From positions 1-64,000 of the forward strand of contig JBFMCS010000036.1 of assembly GCA_040754315.1 (NCBI GenBank): a stretch of DNA of 64,000 nt, read 5' to 3'. How positions within the stretch are numbered: the first letter of the stretch is position 1; every line of letters starts with the position of its first letter. Position numbers and translations under genes: made by a program. Under the pieces are notes generated by a model, which saw only the letters and a list, made by a program, of their open reading frames with translations, ran no database searches and had not been told where the DNA came from. This stretch comes from Bacillota bacterium (GTDB taxonomy: Bacteria; Bacillota; Sulfobacillia; DUSP01; JBFMCS01). Of the stretch, positions 1 to 64,000 are shown piece after piece.

Positions 1-70
1 CAGTGCCAGCAGCAAAGGAGGTGGCGCCGGCAGACTGACTCACGCCGTCAGGGATGTGGCCTTACTACGG

Positions 71-379
71 TCAGTACCGGAACTTTTTAATCGGCCATTT
101 GGGGAGTTTTGCAACCGGCCTTGACACATAGGTGCCACCCGTTTCAAATTCGATTGCCTGCCTGAGATGGGGATTTGATTTCTTGGTAAGAAATTGTGAG
201 ATATTGCTAAGGTAGCGACCACTTTGGCCGATATCGCTCCCGACTCCAGCCTCATACAGCCCTTGCTTCACATCTCGGTTGTATATTCTGTCTTCTTGGC
301 TAATTAACTCCAGGAAAGTGCGAAATCGGGGAGTAAGATCGCTAGGACGGGTAAGTGATTCAACAATCCGTTCCTTGAC
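71..379 (-). pseudogene. Decayed ORF, C-terminal fragment of unknown protein
   Basis: An open reading frame of about 102 codons runs on the minus strand from just after a TGA at 382-380 to a stop at 71. It reads as ordinary soluble protein (for example DLTPRFRTFLELI, GLYEAGVGSDIGQSG and LSNISQFLTKKSNPHLRQAI), but has no ATG; the first usable start is a GTG at 271, well inside the apparently conserved stretch. I therefore read it as the 3' end of a longer gene that lost its start. It lies directly downstream of the CBASS operon, in the same orientation, so it may be a former third component or an unrelated neighbour. I do not recognise the family. Confidence 0.4.
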
Positions 380-423
380 TCAGTGAACTTTTGCGTTTTT
401 GCTTCCAATTATTGTAACTACAG

Positions 424-501
424 AGGAGCATGGGCTCTGACCTCGAAAGGAGTTGTTGTTAACCATAATAACCCTTCGAGGAGGCCTGAGCCATGCTCCC
501 T
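424..501. repeat. Imperfect inverted repeat (hairpin) between the CBASS operon and the decayed ORF
   Basis: The arms AGGAGCATGGGCTCTGA-CCTCGAAAGG (424-450) and its near reverse complement (472-501) can form a stem of roughly 25 bp with a 21-base A/T-rich loop. It sits just beyond the effector stop codon at 512. It could be a terminator for the CBASS operon or the remnant of a small mobile repeat; there is no clean T-run on the minus strand. Confidence 0.55.
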
Positions 502-511
502 GTTGGTAAGG

Positions 512-1246
512 TTAGTATATGCCAAGAGAAAAATGCTGGCCAAGGGGTCGACTGAATGTTTCCAGGGTTTCTTCGACCGATTTACTCTCTATCTCACGGG
601 ACCTCGCAACTTGATTAACGCCATTTCTGACCGTAGTTTCGCCGCGGATGGCGCGTTCAAACTTCAGAACACCGACCGTCTGCCTGTCTCTGCCAGTATA
701 GTAATCTCCTTCCAAGAGCCTTCCACCACCTCGAACGTAAAGTCTAGCAGCCCCTCGATGCGTGTGCATTGTGTGTCCGGCGGTCGCTAATGGCTCGTTC
801 AAGTATTCGTAGCAGAGGAGGACACCAGTGGCACTTTCTAGAAGCACTCCTGCAATTGAGCTAGTAGACTTGGAGCGGGCAGTCTCTAGCTGCACACTTA
901 TTCCGGTCCAAGTCTGTCGTATAGTGAGAGTAGCATCCTTCTTTGCAGCATGGTCATCAAACGAAGAGGTGCAATGCCCATGCCAAGTACCGTTGAGGTC
1001 GGGGGTCTGGACCAGCCTAATCGTTCGGGCCAGCAGGCATTTCCAGATATACCTGTCGAAAAGCCCATAGAACAGGCCATAGAATCCTATGACTGATGGT
1101 GCACCAAACCACCATGGGGGACTCACGTGTGTGACTACCAAGAGTGTGCTGACTCCCCACGATAGCAGGACACTCGTCACGGCAATATAAAGAGGTACTA
1201 CCATTCTTTCCTTGGAATCGGTGGCGTATGGATGCATATTCTTCAC
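512..1246 (-). CDS. cap15: CBASS effector, Cap15-like two-helix beta-barrel protein
   Basis: 244 residues. Two hydrophobic helices (about 17-38 and 45-68) are followed by a beta-rich soluble domain opening with LNGTWHG near residue 84. This matches the S-2TM-beta (Cap15) architecture, in which a cyclic nucleotide binds the barrel and triggers oligomerisation and inner-membrane damage that kills the infected cell. The start ATG overlaps the stop of the upstream CD-NTase in an ATGA junction (1243-1246), so the two are translationally coupled. The family call rests on architecture, the L-G-W-G motif and the neighbour; membrane disruption is known for the family and inferred here. No Cap2/Cap3 accessory genes are visible, giving a minimal type I layout. 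Confidence 0.85.
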   Translation of the reverse strand: MKNMHPYATDSKERMVVPLYIAVTSVLLSWGVSTLLVVTHVSPPWWFGAPSVIGFYGLFYGLFDRYIWKCLLARTIRLVQTPDLNGTWHGHCTSSFDDHAAKKDATLTIRQTWTGISVQLETARSKSTSSIAGVLLESATGVLLCYEYLNEPLATAGHTMHTHRGAARLYVRGGGRLLEGDYYTGRDRQTVGVLKFERAIRGETTVRNGVNQVARSREIESKSVEETLETFSRPLGQHFSLGIY

Positions 1247-2103
1247 CAGTCATTCCAAAGTTGTATCAGGGCCCGTACAAGGTTTCTGGCGCTGGACACT
1301 GACCATTGTTCAGGAGTATTGCCGAACAGCGCCAACTGCTCATTCTGCGCGACAAAGGCTTCATAATCAACGCCGTTGAGAAAATTCACGGCATTGTAGA
1401 AGGTGTCCTGGCAGCTGCTGCTAAAGTTGGAGTCGGAGACATTGTAGAGTAGGCACTCCAAGAAGTACGATGGCGCCAAATCAGGCGAAATATGGTTGTG
1501 GGTTTCAAGATAGTTTCGTGCATTCTTGAACATCCTCACCGTGGGTTTATACCTGTTGGTGGTGTTCTGGTGTTTCTTGATGCCATTGGCAAGGTGAATT
1601 TTGGGATAGTTTATGACTTGTCGATGTTCGTTGCGGGTCCAAAAAGTCATCCCTTCTACACACACGGAGAGGTTCTTATAGTTCAGATATCGGGCGCATA
1701 CGACAACATCTGCGGGCAAGCGTCCACTTCCACCTTTCACTTTGATGCACTTGTTTCCTTCAGTGATAGTCTGTGCGCTATAGCAATCTTTTAGAGCTTG
1801 TAGCACATCGAGGTTGAAATCAGGCCAATCATAGGAGGCCGGGGATAGTCCCAGATCGTCTTTTTGCTTCTCAGACAGGTTGCTGTAGAAAGTCGAGTTA
1901 AGCTGAGCCACCAAATCGACATCCATGTCCCCGCGAATGTTGGTGCTGTTTTTATACGAGCCCTGAAGGTAGACTTCGTATTCAACGCTATCTGGCCATT
2001 CGTAGGAACTCAGAGCATTTCGTATAGACTCATGGGTACTCTTAGCAGTAGATACTGCACCTTGGTGAGACCAAGTCTCCAATTGAGATTCTGGAATTCC
2101 CAT
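1243..2103 (-). CDS. cdnX: CD-NTase (cGAS/DncV-like cyclic oligonucleotide synthase)
   Basis: 286 residues from an ATG at 2103, chosen because GGAGGTGAG sits 5 bases upstream; an earlier ATG (2127) has no such site. The nucleotidyltransferase signature is complete: GSY at 48-50, alternating acidic residues D59/D61/D63 in GDMDVDL, and a third strand aspartate D132 in LPADVVV. In the family these coordinate two metal ions for synthesis of a cyclic di- or trinucleotide on phage sensing. Length fits the SMODS class. The product cannot be read from sequence. It is the first gene of the two-gene CBASS operon, and its lower GC content than the neighbouring carB/argBC genes suggests acquisition. The clade (A-H) is not assigned; the symbol is a placeholder. 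Confidence 0.9.
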   Translation of the reverse strand: MGIPESQLETWSHQGAVSTAKSTHESIRNALSSYEWPDSVEYEVYLQGSYKNSTNIRGDMDVDLVAQLNSTFYSNLSEKQKDDLGLSPASYDWPDFNLDVLQALKDCYSAQTITEGNKCIKVKGGSGRLPADVVVCARYLNYKNLSVCVEGMTFWTRNEHRQVINYPKIHLANGIKKHQNTTNRYKPTVRMFKNARNYLETHNHISPDLAPSYFLECLLYNVSDSNFSSSCQDTFYNAVNFLNGVDYEAFVAQNEQLALFGNTPEQWSVSSARNLVRALIQLWNDW

Positions 2104-2558
2104 TTTTCTCACCTCCTCCGTACGCACTCTTGCCAGTTGACGTGAATTGCCTAACCAGCCACCGCCTTTACGAGGACGTAACGTATGACGAATACGGATC
2201 TGGCCATGCTTAAGCTGCCATTGCTCATTGGGCTATTAGGGATGTTGCGGGGTAGTGGTGTGAGTGGGAATTACAGCAAGCTTTTCCATTATTCGCTACC
2301 GCCATGAGGTTCCCCTTCCTCCTATACACCAGACTTCCATCCGTTTGACACGTACTGGCATAGTTGGTAGTATCTGGGCGTAGAAGTAAGACGAAATGGG
2401 GTGGTTCTGTTGCTCAAGAGAACCGGTATCATGAGAAGGGTGGATAAACCCTCTGCTTCGCTTTTTACACCATTCTACCGGACACTACTGGCGCTCTTCG
2501 ATAGGTACTCATGACATGATGTGCTATCTATCTCTCGCCAATTCAAGGTGGGTGCCCC
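2104..2558. other. Gene-free stretch between argB and the CBASS operon
   Basis: About 455 bases with no convincing gene. On the minus strand it contains the string GTGTAAAAAGCGAAG near 2453-2467 followed by a GGGTTTATCC segment, reminiscent of insertion-sequence ends, but I find no partner end or transposase. The CBASS promoter must lie close to 2103; no good -35/-10 pair is evident. The lower GC marks a boundary between the argB core gene and the defence operon. Confidence 0.35.
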
Positions 2559-3431
2559 TTACTTATCCCGGTTGATGGCGGTACCGTAACCCTCTTCGGC
2601 CAGCGCCCTTAAGAGGGCGTGCTCCCTCCTCCCGTCAACTATGTCCACCCTTGGGACTCCTCCCTCCAGGGCACGCAAGGCAGCCTCGGCCTTGGGCAGC
2701 ATCCCACCGCAGATAATCCCCCTTGCTGTGAGGTCCCGGATCCCCCCAGCGTCGAGTGCCGGCAGGATCCTGAGCCGCTCTCTGTCCCCCGCTACACCCG
2801 GAACATCAGTGAGCATGACTAGCCTGTCCGCCTTCAAGGCCATAGCCAGCGCCCCGCCAACCGTATCGGCATTGATGTTGTAGGTGTGCCCGTCACGGCC
2901 TCTTCCCATGGGAGACACCACGCCGATGTGCCCTCCCACTGTTCTTGCTTCAAATACCTCCCGGTCAATTGCCTCTACCTCACCAACATACCCCAGTCCC
3001 GGGATGGGGTGTCTTCGGGCGCAGGTGAGCCCGTGGTTACCCTTAAGACCCACAGCCCTTGCCCCAGCCGCCCTTATGAGGGATACAAGGTCCGAGTTCA
3101 CCTGGTCCAATGCCCGCTCCACCACCTCCAGGACGGCCATGTCCGTAACCCTGAGGCCATCTATGAAACGGCCTTCAATGCCCGCTTGCTGCAATGCCCG
3201 CCCGATTACCGGGCCGCCGCCATGCACCACCGCCAGGCGCACTCCTGCCCTCCACAGGGCCGTGAGATCCTCCGCCATAGCAGCCTTCAGGGCTTCACTC
3301 ACCATGGCGTGCCCCCCGTACTTCACCACCACAATGCCTCCGTACCCGGCTCCAAGGGATCCAGGGGCCTCCCCTGAGGGGGTGGCCCCTGGAAACACAG
3401 CACCCATGGGTGTAACCTCCAGTGATGTCAT
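2559..3431 (-). CDS. argB: Acetylglutamate kinase
   Basis: 290 residues. Second step of arginine synthesis: ATP-dependent phosphorylation of N-acetylglutamate. Amino-acid-kinase landmarks are all present: KYGGHAM near the N-terminus, VVHGGGP, the N-acetylglutamate site segment RDGHTYNINAD, the nucleotide segment TDVPGV and the C-terminal GGMLPKAEAA. I chose the ATG at 3431 because it overlaps the argC stop as ATGA (3428-3431); the longer frame to 3464 has no ribosome site. The N-terminus carries about 30 extra residues before the kinase core. It is the last gene of carB-argC-argB, so expression should follow the promoter at 7762-7790. Confidence 0.95.
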   Translation of the reverse strand: MTSLEVTPMGAVFPGATPSGEAPGSLGAGYGGIVVVKYGGHAMVSEALKAAMAEDLTALWRAGVRLAVVHGGGPVIGRALQQAGIEGRFIDGLRVTDMAVLEVVERALDQVNSDLVSLIRAAGARAVGLKGNHGLTCARRHPIPGLGYVGEVEAIDREVFEARTVGGHIGVVSPMGRGRDGHTYNINADTVGGALAMALKADRLVMLTDVPGVAGDRERLRILPALDAGGIRDLTARGIICGGMLPKAEAALRALEGGVPRVDIVDGRREHALLRALAEEGYGTAINRDK

Positions 3432-4465
3432 GGGAAGATGGAAATGGCCTTCAGCCCAGCGCACTCCGCCAGTCCAAAGAGGATATTCATGTTCTGCACT
3501 GCCTGGCCGGCCGCTCCTTTGACAAGGTTGTCTATGGCAGCGATGACGATGAGCATCCCAGTGTTCTCGTCAACCCTTACTGCTACGTGGCAGTTGTTCG
3601 ACCCCAGCACGTGTTTCGTGCTGGGCAGGCTGCCATTAAGCACCTCAACAAAGGGCTCCCCCTTGTAGAAGCTCATGTAGATCTCAGTCGCCTCTTCCTG
3701 GGAGAGATCCCTGGAGCACTGGATGTAGATGGTGCAGAGGATGCCCCTGGTCACCGGGGCAATGTGGGGAGTGAAGCACGCACTCACAGGGCGGCCCGCG
3801 ATGAAACCCATCTCCTGGATCATCTCTGGCAGGTGGCGGTGCCCCCCCACCCCGTAGGGCGTCATGTTCTCGTTGACCTCAGAGAAGTGAACCTGAAGGG
3901 ACAGGGCTCTGCCGGCCCCCGATACGCCGGACTTGGCGTCTATAACCATGGGCCGGCCGTCTAGCAGTCCCGCCTTCAGCAGTGGCGCCACGCCTAGAAT
4001 CGCTGCCGTGGGATAGCAGCCTGGGTTTGCCACGAGCCGGCGCCCCCCGATGTCATCCCTGTGGAGTTCAGGCAGCCCGTACTCGGCCTCATCGAGAAGG
4101 TGAGGGCATGCGTGGGTCTCACCATACCACTTGCGGAACATCTCTGGGTCCTTCAGGCGGAAGTCTGCGCCAAGATCGACCACACGGGCCCCAGCCTCGA
4201 GCACCTTGGGCACAATCTCCATGGCGTGCCCCGGCGGGAGACAGAAGAACACCACATCCGAATCCCGGCCAATCACCTCTATATCAGGTGTCTCGCACTC
4301 CATGGTAACCTTGCGGTTCAGGTGGGGATACACCTGGCCCATGGACACCCCCGCATAGGATTCCGATGCCAGGTGGCAGAGCCTAACCCCAGGGTGCACC
4401 GAAAGGATCCTCACCAGTTCCTGGCCGGCGTAACCCGTGGCCCCAATTACACTTGCCTTCAGCAT
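3428..4465 (-). CDS. argC: N-acetyl-gamma-glutamyl-phosphate reductase
   Basis: 345 residues, the usual length. Third step of arginine synthesis: NADPH-dependent reduction of the acyl phosphate made by ArgB. The Rossmann motif GATGYAG is at residues 8-14 and the catalytic cysteine is C150 in NPGCYPT. The ATG has GGAGGG eight bases upstream. It lies 25 bases downstream of carB and overlaps argB by four bases, so the three are one transcription unit feeding arginine synthesis. Nothing unusual inside the gene. Confidence 0.97.
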   Translation of the reverse strand: MLKASVIGATGYAGQELVRILSVHPGVRLCHLASESYAGVSMGQVYPHLNRKVTMECETPDIEVIGRDSDVVFFCLPPGHAMEIVPKVLEAGARVVDLGADFRLKDPEMFRKWYGETHACPHLLDEAEYGLPELHRDDIGGRRLVANPGCYPTAAILGVAPLLKAGLLDGRPMVIDAKSGVSGAGRALSLQVHFSEVNENMTPYGVGGHRHLPEMIQEMGFIAGRPVSACFTPHIAPVTRGILCTIYIQCSRDLSQEEATEIYMSFYKGEPFVEVLNGSLPSTKHVLGSNNCHVAVRVDENTGMLIVIAAIDNLVKGAAGQAVQNMNILFGLAECAGLKAISIFP

Positions 4466-4490
4466 GCATGACTCCCTCCCCTGGGACTAG

Positions 4491-7400
4491 TCACTTACTC
4501 ATTAATATAGGCGTAATTGCATCTTTATGCAAGCCTGTTTGCACTCCCTTGACCGCGTCAAGAAGGCCCCGGGCAGTATCCAAGGAGGTAAGGCACGGGA
4601 TTCCCATCTCTGCGGCCGCCCTGCGCCAGCGGTAGCCATGGGTTTCATGGTTCATGCCCTTGGTGGGGGTGATGATGGCCAGGTCTATGCTTCCCTGGGA
4701 AATGCAGTGGAGCACAGAACCCGGTTCCTCCCCCTCTTTACGCAGTTCCTCAACCTGGACTCCCGCCGATCGCAGCGCCATGGCAGTATTACCCGCGGCC
4801 TTCACGCGAAACCCCAGGGACGAAAACCCCTCCAGGATCCGTATCGCATCTCCCTTGTCCTTGCCGGCCGTCGCCGCGAACACAGAGCCGCCAGGCTCCA
4901 GCCCGACATTGGCCCCGAGGAGGGCCTTGAAGAGAGCCGTGGGAAAGTCCTTTCCCCGCCCCATGACTTCACCCGTGGATTTCATCTCGGGCCCCACGTG
5001 GGGGTCGACCCTTCCCAGCTTGGCAAAGGAGAAAACGGGCGCCTTGACGTAGACATCCCCGGGGGAGGGCCACACCCCGGGGGAGAGCCCTTGATTCCTC
5101 AGGGTCTCTCCCAGCATGACCCTGACAGCCACATCCACCGCTTTAAGGCCGGTTGCCTTGCTCAAGAAGGGTACTGTCCGGCTTGCCCGGGGGTTTGCCT
5201 CCAGGACGTAAACCACCCCACTATACACCACGAATTGCAGGTTTATGAATCCAAGGATGGAAAGCGCACTGGATATAACCTTGGTGTAGTGCAGGATCGT
5301 GTCCATGTGGACACTTGGCAGGCTCTGTGCGGGATACACGGTGATACTGTCCCCTGAGTGAACCCCGGCCCTCTCCAGGTGCTCCATGACCCCGATCACC
5401 AGCACATCTTCGCCGTCCCCGATGGCGTCCACCTCCACCTCAAGACCAGGGATGTAGCGATCCACCAGTACAGGGTGGTGTGGAGACACCCTGGCAGCCC
5501 TCCCCATATACCCGGCAAGTTCTCCGGGCCCGCGCACGATCTCCATGGCACGCCCCCCCAGCACGTAGGAGGGCCTAACCACCACAGGGTAGCCAATCTT
5601 TTCAGCTATGGCCAGGGCCTCCCCGGGGGAACGTCCTGTTCCTCCAGGGGGCGTGGGAACCTCCAATTCCTGGAGAAGGCTGTGAAAGCGCTCCCGGTCC
5701 TCGGCGAGATCCACATGCTCCACCGGTGTTCCCAGGATCCTAATCCCGGCCTGGTCTAAAGGAGCCGCCAGGTTGATGGCGGTCTGCCCGCCGCACTGCA
5801 CTATGACTCCCCGAGGACGCTCCTTCCGGCACACCGCCAGTATGTCCTCAACGGTCAGAGGCTCGAAGTACAGGCGGTCGGCTACATTGTAGTCAGTACT
5901 TACGGTTTCGGGGTTGTTGTTGATGATGACCGCCCTGATCCCCTGGCGCTGCAGCGACCAGACGGCATGCACAGAGCAGTAATCAAACTCAATGCCCTGA
6001 CCTATGCGGATGGGCCCCGATCCCAGCACCAAGACGCTCCCGCCCTCAGGGTCCTGGGCCTCATCCTCCGTCTCGTAGGCAGAGTAGAAGTAAGGAGTCA
6101 CCGCCTCGAACTCCGCCGCGCAAGTATCGACCATCTTGTAGACCGGCCTTAACTGGAGGTTCTCCCTGAGAAGGCGAATGCTGGTCTCCGTGAGGCCCGC
6201 AAGCCTGGCAAGGGTGGCGTCGGAGAAGCCCAGGCGCTTCGCCTCCAGGAGAGTCTCGGGGTCAGGCAGCCCCGGGCTTATCTTGGCCTCCGCCATGGTG
6301 ATCCGCCGTATCTTCCACAGGAAGAAAGGGTCGATGCCGGTCCTCCTTGAGACCTCATCCACGCCTAAGCCCCTGCGAAATGCTGCCGCCAGGAGCCACA
6401 GGCGCTCGTCATCGGCAACCTCGATTCGCTTTAGGATCCCCTGGGTGGTCCAGGAGGCCTCATCTGGGTGGAACAGGTCGGCCCCGCTGCCCTCCAGGGA
6501 CCTCAGCGCCTTCAGAAGCGCAGGCTCGAAGCCGCGTCCTATGGCCATGACCTCTCCCGTGGCCTTCATCTGGGTCCCCAAGGTCCTGTCCGCGGTGGGG
6601 AACTTGTCAAAGGGCCATCGTGGGACCTTTAGCACCACATAATCCAAGGCTGGCTCGAAACCCGCGCAGGTGGTACCGGTTACGGGGTTTGGGATCTCGT
6701 CCAGGGCATACCCAATGGCGATCTTCGTGGCCACCTTGGCGATGGGGTAACCCGTGGCCTTGGAAGCCAGGGCGCTGGACCTGCTTACCCTGGGGTTCAC
6801 CTCAATCACGTGGTAGTCTGAGCCATGGGGGTTCAGGGCAAACTGGACGTTGCAGCCACCCTCTATTCCGAGGTCACTGATGATGGCAAAGGCCGCAGAT
6901 CGCAGCATCTGGTGCTCTCCATCGGACAGGGTCTGGCTCGGGGCCACCACTATGCTGTCCCCGGTATGTACCCCCATGGGATCCAGGTTCTCTATGTTGC
7001 ACACAGCGACGCAGTTGCCCTTGCCATCCCTCATGACCTCGTATTCTATCTCCTTGTGGCCAACCAGGCTCTTCTCCACAAGCACCTGCCGGGTTGGGCT
7101 TGCCCTGAGGCCCCGCGCGGCAAGGCGCCGTAGTTCCTGGGGGTCCCTGGCCAAGCCTCCCCCTGTGCCCCCCAGGGTATAGGCGGGGCGCACCACAACG
7201 GGAAGGCCTATGGAACCAGCCGCATCGAGCACAGCCTCGACAGATGTACATATCTCGCTGGGAGGGACTGGCTGTCCCAAGTCACGCATGGTGTCCCGGA
7301 AGGCCTCCCTGTCCTCACCCCGGACTATGGCATCCAGGGGTGTTCCCAGGAGGCTCACCCCGTATCTCTCCAGGACCCCCTTCTTAGCCAGTTCTACCGC

Positions 7401-7682
7401 CAGGTTGAGCCCTGTCTGGCCGCCTAGGGTAGCGAGCAAGCCCTGGGGCCTCTCCCTGGCGATGATAGCCTCTGCGTACTGGCAGTTTAAAGGCTCAAGG
7501 TAGACGCGGTCGGCCACACCGGTGTCCGTCATGATGGTAGCCGGGTTTGAGTTATGAAGGACGACCTTGATGCCTTCCTCCCTCAGGGCAGCGCAGGCTT
7601 GGGTGCCAGCGTAGTCAAACTCCGCCGCCTGGCCTATTACGATGGGGCCAGACCCAATCACCATGACCTTGTCCAGATTCAA
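4491..7682 (-). CDS. carB: Carbamoyl-phosphate synthase large subunit
   Basis: About 1063 residues with the duplicated ATP-grasp architecture of the family: two halves each opening with GSGPI.IGQ and each with an NPR motif, an oligomerisation domain between them, and a C-terminal MGS-like allosteric domain. It makes carbamoyl phosphate from bicarbonate, ammonia and two ATP. The start is set at a TTG (7682): GGGGGAGG lies 9 bases upstream, it begins six residues before the conserved GSGPIVIG core region, and it gives the family length. The longer frame to 7790 runs through the promoter. The small glutaminase subunit carA is not in this window, so it must be elsewhere. Grouping with argC and argB suggests an arginine-responsive copy. 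Confidence 0.95.
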
Positions 7683-7757
7683 GCCTTCATTCCTCCCCCT
7701 GTCCCTATCAAAAAGGCGGCCTCTCAGGGGAGGTTCCCCGAGACTTGCCGCCCTGTT

Positions 7758-7790
7758 CATGATTATAACTATCTGTGTATAATCATGCAA
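7758..7790 (-). promoter_or_regulatory. carB-argCB promoter with overlapping palindromic operator
   Basis: Read on the minus strand there is a -35 TTGCAT (7790-7785), a 17-base spacer and a -10 TATAAT (7767-7762). Overlaying it is a perfect inverted repeat CATGATTATA-N10-TATAATCATG (7787-7758) that covers part of the -35, the whole spacer and the -10. A bound repressor there would block RNA polymerase. ArgR/AhrC ARG boxes are A/T-rich TGAAT/ATTCA palindromes placed this way, so an arginine repressor is the natural candidate, but the match to a canonical ARG box is only partial. The leader to the TTG start is about 75 bases. Confidence 0.7.
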
Positions 7791-8177
7791 CTGTTTCTAT
7801 GAATTCCTGCCTCTGTGAATTCCGGCCCGGTTGTGCGAACCCTTGGTTGGAGGACCTGGACAATCCCCGGGTCCTTCAGAAGCAGTACCCAAAACGTTAA
7901 TGTTACCAAGGATGGCTGAACCTCTTGAGAGACCCCTCCTGGGTGCGTTTTGAGTTCAAACTCGCCCATTCCCAGTTGTGGGTCTCCCTCCCTCCTACCA
8001 AAAACCTTTATCCTGATCTACTTTACTCCAAACGACAGCCTCTCCGCTGGTGAGTGGCAATCTACTACTCATCGTAGATACGCTTAAGCTGTTGAAGCCT
8101 GCATTCCCGGCCGAATACTCCACTCTTTCGGGCAACCTGTGGCGCCTTTTCGGGTGAGCCCTTTCCATCCTACCTCA
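7791..8177. other. Gene-free stretch upstream of the carB promoter
   Basis: 387 bases without a supported gene. A short minus-strand frame (7769-7969) overlaps the promoter and has no family resemblance. Close to the promoter the string GGAATTCA occurs twice about 16 bases apart, which could be an activator site or chance. I see no riboswitch consensus that I can defend. Confidence 0.3.
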
Positions 8178-8714
8178 CTAGGGGGTAGGTTTTTGGGGGC
8201 AAAGGCCCATAAAGCTCAGGTATGCATTGGAGTCGAATAGCAGTATCACCACTCGCTTCAGGGGACCTGGGTCAGAAAAGCCGATGATCTCCTCCAGCAT
8301 CACCCGGCCCGCCTCCTCCAGTGAAAACCCTCCAACTCCAGTTCCCAGCGCCGGAAAGGCAATGCTGCCGACACCCAGCTCCACAGCCCTCTCCAGGCTT
8401 GCCCGGGTGGATCTCCTGATGTACTCCTCGCTTGTTCTGAGATCCTCGCCCATGGTAACTGCGTGGATCACATGCCGTGCCTTCAGAGCGCCAGCTCCCG
8501 TTGCCACGGCGTCACCCACAGCTATGGGGCCCTTTGAGACCGCCTCCCGTTCGATCTCGGTCCCACCCTTACGCTTGATGGCCCCCGCCACACCGCCACC
8601 CATCCAGAGGTGGTTGTTGGCAGCGTTAACAATGGCATCCACATCAGCTTCTGTAAGATCGCCAACTCCCACCTGGATCTCTAGAGGGCCTGACCTGAAT
8701 GTCTTCCCTTCCAA
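8178..8714 (-). CDS. Macrodomain protein (ADP-ribose / O-acetyl-ADP-ribose hydrolase type)
   Basis: 178 residues, essentially one macrodomain. Signature segments are DAIVNAANNHL, GGGVAGAIKRKGG, GDAVATGAGALKARHVIHAV and the C-terminal loop PALGTGVGGFS. Members bind ADP-ribose and remove it from proteins or hydrolyse O-acetyl-ADP-ribose. The start is a TTG with GGGGGG eight bases upstream. It ends a two-gene minus-strand unit behind ahcY (23-base gap), so co-expression with S-adenosylmethionine recycling is likely, though a functional link is not obvious. The exact substrate is not resolved by sequence. Confidence 0.9.
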   Translation of the reverse strand: MEGKTFRSGPLEIQVGVGDLTEADVDAIVNAANNHLWMGGGVAGAIKRKGGTEIEREAVSKGPIAVGDAVATGAGALKARHVIHAVTMGEDLRTSEEYIRRSTRASLERAVELGVGSIAFPALGTGVGGFSLEEAGRVMLEEIIGFSDPGPLKRVVILLFDSNAYLSFMGLCPQKPTP

Positions 8715-8737
8715 GCGAACAGCCCCCCCACAGGCCT

Positions 8738-9973
8738 TTACGTGCCCATCTTCCAGGAACCCATGTACTCCCGCTGAGATTCCGTAAGTTCTTCGACCCT
8801 CATGCCCATGGCCAGCATCTTGAGCCGGGCGACCTCCCGGTCAATCTCCAGGGGCACACCATATACCCTATTCTCCAGGGCGGGCCTCTCCTTCACCAAC
8901 CACTCCACAGCGAGCGCCTGGTTGGCGAAACTCATGTCCATGACCTCGGCCGGGTGCCCCTCGGCGGCCGCCAGGTTTATGAGCCTCCCATCACCCAGCA
9001 CATACAGGCGCCTGCCATCAGGCATCTCGTACTCAGACACACCCTCCCTGACCCCAGGAGACCGCCGGGCCACTCCAGCGAGGGCCTCTACATCTATCTC
9101 CACATCGAAGTGCCCGGAATTGGCCAGTATGGCACCGTCCTTCATAAGGCCAAAGTGGCGGGTGTCAATCACGCCCCTGTTCCCTGTGACGGTAACGAAG
9201 ACATCCCCCACAGATGCCGCCTCTTCCATCGAACCCACCTGGTATCCGTCCATGGCTGCCTCCAGCGCCCGTAACGGGTCTGCCTCAACCACCATAACCC
9301 GGGCACCCATGCCGCGGGCCCTGGACGCAAGGCCCTTGCCGCACCAGCCGTACCCTGCCACCACGAAGACCCTGCCAGCCAGCAGGATGTTGGTGGCCCT
9401 CAGGATGCCGTCTATGGTGGACTGCCCTGTGCCGTACCGGTTGTCGAACATATGCTTGGTGAGGGCGTCGTTCACGGCGATTATGGGGTAGCGCAGGGCT
9501 CCGTCCTCGGCCATGGCCCGAAGGCGGTTGACACCCGTGGTGGTCTCTTCCGTGCCTGCCATGACCTCCGAGGACCACTGGGACGTCTCACCGTGAAGCG
9601 CGGCCACCAAGTCGGCGCCGTCATCCATGGTGACGTGGGGTTTCGTGGAGGCCACAGCCCGCACGTGCCGGTAGTAGGTGTTGTTGTCCACACCCCTTTG
9701 GGCGTGGACCTCAATGGAGAAACTCTCTCTGAGGGCCAGGGCCACATCGTCCTGAGTACTCAGGGGGTTTGACGCGCATAGCGCAACCTGGGCCCCACCG
9801 TCCTTGAGTGCCAGCATCAAGTTAGCCGTCTCGGTGGTCACGTGAAGACAAGCCCCCAGCCTAATACCCTCCAGGGGCCTCTCCTCAGCAAAGCGGTGCC
9901 TGATGGCTGATAGCACCGGCATCCGCCGGGCAGCCCACTCAATGCGACCCTCGCCCTTGACCAGTAGATCCAT
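8738..9973 (-). CDS. ahcY: Adenosylhomocysteinase
   Basis: 411 residues. It cleaves S-adenosylhomocysteine, the product of methyltransferases, to adenosine and homocysteine with a tightly bound NAD. Seen: substrate-site segments HVTTETANL and NNTYYRHV, the linker [11 protein letters not shown], and the NAD Rossmann motif GYGWCGKG. The length matches the short archaeal/Thermotoga-like class that lacks the 40-residue insertion of many bacterial enzymes. The ATG at 9973 is preferred (GGGGTG upstream, correct N-terminus [14 protein letters not shown]); an in-frame extension to 10084 is not conserved-looking. Confidence 0.96.
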
Positions 9974-10153
9974 AGTAACACCCCTTTTTGTGAGCAAAAG
10001 CAGCGCCACTAGTCTTCCGCCGGGAACCGCCACGCATTCCCAGCCACGAAGTGGGCTTCGACACGGGCATTTCATTTCCTCCACACGAAGGTCCTGGGGG
10101 GCTCAGGCCAGAAGTGTTCGCTTGAGGGGTGTTACCGGTGTGGGGGTGGCAAG

Positions 10154-10783
10154 ATGGCTCTTTGCCAGGGGACGAAGGTGTCCTTCGTGCGGGAGGCTCT
10201 GCCCCAAGGATGGCCTAGCCTTCAAGCGCTTCCTATCCCGGAGGGAGGATGGCAACGCACCAAGAAGAAACTGGCAAGGTTTCACCGGCGCATTGCGAAT
10301 CAAAGACTAAACTACCAACACAAGATGACGACCGAGATTGCCCGTACCTACCGCGTTGTAGGCGTTGAAAACCTCAATGTGGCCGGGATGTTGAGGAATC
10401 ATCGTCTGGCGCTCTCTATTGCAGACGCGGGGTTTGGCGAGATTCATAGGCAGCTACGATACAAGAGCGAGTGGTACGGCGGCGTCTTGGTGAAAGTTGA
10501 CCGGTTCTTTCCGTCAAGTAGCCTGTGTCTTAAGTGTGGGACTATTAAGGATGACTTGACACTGAATGACCGAACATTTGTTTGTGAGTGCGGTTACACC
10601 GCAGGCAGAGATTGGAATGCCGCCTTTAACATTGAGGCGGAAGCGTTAAGAATCCATACTGGCCGGAGTGGGTTCACGGACAGTCTAAACGGGCGTGGAC
10701 GGGATGTAAGACTTTTCGGAGCAATCCTGGATGAAGCGTCAAAATTGGCCGAAGAGAGGCGGCCTTCCAAACTTGCGGTTTAG
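10154..10783 (+). pseudogene. tnpB: Broken tnpB (IS200/IS605-family OrfB), 5'-truncated
   Basis: The frame holds only the C-terminal half of a TnpB RNA-guided nuclease (normally about 400 residues): the helix KKLARFHRRIANQR, RuvC-II GVENLNVAGM, a CxxC...CxC zinc ribbon (CLKCGTIKDD, CECGYTAGRD) and RuvC-III GRDWNAAFNIEAEA. Upstream of about 10240 this frame loses similarity, while the plus-strand frame open to 10310 reads FKRFLSRREDGNAPRR, which looks like the missing TnpB helix; so there is a frameshift near 10250 as well as a 5' deletion. It cannot be functional. No tnpA is present. The stop lies 25 bases before pabA, placing the scar at the left edge of the pab island. Confidence 0.88.
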
Positions 10784-10807
10784 GTAGGTTTGGTAAACCA
10801 GGCTCTG

Positions 10808-11380
10808 ATGCTTCTCGTAATTGACAACTATGACTCGTTTACCTACAACCTCGTTCAGTTCCTCGGCGAGCTTGGTGCCGCTGTCCGCGTCTTCCGCAAC
10901 AACCGCCTGACAGATGAGGAGGTGCTGCATCTTGCCCCCAGGCAGATTATCATTTCCCCCGGCCCCGGCACGCCTGACGACGCCGGCATATCCACGGAGG
11001 TAATCCGGACCTGTGCAGGAAAAGTTCCCATCCTGGGCATCTGTCTTGGCCACCAGTGCCTGGGACAGGCTTACGGGGGCCGCATCGTCAGGGCCGAACG
11101 GCTGGTTCACGGCAAAACCTCACCTATCCATCATGATGGTCAGGGCGTGTTTGCCGGGTTGCCGTCGCCTTTTGTCGCCACACGCTATCACTCCCTGCTG
11201 GTAGAGCGGGGCACCCTGCCGGACTGCCTGGAAATAACTGCCGAAACAGAGGCCGGTGAAATCATGGGGCTCCGGCACAAATCCATTCCCTGCCTGGAAG
11301 GGGTACAGTTCCATCCGGAATCAATTCTCACCGCGCACGGGATGGAGCTGCTTGCCAACTTTCTCGCGTTTAAGGGTTAA
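10808..11380 (+). CDS. pabA: Aminodeoxychorismate/anthranilate synthase, glutaminase subunit
   Basis: 190 residues, a single class I glutamine amidotransferase domain. The catalytic triad is visible: C79 in GICLGHQ, H169 and E171 in HPES; the oxyanion segment PGPGTP is at 51-56. It supplies ammonia to the PabB partner encoded 13 bases downstream. An ATG at 10808 starts exactly at [10 protein letters not shown] as in the family; a TTG at 10790 in frame would add six residues. The ribosome site is weak and no promoter is evident, so transcription may come from within the tnpB remnant. With pabB and pabC next to it the role is folate (p-aminobenzoate) synthesis, although such subunits often also serve TrpE. 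Confidence 0.92.
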
Positions 11381-11393
11381 GGAGGCTGTTTCC

Positions 11394-12827
11394 TTGTCGT
11401 TGCCTAAACCGCTTGTCCGGGAGCTTCCCTTGTTGCTTGCTCCTGAACAACTGTTTTCTTTGTTTTTGGCCGACTACTGCTCTTTCTGGCTGGACAGCAG
11501 CCTGCCCGGCGGCAGGATGGGACGCTTTTCCTTTATGGGCAGCAACCCGTTTCTGTACTTTAAGACTTACGGCAACACGGCTCTGGTGGAGGAAAGTGGA
11601 CGTTTAACCTCTTTCCGGGAGCGTCCTTTCCGGATGCTGCGCGAATTGCTGGCCCGTTTTCGGACAGAGCCGGGAGAGTTGCCGTTTCTGGCCGGCGCGG
11701 TAGGCTTTTTTTCCTACGACCTGGGGAGAATGACTGAAAAATTGCCGGACCTGACCGCCGATGACCTCAACGTACCTGACATTTGTCTGGGCTTTTATGA
11801 CCGTGTACTGGTGATTGACCACGAAGCGCACCGTCTTTACCTCTCGGCCACCGGGCTGCCGCTGGCAGGCGCAACTGCGAAAGCCAAAGCCCTGGCGGAC
11901 CTTGATGAGCTGGCCGGGCGTATCGTGGCCGCCGGCACGGCTCCAGACAGCGACCCCTGGCTTGGGCCGAAGGTATCGGCGGGGGAAATCAGCCGCTGTT
12001 TTACAGAGTCCGCTTACCGGCAAGCGGTGCTGAAGGCCAAGGAATATATCGCAGCCGGAGATATTTACCAGGTGAACGTGACACAGCGCTTTTCCGCTCC
12101 GCTGAAAACAACGCCCTACCAGCTGTACCGCCGCCTGCGGCAGGCCAGTCCGGCGCCCTTTGCCGCCTATCTTGATTGCAGCGATGACCTGCGGCTGCTT
12201 TCTTCCTCACCGGAAAGGTTCCTGCTGCTGAGAGACGGGCAGGTGGAGACGCGCCCGATCAAGGGAACCAGGCCACGGGGCCGGACAGCGGAGGAAGACC
12301 GGGAAAGGCGGCGGGAACTGCTGGCAAGCGAAAAGGACCGCGCCGAGCTGGTCATGATTGTTGACCTGGAGCGGAACGACCTAGGCCGGGTTTGCTCCTA
12401 CGGGACGGTCCGAGTGCCGGAGCTGCTTACCCTGGAGGAATACGCCACCGTTTTCCATCTCGTTTCCACGGTGTGCGGGGCGCTGGCTCCGGGTAAAGAC
12501 GTGGTCGACCTGCTGAAAAGTACATTCCCGGGCGGCTCCATTACCGGAGCGCCCAAGATCCGGGCCATGGAAATAATCGAAGAGCTGGAGCCGGTGCGCC
12601 GCGGCGTCTATACCGGGGCTATTGGTTACCTCGGCTTTGACGGACGGGCCGACCTAAACATTGCTATCCGCACCATGGTCAATAAGGGCGACCATGTTTA
12701 CCTGCAGGTGGGCGGCGGCATTGTCGCCGACTCCGACCCCCGCCTGGAATACGAAGAAACACTGCACAAAGCGCGGGGCATGCTGAAAAGCCTGGGCGTT
12801 GACCGTTTCCCGGAGGAAGAAATTTAA
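11394..12827 (+). CDS. pabB: Aminodeoxychorismate synthase component I
   Basis: 477 residues from a TTG at 11394 with AAGGAGG eight bases upstream; the frame is open further upstream but only as an overlap with pabA. An N-terminal TrpE-like domain is followed by the chorismate-binding domain with PIKGTRPRG, DLERNDLGRVC and GGSITGAPK. It aminates chorismate to 4-amino-4-deoxychorismate. TrpE and PabB are hard to separate by eye; the downstream pabC decides for p-aminobenzoate. Arginine is mostly CGN here, unlike the AGG-rich flanking genes. Confidence 0.93.
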   Translation: MSLPKPLVRELPLLLAPEQLFSLFLADYCSFWLDSSLPGGRMGRFSFMGSNPFLYFKTYGNTALVEESGRLTSFRERPFRMLRELLARFRTEPGELPFLAGAVGFFSYDLGRMTEKLPDLTADDLNVPDICLGFYDRVLVIDHEAHRLYLSATGLPLAGATAKAKALADLDELAGRIVAAGTAPDSDPWLGPKVSAGEISRCFTESAYRQAVLKAKEYIAAGDIYQVNVTQRFSAPLKTTPYQLYRRLRQASPAPFAAYLDCSDDLRLLSSSPERFLLLRDGQVETRPIKGTRPRGRTAEEDRERRRELLASEKDRAELVMIVDLERNDLGRVCSYGTVRVPELLTLEEYATVFHLVSTVCGALAPGKDVVDLLKSTFPGGSITGAPKIRAMEIIEELEPVRRGVYTGAIGYLGFDGRADLNIAIRTMVNKGDHVYLQVGGGIVADSDPRLEYEETLHKARGMLKSLGVDRFPEEEI

Positions 12828-12845
12828 CAGGAGTGGTGCCGGCAA

Positions 12846-13709
12846 ATGCAGGAATCATTTTATTATTTCAACGGCCGGCTGCTTCCACCAAAGGACTGCG
12901 CGCTGCCGGCGGGCGACCGTTCTTACCTGCTGGGGGACGGTCTTTTCGAAACAATCCTGGTTCTGGAGGGCCGTCCCGTTTTCCTGGCGGAACACCTGGC
13001 CCGGCTCACCGCTTCCGCCGCTTTCCTCGGGTATGCTCTGCCGCCCGCGGAACAACTGGCCGCAGCTGTCAGCCTGCTGATAAACAAAAACTCCCTGCAA
13101 GAGGGAGCACTCCGGCTTACTGTTTCACCGGCCGCAAGCAATGGCTTGCTGGCCGCCCAAAACAGCGTTTTAAACATCACCATCACCTGTCGTTCCGGTC
13201 CGCCATACAGTGCTGACCTTTATCAGCGCGGCTTCCGGGCCGTCATCGCCGCTGCTACACGTCGCAATGAGCATTCTCCCCTGGCCCGGCACAAAACAAC
13301 CAATTTCCTGGACAACGTGCTGGCGCGCCGGGAAGCGGCCGCGGCCGGCGCCGACGAGGCCCTGTTGCTGAACACCGCCGGTAATTTGTGCGAATCTGCG
13401 ACCGCCAACCTGTTTCTAGTCTGCGGCGGCAAGGTACTGACCCCGCCAGTCACGGACGGAGCCCTGCCCGGCATTGTCCGCGCCAAAATCCTGACGCTCT
13501 GCCCGCAGCTTTGCCTCCGGGCACTGGAGCGGTCACTTGCCCCGGCTATTCTGCAGGAAGCTGACGAAGCGTTCCTGACCAACTCCCTGCTCGGTGTCAT
13601 GCCGCTGGTCAGCGTGGACGCCAGTCCGGTAGGAGACGGCACGCCCGGCCCCCTTACCCGCCACATTGAAACTGAATACAGGAGGCAACTACAGCTCTCC
13701 CCCGCTTAG
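12846..13709 (+). CDS. pabC: Aminodeoxychorismate lyase (class IV PLP enzyme)
   Basis: 287 residues, fold-type IV PLP enzyme. The lysine that forms the Schiff base is K150 (ARHKTTNFLDN) and the phosphate-binding region NLCESATANLFLV follows. It releases pyruvate from aminodeoxychorismate to give p-aminobenzoate. The ATG has AGGAGTGG upstream. Last gene of pabABC; nearest alternatives are branched-chain or D-amino-acid aminotransferases, disfavoured by the operon. The gene shares the CGN-rich codon use of its two partners. Confidence 0.92.
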   Translation: MQESFYYFNGRLLPPKDCALPAGDRSYLLGDGLFETILVLEGRPVFLAEHLARLTASAAFLGYALPPAEQLAAAVSLLINKNSLQEGALRLTVSPAASNGLLAAQNSVLNITITCRSGPPYSADLYQRGFRAVIAAATRRNEHSPLARHKTTNFLDNVLARREAAAAGADEALLLNTAGNLCESATANLFLVCGGKVLTPPVTDGALPGIVRAKILTLCPQLCLRALERSLAPAILQEADEAFLTNSLLGVMPLVSVDASPVGDGTPGPLTRHIETEYRRQLQLSPA

Positions 13710-13811
13710 AAACAGTGTCTTTTTAGGGGACTGCAAATTTGCCCATGCTTCATTTTCCTACTGCCTTAACCATCCAGTGACCTATCCTCATTCGAGTGGG
13801 CAGTGAGGCTA

Positions 13812-13949
13812 ATGGCCGCGCGCTATCCGGAGGCAGACTGGCAGTACCTTCACAGGGAGGCAGCGTCTCGGGAAACCCTGGAGGAGGCTGTGCGTGTGCA
13901 GCGGGAGGCCAAGCGAATCCTGCGGCGCCTTCAAGGGGGAAACTCCTGA
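13812..13949 (+). CDS. Possible small helical protein
   Basis: A 45-codon frame with protein-like composition: MAARYPEADWQYLHREAA followed by a charged helix ETLEEAVRVQREAKRIL. The frame remains open upstream to about 13770 (…SSFEWAVRL), so this may be the tail of a longer lost gene. There is no convincing ribosome site. It occupies the 336-base gap between pabC and the convergent MFS gene, which otherwise holds nothing recognisable. Low confidence; no family assigned. Confidence 0.25.
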   Translation: MAARYPEADWQYLHREAASRETLEEAVRVQREAKRILRRLQGGNS

Positions 13950-14045
13950 GGATGAAACCCTCACAGAAAGGCCTATGCTTAAATGGGTGTGAGGCTTGAA
14001 TACGCGCCCTCCAGGGTCGCCGTGACTCCTCAAGGTATCCAGGCT

Positions 14046-15227
14046 CTAGGCTTTCCCGTCCAATCCCTCGTACCTGCTCCGCCCTTTCTCCGCGGCCACC
14101 GAGAGGCCCAAGGCCACCAGCGCCACACCGCCCAGGACCATGAACACCGCGCTCAGCCCTGCGCTGTCCGCAAGAAAGCCGGAGAGGAAGACAGCGGCAG
14201 CCCCAGCCACGTACTGGATGGAGAAGAAGAGCCCGTAGCAGAGTCCCACGGTGGTGTGGCCTGCGTGCTCCGCTACCATCACCGCCATGACAGGCTGGAG
14301 GACGAAGAGCCCAAGGCCAAGCATGAGGAGGCTTAACAGGATAAGGGGGGGCCAGCGGAAGAAGGGCAGGGCCACCACTCCCAGCATTACGCTGGCCATC
14401 CCTCCGTAGAGCGCCGAGGCCAGCCCGAACCGGTCCGTCCAGTAGCCGCCAAGTACCTGGCCGGCGATGCCGCAGCCGAACATGAAGGCCGTGAACACGC
14501 CGGAAAGCAAGAGCACCTGCCCCACGTCTGTCTGCAGGTACGCGGGAAGGTAGTTGGAGGCCGCGTTGTTCAGTGCCCCGTAGAAGCCGGAGAGTACCAG
14601 TGTCCAGAGGAGCATGGCTGAAAGCACCGGGCGCCGCCCATCCCTGGGCAAGGTCTTGGCCACCATGGCTCTCCCGGTTCTCAGCGTAGGCAAGGCAAGG
14701 AGTGTAAGCCCTAGGCCAAGGAGGCCCCAGAAAAGGAAGGCCCCCCTCCACCCCGTCCAAGTGGCCACAGCCGCTGTCATAAAGGGGGCGAGCATCATGC
14801 CGATATTGCCCCCCGCTCCATGTATGCCCAGGCACCTTCCCCTGTCATCACCACTTGAAACCGTAGAAAGCATAGCGAAACTGGAGGGGTGATACAGTCC
14901 GGCCCCCAGGCCCAACACCATGAAGCCCGTGGCCAGGAGGGGGTAGAAGGCCCCCGCGCTGACCACCAGGCATCCAAGACTCGGCAGGGCCATGGAAAGG
15001 AGGATCATCACCCTCCACCCCAGCCGGTCCGCCAGGAGGCCGGCGGGGAGCGCCGCCAGGCTGTACGAGACCAGCGCAACACTGACCAGGGCACCAAGGC
15101 GGGCGAAGTTTACCCCCATGGATTCCGCTATTGGCGCCAGGAGGGGCGTGAAGAAGAGCATGTAGGAATGGTTCAGGCCGTGGGCGGTGGAGAGCACGGC
15201 CAGGCTTCCCCTGGGTGTCCCGGACAC
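14046..15227 (-). CDS. MFS transporter
   Basis: About 393 residues with twelve predicted membrane helices and the MFS cytoplasmic-loop signature near GLLADRLGWRV and again as GGYWTDRFG in the second half. It is a proton-coupled or facilitative carrier of unknown substrate in the cytoplasmic membrane. The start is a GTG (15227) with AGGAGGGG five bases upstream; the open frame extends to 15317 but those residues (glycine-rich, no helix) look untranslated. It is the last gene of the exported-protein operon starting at 18793, so its cargo may relate to whatever that operon processes. Confidence 0.88.
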   Translation of the reverse strand: MSGTPRGSLAVLSTAHGLNHSYMLFFTPLLAPIAESMGVNFARLGALVSVALVSYSLAALPAGLLADRLGWRVMILLSMALPSLGCLVVSAGAFYPLLATGFMVLGLGAGLYHPSSFAMLSTVSSGDDRGRCLGIHGAGGNIGMMLAPFMTAAVATWTGWRGAFLFWGLLGLGLTLLALPTLRTGRAMVAKTLPRDGRRPVLSAMLLWTLVLSGFYGALNNAASNYLPAYLQTDVGQVLLLSGVFTAFMFGCGIAGQVLGGYWTDRFGLASALYGGMASVMLGVVALPFFRWPPLILLSLLMLGLGLFVLQPVMAVMVAEHAGHTTVGLCYGLFFSIQYVAGAAAVFLSGFLADSAGLSAVFMVLGGVALVALGLSVAAEKGRSRYEGLDGKA

Positions 15228-15317
15228 TGGATCCCCTCCTGGCAGTCTCGCATGGGCGAGGTCATCACTGAGGGAATTCTCCGGCCCAGCACCATCCCCT
15301 CCACCGCCGGCCCACAT

Positions 15318-17729
15318 TCACTGGTCTACGCTAGTTGCCAGCACCTCCACCTCCACCGTCTCCAGGTACGTGTTGGTGAGGGTCAGGGACTGGCCGGGAA
15401 ACTCGTATTTCACCTTCACTGTCACCGCGGCCTGCACCTGGTATCGCCCCGGCCTCACCCAGGTGACCTCAAACCGTTCGCCGGGGTAGGCCCTGGTCTC
15501 GACCACCCGCCCGTGCGGCGGGTCCTGGGCCTCGTAGGTGACCCTGAACTCCGCCGGCCTCCCGGTTATCCATTCAACGGGGCCTAGTATCTCCAGGTCT
15601 ACCACGGGCGGCACAATTGTCTCGGCCAAGAAGGTATGGACCTCTCCAGCCTGGGCATGCACCTCCCACCGGACCCTCCTCAACGGCCTGTCCCTTGCTG
15701 TGATGGATTGGGCGGTTACCTGGTAGGAACCCGTCTCCGAGAACTCCTTGTCGACAACCGTACGTATTCTCTCAGGGTCCTCCTCCGTCATGACACTCCC
15801 GTCCCCGAAGTCCCATTCCCAGCGGTCGTGCCGGTGGATCTCTTCCTTCCTGGTGGTTGTATGCTTTGTGATCCGCTGCACCAGGATGCTGGGGATCTCC
15901 CCTGGGAAGGCCATCTCCTCACCGCCTGGCGCCTCCAGGGAGGACTCGACTTCTGGCTCTGCCGGTGGCAGTGCTGTGGCCACGAAGCTATACCGCAGTG
16001 CCGCGTCTTCCTGAAAATCTCCAAGAGTATCCGGCCCCAGGAGGGGGCTGTGGGCCCTGACCCCCAGGAGTACCCTCTCCACGGTAGACCCCAGGTTCGC
16101 CAAGATGGCGGAACCGGTTAGGAGGCCACCTTCGTCCCTCAGTTCTATGTCTACGGGTTCTCCCCTCTCTCCCCCTGACACCGGGACCAGCCACGCCTGG
16201 AGTTCCAGGCCCCTCCCGGTCCTCTGGGACTGCGATGAACCCCAGACCTCTACCTGGAGGTCGCCATGCTCGCCCAGGCTCAGGGCATGGTACCGCGGTT
16301 CCCATACAGTGGCGTACCCGCCCCCTTTCAACCGGCCCTGCCCGAGAAGGCCACGGCTAATCACCCTCTCGGAGACGGGACGAGGAAAGCCAGTGAGCTC
16401 CAGGGTCACGGCCCTCCAGATGGACGGGCTTGTGGTGAGCCAGCCGTGGTTAAGAAAGGGCCCCGTGTAGATGCGAAAGACATCGTCCCGCGCCAGCGGC
16501 AGGAAGGCTGAGGATGCCTCCACCCACAGGTCGTTTGGTCCCACCCCTGGCCAGAAACGGGCCCACACGTTCAAGGCCTTGCCCGCCAGGATCACGTAGC
16601 GAGGCGCCCTCCGGGCAGACTCTTCCTCCAGGTTGATGTGTTCAAGGAAGTAGTTGCCCAGCACCCTGCCCCCGCCTCCATCCCGGGGGAACACCTCGTG
16701 GATCGCAATGAGGCGGTCCACGGCGACACCATCCAGGGGAAAGCCCAGGAGTTCCTCCACCAGGGATAGAAGACCCCTCTTCGCCGGGTCCTCCGCTTCC
16801 CGGGCAGCCCATCCCAAAAACCACTTCCCTGCCACGATGCCATAGTGAGCCAGGAGGGACTTGATGTCAGTTACCAGCGGGGGCGGCACCTCAAGCATGG
16901 TCTCCCAGAACCCGGGAACCTTGGTGACCGACTTCCGGTAGGCCTCCTGGGCCATGGCCATGGCAATGATCTCATAGTGGGCCCTAGTGAGGTCAGTGCC
17001 CTCCGGGGGGCTGCCAGCGGGAAACCCTGAACCCGGGCAGTACCCTGGCTCAACTGGGGGCTCCTGGGCCAGGAGGATGTTGTTCCTGTAGACTCCGGAG
17101 CGGGCGCCGGCCAGCCAGGTCTCAAAGGATGAGTACCTAGCCTTGCCAAACTCGTTTTCCACCATGTACTCCTGGTAGAGCCCATCGTACTCCTCCCTGG
17201 CCCTCCTGCCAGCGTAGACGAACCCTCCGGGGAACCCACCTGGGGCGCCGTAGAGAGCAGCAGGTCTTAGAAGGTATCGCGCGGTCTTGCCAGGGAGGGC
17301 CGCCACCATACCCCGGTTGGGCGGCCCCAGCATCACCACGGTCCCTACATCCCCCGCGTACCTGTGGGAGTTCAGGTGGTAGCGGGCAATGAGACCGCCC
17401 ATGCCGTGGGTGAGGATGTCCACCTGGCCGGAGCCAGACACCGACTTCGCCGTGGTGATGAGGTCCGCCAGCTCGTGGAAGAGCACAGCGTAGTCCGGGT
17501 CCGGGTCGCCGGAGTAGTCCATGGCAAACAGCGTGCGCCCAGGCTCATATCCCGCATCTCTCAGGTGAGCGGCGAACCCCCTCAAGGCAGCACAGTAACC
17601 CCAGGTGGATTCGGGGCTGCCCCCGGTGCCGTGCACCAGTATGAGCGGGTTCTGCCCCCTGGCCAAAGCGGGGAACGCCAGAACGCAGAGGACCACCAGG
17701 AGGCTTCCCAGCACCACGCGCACTCTCAT
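15318..17729 (-). CDS. Exported lipase-fold protein with PKD-like domain; nucleophile serine replaced
   Basis: 803 residues. A signal peptide (about 1-25, cleavage after ALARG) precedes an alpha/beta-hydrolase domain resembling triacylglycerol lipases: oxyanion motif LVHGTGG (31-37) and nucleophile elbow LTHGMGGLIARY, where the usual GxSxG serine is G109. A later segment WEWDFGDGS plus TGSYQVTAQS is a PKD-type beta-sandwich, and the rest is beta-rich. The start at 17729 has GGGGGTG six bases upstream; an ATG at 17747 is possible. Without the serine, normal hydrolase chemistry is unlikely unless the nucleophile is elsewhere, so binding or a scaffold role is plausible. It follows two small anchored proteins and precedes an MFS carrier. 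Confidence 0.75.
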   Translation of the reverse strand: MRVRVVLGSLLVVLCVLAFPALARGQNPLILVHGTGGSPESTWGYCAALRGFAAHLRDAGYEPGRTLFAMDYSGDPDPDYAVLFHELADLITTAKSVSGSGQVDILTHGMGGLIARYHLNSHRYAGDVGTVVMLGPPNRGMVAALPGKTARYLLRPAALYGAPGGFPGGFVYAGRRAREEYDGLYQEYMVENEFGKARYSSFETWLAGARSGVYRNNILLAQEPPVEPGYCPGSGFPAGSPPEGTDLTRAHYEIIAMAMAQEAYRKSVTKVPGFWETMLEVPPPLVTDIKSLLAHYGIVAGKWFLGWAAREAEDPAKRGLLSLVEELLGFPLDGVAVDRLIAIHEVFPRDGGGGRVLGNYFLEHINLEEESARRAPRYVILAGKALNVWARFWPGVGPNDLWVEASSAFLPLARDDVFRIYTGPFLNHGWLTTSPSIWRAVTLELTGFPRPVSERVISRGLLGQGRLKGGGYATVWEPRYHALSLGEHGDLQVEVWGSSQSQRTGRGLELQAWLVPVSGGERGEPVDIELRDEGGLLTGSAILANLGSTVERVLLGVRAHSPLLGPDTLGDFQEDAALRYSFVATALPPAEPEVESSLEAPGGEEMAFPGEIPSILVQRITKHTTTRKEEIHRHDRWEWDFGDGSVMTEEDPERIRTVVDKEFSETGSYQVTAQSITARDRPLRRVRWEVHAQAGEVHTFLAETIVPPVVDLEILGPVEWITGRPAEFRVTYEAQDPPHGRVVETRAYPGERFEVTWVRPGRYQVQAAVTVKVKYEFPGQSLTLTNTYLETVEVEVLATSVDQ

Positions 17730-17756
17730 TCGCGCACACCCCCACATGGCTCATGG

Positions 17757-18323
17757 TCACTGAACACGGATCTCATCCCTCCTCTTCCAGCCGGCATTAT
17801 AAACCGCTATCCTGGCCATGTTGGATCGAGCCCTGACCGCTTCAGCCACCTCCTCGCCACCCTCAGCCAGCACCCTGCGCCCGCCCTGTTCCTGGACAGA
17901 TACTTCGAACCACTCGGAACCGGGAGGCAGGGACCAGGGGCTCCCCGCCCACTCCCCTACCAGGACACCATCCCTCCTCACCTCAAGGAGCCTCAGGGTA
18001 GGCCCCCCGGGAAAGCCTGGGAGATCCAACTCGAAGGGAAGGGATGATACCCGGTAGAGCCTGGACTCCAGGGGCAGGCCCCCTCCCCTGAGGAAGTAGG
18101 CTACCACCACGCTTTCCCTTCCAGTGGGCAGGTTCTCCGGGATATTCACCGTGAGATCCCCCCTCTCGTGGTCCCAGAAGGCCGCCTCATCTCCCGGCAG
18201 CGTTGTCACCCAAGCCCTGCTATCACTCACAGTCACCAGGAGGAACCGCTGGGGCTCCCAAAGCCTTGCCAGCACAGCCGCCAGTGCCAAGCCCACCGCC
18301 AAGGCCCACGGTCTCCATCTCAA
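17757..18323 (-). CDS. Exported/membrane-anchored protein of unknown function
   Basis: 188 residues. An N-terminal hydrophobic helix (about 4-21) follows RWRP, so it is secreted or anchored with an outside beta-rich domain. I do not recognise a family. The C-terminus ends with MARIAVYNAGWKRRDE, which parallels EGRIRLYNLGIYEEE at the end of the preceding gene product, so the two are probably diverged paralogues. The four-base overlap (18320-18323) with that gene and the 27-base gap to the lipase-fold gene indicate one operon. Confidence 0.7.
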   Translation of the reverse strand: MRWRPWALAVGLALAAVLARLWEPQRFLLVTVSDSRAWVTTLPGDEAAFWDHERGDLTVNIPENLPTGRESVVVAYFLRGGGLPLESRLYRVSSLPFELDLPGFPGGPTLRLLEVRRDGVLVGEWAGSPWSLPPGSEWFEVSVQEQGGRRVLAEGGEEVAEAVRARSNMARIAVYNAGWKRRDEIRVQ

Positions 18324-18793
18324 GTCCTCTCCTCCTCGTAGATGCCCAGGTTATACAGGCGTATTCTCCCCTCCCCCAGGGCGCCTTCCCAGTGGCACCC
18401 AGGCTCCAGCACTAGTTCCTCACCCCCCCCCAACCCAAGCCTGACCCCGCCGCTGCGGCTAACAGCCCTCACCACCAGCCAAGGAGCCACCTCTGGCCAT
18501 GCCTGCCCTGGAAGAGACAGCCTCTCCTCCCCCCGGTGGGAGGCGCCCGTCTCCCCCAGGTGCACCCTGGTGATGTGGAGCCCGGGACAGCCCGGAAGCC
18601 TCACGGCCCACCCCCGGCGCGGCGCGCCCGTGGCAGGGACTCGCCCCCCCAGCTCCCATACCAGTGGCCCCTCGTCAAGACCCTCACTCATCCCCCCCTC
18701 GTAGGTCATCACCAGGAGGCACACCCTGGGCGTACCGGAAACCCAGAGTGCCAGTGTAATGGCCAGTAGAACCGCGGGAATCACCACTCGCAC
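18320..18793 (-). CDS. Exported/membrane-anchored protein of unknown function, paralogue of the next gene
   Basis: 157 residues with an N-terminal hydrophobic helix (about 3-19) and a soluble outside domain rich in glycine and beta-forming residues. First gene of the operon that continues to the MFS transporter at 14046. It shares its C-terminal motif (RIRLYNLGI) with the following protein (RIAVYNAGW). No catalytic motif is visible and the family is unknown to me. Confidence 0.65.
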   Translation of the reverse strand: MRVVIPAVLLAITLALWVSGTPRVCLLVMTYEGGMSEGLDEGPLVWELGGRVPATGAPRRGWAVRLPGCPGLHITRVHLGETGASHRGEERLSLPGQAWPEVAPWLVVRAVSRSGGVRLGLGGGEELVLEPGCHWEGALGEGRIRLYNLGIYEEERT

Positions 18794-18950
18794 CCCACTG
18801 CCTCCTTCCAGTTATTCCCATCTCAACGACAGGTTTCGACGCCACCTTCCAGATTCCTCCAAAAGATAGATCTGCAGATTCAAAAGGGGCCATGATGGAG
18901 AAGGAAATGAAAGGTGGTACCCGGGAAAAGGAGTGGGGCAAGGAATCCCA

Positions 18951-18974
18951 AGGGGCCCCTGGCCAGGGGCCCCT
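18951..18974 (-). terminator. Perfect 24-bp palindrome downstream of glyA
   Basis: AGGGGCCCCTGG followed immediately by its exact reverse complement makes a self-complementary 24-mer 30 bases past the glyA stop. On the minus strand it is followed by TTGGGATTCCTTG, a poor T-run, so it may terminate transcription weakly or insulate glyA from the downstream operon. No other role is indicated. Confidence 0.5.
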
Positions 18975-19003
18975 CCTGGAAAGCCTTGATTACTTCGCCC
19001 TTT

Positions 19004-20275
19004 CTACAAGAGCTCCGGGTAGAGCGGGTAGTCCTCCACAAACCCCTTCACCGCCGCCCGGGCCCGTTCCTGCACCTCCGGGTCGGAAGGGCTCTTTAGG
19101 ACCTGGGCGATGATGCTGCCAATACCCCGCATGACGTCCTCCTTCATCCCCCTGGTGGTGACCGCAGGGGTGCCGATGCGGATCCCGCTGGTGACCATGG
19201 GCGGTTTCGTGTCGAAGGGCAGTGCGTTCTTGTTCACGGTGATCCCGACATCATCCAGGGCCCTCTCCGCCTGCTTGCCGGTGAGGCCCACACCCGTAAC
19301 CTCCACGAGCATGAGGTGGTTGTCCGTGCCGCCTGAAACAAGGCGCAATCCCTGCCCGGCCAGGGCCTCCGCCAAGGCCTTTGCATTCCGGACAACCTGG
19401 GCCTGGTAGGTCCTGAAGTCCTCGCCGAATGCCTCCTTGAGGGCCACCGCCTTCGCCGCGATGACATGCATAAGGGGCCCACCCTGGATCCCAGGGAACA
19501 CCGCCTTGTCCACCTTCTCGGCGAACTTGGCCTTGCAGAGGATGAGTCCCCCCCGGGGCCCCCTGAGGGTCTTGTGGGTTGTGGTGGTAACGAAATCGGC
19601 ATGGGGCGTGGGGTTGGGATGCACACCTGCGGCAACAAGCCCCGCCACGTGGGCCATGTCCACCATGAGCATGGCGCCAACCCCATCGCACACCCCTCTT
19701 AAGCGTTCAAAGTCAATGAAACGTGGGTAGGCGCTGGCGCCCGCCACCACCATGACAGGCTTGTGCTCCCTGGCCAGATCCTCGAGGCGCTGGTAGTCGA
19801 TGGTCTCCGTATCCCGGGAGACCCCGTAGGGCACGAAGCGGAAGTACTGCCCGGAGAAGTTCAGGGGATGCCCGTGGGTAAGGTGGCCCCCGTGGGACAG
19901 GTCCATGCCAAGCACCGTGTCTCCTGGCTTCAAGACGGCAAAGTAGACGGCGGTGTTCGCCTGCGCCCCGGAGTGGGGCTGGACATTGGCGTGTTGGGCC
20001 CCGAACAGTTCCTTGGCCCTTTCAATTGCCAGCGTCTCAGTGATGTCCACGAAGTGGCAGCCGCCATAGTACCGCCGGCCGGGCAGCCCCTCCGCGTACT
20101 TGTTGGTGAGCACCGACCCCTGGGCCGCCATGACAGCCCTGCTGGTGAAGTTTTCCGATGCAATGAGCTCGATGCCTCCAGACTGTCTCGCCATCTCCTT
20201 CCTGATGGCCTCCGCCACCTCGGGATCAACCTCGGCCACAGCCTCGAGGTCCGGATACCTGGTATAGCGCTCCAA
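19004..20275 (-). CDS. glyA: Serine hydroxymethyltransferase
   Basis: 423 residues, normal length. PLP enzyme that interconverts serine and glycine, charging tetrahydrofolate with a one-carbon unit. The PLP lysine is K235 in [14 protein letters not shown]; the N-terminal ELIASEN and tetrahydrofolate-site segments are intact. The start is a TTG with GGGGGAGTGA just upstream. It lies 48 bases downstream of a Nudix gene in the same direction. It ties functionally to the folate genes (pabABC) and the serine operon at 41827-45396, though it is not co-transcribed with either. Confidence 0.97.
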
Positions 20276-20323
20276 CTCGTCACTCCCCCCTACTCCACGG
20301 TTGTCTACAGCCTTCCTTCCATC

Positions 20324-20797
20324 TCAGGGCCAGCCTCGGCAAGGCCCCGGGGACAGTCCCACAAAACGCGCCCCTGAGCGCACAGGGTCCAGCAGGAATG
20401 CCATGGCCTTCCTCAACACCTCCGTGTTGGAGGGGTAGCTGGAGACCTTGAGGGCCTCCTCCGGCCCAAACCAGCAGGCACTCCGGATCTCAGATAGGAG
20501 CGGTTTCACCTCACCACCCCTGGCCCGGACCAGGAAGTAGCGCACCGTCTTGGACACCACCTGGCCATCCCGCCCAGTGTAGAAGTAGTGGGTCTCGCCA
20601 AGGCTCTCCTCTATCTCTCCCTCAAGGCCAGTCTCCTCCTGGATCTCCCTGAGGGCGGCCTCCTCGGGTGTCTCCCCCTGGTCCACTACGCCCTTGGCCA
20701 GGGACCACCTCCCATAGGCATCCTTTATGAGCAGGACCTGGGGCCCGGGCTCCCCGCCTTGGAACACCACACCGCCAGCGGAAAACTCCCTTCTCAC
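20324..20797 (-). CDS. Nudix hydrolase
   Basis: 157 residues. The Nudix box is complete (G-x5-E-x7-REIQEETGL, about residues 36-58), placing a metal-dependent pyrophosphohydrolase on a nucleoside diphosphate-linked substrate. The small single domain with SAGGVVF at the N-terminus resembles the bis(5'-nucleosyl)-tetraphosphatase/MutT-like group, but the substrate cannot be fixed. The start is a GTG with GGGAGG eight bases upstream. The last 20 residues past the fold are unusual and proline/glycine-rich. Confidence 0.9.
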   Translation of the reverse strand: MRREFSAGGVVFQGGEPGPQVLLIKDAYGRWSLAKGVVDQGETPEEAALREIQEETGLEGEIEESLGETHYFYTGRDGQVVSKTVRYFLVRARGGEVKPLLSEIRSACWFGPEEALKVSSYPSNTEVLRKAMAFLLDPVRSGARFVGLSPGPCRGWP

Positions 20798-20866
20798 CTA
20801 GATCGCCTCCCAAAGAACACAGGGAGAGAAGGTCTCTCCCCCTGGCGTAGCGCTCACGCAATGACC

Positions 20867-21421
20867 TTAGTGGTAGACATCCTTAAAGGTGGCCAGGGCC
20901 TTCTGGACACCGGCGTTCACAGCCTTGGAGGATACCGTGGCTCCAGAGACCGCCTGCACGTCCTGCTGAAGCGCCACCGGATCCCCGGGGGACTTGCCCA
21001 CGTACTGGTCGAGGAATGCGGGCTCGGCTACCTTGGTTCCTATTCCTGGGGTCTCGGACATGCCCAGGATCCTCACGGAAGAGACGCTCCCCTCAGGGTC
21101 CATGGTGACCATGAGTCTCACGGGTCCCGCGTAACCGGCACCCTCGGTAAGGGCTATGACACCCACAGCCTGGCCTCCCTTGAGTCCCTTGTAGAAGGTA
21201 ACGCCCCCGGCTTCCTCCGGTTCGAACTCCTCAGCCTCGGGCAGCCCCTCCCTGAGACTCTCCATGAGGGCCGCCGCCTCTCTAGCCTCAATGACAGGCG
21301 CGGTCACGCCGTAGGTCTGTGCCAAGGCCGCCCCTGCCATGGCGGTAAAAAGGGCCAGGATAACGCCAAGCCGCACTACATCCTTGAGGCCGCCCCGGGA
21401 TTGTCCCTCTGCCTGCTCCAT
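20867..21421 (-). CDS. FMN-binding domain protein (RnfG-like), extracytoplasmic
   Basis: 184 residues: one N-terminal membrane helix (ILALFTAMAGAALA) then an FMN-binding domain ending with the flavinylation motif VSGATVSSKAV, in which the threonine takes FMN covalently through a phosphoester (added by ApbE in characterised systems). The domain therefore sits outside the membrane and passes electrons. ATG at 21421 chosen; a TTG at 21445 is an alternative. It follows the Gx-family membrane protein and the lipoprotein flavoprotein, a combination known in Firmicutes for flavin-based extracytosolic electron transfer. No apbE is present in the window. Confidence 0.88.
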   Translation of the reverse strand: MEQAEGQSRGGLKDVVRLGVILALFTAMAGAALAQTYGVTAPVIEAREAAALMESLREGLPEAEEFEPEEAGGVTFYKGLKGGQAVGVIALTEGAGYAGPVRLMVTMDPEGSVSSVRILGMSETPGIGTKVAEPAFLDQYVGKSPGDPVALQQDVQAVSGATVSSKAVNAGVQKALATFKDVYH

Positions 21422-21562
21422 CTCAACAAGATCCCCCTTCACCAATGCTGCCCTGGTCCCGCCCGCATGATAGCAGGAGCAGGCTTCAAAGTCAACGGGG
21501 TTCCCTAACCACCCACTACCCTTTCTAGAAGACTTCGAAAAACCCTCTTGTGCGAATCTGCC

Positions 21563-22147
21563 CTAGTGTGGGTTTCTCACCATGAGGCGATCGCTGGCCG
21601 CCTTCAGGCGTAACGTCACCAGGCCGACGAAGGTTCCCGTAGGCAAGGCGAAGGCCAATAGGTATGGCAGGTAGAGCAGGAGCCCCGGGTGCCCCACCAG
21701 GAACATGGCGGTCACCAGCTGGGCCACGTTGTGGCTCACCGCCCCCACCAGGCTCACCCCGACCAAGCCCAGGTGCCCCCCGCCGAAGCCCAGCGACCCA
21801 GCCATGAACAGCGTGCTTATAACGGCCCCGGAGAGGCCCAGGAAGAAGCCCGCGCTCATGAAGGTGCCGCCCACGAGGCCTCCCAGGAGGACCCTGAGGA
21901 GACTCACGGTAAGCGCCTCCCCTAGGCCGAAGGTAGCCACGGTGTACAGGGCAACGATATTCGCCAAGCCCAGTTTTGCCCCGGGGAAGAGGAAGGGCAA
22001 GGGAAGCAGGGCCTCAACGGCGTGAAGCCCTACGGCCAGGGACACAAGCAAGGCAAGGTAAACCACCTTGAAGGTGCGGCTCACCTGCATGCGCTGACCC
22101 TGGAGCCCCCGAGAGCCCCTGTGCTTTTCCACTAGCGTCTCCCCCAT
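21563..22147 (-). CDS. Gx transporter family membrane protein (heptaprenyl-diphosphate-synthase-I-like)
   Basis: 194 residues with about five membrane helices and the ECF-S-like pattern FPGAKLGLANIVALY plus a glycine-rich GGLVGGTFMSAGFFLGLSGA. Annotated in databases as heptaprenyl diphosphate synthase component I or Gx transporter, it usually accompanies an FMN-binding protein, as here; function is unproven, perhaps membrane delivery or electron transfer to the flavin. The start at 22147 overlaps the flavoprotein stop by 16 bases and has GGGAGG upstream, so the pair is coupled. Confidence 0.85.
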   Translation of the reverse strand: MGETLVEKHRGSRGLQGQRMQVSRTFKVVYLALLVSLAVGLHAVEALLPLPFLFPGAKLGLANIVALYTVATFGLGEALTVSLLRVLLGGLVGGTFMSAGFFLGLSGAVISTLFMAGSLGFGGGHLGLVGVSLVGAVSHNVAQLVTAMFLVGHPGLLLYLPYLLAFALPTGTFVGLVTLRLKAASDRLMVRNPH

Positions 22148-23532
22148 GCCGGCTTGGCCTCCCGCCTGGCCACCTCTACCGCTGAACGGGCGGCTACCCG
22201 TCCCAGCACGATGGCAGCCGTGAGGTGTCCGGAGCCTCGCTCACCCGCGCCGAACACACCTCCCACAACCTCCCCGGCGGCAAAGAAGCCCCCGAAGGGT
22301 TTCCCGTCCCTGAGAACCTGGGCTCCCTGGTTGATCTTGAGGCCTCCCAGGGTGGCCCAGACCGCTGGGCGCACCTCCAGGGCGAAGTAGGGTGCCTCGT
22401 CAACGGGGCTTCCCTGTTCCCGGCCGAACTCGTCGTCTCCCACAGAGGCGTTGTACCTCTCCACGGTACTCCCCAGGGCACTCCAGGGAACCTTCAGCCT
22501 TTGGGAAATGGCCTCCAAGTCTTCCTCCTCGATAAGTCCGTCGCTCCTAAGGGCAGGCGGTCCCAGCCTCATCACCTGGAGGTCTCCCAGGAGAAAGGCG
22601 CGGGATCCGGGCTGGTCCATGATGGCTCTGGCCAGGGCCTGAGGATCGCCAGTCTCGTCAGCGAACCTCAGTCCCTCCCGGTTCACAAGGATGGCCCCGT
22701 TCTCCACGGCCTTCATGACGGGAATACCGTCCTGGGTCACCGCAGGGTATACCTGGATGTACTGCATGTGCGTTATGTCCGCGCCAGATGCCATCGCCAG
22801 CCTAAGCCCATCTCCCTGGGCCTGGGAGAGATTCACCCCTATTCCCTCCCACTGGTTCGCGAACCGCGATATCATGTCAGTGTTGCCGCCGAAGCCGCCG
22901 GTGGCCAGGATCAGGGCCCTGCACTTCACCAGGAATTCCTTGCCTCCCGGCTGGGCCACCCTGGCACCCACCATCTTGCCCTCTTTACCCATTAAGAGCT
23001 CGGTAACGCGGTTCTCCAGTCTTATGTCTACCCGCCAGCGGTCAAGGCTGTTCTGGAGGGCCTTTACCACCTCAGGCCCTGTGACACCCTCCCGGGACTG
23101 GTGATACCATGGGGCACCCTGGGGGTCTGGGACCTCCACCTGTACCCCCAGGTCCTCGAGGTACCTGGCGGCCTCGCCGGATCCCCCTGCCACCAGGCGC
23201 GCCATCTCCGGTATGGAGCGGTTCATCCCGAACTCCAGGATGTCTCGCTCGAGGTCTTTGGTGGAGAAGTCAATGCCCGCCTCGGCCTGCACCGGGGTTC
23301 CGGCCGCCGATAGCCCCTGGGCCCTCAAGGCCGAACCACCCAGAGCCCGTCCTTGTTCCAGTAGTGTCACCCGGGCACCCATGGAGGCGGCCACCTCGGC
23401 TGCGGTCATACCAGCCACGCCGCCTCCAATAACAAGGATGTCTGTGGTGATGGCCGGGTCACGGGGCCCACGGGTGCCCAGGCACCCGGACAGTACCATG
23501 GCGCAGCACACCAGGGCCCAAACGCTCTTCAA
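22132..23532 (-). CDS. FAD-dependent lipoprotein oxidoreductase, fumarate-reductase/flavocytochrome c type
   Basis: 466 residues. A lipobox LSGC (C17) marks it as a lipoprotein outside the membrane. The FAD-binding motif VIGGGVAGM...LLEQG is near 34-60 and the C-terminal flavin segment FFAAGEVVGGVFGAGE near 415-430. In fumarate reductases the active-site region reads HTMGG; here it is WATLGGLKI, so the catalytic histidine is absent and the substrate is probably not fumarate. It is first of a three-gene unit with the Gx protein and the FMN-binding protein, giving a likely membrane-to-outside electron path that ends on an unknown acceptor. Confidence 0.85.
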   Translation of the reverse strand: MKSVWALVCCAMVLSGCLGTRGPRDPAITTDILVIGGGVAGMTAAEVAASMGARVTLLEQGRALGGSALRAQGLSAAGTPVQAEAGIDFSTKDLERDILEFGMNRSIPEMARLVAGGSGEAARYLEDLGVQVEVPDPQGAPWYHQSREGVTGPEVVKALQNSLDRWRVDIRLENRVTELLMGKEGKMVGARVAQPGGKEFLVKCRALILATGGFGGNTDMISRFANQWEGIGVNLSQAQGDGLRLAMASGADITHMQYIQVYPAVTQDGIPVMKAVENGAILVNREGLRFADETGDPQALARAIMDQPGSRAFLLGDLQVMRLGPPALRSDGLIEEEDLEAISQRLKVPWSALGSTVERYNASVGDDEFGREQGSPVDEAPYFALEVRPAVWATLGGLKINQGAQVLRDGKPFGGFFAAGEVVGGVFGAGERGSGHLTAAIVLGRVAARSAVEVARREAKPAWGRR

Positions 23533-23570
23533 AGAAAAGCCCCCCTTCCCGGCAGCCCGGGAAGCGCGGG

Positions 23571-25817
23571 CTACCGGAGAGTCCCCGACAGGAGGAGCAT
23601 TGCTCCCAGGACCGTCAGGGTCAACGCCAGGAGCAGCGAACCCAGGTTGAGGTTCCAGGGTGTCCAGACCCTGGGCTTTGGCTCGGGGCTGGGCTCATCG
23701 TCCAGATGGGACACCGCCTCCTTGGCTCTCTTGGCCAGGTTCACATAGGCTGCATCCACCGCCTTGTCCAGATCCCTCACCCCGCCCGCCAGGCCCATGG
23801 CTGCCCTGGAGGCCCTGGCGTAGCCTTTATTAAGCTTTTCGTCCACATCTCCGGTTTTATTCACGAAGATATCCGCTGCTTCGGAGGCTACAGAGTAGAG
23901 CATGTTTACGCCCTCTTCCACCCGGGATACATGGCGGACCACCGCCATGGCCAGGCCATGAAGGCCCGAGTACAGGCGATCAAAACCCCCTTCGGACCTG
24001 CCCACGAAGCATACGGCGCCCGCGAGCGCAACCGTCATGGCATCGCTGGCACGGCCCAGGGCCCTCTCAGCCAGCCTGCCGGCGCCCGCCGAGGCAAGGG
24101 TGCTGGCCCAGGCGATGGGCCTGTAGACCAGCCACTCCACGCTGAGGAAGGCAGGGAAGCGCGCCCGGGAGAAGAGCCCCGTCCTCCACGCGCCTAGGTA
24201 GATAAGGATCCCGAGGCCCAGTGGCTTGAGCACATCCCGGATATCTCGCCAGGCAAAGAAGCGCAAGTGGTGAAGGTGTTCAAGGGCATGGTGGTCAAAG
24301 CCAAGGGCCTCTACCGCCGGGAAGACCAGGGCATCCATGAGAAGACCAGGGAAGAGACCCACCAGGAGAATGAGGAGGGCCAGTGCTATGAGGCTCGCCT
24401 CGGCCAGGCGTAGACCGCGGTCTTCAATGTGGCCGCACCTCCTATAGCCAAAGAATATCCCGCCCAGGCGTATAAAGTAGACTGCCGTGAGGGCGCTGCC
24501 CAGGGTAAAGCCCCATTCTGCCCAGTGGAGCGAGGCCAGGTGGGTCTCGTGGTAGGCCTCGGTCAGGGCATGATGGATCATGGTCTTGCTGCCAAAGCCG
24601 CTGAAGCCCGGGAGCCCGGTGATGGCCCCGAAGACCAGCACGAAGGTCACGGCGGCCACTGGCATGCTCCTCCACAGGCCGCTCATCTTGGTCAGGTCAA
24701 GGCTGTGGGTCTTCATGTAGACGTAGCCTACTGTCATGAAGGCGGCGGCCTTGAACACCACGTGGTTCATCATGTGGTAGAAGGCACCGCCAAAGCCCAT
24801 GGCACCCTCGAGGCCCAGGATGGCACCGGCCCCCACACCGGTGAGAATGTATCCCATCTGGCTAATGGAACTATAGGCCAGCACACGCTTGGCATTGGTC
24901 TGGAATAGGGCCATGAAGCCCCCGGCTATCATCGTGGCAATCCCGATGCCCAGAAGGGTAAGGCCATTTGAGAACGCCTGGGGGATCTGGCTGTGGCCCC
25001 CGGGTCCCAGTACCGTGAAGAACACCCGGATGAGGCCGTAGGCACCCGCCTTGATGAGCACACCCGAGAGCACTGCGCTGGCAGGCGCAGGCGCTACCGG
25101 GTGCGCCTGGGGCAGCCAGATGTGGAGAGGTACCATCCCCGCCTTCATTCCGAAGCCAAGTAGTACCAGGACGGTCACCAGGGGGAAGTAGCCGCTGGAC
25201 AGGAGGTCTCCCGCCAGGGAACCATCCAGCCCGGTCCCGGATACATATCCCAGGATCATGATGGCGAATACCAGGCAAAGGCCACCCACTACCCCCATGT
25301 AGAGGAAGGTCTTGCCAGCCGCCATGGCCTCAGGGGTCTCCTCGTGAACCACCAGGGCGTAGGAAGCGAAGGTCATGAGTTCGAAGAAGATGAACAGGGT
25401 GAAGAGGTCCGCCGAAAGGAACACGCCGGTGGTCGCACCCATGGTGAAGAGCATGAATGCCCAGTAGCGCGGCAGGCTGTGGCCGTGTGCCATGTAGTCC
25501 ATGGAGTAGAGCATTGCCAGGGACCATCCCAGGGTAGCCAGGAGGGCAATCCCTGTACCGAAGGCGTCAGCCCTGAAGTGAATGCCGTATCCCATGGCCC
25601 CCACGGTGAACTCCACGGGCCCGTGGACCACCCTGGGAACCAGGGCAAGGCCCATGGCCACTGAGGCGAAGCCCGCCAGGATGCACAGGATGCCTCCGGC
25701 CCGGTGGGACCTGGCGGTCAAGGCATAGGCGGGCAGGGCAACCAGCATGGGCAGGAGTGCCATCCACACGGGCAGCCCACTGTATGATGCATGGAGTCCT
25801 GCTGGGGCGGCTGCCAT
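23571..25817 (-). CDS. NuoL/MrpA-like antiporter subunit with C-terminal tail
   Basis: 748 residues. A core of about 14 helices with the proton-antiporter motif: glutamate in FFELMTFASYALVVHEE and lysines in GFGMKAGMVPLHIWLP and GVLIKAGAYGL. After the core comes an extension with a long hydrophilic, alpha-helical stretch (about 560-700) and a final membrane helix (LNLGSLLLALTLTVLGAMLLL). It is last in the operon that begins with mrpE. It is a close paralogue of the 31520-33523 product, with the same tail arrangement. Start ATG has AGGAGG six bases upstream. Role: cation/proton translocation; whether it partners the Mrp complex or a redox module is open. Confidence 0.85.
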   Translation of the reverse strand: MAAAPAGLHASYSGLPVWMALLPMLVALPAYALTARSHRAGGILCILAGFASVAMGLALVPRVVHGPVEFTVGAMGYGIHFRADAFGTGIALLATLGWSLAMLYSMDYMAHGHSLPRYWAFMLFTMGATTGVFLSADLFTLFIFFELMTFASYALVVHEETPEAMAAGKTFLYMGVVGGLCLVFAIMILGYVSGTGLDGSLAGDLLSSGYFPLVTVLVLLGFGMKAGMVPLHIWLPQAHPVAPAPASAVLSGVLIKAGAYGLIRVFFTVLGPGGHSQIPQAFSNGLTLLGIGIATMIAGGFMALFQTNAKRVLAYSSISQMGYILTGVGAGAILGLEGAMGFGGAFYHMMNHVVFKAAAFMTVGYVYMKTHSLDLTKMSGLWRSMPVAAVTFVLVFGAITGLPGFSGFGSKTMIHHALTEAYHETHLASLHWAEWGFTLGSALTAVYFIRLGGIFFGYRRCGHIEDRGLRLAEASLIALALLILLVGLFPGLLMDALVFPAVEALGFDHHALEHLHHLRFFAWRDIRDVLKPLGLGILIYLGAWRTGLFSRARFPAFLSVEWLVYRPIAWASTLASAGAGRLAERALGRASDAMTVALAGAVCFVGRSEGGFDRLYSGLHGLAMAVVRHVSRVEEGVNMLYSVASEAADIFVNKTGDVDEKLNKGYARASRAAMGLAGGVRDLDKAVDAAYVNLAKRAKEAVSHLDDEPSPEPKPRVWTPWNLNLGSLLLALTLTVLGAMLLLSGTLR

Positions 25818-25827
25818 TGTGGACCTC

Positions 25828-27303
25828 CTAATGATAGAGCAATGCCGCCGCCATCTCCGAGAGGATCAGCGGCAGGCTCCTGGGTATGACATTGAAGAAC
25901 ACGTTTGCCAGGGCAAGGACGATTATGGGGACCATCATGGTCCAGGGTGCCTCCTGTATGCGGGTATCGGGACACGTATCCTTGAGCCCGCAGAAGGCTG
26001 CTATGATCACGGGCATGTAGTAGGCCATGTTCATGAAACTGGATACCAGCAAGAGCCCCACGAAGAAGGGCCTGCCCACGTCCAGGGCCCCCAGGGATAT
26101 CTGCCACTTGGACAGGAAGGCATTGAAGGGGGGCACGCCAATCATGGCCAGGGAGGCCATGGTGAAGGCCGCCATGGTCAGAGGCATCTTGGGACCGACT
26201 CCACCCATCTTGCTTATGCTCCTGGTATGGATCCGGTGGAGTATGGCGCCGGCGCAAAGAAAGAGCGTGGACTTCATGAACGCATGGCTGAAGATGTGAA
26301 AGATGGTTCCGGCTAGGGCATTGGGGTTTAAGAGGGCCATACCCAGGAGTATGTAGCCCATCTGCCCTATGGTGGAATAGGCCAGCCGGCGCTTAAGGTC
26401 ATCCTGGACTATGGCCACGGCTGACCCCAGGAAGATGGTGATGGCAGCCATCCAGATCATAACCTCGTTCCACCCTGCCTCGCGCACCAGCTCAATGCCG
26501 TAGATATCATATATGATCCTTATGAGACCATATGCCCCGGTCTTGACCAGCAACCCTGAGAGGAGCGCGCTGGCGGGAGAGGGCGCCACAGGGTGGGCGT
26601 CGGGGAGCCACACGTGCAGGGGCACCATGCCCGCCTTGATGCCAAACCCTATGAGGAACCCCACGAAGCCCAGGAGGGCCACGCCACTGGCGCCCGGGAA
26701 TACGCCCCCCTGCCCCAGGCTGATGTTCCCGGTAATCTGGTACGTTATGGCGATTCCCATGAAGATGCTCAGGCCGCCGATGATGGTCATGATCAGGTAC
26801 TTGTAGCCGGCCCTCATGGCCTCGGAGGTCTCCTCGTGGATTACCAGCACGTAGGCGCTGAGGGACATGATCTCATAGAACAGGAAAAGGGTGAACAGGT
26901 CCCCAGCCATGAAGGTGCCCATGCACCCTGCCAGGGCCAGGATGAGGAAGGGGTAGTACCGCTTCTTGTGGTGCTCGTGCTTCATGTACTCCAGGGAGTA
27001 CACAGTGGCCATGGTCCATATGAAGGACGCGATGACCCCCAGGAGGAGCCCCAGGGGGTCCACCCTGAAGGAGAGACCCAGCGGCGGCACGATCCTGGGA
27101 AAGGATGCCTCCACAATGGTTCCCCCGGATACCGCCGGGTACAGTAGCAGGACAAGGCAAGTACACGTTGCGGCCACGATGAGGCTCAGGGTGTTCCTGG
27201 CCTTCCATGACCTCAGCCCGGCCACGTATATGGCGGGGGCAGCCACCAGGGGCAATACCGGAATGATTACTGGCAGCCAGGAAAATGTAGTGTGCTCTCC
27301 CAT
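25828..27303 (-). CDS. Mrp/Nuo-type proton antiporter subunit (MrpD/NuoN-like)
   Basis: 491 residues and about 14 membrane helices. The Proton_antipo_M core is intact: FLFYEIMSLSAYVLVIHEE, GFGIKAGMVPLHVWLPDAH and SGLLVKTGAYGL, then DDLKRRLAYSTIGQMGY. It is the second of three tandem large antiporter subunits and lacks a C-terminal tail. The gap to the next gene is only 10 bases. In Mrp complexes one MrpA and one MrpD are usual; this gene is extra and most like the Mbh/Mrp-related NuoN-type subunits. Start ATG has GGAGG eight bases upstream. Confidence 0.85.
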   Translation of the reverse strand: MGEHTTFSWLPVIIPVLPLVAAPAIYVAGLRSWKARNTLSLIVAATCTCLVLLLYPAVSGGTIVEASFPRIVPPLGLSFRVDPLGLLLGVIASFIWTMATVYSLEYMKHEHHKKRYYPFLILALAGCMGTFMAGDLFTLFLFYEIMSLSAYVLVIHEETSEAMRAGYKYLIMTIIGGLSIFMGIAITYQITGNISLGQGGVFPGASGVALLGFVGFLIGFGIKAGMVPLHVWLPDAHPVAPSPASALLSGLLVKTGAYGLIRIIYDIYGIELVREAGWNEVMIWMAAITIFLGSAVAIVQDDLKRRLAYSTIGQMGYILLGMALLNPNALAGTIFHIFSHAFMKSTLFLCAGAILHRIHTRSISKMGGVGPKMPLTMAAFTMASLAMIGVPPFNAFLSKWQISLGALDVGRPFFVGLLLVSSFMNMAYYMPVIIAAFCGLKDTCPDTRIQEAPWTMMVPIIVLALANVFFNVIPRSLPLILSEMAAALLYH

Positions 27304-27371
27304 CCGTAGGGCCTCCGATCTGTAGACTTACTGTCTCCCCTGCCATGTGTTCTCTTCGCACCGGGGCTTCC

Positions 27372-28823
27372 TCACGGAACCGCAGCAAGGCCCAGGGCAC
27401 CCGCGGGCACGAACCCAAGTATCACTACCAGGGCTGCCAGGACCAGCATGGGAACCTGTGACGGCCAACCCACCCTTAGAGCCGGGGCCCGGCCCGCCAT
27501 AAAGTAGGCCCTGGCCAGCACCGGGTACATGTAGACCAGTGTCAGGGCACTGCTCAGCACTATTATTATGGCAACCAGGGGCTGCCCCTGCTCCAGGGCG
27601 CCCATCACCATGTACCACTTGCTGTTGAATCCTGCCAGGGGGGGGATCCCCACCATAGAGAGGGCCATCACCAGGAAGACTGCCATGGGCACCGGTAAGG
27701 TTTTCCCCAAGCCCGCCATGTCCTCCACGCTGCGCTTCCCCGTGGCTACTATCACGGAGCCGGCTGCCAGGAAGAGGCCTGCCTTCATAGCCCCGTGGTA
27801 GAGTACGTGCAAGAGCGCACCCGTGACCGCCTGTTGCCCCCCGAGACCGAAGCCTATGAAGATGCAGCCCACCTGGGCCACGGTGGAGTAGGCCAGGAGG
27901 CGCTTAATATCGTGCTGCACGGCGGCCAGCACGGAGCCGGCCACGGTGGCCATGGCGCCCAGGGCCACGACAAACCCCTCCACGGGAACGGCGCTCAGGG
28001 CAGGGGCCATGGCCATGGTGAGAACCCTCCAGTAGGCGAAGGCAAACACCTTCACCACCAGGCCTGAAAGGAGGGCGCTGGAGGGGGTCGGGGCGTCTGA
28101 ATGGGCGTCGGGCAGCCACGTGTGTAGCGGGAAGAGGGCCGCCTTCACCCCGAGCCCCACGGTGATGAACCCCAGGGCCGCGTAGATGTTCCCGGGGTAC
28201 CTGGCCAGGGCTCCGGCCATGGCGCCGGATATGAACACCATGTTCAGGTGCCCGGTGGCCATGTAGGTCAGGGCCACACCAAAGAGAAGGGCGCCGGTGC
28301 CCAGCGCGCTCAGGATCAGGTAGCGCAGGGTTGACTCCAGGGCCGGGCCGTCACCCTTCACGGAAACTATGCCGCAGGCCGCCAGGGACGCAATCTCCAC
28401 GAACACGAACAGGTTAAAGAGGTCCCTGGCCATGACGATGCCCATCATGGATGCCACCAGGAGAAGGCACAGGGTCCAGAACCACCGGAGCGCCTTCTCC
28501 CCCACCTCATCCTGAAGCCCCGCATAGGCGTAACCCAGGGAGACCAGGGACAGAAGGGTGACAGTGCCCAGCATGAATCCAACAGGCCCATCAACACCCA
28601 CCTCAATGCCCCAGGGTGCCGCCCAGCCTCCCAGGGAGTAGACGATGGGACCACCGGACATGACTGCCCAGGCCAGTACAAGGGAGGCGATGAAGCATGC
28701 CAGGATGAGCCCAAGGGCCAGCCATACGGCGCCCTTGAGACGGGCCGGGGAAGCCAGGGGCACAATATATGCGCCCATTAGCATGGCTGCCACCATAATG
28801 ACAGGTAGGTCGTTCAGGGTCAT
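27372..28823 (-). CDS. mrpD: Na+/H+ antiporter subunit D
   Basis: 483 residues with the antiporter core: FVFVEIASLAACGIVSV, GLGVKAALFPLHTWLPDAHSDAPTPSSALLSG split over two helices, and HDIKRLLAYSTVAQVG. The start ATG overlaps the mrpC stop as ATGA (28820-28823), the normal Mrp gene order C-D. It forms part of the cation/proton exchange path in the membrane. Called D by position as well as by sequence. Nothing abnormal is seen. Confidence 0.9.
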   Translation of the reverse strand: MTLNDLPVIMVAAMLMGAYIVPLASPARLKGAVWLALGLILACFIASLVLAWAVMSGGPIVYSLGGWAAPWGIEVGVDGPVGFMLGTVTLLSLVSLGYAYAGLQDEVGEKALRWFWTLCLLLVASMMGIVMARDLFNLFVFVEIASLAACGIVSVKGDGPALESTLRYLILSALGTGALLFGVALTYMATGHLNMVFISGAMAGALARYPGNIYAALGFITVGLGVKAALFPLHTWLPDAHSDAPTPSSALLSGLVVKVFAFAYWRVLTMAMAPALSAVPVEGFVVALGAMATVAGSVLAAVQHDIKRLLAYSTVAQVGCIFIGFGLGGQQAVTGALLHVLYHGAMKAGLFLAAGSVIVATGKRSVEDMAGLGKTLPVPMAVFLVMALSMVGIPPLAGFNSKWYMVMGALEQGQPLVAIIIVLSSALTLVYMYPVLARAYFMAGRAPALRVGWPSQVPMLVLAALVVILGFVPAGALGLAAVP

Positions 28824-29188
28824 TTGCCCATCATCCTCGCTCGAGACAACTTGTCAGCGTCCAGTGTCTCATACTTCCCGTAGAGGGAGACGATGAGGCT
28901 CAGGGCAAAGGCCGTGGTACTCACCGCTATCACGATCCCTGTGAGTATGAGCGCTGAGGGAACCGGGTTAACCCAGAGGACTCCCTGTCCCTCCCCAGAA
29001 ATGATGGGGGCCCTCGCGCCCTGGGTGTAGCCGGACGATATGAACAGGAGGAACACCGCTGTCTCCATGATGTTCATCCCCATAATCTTCTTTATGAGGT
29101 TGGAATGGGTCAGCATGGTGTGAAACCCAATGAGGAACACCGTGACCGCCACCGCGTAATGGAGGTTTAGCCAGAGGGCCTCAATCAT
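28820..29188 (-). CDS. mrpC: Na+/H+ antiporter subunit C (NuoK-like)
   Basis: 122 residues, three membrane helices (about 11-30, 38-52, 79-104) with the NuoK/MrpC pattern GMNIMETAVFLLF and PVPSALILTGIVIAVSTTAFAL. The four-base overlap with mrpD and the eight-base overlap with mrpB show tight translational coupling. In Mrp complexes this subunit packs between the large antiporter subunits. Confidence 0.92.
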   Translation of the reverse strand: MIEALWLNLHYAVAVTVFLIGFHTMLTHSNLIKKIMGMNIMETAVFLLFISSGYTQGARAPIISGEGQGVLWVNPVPSALILTGIVIAVSTTAFALSLIVSLYGKYETLDADKLSRARMMGK

Positions 29189-29612
29189 CTTGGTACCCCC
29201 TCGCCAGGGTCCTGAAGAGCGACACCAGGGTAGCCGTGACCTTTATGCCCAGGCCGATGCTGAGCAGGGGTATCAAGCCCCCGGACATCAGGTACCCTGC
29301 GCGTCCCAGGGGAAAGCCCGCAACGGCGTTGGACAGGAACCCGGTGCCCAAGGCTATACCTATGAACCCCAGGAACACGTACCAGATGCCCCCGGCGGAT
29401 TCCAGGACCCTCGAGGCTGCCCCCCAGGACCTGCCCACTCCCGAGGATTGCCCCAGGGCCATAGAGCCCAGGATGAAGGCGGAGGCCATTAACGCCCCTC
29501 CCGCGAAGGCACCACCCGGTGACACGTGGCCGTGGAAGACCACGTACGCCCCGAACACCATTATGAAGGGGATGAGTACCCGGCTCACCGTGCGGAGGAT
29601 CACGTCATCCAC
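29181..29612 (-). CDS. mrpB: Na+/H+ antiporter subunit B
   Basis: 143 residues from a GTG at 29612; a longer open frame to 29735 lies inside the previous gene and is not protein-like. Four membrane helices with the MnhB-domain signature GAYVVFHGHVSPGGAFAGG and a second glycine-rich helix. The start overlaps the preceding gene by eight bases. Part of the small-subunit block shared by Mrp antiporters and Mbh hydrogenases. Confidence 0.88.
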   Translation of the reverse strand: MDDVILRTVSRVLIPFIMVFGAYVVFHGHVSPGGAFAGGALMASAFILGSMALGQSSGVGRSWGAASRVLESAGGIWYVFLGFIGIALGTGFLSNAVAGFPLGRAGYLMSGGLIPLLSIGLGIKVTATLVSLFRTLARGYQDD

Positions 29613-29901
29613 CGCTCTTTCCCCCTTTCTCGGCCATCGCCGCCAGGGCGGCCATGGCTGCCGAGACCGCCGTGAAGAGAACCGTGGCCTCCCCCAGGGT
29701 GTCGTAGCCCCTATAGTCCAGGACCACTGCGGCAACGCTGTTGGCTGCGCCCGTTTCGGTTAAAACCGAGCCCGTGAACCGCTCAGGCAGGGCATTCTGC
29801 ACAGGGGCGCCAGGGTCGCCGAAGGGCGGCATACCACCTGCAACCACCAGCAGCATAGCCCCGAGGATCAACATGGCCAAGAGGGTGACGGCGTTTCTCA
29901 C
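29605..29901 (-). CDS. MrpA C-terminal-module / MbhE-like subunit
   Basis: 98 residues, two membrane helices (about 4-24 and 76-92) flanking the conserved loop ETGAANSVAAVVLDYRGYDTLGEATVLFTA. This block normally forms the C-terminus of MrpA or stands alone as MbhE in membrane-bound hydrogenases. Here it is a separate gene after an MbhD-like gene (overlap 29898-29901), so MrpA is split. The standalone arrangement links this cluster to the Mbh/Mbs-type branch. Confidence 0.85.
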   Translation of the reverse strand: MRNAVTLLAMLILGAMLLVVAGGMPPFGDPGAPVQNALPERFTGSVLTETGAANSVAAVVLDYRGYDTLGEATVLFTAVSAAMAALAAMAEKGGKSGG

Positions 29902-30140
29902 TCCTCATACCTCCTGGTCCGGGAGATGGCCGCCAGGAAGAGGAGGGAGGTTACCCCCGCCCCAACTGCCGCCTCCGTTATGGCTATATCAGGCGCCTCC
30001 AGCCGCTGCCACACCATGGCCATGACCAGGCTATAGGCGGCGAAAACGATGGTGGCGCCCACAAGGTCCCGGATCCTTGACACAAGGATTGCCGCCACCA
30101 CCAAGAACAGCAAGAGCACGAGACTGAACGCCGCCGCCAT
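29898..30140 (-). CDS. MbhD-like subunit (DUF4040)
   Basis: 80 residues, three membrane helices, with the hallmark APDIAITEAAVGAGVTSLLFL. Corresponds to MbhD or the DUF4040 part of MrpA. The ATG at 30140 is the first that starts at the helix; upstream codons overlap mrpG. Four-base overlap with the next gene. Together with the MbhE-like gene it replaces the C-terminal third of a classical MrpA. Confidence 0.85.
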   Translation of the reverse strand: MAAAFSLVLLLFLVVAAILVSRIRDLVGATIVFAAYSLVMAMVWQRLEAPDIAITEAAVGAGVTSLLFLAAISRTRRYEE

Positions 30141-30144
30141 GTCC

Positions 30145-30486
30145 TCAGTCTCCCTTCTCGATATCCTCCAGGTCCACCCTATGCGCAACAATGGGGGTGA
30201 ACACGGTGTCCCTGTACGCAACCCTGGCCATCACGTGAGTGGCGGTGGGGGATGTGAACCAGACGAAGGCCACGATAACCAGGAGTTTCAGGCTCAGGGC
30301 CGTGGGACCAGCCTGGAGCGCAACCCCGAGGAGCACCATGCCAGCCCCAAGGGTATCAGCCTTGGCCGCGGCGTGCATCCGGGTGAGGGCATCGGGCAGC
30401 CTAAGGAGCCCCAGGGTTCCCACGGCAAAAAAGAAGATGCCGCCCAGGACCAGGAAGACCACTAGTGCGTTCTTCAGGATCTCCAA
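30145..30486 (-). CDS. mrpG: Na+/H+ antiporter subunit G
   Basis: 113 residues from a TTG at 30486 with AGGGGGT six bases upstream; the open frame continues to 30717 through mrpF. Three membrane helices with the PhaG/MnhG signature GLLRLPDALTRMHAAAKADTLG. Located between mrpF and the MbhD-like gene, the standard E-F-G order. Small membrane subunit of the Mrp complex. Confidence 0.9.
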   Translation of the reverse strand: MEILKNALVVFLVLGGIFFFAVGTLGLLRLPDALTRMHAAAKADTLGAGMVLLGVALQAGPTALSLKLLVIVAFVWFTSPTATHVMARVAYRDTVFTPIVAHRVDLEDIEKGD

Positions 30487-30497
30487 GCCATTACCCC

Positions 30498-30767
30498 CTA
30501 GAACAGGCTCCCCTTGGAGAAGTACTGGGCCAACCCCACAGTGGCCAGGAAACTTATCAGGCCATACACCAGCGCCACGTCCAGGAAGATGCTCATCTCC
30601 TGGTGAGCGAAACCCACCAGGACGAGAATGACTAGGGTCTTTGTGCCTATCACGTTGATGGCCACAATCCTGTCCGCCGCGGAAGGGCCCCTTGCGGCCC
30701 TGTAGAATGACAGCCATGCCAGGAAGGCAAGGACGAAGGCGGCCCCGAGAAAGAAGCCCTCACTCAC
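30498..30767 (-). CDS. mrpF: Na+/H+ antiporter subunit F
   Basis: 89 residues from a GTG at 30767, which overlaps the mrpE stop by eight bases. Three membrane helices with the MrpF pattern FYRAARGPSAADRIVAINVIG, the conserved aspartate of which is in the first cytoplasmic loop. The longer frame to 30836 is inside mrpE. Confidence 0.9.
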   Translation of the reverse strand: MSEGFFLGAAFVLAFLAWLSFYRAARGPSAADRIVAINVIGTKTLVILVLVGFAHQEMSIFLDVALVYGLISFLATVGLAQYFSKGSLF

Positions 30768-31263
30768 GGGCCTCACCCCCGGCCTCAATCCCAAGGAGAC
30801 GCCCCTCAAACAGCCGGTCGCCCATAGTCTGGGCAACCTCCAGCGTGAGGGCGTGGACCGTGAAGGTATCGCCCGCCGCCTCGATGGTGACGGTGCCCGG
30901 TGTAAGGGTAATGCTGTTACCCAGGGCCGCCTTGCCTAGGTCCGTCTTGAGGCGGGACCGGAAGCGGACGATGGTCGGGGCTATGGGAAGCCTGGGATTT
31001 AGCACTACGGCCGCCACCTGGATGTTGGCCTTCACTATCTCCACTAGCAGGATGCCAAGATAGGCAAGCCCATCCACCATGACCCTGGGGTTCAGGGAAA
31101 TACCCTCGCCCTTTCTAAAGGAAAGGTCCCTCGAGAAAAGGGTCACAAGGGCGCACACGCCGGTGCCCAGCAACAGGCTGGCCCAGTCGCGCCGCCCCAA
31201 GAGGATGGTCCAAAAGACCCAGAGGACCAGGAACGTCCCAGCATAACCTGGCATCCTAACCAT
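30760..31263 (-). CDS. mrpE: Na+/H+ antiporter subunit E
   Basis: 167 residues; an N-terminal pair of helices and a cytoplasmic C-terminal domain carrying the MnhE signature ANIQVAAVVLNP and LGNSITLTPGTVTIE. First gene of the operon, 41 bases downstream of the -10 of a good promoter (31304-31332). All following antiporter genes to 23571 are in the same direction with short gaps or overlaps. Confidence 0.92.
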   Translation of the reverse strand: MVRMPGYAGTFLVLWVFWTILLGRRDWASLLLGTGVCALVTLFSRDLSFRKGEGISLNPRVMVDGLAYLGILLVEIVKANIQVAAVVLNPRLPIAPTIVRFRSRLKTDLGKAALGNSITLTPGTVTIEAAGDTFTVHALTLEVAQTMGDRLFEGRLLGIEAGGEARE

Positions 31264-31303
31264 GGACGCACACCTTCAGCCGATTTGTCGAAACCTATGA
31301 GCT

Positions 31304-31332
31304 AATATAGCACAGCAACTGGTCCGTGACAA
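31304..31332 (-). promoter_or_regulatory. Promoter of the Mrp operon
   Basis: On the minus strand TTGTCA (31332-31327), a 17-base spacer and TATATT (31309-31304) fit a sigma-A promoter closely. The -10 is 41 bases before the mrpE ATG. No operator-like palindrome overlaps it. Confidence 0.75.
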
Positions 31333-31476
31333 CATAATTACCGACTTGGGGCTCGAATCAGAATTGTCCTGCATTTTAACCCGGGGGCGGGATTGTCTGG
31401 TGTCCCAGGGGAAAGGAGGGAAGCAGCGGGCTCCCAGGCAAGGCGCCACGCCCACCCTGCCAGGGTGAGGACATTG

Positions 31477-31512
31477 CCCAGGGCGCCCCTGTGGGATGGG
31501 CCATTCCTGGGG
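31477..31512 (-). terminator. Hairpin downstream of the 31520 antiporter gene
   Basis: GCGCCCCAGGAATGG and CCATCCCACAGGGGCGC pair as an interrupted stem directly after the stop codon at 31520. It separates this gene from the Mrp promoter 145 bases further on. No T-run follows, so termination strength is uncertain. Confidence 0.45.
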
Positions 31513-31519
31513 CGCGACT

Positions 31520-33523
31520 TTACATGTAGGCCTTGGCAAGCACCAGGATGACAACCAACGCTGTGAGGGTGAGCGCCTGCAGGAGTATGGCGACATTCAG
31601 GTCCGACATCCTGCGTTCCGTAAACTGGGAGAGGTCTGGCAGTCCCTCTTCGCCAATGCCTGAAGCCGCATCCTGGGCGCGGCGGGCTATCTCCTGGTAG
31701 CCCTGGTCAAGACCACGGTCAAGCCGGGCGACCCTGCCCACCACAGTCCAGGCGCATGACCCCACGGGCGTGTAGAAGAACCCTATTGACCTTTCGAGAC
31801 GGCCGGCGGCCCGGACAAGGCCCCAGGCGCCAGCCTGGAGCGGCTTATAGACAAGGCTCTCCACGCTGAGGTTTGGAGGCCTCCTGTTGAGGAGGCCCAG
31901 CCTCGAACCGGCCAGGTAGATACAGGTTCCCAGGATGAAGGGAACCATGACGTCCCGGAGGTTCGACCACTGGAAGAGATCAGCGTGGGCCAGGTGGTCC
32001 AACCCGTGCTGATACCCAAGGGACGCGGCGGCCGGAAGGACTGCAAGGTTGATGACCTGCTGTGGGAAGAACCCCACCAGGAGTATCAGGAGGCTCAAGA
32101 CGTGCAACACAGCCCCAGATATCCTGGGAGGAGTCACAGTCCGCTGGGCCGGGGCGCCCAGGAAGACGTGCCCAAGCTTGAGGAAATACACAACCGTAAA
32201 AGAGCTGCCCACCACGAAGACCTTCTCAGCCACCAGGAGCCATGCCAGGTGATTCTCGTGGTATGCCTCGGCAAGAGCGTGGTGAATCAGGGTCTTGCTG
32301 GCGAAACCGCTGAAGCCAGGCAGCCCAGTGATGGCCCCGAAGACCGCCAGGAAGGCAATGCTGGCCGGGAGGTATCGACGCATGCCCCTTATCCGGGTCA
32401 CACTGGTCTCGTGGGTGATCATGTAGAGGTACCCCACCATCAGGAATGCGGCGGTCTTGAACACCATGTGGTTCAGGATGTGGAGGAAGGCACCCCCGAA
32501 GCCTGTAGCACCTTCAGCCCCCAGCACCGTCGCAGCGCCAATGCCCGTGACGATGTAGCCCACCTGGCTTACGGAACTGTAGGCTAGGATCCGCTTGGCG
32601 TTGTCCTGGAAAACCGCCATGACGCCACCTGAGACCAGTGTGACAAGGCCTATCCCCAGAAGAAGGGCACCGCTGTTCAGTGCCCATGGCCCGTGCCCCG
32701 CTGGGTAGCCGGGCACCAGGACAAGAAGGAACATGCGGAGAATGCCGTAGGCACCCGCCTTGATCAGCACGCCCGACAGGACGGCACTGGCCGGGGCCGG
32801 AGCCACAGGGTGAGCCCGGGGGAGCCATATGTGCAGGGGAAACACCCCTGCCTTCACGCCAAAGCCCAGCACCACCAGGATGGTGGCCATCTCGAGGTAT
32901 CCTGCGGAGACCAGGGCTGTTCCATGGCGGGCGGCCAGGTCCAAGCCGCCTGCGTGACCCAGCACCATGACGGCAAACACCAGGCAAAGGCCGCTAGCCA
33001 CACCCATGAAAAGGAAGAGGCGGCCCGCCGACAGCGCTTCGGGGTCTTCGTTGTGGACCACCAGGGCGTAAGAGGCGAAGGTCATCAGTTCGAAGAATAC
33101 GAAGAGGGTGAAGAGGTCGCCAGACAAGAAGACGCCCAGGGTGGCCCCCATGGTGAAGACCATAAAGGACCAGTAACGGGGAAGGGAGCGCTCGTGCTTC
33201 ATGTAGTCGAGGGAGAACAGCAACGCCAGTGACCACGCGGTGGCTCCCACCAGCGCCACGCTGGCGCCTACGGCATCGGCCCTGAGGAGGATACCGTATC
33301 CCACCGCACTCAGCCTGGCCTCTACGCCACCCCTGGTAGCCAGGGCTAGCAGGAACGCGCCCATCCCGGCGGCGAACAGGCCCGTCGCCACCGCCAGGAT
33401 GGCCCCAGCGCGTTTTTCCCTGGCTGCCACTGCGTAAACGGGAAAGGCCATGATCATGGGCACCAGTGGCACCAGCGCAGGCAGCGCGCTTATCGCCGTG
33501 GCTGTGGCCGGAACAGGTGTCAT
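31520..33523 (-). CDS. NuoL/MrpA-like antiporter subunit with C-terminal tail (second copy)
   Basis: 667 residues. The antiporter core is the same as in the 23571-25817 product (FFELMTFASYALVVHNED, GFGVKAGVFPLHIWLP, GVLIKAGAYGI) and it has the same type of hydrophilic helical tail ending in a membrane helix (LNVAILLQALTLTALVVILVLA). It lies upstream of, and is separated from, the Mrp operon by a hairpin and a new promoter, so it is probably a separate transcription unit. Stand-alone proteins of this kind may join the Mrp complex as an alternative large subunit or couple to another redox enzyme; the sequence does not say which. Confidence 0.82.
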   Translation of the reverse strand: MTPVPATATAISALPALVPLVPMIMAFPVYAVAAREKRAGAILAVATGLFAAGMGAFLLALATRGGVEARLSAVGYGILLRADAVGASVALVGATAWSLALLFSLDYMKHERSLPRYWSFMVFTMGATLGVFLSGDLFTLFVFFELMTFASYALVVHNEDPEALSAGRLFLFMGVASGLCLVFAVMVLGHAGGLDLAARHGTALVSAGYLEMATILVVLGFGVKAGVFPLHIWLPRAHPVAPAPASAVLSGVLIKAGAYGILRMFLLVLVPGYPAGHGPWALNSGALLLGIGLVTLVSGGVMAVFQDNAKRILAYSSVSQVGYIVTGIGAATVLGAEGATGFGGAFLHILNHMVFKTAAFLMVGYLYMITHETSVTRIRGMRRYLPASIAFLAVFGAITGLPGFSGFASKTLIHHALAEAYHENHLAWLLVAEKVFVVGSSFTVVYFLKLGHVFLGAPAQRTVTPPRISGAVLHVLSLLILLVGFFPQQVINLAVLPAAASLGYQHGLDHLAHADLFQWSNLRDVMVPFILGTCIYLAGSRLGLLNRRPPNLSVESLVYKPLQAGAWGLVRAAGRLERSIGFFYTPVGSCAWTVVGRVARLDRGLDQGYQEIARRAQDAASGIGEEGLPDLSQFTERRMSDLNVAILLQALTLTALVVILVLAKAYM

Positions 33524-33581
33524 CTACACTTCCCCCCTGGTATCCCCAACTACTTGCTCAACGCGCCAGGCTCAGTGGCGC

Positions 33582-33908
33582 CTAGGGCGCGTTCCCAGTT
33601 GACCCCATTCGTTGCCACACCGTGGAGGCGTAGTAGGTAAGGCAGAAGCCCAAGACAAACCCCAGCCCAACGAAGATGAGGAAGTACCTCCCTTGCCCCG
33701 CCCCCATAGCCAGCCTGCCCAGGAAGATACCAGCCACGGCTCCCACTATGCACCGGACCCTCAGGGATAAGTAGAAGGCATTGCGAGGGCGCCGCGGCGG
33801 GTTCGCCGGGCCCAGGGCCCAGGGCGAAGCCGCAGGGTCTCCCTGGCTGATCTCAGCCCCCTCCAGCGTCAGGTCACCCCGGGGGCCATAACCTGTACCC
33901 TTTGTCAT
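33582..33908 (-). CDS. Small two-helix membrane protein (AtpZ/AtpI-like)
   Basis: 108 residues from an ATG at 33908 with GGGGGGTGG upstream; the frame is open further but without a ribosome site. A hydrophilic N-terminal third precedes two glycine-rich helices (CIVGAVAGIFLGRLAMG and YFLIFVGLGFVLGFCLTYYA), the pattern of AtpZ/AtpI-type accessory proteins of ATP synthase. No ATP synthase genes are nearby, so the family call is weak. Confidence 0.5.
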   Translation of the reverse strand: MTKGTGYGPRGDLTLEGAEISQGDPAASPWALGPANPPRRPRNAFYLSLRVRCIVGAVAGIFLGRLAMGAGQGRYFLIFVGLGFVLGFCLTYYASTVWQRMGSTGNAP

Positions 33909-34213
33909 CCTGTCCACCCCCCTCATGGCAGCCCCAGGCCGGGCTGCCCTTGGCTGCGCCTCCCTTGAAGGAGCACGAGTGCCTACCGTGAGCCAAAGAG
34001 ATTTCTGGGAGGAGGGCACAATCCTTAATAAGAATATACGATGCGAGGGGTGACATGGCAATACTGTTTCTGCATATTTCATATTTTTCTGAACTTAGTT
34101 CGTTACGTAACTAACAAATGGGTGGCCTGGCTGGCAGGAAATGGCACCACCGGGAGGGGAAGGAAGGCCTGAAGGGGGCAAGAAGCCTCGCCCCGGGGAA
34201 GTGAAACCCACAA
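33909..34213. other. Gap with an imperfect palindrome between the small membrane protein and the sigma factor
   Basis: 305 bases, no gene. On the plus strand TTAGTT (34095-34100) and AACTAA (34109-34114) flank a core containing GTTACGTAAC, a 10-bp perfect palindrome at 34102-34111. This resembles operators of GntR- or other dimeric regulators; which neighbour it would control is unclear. A/T-rich sequence at 34020-34090 probably contains the promoter of the small membrane protein. Confidence 0.35.
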
Positions 34214-34789
34214 CTAAAGGCAGGTCAGGTTCTCCGTGACCGCCCTCTTCAGTGCGGCTCTTGCCCTGTTAAGTTTGGATTTGACGGTACCTAAGGGGCA
34301 CCCCATCTCCCGGGAAATGTCCGTGTAACTCAGGTCCCTAACCTCTCTGAGAACCAGGACCTTGCGCTGGTCCCGCTCGAGCCGGTTTAGGCACTCAACG
34401 ACCCCCTCACGGATGTCCACCCCTTCCGCCACCTCCGCCGGGTCAGGCGCGGAGCCCACTAACTGGGGCACTGGGGCCTCTTGGTCTCTTTGGCCATCAA
34501 GGCACAGCACCTCGCGCCTGCGGGATGAGCGCAGGCTATCCACGCAGGCGTTGGCAGTTATGCGGAACACCCACGTCTCAATGGAGCACTCCCCCCTGAA
34601 GGTATGCATGGACCGGTAGAGCTTGAGAAAGGTCTCCTGGGTGACATCCTCGGCGTCATGTGGGTCTCCCACAAGCCTAAGGGCGTAGCCGTAGACCCGC
34701 TTCCTGTACGCGGAGAACACATCCTCGAACATCGCCTGGCTGCCCTGCCCTGCATTAACCGCCGCGACGGCCACCCTATCGCCTCCCAT
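34214..34789 (-). CDS. ECF-type RNA polymerase sigma factor
   Basis: 191 residues from an ATG at 34789 (GAGGCAGGA just upstream); the frame is open to 35125 but overlaps the kinase gene. Region 2 is visible as GDPHDAEDVTQETFLKLYRSM and region 4 as LSYTDISREMGCPLGTVKSK (both extend slightly further). Such factors direct RNA polymerase to a stress or envelope regulon. No anti-sigma gene is adjacent, and none of the four classic zinc-binding anti-sigma residues occurs in neighbouring genes, so control may come through the upstream two-component pair. Confidence 0.92.
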   Translation of the reverse strand: MGGDRVAVAAVNAGQGSQAMFEDVFSAYRKRVYGYALRLVGDPHDAEDVTQETFLKLYRSMHTFRGECSIETWVFRITANACVDSLRSSRRREVLCLDGQRDQEAPVPQLVGSAPDPAEVAEGVDIREGVVECLNRLERDQRKVLVLREVRDLSYTDISREMGCPLGTVKSKLNRARAALKRAVTENLTCL

Positions 34790-34887
34790 TCCTGCCTCTA
34801 TGAGGAAAGAGTACCAGATGGCGGTAAACGGGCCCAAGAGCTGGAAGGCCCGTTTCGGGCAGGCATTTTGGCCTGAGGCCGTTCGGC

Positions 34888-36447
34888 CTAGAACACTGGC
34901 TCTGGCACCCGGGCCACCACCCGGGTTCCACCCCCGGGGGAGGATGACACCTCGAGGCTGCCTTGCACCAGGTCTAGTCTCTCCCTCATCCCTAAAAGCC
35001 CCAGGCAACCGGTCTTGGCCAAGCAAGACACATCGCCCGGGACCTCGAAACCCCTCCCGTCGTCCCTCACACACAGGGTTACTCCCGACCCCTGAAACTC
35101 CAGGCACACCTGGATGCTCTGGCATTGCGCGTGCCTGGTGGCATTGCCCACCGCCTCCTGGGCAATGCGAAATAGGGCAACCTCAGCCTCAGGGGCCAGG
35201 CGGCGCTCGACCCCCCTGACGTCCAGGTGGGCCTCCAGGCCCCGTCTCCTCACCTCGGATACAGCGCCTTCCAGGGCCGCCCGCAGGCCGAGGTCGTCCA
35301 GGACCGCGGGTCTCAGATCCCTTATGAAACGCCGCAGGCTGGCCAGGGCCTGGTCAGCCATGCCCCGCAGCTCCTGGGCCTTGCGCTCCATCTCGGACCT
35401 GTCATCCTGGTCCACGCAGATGTCCAGCCCCCTGGATATGGCTGTGAGGCTCTGGACTGTCTCATCGTGGAGTTCCCTGGCTATGCGGCGCCTCTCCTCC
35501 TCCTGTACCCTGGTAACCAGGGCTATGTAGTCCTTCAGGGCCATCTGTGTCTGGTGGGAGCGCTCGAGTTCCTCTTCCATCCGGTTGATTTCAGTGTTGT
35601 CCCTGGCTATGCCCTGTTGCCCTACATATCTTGAATCCCTGAGGAGGATCGAGGAGTGCACGTCCAGGATCACCGTGCCGCCCCGGCGCTTCTGGGCCTC
35701 CCAACGGCAGAATATGCGCTTCTTCCCCTCGGATAAGGCCCTGCGCAGGACCTGCAGGCTTTCCTCCCAGCTGCCAGGGCTGAGAAGGGAGCTGATGAAC
35801 CGCCCCACAAGGTCTCCTGGTTCGTAGTCCAGCACATCTTTGACCCGGGAGTTGAGGTAGGTAATCCGTCCCACGGCATCCAGGGCAAACACCAGGTCGC
35901 TGGCCTGCTCCGCCAGGGCCCGGTACTTCTTTTCCGAACGCTTGACGTCTTCGAATTCCGTAGCCCTCCCCAGGGCCCAGCCTAGGTGAGTCATGAGCAC
36001 CCCAAGTTCGTCGTCGGAAGGCCGCTGCCTGCCAGCGGGGAAGGCCAGGAGCAGGAGCCCCAGGGGCATTCCCTTATGGCTGAGGGGAAGTATGGACACG
36101 GGACCCGCCAGGGAGAGGGCCACTGCGGTCTCACCCCTCCCCGGGGCTCCCTCCTCAATGTGAACAGGGGTAGTGGAGCCCAGGGCCCTGTAAAGGGTTC
36201 CGTGCTTGCTCATCCTCAGTGCGATGCGTTCCTCAACAATGGGGGCCGACTCGTCCCGGGCCACTACGGCCACGGGGAAGAGGGACCGCTCCTCCATGTC
36301 GCACAGGAAAAGTGCGGCCCCCTCCGCGCCAAACAGGTCCACAACCCCGTGGGCAACGGCCCTGTAGCCCTCGCCCGACGTGACATCCAGCACAGACTGG
36401 ACCAGATCCAGAAGGATCCCCTGAACCCTGGCTCCAAGGTCACCCAT
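34888..36447 (-). CDS. Sensor histidine kinase, GAF-PAS-HisKA_3 type (NarL partner)
   Basis: 519 residues with no membrane helix: an N-terminal GAF-like domain (about 10-165), a PAS domain (about 175-290), a dimerisation helix with the phosphoacceptor H327 in RIARELHDETVQ, and an HATPase_c domain with NATRHA, DDGRGF and GLLGMRERL. A cytoplasmic sensor, perhaps for a redox or gas signal through GAF/PAS, ligand unknown. The start overlaps the response regulator stop by eight bases, so kinase and regulator are made together. Confidence 0.93.
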   Translation of the reverse strand: MGDLGARVQGILLDLVQSVLDVTSGEGYRAVAHGVVDLFGAEGAALFLCDMEERSLFPVAVVARDESAPIVEERIALRMSKHGTLYRALGSTTPVHIEEGAPGRGETAVALSLAGPVSILPLSHKGMPLGLLLLAFPAGRQRPSDDELGVLMTHLGWALGRATEFEDVKRSEKKYRALAEQASDLVFALDAVGRITYLNSRVKDVLDYEPGDLVGRFISSLLSPGSWEESLQVLRRALSEGKKRIFCRWEAQKRRGGTVILDVHSSILLRDSRYVGQQGIARDNTEINRMEEELERSHQTQMALKDYIALVTRVQEEERRRIARELHDETVQSLTAISRGLDICVDQDDRSEMERKAQELRGMADQALASLRRFIRDLRPAVLDDLGLRAALEGAVSEVRRRGLEAHLDVRGVERRLAPEAEVALFRIAQEAVGNATRHAQCQSIQVCLEFQGSGVTLCVRDDGRGFEVPGDVSCLAKTGCLGLLGMRERLDLVQGSLEVSSSPGGGTRVVARVPEPVF

Positions 36448-37108
36448 GGCTCTTTGCCTCTCTCAGCCTTATCCAGCCCTTCATGAGAGCCTCCGTCACC
36501 GCCTCGGTCCTGGAGGATGCCCCCATCTTCTGGAACACCTTGGCCAGGTGTCCCTGGACGGTCCTGGGGCTAAGGCCCAGTTTTTCAGCGATCTCCTTGT
36601 TGGCCAGACCCTCAGCGGCCAGTGATAGCACCTCCAGTTCCCTCTGGCTCAGGGGGATTACACCTCCGGGCTCCCGGCCCTTGGTGTCCTGCAAGCCCCT
36701 GAATACCTTCCTAGCCACCTCGGGACCCAGCACGGCCTCGCCATGGTAAACCGCCCTGATGGCATGGTGGAGGTCCTTGCCCCGGACGTTCTTCAGGAGA
36801 TAGCCTGATGCACCCGCGTCGAACATGGCGGATATGTACTGGTCATCATCGTATGCCGTGAACACCAGCACCACAGTTTGCGGCAACGCCTCCCTTATGG
36901 CGCGGGTCGCCTCGAGTCCGTTCATCCCAGGCATGGATATGTCCATGAGCACCACATCCGGCCCGAGTTCCAGCGCCAGGGCGACTGCATCCTCTCCGCT
37001 GCCCGCCTCCCCCACCACGTGAATGTCCTCCTCTTGCTCCAGCACTTCACGGGTGCCTCTTCTCACCACCGGGTGATCGTCGGCCAGGAGCACCCTGATG
37101 CTTTCCAA
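36440..37108 (-). CDS. NarL/FixJ-family response regulator
   Basis: 222 residues. Receiver domain with acidic pocket LADDHP, phospho-acceptor D56 in VLMDISMPG and the K of YLLKNVRG; C-terminal LuxR-type helix-turn-helix (LSQRELEVLSLAAEGLANKE then LGLSPRTVQGHLAKV). Regulates transcription when phosphorylated by the kinase encoded downstream. TTG at 37108 is preferred by spacing to GGAG; a GTG nine bases upstream is also possible. Four-gene order is DUF1844 gene, regulator, kinase, sigma factor. Confidence 0.93.
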   Translation of the reverse strand: MESIRVLLADDHPVVRRGTREVLEQEEDIHVVGEAGSGEDAVALALELGPDVVLMDISMPGMNGLEATRAIREALPQTVVLVFTAYDDDQYISAMFDAGASGYLLKNVRGKDLHHAIRAVYHGEAVLGPEVARKVFRGLQDTKGREPGGVIPLSQRELEVLSLAAEGLANKEIAEKLGLSPRTVQGHLAKVFQKMGASSRTEAVTEALMKGWIRLREAKSHG

Positions 37109-37120
37109 CGGTCCCACTCC

Positions 37121-37465
37121 CTACGAATCCTTGCTCTTCTCCACGAAGTTAATCCTCAGGTCCCTGAGAAGCGCCTTCAGCCTGGAGGCCTCTTCCGCAT
37201 CCATATCGCCCTCAATCACCGGGGCCAGTGCGCTAACGGCATCGATTGCAACCCGGGCCTGTTTCAGGTCCACCTTTACCTCTTGGCTGAGAGGGTTGGC
37301 CACAAGGCCCATGGATTCCCATGCCTTGGCCGCCAGGGTGGCAATGAACCATTGAACCAGGTAGTTTGAGGTCAGTGCCTCAAGGGGAAACCCCTGTATG
37401 CTCTGCCCGTCATCCGTCCCCTCTTCGCCGGACCCCTGTGGATTCTGGGCATCCTCATTCTCCAT
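37121..37465 (-). CDS. DUF1844 family protein
   Basis: 114 residues. The conserved block from NYLVQWFIATLAAKAWESMG to NPLSQEVKVDLKQARVAIDA is the DUF1844 signature; function unknown. The acidic N-terminal 30 residues are not conserved. ATG at 37465 with GGAGGG eight bases upstream. It is 13 bases ahead of the response regulator, hence first gene of that unit. Confidence 0.85.
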   Translation of the reverse strand: MENEDAQNPQGSGEEGTDDGQSIQGFPLEALTSNYLVQWFIATLAAKAWESMGLVANPLSQEVKVDLKQARVAIDAVSALAPVIEGDMDAEEASRLKALLRDLRINFVEKSKDS

Positions 37466-37580
37466 CCGTGGTCCCTCCATTCACTTCTCGTTGGCACTAA
37501 GGATTCTGCGCGCGTCCCGGAGTATCCTCCCAGGTGGCCCTGGGCCTGAGTGGGAGCGCAGGCAGGTCCAGGGGGGCAGG

Positions 37581-37690
37581 GGGGTAAACGAAGTGGGTGA
37601 CCGGACCCCAGTGGGGCACCGGCATGCCTAGGCATGGTCAATAGGACAGACCGAGGCTGGATACGTTGACATGCTAGGCACAAAGATATA
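37581..37690 (+). repeat. Left copy of a ~110-bp direct repeat flanking the glnS segment
   Basis: Begins GGGGTAAACGAAGTGGGTGA and ends CACAAAGATATA. It matches 40139-40246 in the same orientation with roughly nine substitutions and a two-base indel. It contains a CCCCAGTGGGG mini-hairpin and a TTGACA (37666-37671) followed 17 bases later by TATAGG, a plausible plus-strand promoter. The two copies bracket 2.45 kb with a transposase remnant and glnS. Confidence 0.85.
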
Positions 37691-37722
37691 TAGGCCCAAA
37701 GAGTATGCATGGGCGGAGATGT

Positions 37723-38045
37723 CTAAGATACTTGTAGTATCCGAAATGCTGGATGTACGAGGAAGAAATCTTCATCGCTGCGGTCAAAGACCAGCAGGCA
37801 GTCCCTGATTGAAAACCTCTCCTTGAGATCATGCAAGAGGCCAGCGACCGTCGGGATACATCCGGCGTGTTGCCAGGGAGGACCTTCCAGTAAGAGGGGT
37901 ATCCCCTGGGGGTAAGCACCAACGCGATGGTGACCCCGCGCCGGGCTTCTGACGCTCAGATGAAAACGGGAGGGGCGCCAATCCTGCTTGGTAGCAGGAT
38001 GTGCAGTATGATTTGTCGAAAGAGGGACAGGTGCTCGTCTTCCCT
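37723..38045 (-). pseudogene. Transposase remnant (IS1634/IS4-like DDE)
   Basis: Minus-strand frames carry recognisable pieces in different phases: GYPSYWKVLPGNTPDV, the signature around the second catalytic aspartate region, then in another frame LLHDLKERFSIRDCLLVFDRS. Upstream scraps around KQDWRPSRF fit the segment that normally follows YSKD. At least two frameshifts and missing ends make it non-functional. It lies between the left repeat and glnS and supports a mobile-element origin for this block. The rest of 37466-38245 holds no gene. Confidence 0.65.
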
Positions 38046-38245
38046 GCCCGGGCCCGATGATGCACCATGGCGGAGGGTCCGGACGTAGCGTAGAGAGACC
38101 GGGAATCGGCAACAATAGCCTGGGGAGATAGGATCTGGGTGACCGGGCCTGATTCCCAGATGAGTTCAGGGCGTGATGGTCAGAGACGGCGACGGGGACA
38201 ACACCCGCCGTTAGTACAGGAAGCCCGCAAAGTGAGGGATATACC

Positions 38246-39958
38246 ATGGCGAGCACCCAGATGGAAGCATGTAGCAACTTCATCCAGGCCATCATCGACA
38301 AGGATCTGAGCCAGGGGGTGAACGGCGGTCGGGTACATACCCGTTTCCCGCCGGAGCCCAACGGGTACTTGCACATCGGTCATGCTAAGTCCGTAATCCT
38401 GAATTACGGGCTAGCCACGAGGAACAACGGGCTTTTCAACCTCAGGTTTGACGATACCAACCCCACCCGGGAAAACCAGGTATTTGTAGATTCCATCATC
38501 CGCGACGTGAAGTGGCTGGGCATCGACTGGGGAGACCGGCTATTCTTCGCCTCCGACTACTTTGACCATCTCTACGACTTCGCCGTGCAGCTCATCAGGA
38601 AGGGTAAAGCCTACGTATGCGACCTGAGCCAGGAAGCAATCCGCCAGTACCGGGGAACCCTCACCGAACCCGGACGGGAAAGCCCGTACCGGAGCCGTCC
38701 GGTCGAGGAGAACTTGGACCTGTTCGAACGCATGAAAGCCGGGGAATTCCCGGAAGGGTCGCGCACCCTGCGGGCTAAGATCGACATGTCCTCTCCCAAC
38801 CTCAACATGCGCGACCCGGTTCTCTATCGCATCCTGTTCGCCCATCACCACCGTACCCGGGACAAGTGGTGCATCTACCCCATGTACGACTATGCCCACC
38901 CTCTGGGCGACGCGCTGGAGAACATCACCCACTCCATCTGCACCCTGGAGTATTGTGACCACCGCCCACTGTACGACTGGGTGCTGGACCACGTGGACTT
39001 CAGAGGGATACCCGGCGTCGTGGGCCGCCCCAAACAGATCGAGTTCGCCCGGCTCAACACCAACTACACGGTCATGAGTAAACGCAAGTTACGTCGGCTG
39101 GTGGAAGAAGGTCATGTGGGTGGCTGGGATGATCCCCGCATGCCCACCATCGCCGGGATCCGCCGCCGGGGCTACACGCCCGAGGCCATCTGGAGCTTCT
39201 GTGAGCAGATCGGCGTGGCCAAACGCGACAGCGTGGTGGACATGGCCTTCCTGGAACACTGCATCCGCGAGGACCTGAACAGGCGGGCGCCCCGGGTCAT
39301 GGCCGTCACCAGGCCTTTGAAAGTGATCATCACCAACTACCCTGAAAGAGAGATCGAGTGGGTGAAGGTAGAGAACAATCCGGAAGACCCGGACACCGGC
39401 TATCGTGAGGTTCCGTTTTGCCGGGAGCTCTACGTGGAGCAGGATGACTTTATGGAGGTTCCTCCCTTGAAGTTCTTCCGGCTAGCTCCCGGGCGCGAGG
39501 TACGCCTCAAGGGCGCTTACATCATCAAGTGCGAGCAGGTGGTCAAGGACGAAAGCACCGGCCAGATCACAGAGCTTCGTTGCACCTACGACCAGGCCAC
39601 CAGGAGCGGGGACGTTTCCGGCGGGCGCAAGGCCAAAGCCACCATCCACTGGGTCTCTGCCCGGCACGCCATACCCGCCACCGTCCGCCTATACGACAAG
39701 CTCTTTCTTATCGAGAACCCGGAGGAAGGACCCCAGGACACTGAGTTCACGGCCCATATCAACCCCGGCTCACTAGAGGTCTTGACCGGCTGCATGGTCG
39801 AGCCGGGCTTGGCCGGGGTCGCTCCCGAAAGCCGCTTCCAGTTCCTGCGCCAGGGGTACTTCTACCTGGACCCGGTTGACTCCCAGGGGGGCAGGCTAGT
39901 GTTCAACCGCATCGTAACCCTGCGGGACACGTGGGCCCAGGTTCAGAGGTCGCAGTAG
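38246..39958 (+). CDS. glnS: Glutaminyl-tRNA synthetase
   Basis: 570 residues, full length. Class I signatures are HIGH at 43-46 (YLHIGHAKS) and the KMSKS equivalent MSKR at 277-280; the catalytic core segment RFDDTNP and the tRNA-binding [11 protein letters not shown] are also intact, followed by the two C-terminal beta-barrels. It charges tRNA-Gln directly. Many Firmicutes lack GlnRS and use GatCAB instead, and the gene moves horizontally in clostridia. Arginine is mostly CGN here, while flanking genes favour AGG, and the gene is on the opposite strand between direct repeats, all consistent with transfer. ATG has GAGGGAT upstream. Confidence 0.96.
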
Positions 39959-40138
39959 GCTTTATGCAGACGTGAGCCTGGAGTTGTGCGGAGAGCCCAT
40001 AAAAATGTAGATTACGGGCGACATTATTGCGAAAACTTGCAGAATGCCCGGCTATCATCATCGTGGGGAACCTGCTACCGCTTGACTACACCAAGACAGG
40101 TGCGCCTGTTTATGCCCAGGTACGCGGAAAGAGAAAAC
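39959..40138. other. Gap between glnS and the right repeat
   Basis: Roughly 180 bases of A/T-richer sequence with no supported gene or clear terminator. A 67-codon frame runs through it and the repeat but has no family resemblance. Confidence 0.3.
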
Positions 40139-40246
40139 GGGGTAAACGAAGTGGGTGACCGGACCCCAGTGGGGCGCTGGCACGCCTAGGCATGATCAAT
40201 GGGAGACCGCGGCTGGATACGTTGACATGCTAAGCACAAAGATATA
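40139..40246 (+). repeat. Right copy of the ~110-bp direct repeat
   Basis: Same orientation as 37581-37690 and about 92% identical by eye. Its final 25 bases supply the -35 and spacer of a promoter directed at the Fur-family gene. Beyond its end the two loci have no similarity, so this is a defined repeat unit and not a long duplication. Confidence 0.85.
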
Positions 40247-40250
40247 CCAT
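40222..40250 (+). promoter_or_regulatory. Promoter inside the right repeat, reading into the Fur-family gene
   Basis: TTGACA (40222-40227), 17-base spacer, TACCAT (40245-40250). The A/T-rich, partly palindromic sequence TAATAGTTATTTCAGAAGAA at 40259-40278 lies just downstream and could be a metal- or peroxide-responsive operator for autoregulation, which is common in this family. The repeat's left copy carries the same -35. Confidence 0.5.
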
Positions 40251-40305
40251 GAAAGTGTAATAGTTATTTCAGAAGAATTATCCGAACGGTAGGGGTGTCG
40301 AGCGA

Positions 40306-40737
40306 GTGAACCAGGGTGAACTATCTTCCCTTCTCCGCGGCAAGGGCTTCAAAGCGACGCCACAGCGGCTAGCCATCCTGAAGGCATTGATGGACACACA
40401 CAAACACCCGACAGCCGAGAGGATATTTCACAGCCTCAGGGGCGACTTTCCCACCCTCAGCCTTGCCACGGTCTACAAGACCTTGGAAATGCTGAAGACT
40501 GCGGGCCTAGTAAGCCAGCTGGATGCCCACGGCGGTGGCAAGCGATACGATGCCAACACCGAGCCCCATTGCCACCTGGTATGTTCCAGGTGCGGAAGGA
40601 TGGATGACCTGGTAGACCCCGTAATAGATTTCCAGTGGCTGCCCCGCCTGGTCGAGCACGCCAGGGAAGTCACCCCTTTCGCCGTGAAAAGGCCCGAGCT
40701 CTACCTCTACGGCATCTGCCCCGGGTGCCAAGAATAA
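40306..40737 (+). CDS. Fur/PerR-family transcriptional regulator
   Basis: 143 residues. Winged-helix N-terminal domain (GFKATPQRLAILKAL, SLATVYKTLEMLK) and C-terminal dimerisation domain with the two structural zinc pairs CSRCG and CPGC. Regulatory-metal residues include the histidines of TEPHCHLVC. A PerR-like peroxide sensor is the best guess for an anaerobe, but Fur or Zur cannot be excluded. The start is a GTG. A hairpin follows the stop. Confidence 0.9.
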   Translation: MNQGELSSLLRGKGFKATPQRLAILKALMDTHKHPTAERIFHSLRGDFPTLSLATVYKTLEMLKTAGLVSQLDAHGGGKRYDANTEPHCHLVCSRCGRMDDLVDPVIDFQWLPRLVEHAREVTPFAVKRPELYLYGICPGCQE

Positions 40738-40756
40738 ACGGGGCCTAAGCCCCGTT
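40737..40756. terminator. Bidirectional terminator between the Fur-family and spore-protein genes
   Basis: AACGGGGC-CTAA-GCCCCGTT is a perfect 8-bp stem with a 4-base loop. On the minus strand it runs into TTATTCTT, giving a standard terminator for the spore protein; on the plus strand the following bases are less T-rich. The two convergent genes share it. Confidence 0.75.
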
Positions 40757-40927
40757 ACCACCTGGACGCCCTGTGAGGGCTCTTTCGGCGTTCTGTATGG
40801 CGAGCCTCACCAGGTTTCCACAGTGGCGCGAGGGAACAGACCCCCATCCCTCGGTCCTCACCACATGGGCAATACCCATTTCCTCGGCGAGTTGCTCCTT
40901 GAGCCTCTCGGACATGAGTTTCGCCAG
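40745..40927 (-). CDS. Small acid-soluble spore protein, alpha/beta type
   Basis: 60 residues. The two family motifs are present: LKEQLAEEMGIA (GPR protease cleavage region) and the DNA-binding block EGWGSVPSRHCGNLVRLAIQ. Such proteins coat and protect spore DNA, so the organism forms endospores. The start is unusual: GGAGGTGA (40941-40934) is six bases upstream of a CTG (40927), giving MAKLMSERLK as in relatives; the first ATG (40915) is 18 bases from that site. A CATAATA string about 60 bases upstream resembles a sigma-F/G -10, but no matching -35 was found. Convergent with the Fur-family gene. Confidence 0.85.
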   Translation of the reverse strand: MAKLMSERLKEQLAEEMGIAHVVRTEGWGSVPSRHCGNLVRLAIQNAERALTGRPGGNGA

Positions 40928-41521
40928 AACAGTTCACCTCCATCCCGGCGGCAGTTAAAGTATTTCCCCGATATCCCCCTATTATGAAGAGTCGCGGCGA
41001 AAGCCTCGGAATTCATCCCGGAGAGCGTGGTAGCTGTTAGACAACTGGTGGAAAATTGGCCAGTGGTTTTCGTCCGGCAAGCCCTCTCACGACTACTGCG
41101 GTTACAGGATGAACAAAATGTGGCTTTCGGTCAGGAACACGCCCTGAGTGAGGGGTCATTCACGACCGGGACGAGAACGCAGCGTGAAACATCGAAGCAA
41201 AGGGGCTTCCCTCCTTGACCTTTAGGCCTGGCGAGCCTGTACCGCGGGACCGCATGAAGTGCCTATGGATCCGTGGTAGGCTCAAGGCTCCTGTTTAGGG
41301 AACGCACGGGCGATGAAGCAGGAACCGGAAAAGGCGTGAGCTTCCAGGAATCCTCGCACTCGAGCCCGAGGAGGATGTCAAGATGGGCGTTTTGGGGGAT
41401 CTCGGGGCTCACCCTCAACCTGGCAGCCCTCTTGGGCTATGAGGTCCCCAAGCTTCGCGGTATTATTCTCATGTCCTTGAAGGCGTCCCGCGATGAGCCA
41501 TGATATTGTGCACAACTTATG
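40928..41521. other. Gap upstream of the serine operon
   Basis: About 590 bases with no strong gene. The best candidate is a plus-strand frame ending at 41503 whose last 42 codons start MSRWAFWGISGLTLNLAALL and would make a one-helix membrane peptide, but its ribosome site abuts the ATG. The spore-protein promoter must lie in the first 100 bases. Confidence 0.3.
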
Positions 41522-41550
41522 TTGCATTTTGTTACTCTCTCCCCTATACT
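41522..41550 (+). promoter_or_regulatory. Promoter of the serine operon
   Basis: TTGCAT (41522-41527), 17-base spacer, TATACT (41545-41550). The same -35 hexamer is used by carB. Transcription would begin near 41557, at the base of the T-box leader. Confidence 0.7.
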
Positions 41551-41556
41551 AGTGAA

Positions 41557-41797
41557 AAAGCAGCCCCCGATGAAGGAGAAGCCCCTCCCTCGGCATCCCC
41601 ACAGAGAACCGGCACAGCTGAGAACCGGCGGGACACCGGATCGTGGCCTCCACTCCAGAGGAGCCAGCGATGAGCTGGCCGCTCGGATCGCGTTAAGATC
41701 TTGTGAGAGAGGACCTGCCTTCTAGGTCAATCGGGGTGGCACCGCGGGCATATGGCCCCGTCCCTGAAGAGCGTTTCGTCGCTTCAGGGGCGGGGCT
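41557..41797 (+). promoter_or_regulatory. T-box riboswitch leader, probably tRNA-Ser responsive
   Basis: The T-box core GGGGTGGCACCGCGGG (41733-41748) is followed by a strong terminator hairpin (41755-41796: CCCCGTCCCTGAAGAGCG paired with CGCTTCAGGGGCGGGG) and CTTTCG. Upstream, the stem I pieces AGAGAACCGGC and GAGAACCGGC are typical. A TCC codon at 41654-41656 in CACTCCAGAGGAG is a candidate serine specifier. Uncharged tRNA would stabilise the antiterminator and switch on the serine genes. Ile, Gly or Cys specificity is possible until the specifier loop is folded. Confidence 0.9.
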
Positions 41798-41826
41798 TTC
41801 GATTATCTAATGAAAGGAGAGAAACC

Positions 41827-42969
41827 ATGTTGGAAACCGTATTCATGTTGCCTGGACCCACTGAGGTCCCCCAGGCGGTGGCACAAGCCATGTCCAGGCC
41901 AATGATAAACCATAGAGGTGAGGGATTTAAACGCCTCTTTTCGGAGGTCCAGGCGGCCCTCGAGCCTCTTTTGAACACCGATGGGGGGATTCTGATCCTG
42001 CCCGGATCCGGCACAGGCGCCATGGAGTGCGCGGCAGTGAACCTCCTTGAACCCGGGGAGAGCGCGCTAGTGGTCGCCATGGGAGCCTTTGGGCATCGCT
42101 TCGCCGATATATGCCGGGGGGCTGGCATCAGCGTCACAAACCTCAATGTGCCCTGGGGAGAGGTCCCAGATCCCCAGGCTATTCGTGCTCACATCGAGAC
42201 CGCGGGGCCCAAGGCGGTCTTCGTGACGCACAACGAGACCTCCACGGGAACCTGCCTAGACCTGGAAGGGGTGGGCCGAGCCCTGGCCAGCACCGGTGTG
42301 TTCCTGGTGGTCGACGCCGTGAGCTCCCTGGGTGGAATACCCGTGAACATGAGGGAATGGGGCATTGATGTCCTGGTAAGTGCCTCTCAGAAGGCCTTGA
42401 TGACCCCGCCCGGGCTGGCTCTGGTGGCCTTCAGCCCCCGGGCCCAGGCGGCTGCTGCCCGTAACCCCCGCCCGAGGTACTACTGGGACTGGAATCTCTA
42501 CCTTAGGGATGCCCTCAAGTCCCAAACCCCCTATACCCCAGCGTTGCCCCAGTGGTTCGGCCTCTTGGAGGCCCTCCGGCTCATAGAGGCAGAGGGGCTC
42601 GAAAGTGTTTTCGCCCGTCACCGCGCCATGTCCAGGATGACCAGGGCAGGACTGGAGATCGTGGGTGCGCCCCCCCTGGGAATGGCGTCTTGTGCCTCAC
42701 CCACGGTGACCGCCTTCAGGATGCCGGGCGGCATCAACGCCGACCAAGTCAGGCAGGCTCTCAATGAACGATACGGCATGGTGGCTGCGGGGGGACAGGG
42801 ACACCTGAAGGGAGAGATCATTCGCTTCGGCCACATGGGAGCAGCCACCACCGGCCATGTGCTGGCCGCCCTGGAGAGGCTGGGGTTAGCGTTAAGAGAC
42901 GTGGGTGCCACTGTGGATGTGCCGGCGGCCCTGGAGGCAGCGCGCCAGGCAGGGGGTGAGGGCACTTGA
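41827..42969 (+). CDS. Class V aminotransferase (serine-pyruvate/alanine-glyoxylate type), likely phosphoserine aminotransferase
   Basis: 380 residues from ATG 41827 with AAAGGAGAG upstream. PLP lysine is K189 in SASQKALMTPPG; the N-terminus LPGPTEVP and the GSGTGAMECA phosphate-binding region fit the SPT/AGXT group. Canonical SerC is another subgroup, but in archaea and some bacteria proteins of this type make phosphoserine or glycine/serine from keto acids. Because it is under the serine T-box and abuts serA (TTGA overlap), transamination of 3-phosphohydroxypyruvate is the most economical role. Confidence 0.9.
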   Translation: MLETVFMLPGPTEVPQAVAQAMSRPMINHRGEGFKRLFSEVQAALEPLLNTDGGILILPGSGTGAMECAAVNLLEPGESALVVAMGAFGHRFADICRGAGISVTNLNVPWGEVPDPQAIRAHIETAGPKAVFVTHNETSTGTCLDLEGVGRALASTGVFLVVDAVSSLGGIPVNMREWGIDVLVSASQKALMTPPGLALVAFSPRAQAAAARNPRPRYYWDWNLYLRDALKSQTPYTPALPQWFGLLEALRLIEAEGLESVFARHRAMSRMTRAGLEIVGAPPLGMASCASPTVTAFRMPGGINADQVRQALNERYGMVAAGGQGHLKGEIIRFGHMGAATTGHVLAALERLGLALRDVGATVDVPAALEAARQAGGEGT

Positions 42970-44579
42970 AGGTGCTGGTGGCCGATGCCATAGCTCAGCC
43001 CGGGGTGGATCTCTTGCTGAGCGAGGCCGAGGTTGACAACTGCCCGGGCCTTCCACGGGATGCACTGCTAGAGCGGGTGGCAACCTGTGACGCCTTGGTG
43101 GTCAGGAGCCAGACGAAGGTATCCAGGGAATTGCTCCAGGCCGGGAACAATCTCAAAGTGGTGGGGCGTGCAGGGGTGGGCGTGGACAACATAGACGTGG
43201 AAGAGGCGACGTCCCGAGGCATAGTGGTAGTGAATGTGCCCGGGGGGAATACGATGGCCGCCTGTGAGCACACCCTTGCGCTATTGTTCGCCATCGCGCG
43301 CAACATACCCCAGGCGGATGCGGCGCTAAGGAAGAGCCAGTGGGAGAGAGAAGCCTTCATGGGCACTGAACTCAATGGCAAGGTGCTGGGGGTTATAGGC
43401 ACAGGCAAGGTCGGACTTGAGGTTGCCAGGCGAGCACGTTCGCTGGGCATGGAAGTCATCGCCTACGACCCTTACATATCACCCGAGCAGATCTCCAAGA
43501 TGGACATCTCCCAGGTGTCGCTGGAGGAGACCCTTTCCAGGGCGGACTTCGTAACCCTGCACTGCCCCCTGACCCGGGAGACCAGGGGCATGATTGGAAG
43601 GGATGAGATCGCCCTCATGAAGCCCTCCGCGCGCCTGATCAACTGCGCCCGTGGCAGCGTTGTTGACGAGAAGGCCCTATGCCAAGCGTTGAAGGAGGGC
43701 AGGATAGCCGGGGCAGCCCTGGACGTCTTCTCCAAGGAGCCCCTGGGCCCGAGCCCCCTGGTGGACCTGCCCAACGTCGTCTTGACCCCTCACCTGGGGG
43801 CGTCTACCGTTGAAGCCCAGGATTACAATGCCATCTACGTGGCAGAGCAGGTCCTGAAGGCGTTGAAGGGCCTCCCGGTGGAGAGCGCAGTGAACCAGCC
43901 CAGGCTCTCTCGGGAAGACTGGAGTGCCCTGCGCCCTCTCATTCCCCTGGCCGAGCTGCTAGGACTCCTGCACGCCCAGGTCTTCCCGTGGGCACTGGAA
44001 CAGGCCCAGGTGTCCTTCGCCAACGTGGAATGTGACAACACCAGCCTGGCCACGAGCTACATTCTCAAGGGGCTCCTCCAGAACACTGTGGCCGCCCCGT
44101 GTAACCACATCAATGCACCCCTGGTGGCGAGGGAACGAGGCACCAAGGTATCGGAGACCCGCCACCTGGACCATGGTCACCCCTGGATGATCCAGTTGCG
44201 GGCGGGAACTGCCCACAGGCTGAGGACTGTCTCCGGCATCTTGACCCCTGCGGGCCAAGCCCGAGTGGTGGAGATGGACGGCTACAGCCTGGAGTTTGTT
44301 CCCTCTCCCCACATGCTGGTGTGCCCGCATGCTGACAGGCCAGGGCTCATTGGCAGGGTAGGAACCCTGCTGGGCGAAAGAAGGGTGAATATAGCCTCCA
44401 TGCAGGTTGGCAGGAAGTCAGTGGGTGGGGATGCCTTGATGATACTCCAGGTGGATGAGCCTGTTCCCGGAGACCTGTCGAACAGCATTGCCGGAGTGCC
44501 GGGGGTTCACGGTGTCCGAGCTGTGGAGCTCCCCGCGCAGCTCCTGAAGGAAGCGGGGGCTGATCCCATTGTTCCTTGA
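42966..44579 (+). CDS. serA: D-3-phosphoglycerate dehydrogenase
   Basis: 537 residues, the long form. Substrate domain, NAD Rossmann motif GTGKVG (145-150) in LGVIGTGKVGLE, catalytic R of CARGSVVDE and H of LTPHLGAST, then an intervening ASB domain and a C-terminal ACT domain (DRPGLIGRVGTLLGERRVN) for serine feedback. First committed step of serine synthesis. The start is a TTG overlapping the aminotransferase stop; its 3' end overlaps the PHP gene by 11 bases. Confidence 0.96.
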   Translation: MKVLVADAIAQPGVDLLLSEAEVDNCPGLPRDALLERVATCDALVVRSQTKVSRELLQAGNNLKVVGRAGVGVDNIDVEEATSRGIVVVNVPGGNTMAACEHTLALLFAIARNIPQADAALRKSQWEREAFMGTELNGKVLGVIGTGKVGLEVARRARSLGMEVIAYDPYISPEQISKMDISQVSLEETLSRADFVTLHCPLTRETRGMIGRDEIALMKPSARLINCARGSVVDEKALCQALKEGRIAGAALDVFSKEPLGPSPLVDLPNVVLTPHLGASTVEAQDYNAIYVAEQVLKALKGLPVESAVNQPRLSREDWSALRPLIPLAELLGLLHAQVFPWALEQAQVSFANVECDNTSLATSYILKGLLQNTVAAPCNHINAPLVARERGTKVSETRHLDHGHPWMIQLRAGTAHRLRTVSGILTPAGQARVVEMDGYSLEFVPSPHMLVCPHADRPGLIGRVGTLLGERRVNIASMQVGRKSVGGDALMILQVDEPVPGDLSNSIAGVPGVHGVRAVELPAQLLKEAGADPIVP

Positions 44580-45396
44580 CTACCACGTCCACCTGGAGAA
44601 CGGTCCCTATGAAAGAGGCTGGGCCCTCCGGTTCCTTGAGGCCGCCGAGAGGGTGGGCATCCAGGAAGTAGGGCTGGTGGAACACGGACACCGGTTCGTA
44701 GAAGCTCGCCACCTTCTGGACATCCCCTGGGCCGCCCAGTATTGCACGGAGAGAACAGACGACTTCGTCAACCTGGTGCTCTCCCTTAAGGCCGGAGGAT
44801 ACCCCGTGAAGCTGGGGATAGAGATGGACTACCTCAGGGGAAAGGAGGAGGCAACCCAGCACTACCTGGAGGGCCACCCGTGGGACTACGTCATTGGCTC
44901 CGTCCACTGGGACCTGGCGGGTGATGGCACGGCCTTCCCCTTTGATCACCTGGATGTGACATGGCCCGAAAATGAGGTGAATTCCATCTACCGCCGCTAC
45001 TTTGGCCTGGTCAAAGAGGCTGTTTCCTCGGGCCTTTTCGACATCCTGGGCCACCTGGATGTGGTGAAGGCCGCCGGGCAAAGGCCTGGTCTCCCATACG
45101 ATGGGTTGCTCAGGGAGACCTTGGCCGAGATCGGGAATGCCGGGATGTGCATGGAGTTCAGTTCGGCAGGGCTGAGAAAACCCGCCAAAGAGACCTACCC
45201 GCCCCGGTGGTACCTGCGCACGGCCAGGGAGCTGGGCATTCCCGTGGTGACGGCCTCGGATGCCCATTACCCCAGGGAGACCGGGTTCAAAGCGGGCGAT
45301 CTGGTCATTGCCCTGTATGAGGCCGGGTACACCACGCTGACCTGCTGGAATGGAAGACAATCGTACCAGGTCCCGCTCCCGGATCCCCCACCCTGA
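44569..45396 (+). CDS. PHP-family phosphatase (histidinol-phosphatase-like), candidate phosphoserine phosphatase
   Basis: 275 residues. PHP metal-site motifs are present in order: DYHVHLE (4-10), VEHGHR (37-42), GIEMDY, GSVHW, GHLDVVK and ASDAHYP. Database relatives are called histidinol phosphatase. It overlaps serA and is under the serine T-box, and no SerB or ThrH gene is in the operon, so dephosphorylation of O-phosphoserine is a reasonable alternative. Histidinol phosphatase for a his pathway elsewhere remains possible. The start is a TTG. Confidence 0.85.
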   Translation: MFLDYHVHLENGPYERGWALRFLEAAERVGIQEVGLVEHGHRFVEARHLLDIPWAAQYCTERTDDFVNLVLSLKAGGYPVKLGIEMDYLRGKEEATQHYLEGHPWDYVIGSVHWDLAGDGTAFPFDHLDVTWPENEVNSIYRRYFGLVKEAVSSGLFDILGHLDVVKAAGQRPGLPYDGLLRETLAEIGNAGMCMEFSSAGLRKPAKETYPPRWYLRTARELGIPVVTASDAHYPRETGFKAGDLVIALYEAGYTTLTCWNGRQSYQVPLPDPPP

Positions 45397-45863
45397 GGCG
45401 AGGGAGGGTTAGAGGGCGTGTGTTTCCCTAATTGTACTGCCAGGAGAGGGTTCAAACTGAAACCGGGGCTGAGTGTTAACCTGCCCAAGGAAATCCAGGA
45501 CTGCCGCGAGCATGCCCTAGATACAGGAAAGCATTGTCTCCTGGTGAAGGCCTGGTAAGGACGCCTTCTCCAGGCCCTCGAACTCATGCGAGCAAGTGAA
45601 CAGGCTGCGTCATCGCGGGTCCTGTTCGATGGGGAGCCCCCCGGTAAGGCTCATGCCACATACCGAGCAGGTGCTGCCCGGTGTCATGCCGCCCAGGTGT
45701 GCCTGGAACACCCGGTGCCCGCCAGCTGGCGCAGGTTGGCATCAATCACAGGGATGAGACGGCTCTCAGGTTGGTGTTGAGCACAGGGTGCTCAGCCTCT
45801 AGCAGGCAGTCACTGCAAAGGCACTTACCAAGGGGGACTAAGGGATTGGCTGCACTGCGGGCC
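45397..45863. other. Gap with gene scraps after the serine operon
   Basis: About 470 bases. A plus-strand stretch near 45440-45560 reads FKLKPGLSVNLPKEIQDCRE and on the minus strand a 33-codon frame (45711-45610, GTG start) reads GGMTPGSTCSVCGMSL. Neither has a ribosome site or a recognised family; both look like decayed fragments. The expected output domain of the truncated response regulator is not found here. Confidence 0.3.
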
Positions 45864-46262
45864 TCAGTGCTGTGGTTTCCGTCGCGGGGTGGGTTTTTCC
45901 TTTACCCGGGAGGTCAAGTGATCTTGCCAGTCGTCCCTCCCTGGACGATCAGGCCACGGGTGCCCCTGGGCAATGAGGCAGTCATCCTCCTTGGCAAGGT
46001 CAAACTTCGCGTAGGCGCTGTTCACAATGACAATAATGTCAGGATGGTCCCGCTTGATAGCCTGGATAGCCTCAAGACCGTTCATCACTGGCATCCTGAC
46101 ATCCATGAATGTGACATCCACCGGGTAGCAGCTGGCGAAGTCAACAGCCTCCTGGCCTTTCGATGCTTCAAACACGCACCGGCACAACCGGCTCTTCTCC
46201 AGGATAAACCTGAGATATGTCCTTTCCAGGACCTCGTCGTCGGCCAGCAGCACGTTATACAC
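45864..46262 (-). pseudogene. Truncated response regulator (receiver domain only)
   Basis: From a GTG at 46262 the frame encodes a receiver: VLLADDEVLERTYLRFIL, phospho-acceptor D in VTFMDVRMPVMNG and the switch serine in IVIVNSAYAKFD. After LAKED the sequence should continue GADDYLLKP; instead it runs DDCLIAQGHPWPDR and ends in a basic tail. The receiver resembles YesN/AraC-type regulators, whose helix-turn-helix part is missing. Either a decayed gene or a short single-domain receiver lacking the conserved lysine. No kinase is adjacent. Confidence 0.6.
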
Positions 46263-46471
46263 CTGTAGCCACCCCGCGTAGCACACTGCCGCCGGAACCC
46301 CCACAGGTCTAAACCACGTGGGGATTGCTCCGCGCCAGGCCAGCCTGAGTTCTGCCTCCAGCGCCGTACGCCCCATCGTGATCCCTGGCCTGTTCTAACC
46401 CCTGTTATTGTAGATCCTGCCGCCAGCCGGTTCAACCACAACCCTCTTTTGTATTACCTGACACCAACCTC

Positions 46472-47041
46472 TTAGAGGTACTTCACGTACGTCTCCCGCC
46501 TGTAGATGGCCCTTTCTCCGCCGATGAGCTTTGGCCGGGTCCTGGCCAGTGTCAGGTGGGCCCCCCCAATACTGGTTATGGGGAGGCGGACGGGAATGGC
46601 AACGTGCTTCAGGTGCATCCCTATGAATGTGTCTCCTATATCCATGCCTGCGTGGGCCACCACGCGCTCCACCATCACGGGGTTCTCCATGAGGTTGTAG
46701 GCTGCCACTGAGGCTGAGCCTCCCGCGTGGGGAGCGGGGATCACTGTGACTATCTCCAGCCCATGGCGAAGTGCCGCCTCCTCCTCTATGGCCAGGGCAC
46801 GGTTAATGTGCTCGCAACCCTGCACGGCCAGGTAGATTCCCTTTTCCTTTAGAACCGGCAGGATGGTGGACACCACGATCCGTCCCACTTCCATGTTGGA
46901 GTTCTTCCCAATCCTGCCACCCATGATCTCGCTGGAACTACAGCCAAGCACAAAGATCTGTCCCGGCTGGAGGCTAGCCACCTCGAGAACCCCCTCCAAC
47001 GCCTGCCCCACCTGGCTTCGCACCTTTTCAAAGTCGATCAT
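46472..47041 (-). CDS. UPF0340 / TIGR01440 (YwlG-like) family protein
   Basis: 189 residues, one conserved domain with [29 protein letters not shown] and [20 protein letters not shown]. Found in nearly all sporulating Firmicutes; function unknown. ATG at 47041 with AGGAGG eight bases upstream; the open frame extends to 47164 with no ribosome site. Often found near glyA or ribose-phosphate genes, but not so here. Confidence 0.92.
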
Positions 47042-47258
47042 GCCGGGTCCTCCTTCTAGGCCGTCCTTCCACCGTGGGGACACCAGAACCGGTCCTCGCC
47101 ACCGGGTGCGGATCGTCCTGCGTCTTCCCTCATGTATCCTACAAGGCTTTGCACGGTCAGGCATGTCCCCCTGGCGGGCCTGGGGTGTGTCCCCTCAAGG
47201 ACTGTCCCGCCAGATCTCCCCAGACGCCGCTTGAGAGCCAACCCGGCCCCCGAAAGGC

Positions 47259-47896
47259 CTACTGTGCGGTCCACCCGCCGTCGATTACCAGTTCTGAACC
47301 GGTGACGAAGAGCGATTCGTCCGACGCCAGGTATATGTCGGCGTAGGCCATGTCCATGGGTCTGCCAATGTAGCCTATGGGGTGCATCTTCCCAACCTTC
47401 TCGAAGTAGGCCTCTGGCGTCATTCCTGAGTCTGCCGCCTCTTTCTCAGTGAGAGCGGTGTGAACGTACCCGGGGTGGACGGAGTTAACCCGGATCCGGT
47501 AGCCCTTCTCCCCGCAGTGGAGAGCCGCCGGCTTGCTGAGGATGGTGACGGCACCCTTGGAGGCGCAATAGGCGAAGAGCCCGGATTCGGCGATCTGGCC
47601 GTCAATGGAGGACCTGTTCACTATGGAGCAGTTCTCACCGTTACCCTTCATAGCCTCTATGGCATACTTCGTACCAAGGAATACCCCTGTGGCGTTGATG
47701 CCCATCAGCCAGTTCCAGTCCTCCAGCGTGGTCTCCTCGATGTCCCGTCCCAGGGAAACCCCGGCGTTGTTCACCAGGATGTTCAGCTTCCCGTAGGTCT
47801 TCAGCACTGTGTCCATGGACGCCTTCCACTGGTCTTCCCGGGACACATCCAGGAGCCCCCCGTTATGAGCGCAACCTTTCCGTCCAACCGGCCCAT
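47259..47896 (-). pseudogene. SDR-family oxidoreductase with internal deletion
   Basis: The 3' part is a clear short-chain dehydrogenase: NNAG in LNILVNNAGVSLG, serine and YxxxK of the active site (SSIDG, YCASK), C-terminal SLFVTGSELVIDGG. Upstream, at ATG 47896 behind AGGGAGT, the family N-terminus MGRLDGKVALITGG is present in another phase. The roughly 45 residues that should lie between them, including the GxxxGIG cofactor loop, are missing, with a frameshift at about 47850-47860. No NAD(P) loop means no activity. A start at 47846 would give an apparently intact but headless protein. Confidence 0.8.
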
Positions 47897-47939
47897 CAGC
47901 ACACTCCCTGTCTTGTCTAGTCGGCGATACCCCCGGTAA

Positions 47940-49067
47940 CTAGCCTACCTTGAACACTATGGTATCCTCGTATCCCACGATGACCCGCATGTAACCGGAG
48001 AGCATCTTGTCCGTCTCCTGATCTCCCGTGTCTACCAGCAGGGACTTGCCCACCAGGGAGACCATCTTATCCTTGGTTGCCACTATGATGATGTTCTCCT
48101 TCCCAACCTTGCAGATGACCTTGGGGCTGATTTGCTGGTTGCCCCTGCCGAATATGTAACCCTGGCCGCCGATGACCGTGACAATGATCTTGGCGGGACG
48201 CCCATCTTGCAGGTGCTCCAGGATCTCTCTCTCGGTCACATCCTTGGCTACCAGGTGCTTGTTGTAGACAAGGTCAACCCCGAGGAGGGTCTTGGGAAGC
48301 CCTATCTCCTCCATGACCCCCCGGGTGGTGGTGCCGGGCCCAATGATATACAGGCAGTCCGGGGCCATTCCCGTGGCCAGGTAGCGTCCGATCCCGCTGA
48401 TGGAGGCGGCCTCGCCCAACCCCCTCCCGCTCTTCAGGTTCTGTACCATCGTGCGCTCGTTGGGCACCTTCAGGTACCCATAGAGCCTGGCTGTGACGAT
48501 CCCCTCCCTGAACGCGTCCTCGTCGATGTCCATGACCTCAGCCTCACGGGTCTGGGTAACCTTGCCCATGATGTACTGGACGACCACGTCACCGGCACTC
48601 TGGGGATTGATGGCATACACCGCTGAGTGGATCTTGCAGCCAGCGGGTATGCCAATGACTGTTACCCTCTGGTCCACCGCGTCATAGATGTTCCGGGCGG
48701 TACCGTCGCCTCCGGCAAAGAGGATTATGTCAACACCCGCCTCCAGCATTTCCTTGCCCGCGCGCATGGTGTCTTCGGCCGTGGTCTCCCCGGAGGTGAT
48801 CTGCCCGATCACCCTAGGCTCGAGGCCGCTGGCACGGGCCTCGTCCTCCCCCATTTCCCTGGGGTACGTGATGATCTTTGCGTCTTCTTCCAAGGCCTTC
48901 AGGCGCTGGATTGCGGTGATGGCCCGGCCCGGCGCCTCGGGCACCGCGCCTAGATTGCGAGCCCTCGCAAGGATCTCCGCCCCGTCAGTGCCCTTCAAGC
49001 CCACGCGGCCTCCAAGTCCAGCCACGGGATTCACGATGACCCCAATCCTCTCCTTCGCCAAAGGCAT
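47940..49067 (-). CDS. ATP-NAD kinase / AcoX-like protein
   Basis: 375 residues from ATG 49067 (GGGGAGGG just upstream). The diacylglycerol/NAD-kinase fold signature is seen as IGVIVNPVAGLGG at the start and FAGGDGTARNI about 100 residues on. The C-terminal domain (GGQGYIFGRGNQQIS) is typical of the COG3199 group, called NAD kinase-like or acetoin-catabolism protein X, whose reaction is not settled. It lies 91 bases downstream of the GcvPB-like gene and upstream of the broken SDR. Confidence 0.88.
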   Translation of the reverse strand: MPLAKERIGVIVNPVAGLGGRVGLKGTDGAEILARARNLGAVPEAPGRAITAIQRLKALEEDAKIITYPREMGEDEARASGLEPRVIGQITSGETTAEDTMRAGKEMLEAGVDIILFAGGDGTARNIYDAVDQRVTVIGIPAGCKIHSAVYAINPQSAGDVVVQYIMGKVTQTREAEVMDIDEDAFREGIVTARLYGYLKVPNERTMVQNLKSGRGLGEAASISGIGRYLATGMAPDCLYIIGPGTTTRGVMEEIGLPKTLLGVDLVYNKHLVAKDVTEREILEHLQDGRPAKIIVTVIGGQGYIFGRGNQQISPKVICKVGKENIIIVATKDKMVSLVGKSLLVDTGDQETDKMLSGYMRVIVGYEDTIVFKVG

Positions 49068-49158
49068 TCCCTCCCCGGAAAGTATGATTCCCTCCCCGTA
49101 CGGGGGCCTGCCCGGGAGACCATGTCGCCCGGGCAAGCCCGTTACAGATGGGAGGACC

Positions 49159-50655
49159 TTACTTCTTGTCCTTGACCTTGCGTAGGCAGGCCCTCCACGT
49201 GGTGGCCCACTTCTTGGGGTCATCCAGCTTGTGCTCGTCCTTGCGCTTGTGAATGACCGAGCGGTAGGGGGCGCCTTGGACCATGGCTGGGTCCTCGTAG
49301 GCCTCCTTGGCCACCTGCTTCACTACCTCGTAGTACTCCTTGATGTCTTCCTTCGAGAAGGCCTCGCAGGGCTCCAGGGTCATCGGTTCCGGGATCACCC
49401 ACGGGTGATGGCTGGACCAGAACCATGGGATGCCGGAGTCTATCATCCTCCGGTTCATGTCGTCGGAGCCCACGTTCACGTCGTTCTTCAGCTTCTCGAA
49501 GGTGTAGCGGATCTGCTCCATCCCCATGATGCCGTTGTCCAGGAAGCCGGCGCCCAGCGAAATGCTCAGCATTAGCTTGTACATGCAGTTATTATTGATG
49601 ACCGAGACATCCGCGCACTCCCTGAGCCACCCCGCGCCCATCATGGCGCTCCACGCGTAGGCCCTGAGGATCACGCCGGCGGCACCGTAGTAGTCACGGA
49701 CCTTGCTGACGCTCTCGGGCAGGTTGTAGTTGAGGAAGTACTTCTGCCCGTCAAAATCGATGGTGGGCACAGGCAGAAACCTGGCCAGGTAGTCCTGGCA
49801 GCAGAAGGCGCCTGTGGCAGGACCCGAGCAGCCGTGGGGTGAGCCGAAGGTCTTGTGCACGTTGAAGCGGCACATATCGAACCCGGCCTCTTTGGCCCGG
49901 GCAACGCCCAGGAAGGCATTGGCGTTGGCCTGGTCATAGAAGGCCAGGGCGCCCGCTTCGTGCACGATACGCACGAACTCGTCCACGCAGGGGTTGAATA
50001 TGCCTATGTCCTCGGGGTTAGTCATGAAGATGGCCGCCGTCTTGTCGGAAACCGCAGCCTTCAGGGCCTCCAGGTCAGGTATTCCACTTTCGTCAGGATA
50101 CAGGGTGATGATCTTGTAGCCCGCCGTAGCAGGGGTTGCAGCGTCACAGGGGTGTGAGAAGATGGTAGTTATGGCCTCGGTCCTCTTGCCGGTCTCACCC
50201 CTTCGGGCATGGTAGGCGCGGACCACGGAGGAAGCGGTGTAGACAGCGTGGTTCCCGCCGCCCGGCTGCAGGCACACATGGTTCATGCCGGAGACTTCCT
50301 TCAGGACGTTCTGGAACTTGTGGAAGATCTCAAGGATGCCCTGGACCGTATCGGGGTCCTGGTCAGGATGGAGCTCCGCGAACCCCGGGAGCATGCACAG
50401 GGCCTCGTTGATCCTGGGATTGTACTTCATGGTACAGGTGCCTTCACTGATATCGTTGGAAAGGTTGGACCCCATGGTTTCCTGGGAGAGGTGGATCCCG
50501 TGCTCTAGTACATGCTTCTGGTCGACCCCGGGCAGGGCCGGGGCTTCCTTGCGCTTGACTCCCACGGGGAGCTTGGCGGCAACATCGCCCACCCTTCCCT
50601 GGATCTCCTCCTCCACCTCGGGAGGGATGATCCCCCTCAGGCCCGGAGTGGACAT
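49159..50655 (-). CDS. Glycine dehydrogenase (decarboxylating) subunit 2-like protein
   Basis: 498 residues. PLP-binding lysine in NVHKTFGSPHGCSGPATG, and the substrate-side segments EGTCTMKYNPRINE and GGGNHAVYT, identify it as GcvPB-type. GcvPB works only with GcvPA, GcvH and GcvT in the glycine cleavage system; none is in the window. Together with the downstream AcoX-like and SDR genes it may belong to a different PLP-dependent catabolic system. The ribosome site at the ATG is weak. Confidence 0.85.
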   Translation of the reverse strand: MSTPGLRGIIPPEVEEEIQGRVGDVAAKLPVGVKRKEAPALPGVDQKHVLEHGIHLSQETMGSNLSNDISEGTCTMKYNPRINEALCMLPGFAELHPDQDPDTVQGILEIFHKFQNVLKEVSGMNHVCLQPGGGNHAVYTASSVVRAYHARRGETGKRTEAITTIFSHPCDAATPATAGYKIITLYPDESGIPDLEALKAAVSDKTAAIFMTNPEDIGIFNPCVDEFVRIVHEAGALAFYDQANANAFLGVARAKEAGFDMCRFNVHKTFGSPHGCSGPATGAFCCQDYLARFLPVPTIDFDGQKYFLNYNLPESVSKVRDYYGAAGVILRAYAWSAMMGAGWLRECADVSVINNNCMYKLMLSISLGAGFLDNGIMGMEQIRYTFEKLKNDVNVGSDDMNRRMIDSGIPWFWSSHHPWVIPEPMTLEPCEAFSKEDIKEYYEVVKQVAKEAYEDPAMVQGAPYRSVIHKRKDEHKLDDPKKWATTWRACLRKVKDKK

Positions 50656-50787
50656 TTCATATATGATCGGTTATCCCACTTGGCCTGGTGGAACTTGCTT
50701 CTTACCTTGACCACTGCCATGCACTATCATCCTCAGCAAAGAGACGGCCGCCCCCGTAAAGGGTGCTGGTTATTTCTGCGTCAAAAT

Positions 50788-50952
50788 ATGGACGGAGAGA
50801 CAAAATACGCCTTAGCAACGCGCCGGGGAGGCATCCCTATAGAACAGTTGTCCGGGCCGCCGGGGGCGCTCTGGTCCATTGAGCAACTGTTTCAGGAAGG
50901 CAAGAGCCACCTGGGCATGGACCACTACGGAATCCGCTCTTACCCGGGTTAA
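50788..50952 (+). pseudogene. Transposase remnant, IS701-like C-terminus
   Basis: A 54-codon fragment containing WSIEQLFQEGKSHLGMDHYG followed by IRSYPG, the C-terminal signature (with the catalytic glutamate) of IS701-type DDE transposases. It has neither the N-terminal 85% of the protein nor visible terminal repeats. Decayed. The rest of 50656-51140 holds nothing else I can support. Confidence 0.75.
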
Positions 50953-51140
50953 ACCGCCATATGTGCCTGGTCTTCCTGGCAATGCACTTTTTGCTGCCCA
51001 CGCCTGGCACTTAGTCAGAAAAACCTAGGCGGCTGTGCAAACGGATATTGTCACCCGATAGCGTGTCAGAATGCAGTCGCCACTTGATTGTGCGCTGTAG
51101 GGTTGTATGGGGGGGTTCACTATAGTTCGTTGCAGCAACT

Positions 51141-51719
51141 CTATTCTTCCATTGTCTCATTCAGCCATTCCTCTAACTTATAAGAGGTGGCAGCATGGTC
51201 GTTTTTGGCCATAGTACGCATATAGTCCAAATCCAAAGACACATAGTGCACTTTCAGCATACGCAATCCCCACTCGCAATCAGATGTCGAGCGCCAATGA
51301 ACACAGGCACGGAGTCGGTCCAGGATGATATCCTCAATTCCTATAACATAGAGGTATCTGCCGCTTGGCAGGTTAATTTTTATTATTTTTTCCCTATCTG
51401 CACCTTCCAGCACATCATCTGGAATCTCTATCGCCACTTCGAGTTCCGGATGATACCAGTGCCTGCCCTCCTGCAAGAAACCCAATCGGGCAAGAGTTTC
51501 CCCAGCCAGTTCCCGGCGATGCATAACCAGGTCGATATCGAGAGTTGTGTACTGCCCCCTCGTGTAGATTTCCACAGCCAGGCCGCCGACCACCACGGGT
51601 ATTATTCCATATGGCTCTATAAGAGCGGTAAAGATAGCTGTCGTTTCGGTCATAATTTCGTAGCGGCTTTTGCCGGCCAGTTGAACCAGTTCTTTCTTAA
51701 ACTGCTCAATCGAATTCAC
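51141..51719 (-). CDS. Nucleotidyltransferase-fold protein, possible toxin of a toxin-antitoxin pair
   Basis: 192 residues. The minimal nucleotidyltransferase core is visible: VVVGGLAVEIYTRGQYTTLD with the following IDLVMHRRE giving the D-x-D pair. Such DUF6036/AbiEii-like proteins include nucleotide-transferring toxins. The start overlaps the upstream small gene by 14 bases. GC content is lower than in nearby chromosome genes and an IS scrap lies alongside, as expected of a mobile defence pair. A housekeeping function cannot be excluded. Confidence 0.7.
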   Translation of the reverse strand: MNSIEQFKKELVQLAGKSRYEIMTETTAIFTALIEPYGIIPVVVGGLAVEIYTRGQYTTLDIDLVMHRRELAGETLARLGFLQEGRHWYHPELEVAIEIPDDVLEGADREKIIKINLPSGRYLYVIGIEDIILDRLRACVHWRSTSDCEWGLRMLKVHYVSLDLDYMRTMAKNDHAATSYKLEEWLNETMEE

Positions 51720-51936
51720 AATACCACTCTCTTTTATTGATAATCCTTACCTTACCTGTGGCGAGGTCATTCTCCCACCTGCGTTTGCAGAGAAAATCCA
51801 AAATGTTCTGCTCTTCTTTATCCCGCGGCCGGCGTCTCACCACTTTCCCACGGCGGCCACGGACAAGAGCGCGGTTAGCCGCGGGCATCTTTTCCCGGAT
51901 TCTCTCTTCTATATCGCGGGTTTTCCACTCACGCAT
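51706..51936 (-). CDS. Small basic protein, possible antitoxin partner
   Basis: 76 residues, very basic in the centre (RGRRGKVVRRRPRDKEEQNI), no membrane helix. ATG at 51936; a GTG at 51945 is also possible. It precedes and overlaps the nucleotidyltransferase gene, the usual place for an antitoxin that binds DNA and its toxin. I do not recognise the family. Confidence 0.6.
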   Translation of the reverse strand: MREWKTRDIEERIREKMPAANRALVRGRRGKVVRRRPRDKEEQNILDFLCKRRWENDLATGKVRIINKREWYCEFD

Positions 51937-52328
51937 GCTTACCACCCTGTTACTTGCCTGTTTATGTTAGTTATATCACACCCGGGAGTCCCCGTCGAGC
52001 GCAGCGGATGCCTTAAACCCGACTTTGGCGACATATTTTGCCAATGCCCAGTGTAACGGGGACTGGTTGTTCGCTTTGGAAGGGGATTGTCTCTACTACA
52101 CGTGATACGGGATTGAGCAAGGGGTTTAGAAACCTTTGGGTGACGAGGTGGCTACAGCCCAAGTCTTGGAGGAGCTGAAGATGTTCGGGGGTTGGCTCGG
52201 TGATGACACAGACCGACTTCTTGAATGCACACCAAGAAACACGCGAGGAGGTCACGAGTGTGACCTCCCCACATAAAGCATCAAACCGGTGTTTTCGCCA
52301 TCCAGGAACGGGAACTCGGGGTGCTAGA
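51937..52328. other. Gap with a hairpin after the flavodoxin-fold gene
   Basis: About 390 bases. GGAGGTCAC-GAGT-GTGACCTCC (52247-52268) is a perfect 9-bp hairpin that could end transcription of the 52329 gene. A minus-strand frame to 52013 ends in protein-like sequence (ITEPTPEHLQLLQDLGCSHL) without a start, probably a decayed gene. Confidence 0.4.
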
Positions 52329-52880
52329 TCAAGGTGTGCCCGAGAGGGTCCCCCCCAACCGGCGCGCGGCCTCCATGGCATCCCTATCCTTCTTGACCTC
52401 ACCCTTACCATCTATGCTGACCAAGAGCTGGTCCACGAAGTCCACCTTCAGGTACTTGAAGCTCTCCCGGAACATGCCCACAATGTGCTGGGCGGTGGTC
52501 TTCGAGGCGTCCTCGTGTGTGCATACCAGCGCGGCCTTCTTCCCGTTCATGAAGCTGGCACCCTTTTCCTGCAACGAGTACCAGCGATCAACAAAGGCCT
52601 TCAACTGGGCGCTGGGCCCCCAGAAGTACACGGGGGTACCGATGACATAGACGTCGGCCTTCTCCATTTCTCGTGCCAGCTCCACCATGTCATCTTCGAA
52701 GACGCACTCCCCGCGTGGCTTGCACGCATCGCAGGCAGTGCAAGGGTGGATCTCCATGCCTGCCAGGCTGTACTTCCGGGTAACAGCCCCCTCCTTGGAC
52801 GCCCCTTTCAGCACCTCATCCACGAGGGTGTCAGTATTGCCCCCGTGTCTTGGACTCCCCACGAAACCCACAATGTACAC
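52329..52880 (-). CDS. Flavodoxin-fold NADPH-dependent FMN reductase / iron-sulfur flavoprotein-like
   Basis: 183 residues. FMN phosphate loop GSPRHGGNTDTL at 8-19, ring-binding segment GTPVYFWGPSAQLKAF, and a cysteine cluster CTACDACKPRGEC near 47-59 as in iron-sulfur flavoproteins and multimeric flavodoxin WrbA-like proteins. It probably moves electrons between ferredoxin or NADPH and an FMN substrate. The start is a GTG with GGAGG eight bases upstream. Divergent from the aldehyde oxidoreductase gene, across a 318-base gap in which I see no clear promoter pair. Confidence 0.9.
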   Translation of the reverse strand: MYIVGFVGSPRHGGNTDTLVDEVLKGASKEGAVTRKYSLAGMEIHPCTACDACKPRGECVFEDDMVELAREMEKADVYVIGTPVYFWGPSAQLKAFVDRWYSLQEKGASFMNGKKAALVCTHEDASKTTAQHIVGMFRESFKYLKVDFVDQLLVSIDGKGEVKKDRDAMEAARRLGGTLSGTP

Positions 52881-53198
52881 CGTGGAACCCTCCTCCCAAG
52901 AGTAAGCACAGCCGGTTTCCCTAGGGCCCTATCCCTGGACACGCCGGCCAGCGAGGCACGGACCACTGCCATCCCTCTTAATACTGCATACGGCGGCCGA
53001 GGCTGATCTCCTCCAACCTGATCCTGCCTCGTGGCCAGGCGCTCTCCTTGCCCTGTTGTAATGGCAGGATACCCCCAGGTTCGTGTGGAAGTGAGTTTTA
53101 TATTGGGTCATTAACAGCAGAGACGGTGTCGTCCACCGGGCGATAAACGGCCTGGCCCCGGCCAGTGCGGCCGCTAATCTCTAGAAGGAGGGATCCCC

Positions 53199-55094
53199 AT
53201 GTTTCCAGAGGCCAGAATCATCTGGGTAAACCTCGATGACAAGAAGGTTGAGCCCTTGACCCTGCCGCCGGAGGTGTATCGCCTGTACCCAGGGGGCTCA
53301 GCCCTAGCCATGTACTTGATCCTCAAGGAGATGAAGGCAGGGGTGGACCCCCTGGGACCCGGCAACCTGCTGGTGTTCTCCGTTTCCCCTCTTACAGGTC
53401 TTCCCATCAGCGGGCAAAGCCGCCTAGTGGTCACAGCCAAGAGCCCACTCACTGGGGCCATTGGCGACAGCGAATCCGGCGGCTTCTTCCCAAAGGACCT
53501 TAAGGGAAACGGGTGGGATGCCGTGGTGTTCCAGGGGAGGGCCACGCACCCTGTGTACCTGTTCATTGACGGGGACCATGCGGAACTCAGGGAGGCCCAG
53601 GGGGCCTGGGGTATGGTGACCGGGGATGCCGAGGACGCCATTAGGAAGGACCTGGGGGCCAGTGATGTGGAGATCGCCCAGATCGGGCCCGGCGGTGAAC
53701 GCATGGTCAAGTACGCCTGCATCATAAACATGTGCAACAGGGCCAACGGCAGGACGGGCATGGGGGCCGTGATGGGGTCCAAGAACCTCAAGGCGGTTGT
53801 TGTCAGGAAGAGCAGGGCCAGGCGACCCGTGGATCCGGAGGGCCTAAGAGCGCTTACCGCCGATGTCAAGGAGAGGATCGAGGCCAATAACGCCGTGAAG
53901 TACCTGGGGATCGACGGCACGGACTCGGACCTCCTGGCCTTTAGCGAATCCGGGTTCCTGCCCACCAGGAACATCTCCACCGGGTACTTCCCGGAGGGGG
54001 CCTCCAGCATAACCGGGGAAACAATGTCCAGGACCATACTCAAGGAGAGGGATACCTGCTACGGATGTGCCGTGAGGTGCAAACGGGTTGTGGAGGTCCC
54101 AGGCAGGGCAGAACCCCGCTACGGCGGGCCAGAGTACGAGACCTGCGCCACCCTGGGTTCCTACTGCGGAGTGACCTCCCTGGAGAGCATTGCCGAGTCC
54201 AACCAGCTGTGCAACATGTACGGCCTGGATACCATCTCTTGTGGTGCCACCATATCCTTCGCCATGGAGTGCTTCGAGAAGGGCATCATCACCCTGGAGG
54301 ATACGGGCGGGCTTGACCTGAGGTTCGGAAACGGCGAGGCCGTGAACGCCTTGATCCACCTCGTCGCCAAGCGCAAGGGCATAGGAGACATCCTGGCCGA
54401 GGGCAGCAGGGCGGCAGCCCAGCACTTTGGAAAGGGAGCCGAGGCCCTGTCCATGTCGGTGAAGGGCAACGAGATACCCGCCCACATGCCCCAGTTCAAA
54501 CCCTCCGTTGGGCTGATATATGCGGTCAATCCCTTTGGCGCTGACCACGAATCGTCCGAACACGACCCTGCTGTCTCGCTCCCACCTGATAGCCCGGACA
54601 GGGTTCGCCTTTTCCAGATAGGCGCGTGGAAGGGCTACGAGGACTCCCTTTCCCTGGACGAGGAGAAGGTCCGGTTTGCCTTCGTATCGCAGTGCTTCTA
54701 CTCCCTTCTGGATACCATCTGCCTCTGCAACTTCGTGTGGGGACCAGCGTGGCAGCTGTATGGGCCCGAGGATGTGGTGAGCCTCTGCAAGGCTGGAATT
54801 GGATGGGATACCTCCCTCTACGAACTGATGAAGGCGGGCGAGAGACGCCTGAACATGATGAGGTTCTTCAATGCCCGCGAGGGCTTTACCAGGAAGGATG
54901 ACTACCTGCCCCAGCGGTTCTTCCAGCCACTGCCTGATGGGCCCTCCGAGGGCGTCCGTGTTGATGAAGGTGAGTTCAAGAGGGCCCTTGACCTCTACTA
55001 CTGCATCGCGGGCTGGGATGAGACCACCGGAAACCCGGCGCCGGGCAAGCTGAGGGAGCTCTCCCTGGGCTGGCTTCTGGAACAGGCAGGCTGA
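53199..55094 (+). CDS. aor: Aldehyde ferredoxin oxidoreductase (tungsten type)
   Basis: 631 residues, full length. N-terminal beta domain, then [4Fe-4S] ligands C287, C290 and C294 (CYGCAVRC) with a fourth in DTICLCNFV, and tungstopterin-binding segments such as GRTGMGAVMGSKNLKA. It oxidises aldehydes to acids with ferredoxin, or the reverse. Substrate class (AOR, GOR or FOR-like) is not fixed by eye. ATG follows GAAGGAGG. No MoaD-like or ferredoxin gene is adjacent; the nearest redox partner is the divergent flavoprotein. A terminator follows. Confidence 0.94.
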   Translation: MFPEARIIWVNLDDKKVEPLTLPPEVYRLYPGGSALAMYLILKEMKAGVDPLGPGNLLVFSVSPLTGLPISGQSRLVVTAKSPLTGAIGDSESGGFFPKDLKGNGWDAVVFQGRATHPVYLFIDGDHAELREAQGAWGMVTGDAEDAIRKDLGASDVEIAQIGPGGERMVKYACIINMCNRANGRTGMGAVMGSKNLKAVVVRKSRARRPVDPEGLRALTADVKERIEANNAVKYLGIDGTDSDLLAFSESGFLPTRNISTGYFPEGASSITGETMSRTILKERDTCYGCAVRCKRVVEVPGRAEPRYGGPEYETCATLGSYCGVTSLESIAESNQLCNMYGLDTISCGATISFAMECFEKGIITLEDTGGLDLRFGNGEAVNALIHLVAKRKGIGDILAEGSRAAAQHFGKGAEALSMSVKGNEIPAHMPQFKPSVGLIYAVNPFGADHESSEHDPAVSLPPDSPDRVRLFQIGAWKGYEDSLSLDEEKVRFAFVSQCFYSLLDTICLCNFVWGPAWQLYGPEDVVSLCKAGIGWDTSLYELMKAGERRLNMMRFFNAREGFTRKDDYLPQRFFQPLPDGPSEGVRVDEGEFKRALDLYYCIAGWDETTGNPAPGKLRELSLGWLLEQAG

Positions 55095-55103
55095 TCTCAC
55101 ACG

Positions 55104-55130
55104 AGGGGGCCTCCGTGCCCCCTTTCCTTA
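55104..55130 (+). terminator. Terminator of the aldehyde oxidoreductase gene
   Basis: AGGGGGC-CTCCGT-GCCCCCT followed by TTCCTTA, 10 bases past the stop codon: a 7-bp G/C stem with a moderately T-rich tail. Confidence 0.7.
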
Positions 55131-55346
55131 TCCCGTCATTCCCTGAACTTCGTAAGCCTGCAAAAATACGCCTTGTTGTGCCGGCTGCACACAGGAGAAT
55201 ACCCGGTTTGTATAGTACTGAGTAGAGAAGTCGCGGGGCACCCCACGGACCAGGGACTCAGAGGGCCGGGACCCCCGGGAACCGGACGCCTGGAGCTGCC
55301 TAGAGGGCCGGGTGTCAACCACACTGCAGCTGGGGGAGGAACAAAG

Positions 55347-56117
55347 GTGGAACAGACGAATGAGGCTTTCCTGCAGGAAGGTTTGCGCCTGGTAGACCTG
55401 GCCGAGGCCCGGGGCTTTCCCCTGCGTCTCCTAGGGGCGGTAGCAATCAGGCTTCACTGTGAAAGGTACAGGCATCTCTTCGACGCGGCAGATCGTCCCA
55501 TCACCGACCTGGATTTCATGGCCTACGGACGGGACAACGCCAGGGTCCAGGGCATGCTGCAGGAGGAGGGCTACATACCTGACGAGTTCATCCTCAAGTT
55601 CTACGGGCAAACCCGGCAGATCTACGCTCATCCCCAGATTAGTGGCTTCAAGGTGGACGTGTTCTTCGATAACCTTAGTTTCTGTCACGTGGTTCCCTTC
55701 CAGGGCCGCCTGGAGATGGATCGCCCCACCATCACCATGACCGATGTACTGCTGGAGAAGATGCAGATCGTGGAGATCAACGCCAAGGACCTAAAGGACA
55801 CCATCATCATGATGCTGGAACACGACCTCTCCGAGGGGTTCGCCAGGGAAACCGTTGATACCGCCTACATATCGAAGAGCCTTGGCGTGGATTGGGGCTT
55901 TTACTACACGGTGACCCAGAACCTTCGCAAGGTCCTAGAGTACATGAGACAGAACCCCTTTATCACCCCAGAGGAGATGGCGGTTGTGGAATCCCGGGTC
56001 TTCCGGCTCCTTGAGCGGCTGGAGAAGGAACCCAAGACCATGAAGTGGAGGCTCCGGGCCAAGCTGGGACCCAAGGTCAAGTGGTACACGGAAGTGGAGG
56101 AAACCGAGAAGTTCTAG
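55347..56117 (+). CDS. Nucleotidyltransferase-fold protein of unknown role
   Basis: 256 residues from a GTG with GGGGAGG seven bases upstream; an ORF start further upstream (55173) reads through non-protein-like sequence. The segment LLGAVAIRLHCE followed by ITDLDFMAYG fits a minimal polymerase-beta-like nucleotidyltransferase (G-A motif plus D-x-D), and a helical C-terminal half follows. No partner gene is evident. It sits alone between two terminators. Functions of such proteins range from tRNA or antibiotic modification to toxins. Confidence 0.7.
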   Translation: MEQTNEAFLQEGLRLVDLAEARGFPLRLLGAVAIRLHCERYRHLFDAADRPITDLDFMAYGRDNARVQGMLQEEGYIPDEFILKFYGQTRQIYAHPQISGFKVDVFFDNLSFCHVVPFQGRLEMDRPTITMTDVLLEKMQIVEINAKDLKDTIIMMLEHDLSEGFARETVDTAYISKSLGVDWGFYYTVTQNLRKVLEYMRQNPFITPEEMAVVESRVFRLLERLEKEPKTMKWRLRAKLGPKVKWYTEVEETEKF

Positions 56118-56216
56118 CTTCTGTAGGGGACTTCGGTACCAGATCATCTTCACTGACCGAGAGCCCTGGGGTAAGGTGGCCCGGGGCTTCCTGGTGCCCG
56201 CAGGGAACGGCAAGAA

Positions 56217-56245
56217 CCCGGGAGGGGTTGACCCAGCCCCCCGGG
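56217..56245. terminator. Hairpin between the nucleotidyltransferase and pyrB genes
   Basis: CCCGGGAGGGG and CCCCCCGGG pair around TTGACCCAG. The genes on each side are convergent, so it may serve both. No long T-run. Confidence 0.5.
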
Positions 56246-56300
56246 CCTAGCCCGCCTAAGCCATCAAGGTGAACTTGGGATGCCAGTAGGCCCGCCTGTG

Positions 56301-57224
56301 CTATGCGCGGCCAGTCACCATGGCCAGGAGCGCCATACGGGTCGGAACCCCATTGGCCGCCTGGCGGAAGTAGGCGGCACCAGAATAGCCGTCGGTGTCC
56401 ACCGCTATCTCGTCAACCCTGGGAAGGGGGTGCATGATAGTAACCCCCTCTTTGGACCTGCCGGCCAGATCGGCGTTTACCACGTAGGCGCCCTTCACCC
56501 TCTCGTACTCCGCAAGGTCCTGGAAGCGCTCCTTCTGCACTCTGGTCACGTAGATGACATCGCTAACCCCGGCCACAGCCCCCAGGTCCTCCACTTCCTC
56601 TATATCCGCGCCCCTGGCCGCCAGTGTTTCCCGGATGTACCCGGGCATTGCCAGGCTCTCCGGGGATACCAGTTTCACGGAATTGCCGTAGAGCGCCAGG
56701 AGGTAAACGAGGCTGTGAACCGTGCGTCCGTGCTTGAGATCCCCAACCAGGGAAACAGTGAGCCCTTCCATGCGGCCTTTCTCTTTCTTGATAGTGTACA
56801 TGTCAAGGAGCGCCTGCGTGGGGTGTTGCCCAGAACCATCGCCTCCGTTTATCACCGGGACCTCTGATGCCCGGGCCGCCTCCTCTGCTGAGCCAATGTC
56901 GGGGTGGCGTATGACTATCACGTCGCAGTAGCTCTGTATGACACTGATGGCATCACTCAAGGTTTCGCCCTTTGCCGCGGAAGAGGTCTTGGCATCAGCA
57001 ACGTTGATGACACTGCCGCCCAGCCTCTGCATGGCGCTCTCGAAGGACAGCCGCGTCCTGGTGCTGGGCTCGAAGAAGAGGGCCGCCATGATGAGCCCCT
57101 CCATGTGCCCGAGCGCCTGGCGCCTGGAGAGGGCTTCGTCAAACCTCTCCGTCACCCTCAGGATCTCCTCCAGTTCCTCCCGGGTCAGTTGCTCAGTAGT
57201 GAGAATGTCCTTGCCTCCCAGCAA
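56301..57224 (-). CDS. pyrB: Aspartate carbamoyltransferase catalytic chain
   Basis: About 307 residues. The carbamoyl-phosphate loop FFEPSTRTRLSFE, the HPTQALLD segment and HPLPRVDEI are intact. Makes carbamoyl-aspartate in pyrimidine synthesis. TTG at 57224 chosen because GGGAGG lies eight bases upstream; a GTG at 57233 lies within that site. Its neighbours upstream include pyrK-pyrD scraps, so a former pyrimidine cluster existed here. No regulatory pyrI is adjacent. Confidence 0.95.
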   Translation of the reverse strand: MLGGKDILTTEQLTREELEEILRVTERFDEALSRRQALGHMEGLIMAALFFEPSTRTRLSFESAMQRLGGSVINVADAKTSSAAKGETLSDAISVIQSYCDVIVIRHPDIGSAEEAARASEVPVINGGDGSGQHPTQALLDMYTIKKEKGRMEGLTVSLVGDLKHGRTVHSLVYLLALYGNSVKLVSPESLAMPGYIRETLAARGADIEEVEDLGAVAGVSDVIYVTRVQKERFQDLAEYERVKGAYVVNADLAGRSKEGVTIMHPLPRVDEIAVDTDGYSGAAYFRQAANGVPTRMALLAMVTGRA

Positions 57225-57292
57225 ACCACACACCTCCCAAATGCTATGTTAATTGTCCCCAGGGTCACCAAGGCGAGGCGTAGCCCCAGGGA

Positions 57293-58489
57293 CTATCCTA
57301 GCCTGGAGAGGGCCTCGGCCAGCCGTTCCACTGCAGCCCTGAGGTTCTCCATGGAACTGGCATAGGATATCCTGACGTGCCCCTCCCCCGCGGGGCCGAA
57401 GGCGGTCCCGTGAACCACCGCTACCTTGGCCTCCCGGAGCAGGTACATGGTCAACTCCTCTGATGACATCCCAAATGCGCTGGTATTGGGGAACATGTAG
57501 AAGGCCCCCTGGGGCCTGTGGCAAGCCAGTCCTGGTATCCCTTGGAGGGCATCATGGAGATAGCGCCTCCTTTCGTCAAAGGCCGAGACCATTCGCTCCA
57601 CATCGTCCTGGGGGCCTTCCAGGGCTGCCACAGCCCCCCACTGGGCAAAGGTATTGGCCGAGGCCACGTTATGCTGGTGAACCCTGTAGGCCGCCTGGAC
57701 CAGCCTGGCGGGACCCGCCACGTACCCCACGCGCCACCCCGTCGCTGAGTAGGTCTTGGAGATGCTGTTGATGATGAGGGTCCTCTCCCTCATACCAGGA
57801 AGCGCTGCGGGGCTCACCACCTCCGCCCCGTCGTAGGCCAGGGTTTCGTAGACCTCATCGGAAATGACCACCATGTCCCTGTCCAGGGCCACCCTGGCTA
57901 CCCCCTCCATGGTGTTCCGGTCCCAAACCGCGCCCGTGGGGTTACAGGGCGAGTTAACCATAATGGCCTTGGCATTCGAGGTCAGGCTCTTCTCCAGATC
58001 CCTCACATCCAGCTGGTAGCCACTCTCCTCGGAGCACCGGACGGGTATGACCTCGGCCCCCCAGAAGACGGGCAGGCTAAAGTAAGTGGTATAACCTGGA
58101 ACCGGCACGACAATGCCATCCCCGTCCGAGAGGATGGCAGCAAAGGTCACCATGAGAGCCTCGGACCCTCCCACTGTCACGAAGATCTCCTCATGGGGGT
58201 CATACTCCAGGCCGTGCTGGGCCAGGAGCTTTTGGGCTATCGCCTCTCGGAGCTGGAGAAGTCCCATGTTGGAGGTGTAGTGCACCTGGCCCTCGTTGAT
58301 GGCTCTTATTGCCGCATCCTTGATGTGGGCCGGCGTGTCGAAATCCGGCCTGCCCAGTTCCAGGTGGATGACCTCGATCCCCTGCCGCTCCATGGCCACC
58401 GCCGCCTCGTAAACCTTCCTGATACCGAAGGGGGGCAACCTCATGGCCCTTGGGGACAACCGCCCTTCATTGCGTACCTCTCTGGGCAT
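57293..58489 (-). CDS. Class I aminotransferase (aspartate aminotransferase-like)
   Basis: 398 residues; PLP lysine in NSISKTYSATGWRVGY, with NPCNPTG-type segment NSPCNPTGAVWD and the C-terminal arginine region GHVRISYA. Substrate class: aspartate, aromatic or branched-chain acids. ATG at 58489, ten bases after GGGAGG; it overlaps the arginase-family gene by 23 bases. It may supply the amino-group transfer step for the adjoining amidohydrolase genes. Confidence 0.92.
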   Translation of the reverse strand: MPREVRNEGRLSPRAMRLPPFGIRKVYEAAVAMERQGIEVIHLELGRPDFDTPAHIKDAAIRAINEGQVHYTSNMGLLQLREAIAQKLLAQHGLEYDPHEEIFVTVGGSEALMVTFAAILSDGDGIVVPVPGYTTYFSLPVFWGAEVIPVRCSEESGYQLDVRDLEKSLTSNAKAIMVNSPCNPTGAVWDRNTMEGVARVALDRDMVVISDEVYETLAYDGAEVVSPAALPGMRERTLIINSISKTYSATGWRVGYVAGPARLVQAAYRVHQHNVASANTFAQWGAVAALEGPQDDVERMVSAFDERRRYLHDALQGIPGLACHRPQGAFYMFPNTSAFGMSSEELTMYLLREAKVAVVHGTAFGPAGEGHVRISYASSMENLRAAVERLAEALSRLG

Positions 58490-59426
58490 CGTACCCATCC
58501 CTCCCGCCCGTGCACCCCCGGCCCGTTCTTCCAGCCCCGGCCTTTCGTGCCCTCACCACGGAGACAATGAAGTCCATGATGATCCTGGCCGCCACGGCCG
58601 AGGTCATGCCCCGGAAGTCCATCATGGGGTTAACCTCTACGATATCGATGACAGACACACGGGGGGCCACCAGCCTCACGAACTCCATGACCTCCCGGGA
58701 GGACAGGCCCCCCGGCTCGTCAGCACCGGATCCGGGGGCGTAGGCCGGGTCAAGAACATCGATATCCAGGGTGAGGTACAGCCTGTCAGTACCAGAGGCG
58801 GCAACCTCCAGGGCCTCCCTGGCGGCCGCCCCAGCCCCTACCCGTCGAAACTCCGGCGCAGGTATCTGCCTGATACCGCTCCTTCGTATGTAGTCCAGCT
58901 GGTCAGGGTAGTTGTAGCCCCTGACCCCCACCTGGATAAGGTTAGAAGGGGCAACCCTGTCCAGTTCCAGCGCCCTGCGGATCTCGCTGCTTCCTGAGAA
59001 GCGTCCCTGGACCGGGGAGTCATCCACCAGGTCAAGGTGGGCATCCATCTGGATGATCCCCATGGCACTTTCCGTCATGGAGTGCAGGGCCCTGAGGCCT
59101 GGCAGGCTCACAGAGTGGTCCCCGCCGATGATCACGGGGATGACCCCTGACTCGAGGAGCCCCAGGATGGGTCCCTCTGTTCTCTCCAGCATCAGCCCGT
59201 GGTCATACCCAATGACCTCAACATCCCCGTGATCCTGGACCTTTACGCCGTCGAGGTCCAGGACCTCCCCGGCCTCCACATCATATACGCCCTTGCCTCT
59301 GATCCGGTTGAGGTGCCACTGGAGGCTCCTGCGCACTTCTGCCGGGGCATACCTTGCCCCCGGCCGGCCAAGGCCCGCCGCGGTGTCGTAGGGTATACCC
59401 AGTATACCGAATTCCAGCGCCAGAAT
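58467..59426 (-). CDS. Arginase/agmatinase-family ureohydrolase
   Basis: About 319 residues when started upstream of the conserved N-terminus. Binuclear manganese motifs are complete: GGDHS, MDAHLDLVDD and LDIDVLDPAYAPG. The family N-terminus (LGIPYDTAAGLGRPGARYAP) is encoded upstream of the first GTG (59336), in a frame with no ATG, GTG or TTG before a stop at 59441-59439. AGGAGG (59438-59433) lies six bases before an ATT (59426) and nine before a CTG (59423), so one of these starts it. Agmatinase is the most likely, with guanidinobutyrase or proclavaminate-type possible. Confidence 0.88.
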   Translation of the reverse strand: MLALEFGILGIPYDTAAGLGRPGARYAPAEVRRSLQWHLNRIRGKGVYDVEAGEVLDLDGVKVQDHGDVEVIGYDHGLMLERTEGPILGLLESGVIPVIIGGDHSVSLPGLRALHSMTESAMGIIQMDAHLDLVDDSPVQGRFSGSSEIRRALELDRVAPSNLIQVGVRGYNYPDQLDYIRRSGIRQIPAPEFRRVGAGAAAREALEVAASGTDRLYLTLDIDVLDPAYAPGSGADEPGGLSSREVMEFVRLVAPRVSVIDIVEVNPMMDFRGMTSAVAARIIMDFIVSVVRARKAGAGRTGRGCTGGRDGYDAQRGTQ

Positions 59427-59438
59427 ATCACCCCTCCT

Positions 59439-60252
59439 CTAGGAATTTGCACCTGGGCCCGGCAGCCGGTGCGCCGCACCTACCATCTGACCCAGTGACT
59501 CCAGACCTGATCCCTTCATGTACTCCCTGATCCCCTCGATCACCTCCAGCATCACCCTGGGATTCACAAAGTTCCCTGTGCCTATGGCCACAGCGCTGGC
59601 CCCGGCCAGGATGAACTCCAGCGCGTCCCGGGCTGACACTATCCCTCCCATGCCGATAATGGGGAGGGAGGCACCCCGGAATATGTCCCACACAGCCTTG
59701 AGTGCCAGGGGCTTCACCGCAGGGCCGGACAGGCCGCCGGGACCCCTGGGGAAAACAGGCATCCTCGACCGGATGTCTATGGCCAGCCCAGAGATGGTGT
59801 TCACCGCTGACACCGCGTCGGCACCAGCCTCCTGGGCTGCCCGCGCCATCTGGGCGATGTCCGCCACATTGGGAGACAGATTGGCGATGACGGGGAGGGC
59901 CGTTACCCCCCGCACAGCCGCCACCACCTGGCCCAGGAGGCCTGGGTCCAAAGATAGTTCATGCCCTTGAGCCCATCCTGACATGAGGCTGGTGGCCTCC
60001 CCCACCACCCTCACCAGGAGCTGGGAAAAGACCACGTGAGGGATGCAATCGATGGACACTGAAGGGACGGGACAGCAGCGGGCTGTGGGTGCCCCAGCCC
60101 CGCACCATCACAAACTGGCCCGGTCTTGCCCTGCGGGCTATCTCAGGGGCGCAAATGGTAAGGGTTACGTAACCCGGCGCCGGTTCAAGGGTCTGGGAAA
60201 TGGTGCCCCTAACCAGTACACCCCTGAAGCCAGGGCAGTCCAAGCCATTCAT
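59439..60252 (-). pseudogene. Collapsed pyrK-pyrD: dihydroorotate dehydrogenase electron-transfer and catalytic subunits
   Basis: The 5' end (60252 on, ATGA overlap with the preceding gene) is PyrK: GTISQTLEPAPGYVTLTI, RPGQFVMVRGWG, then SRPFSV. A frameshift near 60055 leads to LLVRVVGEATSLMSGWAQGHELSL, still PyrK. The sequence then joins directly to the second half of PyrD: DPGLLGQVVAAVRG, LPVIANLSPNVADI, GADAVSAVNT, IIGMGGIVSARDA. The ferredoxin-reductase-like remainder and iron-sulfur cysteines of PyrK and the first half of PyrD are gone (about 330 residues). Non-functional, so pyrimidine synthesis needs a pyrD elsewhere. Confidence 0.85.
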
Positions 60253-61415
60253 TTGACCAGAAGGTCTCTGGGGAAACTTGCCAGGGTCTCTGAACCCTTC
60301 TCAGTAACCCGGATGGCCTCGCTGACCTCGACACCGAAGTCCTCCAGCCAGATCCCGGCGATCATGTGGAACGTCATGTTGGGCCCTAGGACAGTCCGGT
60401 CTCCCTGCCTCAGGCTGGCAGTGTGCTCACCCCAGTCAGGGGGGTACCCTATACCGATGGAGTAGCCAAGCCGCGAGTTCTTCCTCAGGCCCTGCCTTTC
60501 GATGACATGCCTCCAGGCTCTCTCGACATCTTCGCATGTGGCCCCAGGTTTCACCGCGTCTAGGGCGGCCTCGATCCCCTCCACAACAACCTGGGCGGTG
60601 TCCCTGACCCCGGCCGGAGCCGGCCCTACAACCATTGTCCTGGCCATGGGTGAGTGGTACCGGTGCTTGCAGCCGGCTAGCTCCAGGATGACCACATCGC
60701 CCTTCTTGTACTCCCGGTCGGACCAGGTGAGGTGAGGCGTACAGGTTTGCTCGCCCGAGGGCAGCATGGGAGCAAAACCTGTGTACTCCCCGCCGAACTC
60801 GCTGGTACCGCTGATCTGGGCGTGGTAAATGCCGGCAACAACATCGCATCCCCTGATACCCTCGTCAATGGCCTCCAAGGCCGTGGCCATGGCCTTCTCT
60901 ACCAGCCTGGCCGCCATCTTCATGTAACGGATCTCGTTATCCGACTTGATGAATCGCACCCAGTTCACTAGGAGTGAGGCATCCTTGAAACGGGCCCCGG
61001 GAAGGCCCGCATGGAGCCTCTCATAACCCAGGGCGGTGAAGTAGTAGACATCCTTCTCCACCCCAATCACGCTGGTGCCTGCACCCAGGTCCCCAAGGAC
61101 CGAGGCTATGTGGTCCATGGGGTGCTTCGGGGGGTTCTGCACGTAGTCATCAGTGTAAGAGAGGATGTTGCTGCCATCCAGCCAGGTGGTGATCCTGGCC
61201 CCGCTGGCATCCATCTCCCTCCCGATCCAGATGGGCTCTTCCTTGTCCATGAACACCATGACCATCTGGGGAACGTAGAAGGACCACCCGTCATAGCCCG
61301 TGAGGTAGTTCATGTTGGCAGGATCCGATGCCAGGAGCACGCCTATGCCTTCGGCGCTCATCCGTTCCTTGGTTTTCCTCAGCCTCTCCAGGTACTCGGC
61401 CTTCTCGAATACCAT
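60249..61415 (-). CDS. M24-family creatinase/ectoine-hydrolase-like protein (DoeA type)
   Basis: 388 residues. N-terminal creatinase domain with MNYLTGYDGWSFYVPQ, then pita-bread catalytic domain. The usual metal ligands are replaced (VILELAG for the first aspartate, YHSPMARTM for the second, MIAGIW for the first glutamate), so it is not a metallo-aminopeptidase. GYPPDWGEHTASL and DFGVEVSEAI are typical of the DoeA/EutD ectoine hydrolase branch, which opens the ectoine ring. Four-base overlap with the pyrK start; 42 bases after the M20 gene. Confidence 0.8.
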   Translation of the reverse strand: MVFEKAEYLERLRKTKERMSAEGIGVLLASDPANMNYLTGYDGWSFYVPQMVMVFMDKEEPIWIGREMDASGARITTWLDGSNILSYTDDYVQNPPKHPMDHIASVLGDLGAGTSVIGVEKDVYYFTALGYERLHAGLPGARFKDASLLVNWVRFIKSDNEIRYMKMAARLVEKAMATALEAIDEGIRGCDVVAGIYHAQISGTSEFGGEYTGFAPMLPSGEQTCTPHLTWSDREYKKGDVVILELAGCKHRYHSPMARTMVVGPAPAGVRDTAQVVVEGIEAALDAVKPGATCEDVERAWRHVIERQGLRKNSRLGYSIGIGYPPDWGEHTASLRQGDRTVLGPNMTFHMIAGIWLEDFGVEVSEAIRVTEKGSETLASFPRDLLVK

Positions 61416-61457
61416 GGCTGCCCCCCCCTCTGCCGGGCTGCCCCGGCCGGTTGCTGG

Positions 61458-62576
61458 TCACTTCCTGAAGTTCCTGGCGATCTCGAAGTAGATGGCGGCT
61501 GCATTCTCCAGGTCCTCTACTGGCACCCACTCATCCGCTGTGTGGGCCCTGGAAATGGAGCCAGGCCCAAGAAGAATGGTGGGGATGCCAGCGTCGTTCA
61601 CGTAGAAGCGGGCGTCGGTGGCACCGGGAAAGCCAGCGATACCCCTGTCCTCTCCCGTGACGGCCCTGGCGCAACCAAGGGCCAGGCTGACTATGGGCTC
61701 GCTTTCGGAAACCTCCATGGGTTCCTCAAGGTTATCGATCTCAAGGCTGTCCGGGGATAGGACCTCCCTGATCTCCTGGACCGACAGGGATGCGTCCTCG
61801 CCCGGCACAAGCCTGCGATCGATCCACACCTCGCAGCGGTCGGGCACAGTGTTCACTCGCGTCCCACCATTTATCACGCCCACGCTGACGCTGGGACTCC
61901 CCAGAAGGGGGTGGTTGGTCCTGGCAAGCCTCGTGGCCATCTCGCTCTTGAGGCGCTCTATCGCCGAGGAGGCCTTGTATATTGCGTTGACCCCTTTTCC
62001 AGGCATGCTGGCATGGGCTGACTTACCGTGGAAGGTGGCCTTGACCCACAGGATCCCCTTGTGGGCCACCTGGACCTGCAACCCTGTGGGCTCACCCACG
62101 ATGGCGGCGTCTGCCTCCACCAGGCCGTGGTCCACCAGGTACCGGGTACCGAGTCCCTTGTCCTCCTCGTCCGGGACTATGTGGAGCACCACGGTTGCCC
62201 GCTGGCAGGCTGGCACCTGGGCCAGGCGGGACACTGCCGCCATCATGGCGGCCACCCCACCCTTCATGTCGGTGCTCCCTCGCCCGTAGAGGCGGCCGTC
62301 GCGTACCTCGGGCCTGAAGGGAGGGGTTGTCCAGCCGCTACCCGCTGGAACAACGTCGGAGTGACCGTTGAAGACCAGGATGCCCTCAAGGTCCCCTGGC
62401 AGGCGCGCCACCACCGCCAGCCTGCCCGTGCCCACGCTGTGAAGGGAGACCTCGACACCAAGGCCCTCCAGGTACCGGCCAGCAAACCTAGCCAGGCCCC
62501 CTTCGTTCCCCGGCGGGTTGGTGGTGTCAAACTGGATCAGGGTCTTTGCTAGGGCCAGGACACCAGCGTCGTCCAT
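61458..62576 (-). CDS. M20-family deacylase (ArgE/DapE-like)
   Basis: 372 residues from ATG 62576 behind AAAGGGGTGG. Zinc ligands: FNGHSDVVP, GRGSTDMKGG (metal-bridging D), DEEDKG (catalytic E), GEPTG and AHTADEW near the C-terminus; dimerisation lid in between. It hydrolyses an N-acyl amino acid or dipeptide. Next to an ectoine-hydrolase-like gene, a role in releasing acetate from N-acetyl-diaminobutyrate is conceivable, but acetylornithine or succinyl-diaminopimelate deacylation are equally possible. Confidence 0.9.
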   Translation of the reverse strand: MDDAGVLALAKTLIQFDTTNPPGNEGGLARFAGRYLEGLGVEVSLHSVGTGRLAVVARLPGDLEGILVFNGHSDVVPAGSGWTTPPFRPEVRDGRLYGRGSTDMKGGVAAMMAAVSRLAQVPACQRATVVLHIVPDEEDKGLGTRYLVDHGLVEADAAIVGEPTGLQVQVAHKGILWVKATFHGKSAHASMPGKGVNAIYKASSAIERLKSEMATRLARTNHPLLGSPSVSVGVINGGTRVNTVPDRCEVWIDRRLVPGEDASLSVQEIREVLSPDSLEIDNLEEPMEVSESEPIVSLALGCARAVTGEDRGIAGFPGATDARFYVNDAGIPTILLGPGSISRAHTADEWVPVEDLENAAAIYFEIARNFRK

Positions 62577-62610
62577 GTGGCCACCCCTTTCCCGGGGCAT
62601 GGCCCCTGGG

Positions 62611-63468
62611 CTAATCCCCCAGCTCCTCCTTGAGCATCCTGCGGAACTCGGCTTCCGCCTCAGGCGGCATCCCGTAGGCGTGTTCCTTTCCTGGGAAGGC
62701 CCCTTGCCTCACGTCGGAACAGTACTCCCCCACCATGGACTTGATGTCCTCTGCCAGGTTGCCGTACTTCTTCACGAACTTGGGGGTGAACAGCTGGAAC
62801 ATACCCAGGAGGTCGTAGATGATGAGGAGCTGGCCGTCGCAGGGGCTTCCCGCCCCGATCCCCAGGATGGGCACTGAAGAGCGCTGGCGGATGGTGTCGC
62901 TCACCACCGGGGGCACCCCCTCGAGGAGCACGGAGAAGGCACCTGCGTTCTCCAGGGCAAGCGCATCCTTTACCAGTGAGAGGGCCTTCTTAGGGTCTCT
63001 TCCCTGGGCCCTCCAGCCGCCAAATTGCCCGGCGGACTGGGGTGTGAGGCCTATGTGGCCCATCACCAGCATACCGGCCCGGGTCATGGCCTCCACCACC
63101 GGAGCCATCTCTGCTCCGCCCTCCAGTTTCACCGCATCCATCTCTGCCTCTTTGATGAGACGGCCAGCGTTGTAGACGGCATCAGTTATGGAACCCTGGT
63201 AGGACATGAAGGGCATGTCCCCAACCACGAAGGTATCCTGCGCCCCCCTGCGCACCGCCTTGCAGAACACCAGCATCTCTTCCATGGTGACCGGAATGGT
63301 GGAGGCATAACCCAAGTCGGTATTGCCCACGGAGTCTCCCACTAGGATCATATCCACGCCCGCGGCTTCCTCAAGCCGCGCCACCTGCGCGTTGTACCCG
63401 GTTACGTAGACGATCTTCTCGCCTTTCTTCTTCATTTCCTGGAAATCAAGGATGGTCTTCTTCGCCAC
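62611..63468 (-). CDS. panB: 3-methyl-2-oxobutanoate hydroxymethyltransferase
   Basis: 285 residues. First step of pantothenate (coenzyme A) synthesis, adding a hydroxymethyl group from methylene-tetrahydrofolate to ketoisovalerate. Seen: VGDSVGNTDLGY for metal binding, VKLEGGAE, and GHIGLTPQS and GIGAG segments of the TIM barrel. The start is a GTG behind GAGGAGGT. It lies first in the minus-strand run to pyrB, with a 34-base gap to the M20 gene. No panC or panD is in the window. Confidence 0.96.
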   Translation of the reverse strand: MAKKTILDFQEMKKKGEKIVYVTGYNAQVARLEEAAGVDMILVGDSVGNTDLGYASTIPVTMEEMLVFCKAVRRGAQDTFVVGDMPFMSYQGSITDAVYNAGRLIKEAEMDAVKLEGGAEMAPVVEAMTRAGMLVMGHIGLTPQSAGQFGGWRAQGRDPKKALSLVKDALALENAGAFSVLLEGVPPVVSDTIRQRSSVPILGIGAGSPCDGQLLIIYDLLGMFQLFTPKFVKKYGNLAEDIKSMVGEYCSDVRQGAFPGKEHAYGMPPEAEAEFRRMLKEELGD

Positions 63469-63835
63469 GTCATTACCTCCTCTGATGGCAGGCCCGTACC
63501 CTAGGGCCCTGGATATGGGACCCGGCCTGGGACGCCCCGCCCTGCGGGACGACGGCCGCTCATCCTCCTTGGGGATTCTATACCGGTGCGCAGGGCCCTT
63601 CAGTGACTTGGGACCAGGCTCTAGCCAACCCCCTGGAATCTAGCACCCCCGCACCGCTCAAGAACCCAGAACACAGGATCTCCCCTTTCTGTACACACCT
63701 GCGCTTGCGGCTCTGTCCTTGCTATCCTCCTATCCCTGGCCCAAGCAGCGACAGCGGCAGGACTACGGCGGGCCATTTCCCTGGGAATAACTGCCACTAC
63801 CAGGGCACAGACCCCCTCCCAGCGTGACGCTGGTT
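63469..63835. other. Gap upstream of panB
   Basis: About 370 bases with no supported gene. It must contain the panB promoter; I cannot pick a good hexamer pair. No T-box or other riboswitch consensus is visible. Confidence 0.3.
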
Positions 63836-64000
63836 TCACTCCCTGGTGGTCCCCCCTGGGACCGGTTCCCGGCACTTGAAGGACTCGAGCCTAAGCGCAA
63901 GTACGCCGGTAAGGATGGACACAGCCCCTAGAGCCTGGGTCCACGACAGGCTCTCCTTCAGGATAAGCATCGCCAGGGTGATGGTGAGAACCGGCTCAAT
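63836..64000 (-). CDS. DMT (EamA) family transporter, C-terminal part
   Basis: The last 54 residues of a gene that begins beyond the window. The frame reads IEPVLTITLAMLILKESLSW, then a second helix LGAVSILTGVLAL and a short basic tail; the E-P-V start and the second glycine-rich helix are typical of the last two helices in EamA proteins. Drug or metabolite exporter, substrate unknown. Confidence 0.75.
   Translation of the reverse strand: MEPVLTITLAMLILKESLSWTQALGAVSILTGVLALRLESFKCREPVPGGTTRE

Follow-up and report, generated by a model that had tools for sequence, protein, structure and literature searches.

A serine T-box operon with a PHP-fold protein as candidate phosphoserine phosphatase in a Bacillota bacterium

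Which enzyme releases serine from phosphoserine in bacteria where no SerB can be recognized? Paenibacillus is among the many Firmicutes for which no serB has been identified (PMC8002221), and C. perfringens grows without serine, GapMind having given only low-confidence SerB candidates (PMC7311316). The question is raised here by an operon (positions 41557-45396, + strand) of the window, a 64,000-nucleotide stretch of a Bacillota contig. A leader is followed by three genes, for an aminotransferase (AT), SerA and a PHP-family phosphatase. An earlier note on this DNA had proposed that the set would make up a complete serine pathway if the PHP enzyme is a replacement for SerB. The UCC specifier of the leader, the failure to find serB in the genome and the linkage of PHP relatives to serA support this proposal, which the serine T-boxes shared with relatives and a clade member in a genome devoid of histidine synthesis strengthen further. 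Judged from sequence, the window protein is probably a phosphoserine phosphatase of the PHP fold, which stands in for SerB without being its orthologue and has phosphoserine as a physiological substrate.

Leader RNA and operon organization

The T-box leader that the earlier note had placed ahead of the operon corresponds to a match to RF00230 (41561-41768, + strand; model positions 1-219, 66.3 bits, E 2.9e-14). It covers all 219 model positions and includes stem I, the AG-rich motif and, in the antiterminator region, the T-box sequence GGGGTGGCACCGCG (41733-41746, + strand), located both by sequence and by the Rfam alignment. The gathering score of RF00230 is 93. The leader was recovered by an E-value search, and the default Rfam scan of the window gave no T-box match because the score lies below that value. 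The specifier codon had been left to be read, a non-serine codon being the result that would count against the proposal. Aligned to RF00230, the specifier position holds UCC (Ser; 41649-41651, + strand), followed by A41652. Within the T-box sequence, the TGGC at 41737-41740 is complementary to GCCA, the 3' end of a tRNA with discriminator G. The discriminator base is G in tRNA-Ser and C in tRNA-His. A serine specifier (UCC then A) together with a matching discriminator pairing (UGGC) assigns the leader to the serine class of T-boxes. A strong hairpin resembling a terminator, but with little of a T tract, follows on the + strand (41754-41797 in the MFE fold; 41773-41796 in a terminator scan). 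The operon is probably turned on when serine-charged tRNA is scarce: uncharged tRNA-Ser(GGA) would build up and base-pair with the leader at both the UCC specifier and the UGGC bulge, allowing the antiterminator to form and the three coupled genes to be transcribed. Serine T-boxes also govern serine synthesis genes elsewhere, with the specifier AGC on serA of Paenibacillus polymyxa and UCC on serC of C. thermocellum and D. hafniense (PMC8002221). Unlike these, the window carries a single leader ahead of aminotransferase, serA and phosphatase genes together.

The first gene (41827-42969, + strand; PF00266) encodes an SPT/AGAT-type class-V aminotransferase, presumed to be the phosphoserine aminotransferase. 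It fails the SerC cut-offs (28.0 vs 443.6 bits for TIGR01364; 57.7 vs 401.65 bits for TIGR01366). NCBIfam models of the BhcA/PhnW type also stay below their cut-offs, SerC models scoring much lower, and the nearest solved structures in the PDB are serine-pyruvate and serine-glyoxylate aminotransferases. The most likely start is ATG 41827, behind AAAGGAGAG, as indicated by a good ribosome site and by homology. A longer frame starting at 41752, at the hairpin foot, was considered and appears less likely on the same grounds. The second gene, serA (TTG 42966 to 44579, + strand), encodes 3-phosphoglycerate dehydrogenase with intervening and ACT domains (PF02826, PF00389, PF19304, PF01842) and scores 617 bits with TIGR01327, well over the cut-off (454). 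The third, for the PHP-family phosphatase, extends from TTG 44569 to 45396 (+ strand; PF02811). As the earlier note stated, each gene overlaps the next, by 4 nt between aminotransferase and serA and by 11 nt between serA and the PHP gene. In the proposed pathway SerA would oxidize 3-phosphoglycerate, the SPT-type enzyme would make phosphoserine, and the PHP enzyme, with its metal centre, would hydrolyze phosphoserine to serine in place of SerB. It may act on histidinol phosphate too. Beyond the operon, a frame on the opposite strand (45864-46376, - strand) resembles the start of a response regulator, ends early and is possibly a gene remnant.

Linkage of PHP relatives to serine genes

PHP relatives were collected by one scan of GTDB contigs and from 398 genomes of the phylum, and flanks were fetched for about 100 loci. 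The main clade comprises 95 non-redundant loci. In 21 of them, the window included, serA or an aminotransferase lies within about 6 kb of the PHP gene; serA itself is inside the fetched flank in 20/95, the window not counted, mostly together with an aminotransferase. Three of the 95 (L078, L108, L122) are linked to his genes. None of the 17 loci of a deeper, HisJ-like group is serine-linked and two are his-linked; serine linkage differs between the two groups with a Fisher p of about 0.03-0.04, kinship ignored. A hand count by family finds the linkage in 11 of about 39, the chance per genome being near 0.5% (rough binomial 1e-16). Serine-linked members are scattered over at least eight places in the tree.

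The AT-serA-PHP layout of the window is also found in L023, L024, L076, L090 and L109. Others show PHP-AT-serA (L063, L073, L098, L100) or a convergent layout (L068, L071, L085, L115 and others). At five loci, those of the window, L023, L024, L076 and L090, the PHP gene begins before serA ends. Three diverged relatives, L023, L024 and L076, keep the complete order T-box(UCC)-AT-serA-PHP: a T-box leader was found ahead of each operon (weak in L024, E 0.0014), with TCC in the place corresponding to the window specifier. Since the arrangement with its TCC specifier recurs in diverged relatives, it is not due to chance. A motif scan found no T-box upstream of a PHP gene alone.

Further T-box leaders occur near serine operons on the opposite strand (L023:5304-5531 and L090:6769-7056, both - strand). 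Stops are reported inside the PHP match in G044:C32 and G122:C59; that of G044 is probably the natural gene end, because the tblastn alignment stops about 50 bases short of the end of the profile match.

The PHP protein and its relation to histidinol phosphatases

The window protein has the attributes of a PHP-type phosphatase, namely PF02811, conserved metal-ligand residues and the PHP fold. Its AlphaFold (AF2) model (pLDDT 91.5) best matches, in the PDB, the Thermus histidinol phosphatase 2yxo (TM about 0.8), and a profile built from 13 PHP relatives detects Thermus HisJ (2yxo) with E 9e-63 and L. lactis HisK with E 3e-19. The fold is common to the window protein and HisJ/HisK (Thermus 2yxo, L. 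lactis 4gc3/4gyf, Listeria 3dcp), as are the metal-site residues H6, H8, H39, E85, H113, H162, D231 and H233, which are kept both in the serine-operon clade and in HisJ. R203 of the GLR motif is likewise shared with HisJ. That the closest characterized relatives are histidinol phosphatases, and that three clade members follow hisIE, speaks against the phosphoserine reading.

The window protein nevertheless differs from HisJ/HisK in several respects. It stands in a serine context, they in a histidine one, and it narrowly misses the cut-offs of the HisJ family (TIGR01856, 83.9 vs 90.2; PRK07328, 192.4 vs 202 bits). The N-terminus is also different: HisJ, the solved Thermus enzyme included, has C-G-H-A-x-G and D-H-x-P, with N at position 198, whereas the window protein carries HLENGPY and EHGHRF, of the pattern H-x-H-x-E..G plus E-H-x-x-x-F. 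This pattern characterizes the clade, his-linked members included, and most members have S at position 198. The HisJ-clade N-terminal signature used here was defined in this analysis and is not a published criterion. The signature sets the clade apart from HisJ; alone, it does not give the substrate.

Fixed residues were also tried as a divider between serine- and his-linked members within the clade and failed, the three his-linked members sharing the signature where it is readable. In these three (L078, L108, L122), the PHP gene is directly 3' of hisIE, so that one signature is found in another pathway context.

Candidate phosphatases and alternative readings

The earlier note had asked for a search of the genome for serB and for hisK/hisN. 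No SerB (TIGR00338) over the cut-off occurs in any of 55 genomes, that of the window included, against 7 of 14 control genomes. In the window's own genome, the best TIGR00338 match reaches 28.2 bits vs 144.15, within a 933-aa frame. Neither an IMPase-type protein, such as HisN, nor another HisJ/HisK-type PHP protein was found there. The PHP-domain proteins that a PF02811 search recovered from this genome are DnaE, a DnaE-like protein, PolX and a YciV-like one; it missed the window PHP itself, so the absences given here, that of SerB included, are strong hints rather than airtight proof.

Classical SerB, a HAD-superfamily enzyme, has the reaction and pathway position proposed for the window protein, but a fold unrelated to PHP. 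Non-orthologous replacements of SerB, as proposed here, are known in PspA/iPSP, Thermus TT_C1695 and B. subtilis YsaA, which belong to the histidine-phosphatase or HAD superfamilies and not to PHP. TT_C1695 is a replacement phosphoserine phosphatase according to Chiba 2019 (FEBS J), as cited in PMC10665431. Among openly licensed papers, no description of a PHP-type phosphoserine phosphatase was found.

The earlier note did not weigh that the window protein may be the sole histidinol-phosphate phosphatase of its genome. This genome contains a hisZ-G-B-A-IE cluster (L223) and hisD. No other histidinol-phosphate phosphatase was recognized, in a search that is not airtight, which weighs against the phosphoserine reading. 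Since histidine is made there with no other such enzyme recognized, one enzyme may serve both pathways. A single PHP phosphatase acting on phosphoserine and histidinol phosphate, its gene placed by different lineages in serine or histidine operons, is a tentative but serious possibility; being a sub-case compatible with the phosphoserine phosphatase reading, it shares part of the confidence given to the latter. It agrees with the common signature residues of serine- and his-linked members and with the situation in the window's genome and in G350, where no other candidate for either step is recognized. There are precedents: B. subtilis YsaA acts on both substrates (PMC8002221), and overexpressed hisB rescued an E. 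coli serB deletion in the Patrick screen, as cited in PMC3014984. However, genome searches can miss genes, so that the lack of other candidates is not firm. Moreover, G002 has a separate HisK-type PHP protein (L012) and several f19 genomes a separate HisJ-type one, which leaves the serA-linked copy free. G044, rated 100% complete, carries the PHP gene beside AT-serA and has no histidine pathway (neither hisD nor hisB/IGPD found). Clade members also occur in other genomes where no IGPD was found (G037, G239, G379, G100, G062, G019, G295); SerA is below the cut-off in these, and they therefore do not prove a serine role.

The phosphoserine step could instead be carried out by another phosphatase, PspA-like or PGP-like, with the PHP enzyme acting on a different serine-linked phosphate. 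The window's genome encodes three proteins of the histidine-phosphatase superfamily (PF00300) and one phosphoglycolate-phosphatase-like HAD, beside one of them, and these could hydrolyze phosphoserine. This explanation is unlikely: the two PF00300 proteins that were scanned score 110 and 98 bits with the PspA model against a cut-off of 350 and are better fitted by CobC and other models, and the position of PHP genes after serA in unrelated lineages is left unexplained. A dedicated histidinol-phosphate phosphatase standing in a serine operon by happenstance, although its genome needs such an enzyme, HisJ/HisK are the best characterized homologues and three clade members are his-linked, is improbable given serine T-box control in four diverged operons, serA linkage in 11 families, the unmatched HisJ signature and the presence of the gene in G044.

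The phosphoserine phosphatase reading may extend beyond the window. A PHP subfamily separate from HisJ could be the phosphoserine phosphatase of many SerB-less Bacillota. It would add another fold to those that catalyze this reaction, and in some lineages one enzyme would act in both serine and histidine synthesis; we regard this generalization as evenly balanced. If true, such an enzyme would partly close a recorded gap, the absence of SerB from many Firmicutes. Many "histidinol-phosphatase" annotations would be corrected, and an enzyme family would be seen moving between two amino-acid pathways.

Two minor features concern gene neighbourhoods. At L005 and L254 (G000:C11:29068-30355), a PGP-like HAD lies near a CobC-like histidine phosphatase, both conceivable phosphoserine phosphatases. 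The only hisD found in the window's genome (L178:8844-10103, G000:C62) is located apart from the hisZ-G-B-A-IE cluster; its neighbours are hutH, hutU and a formiminotransferase gene.
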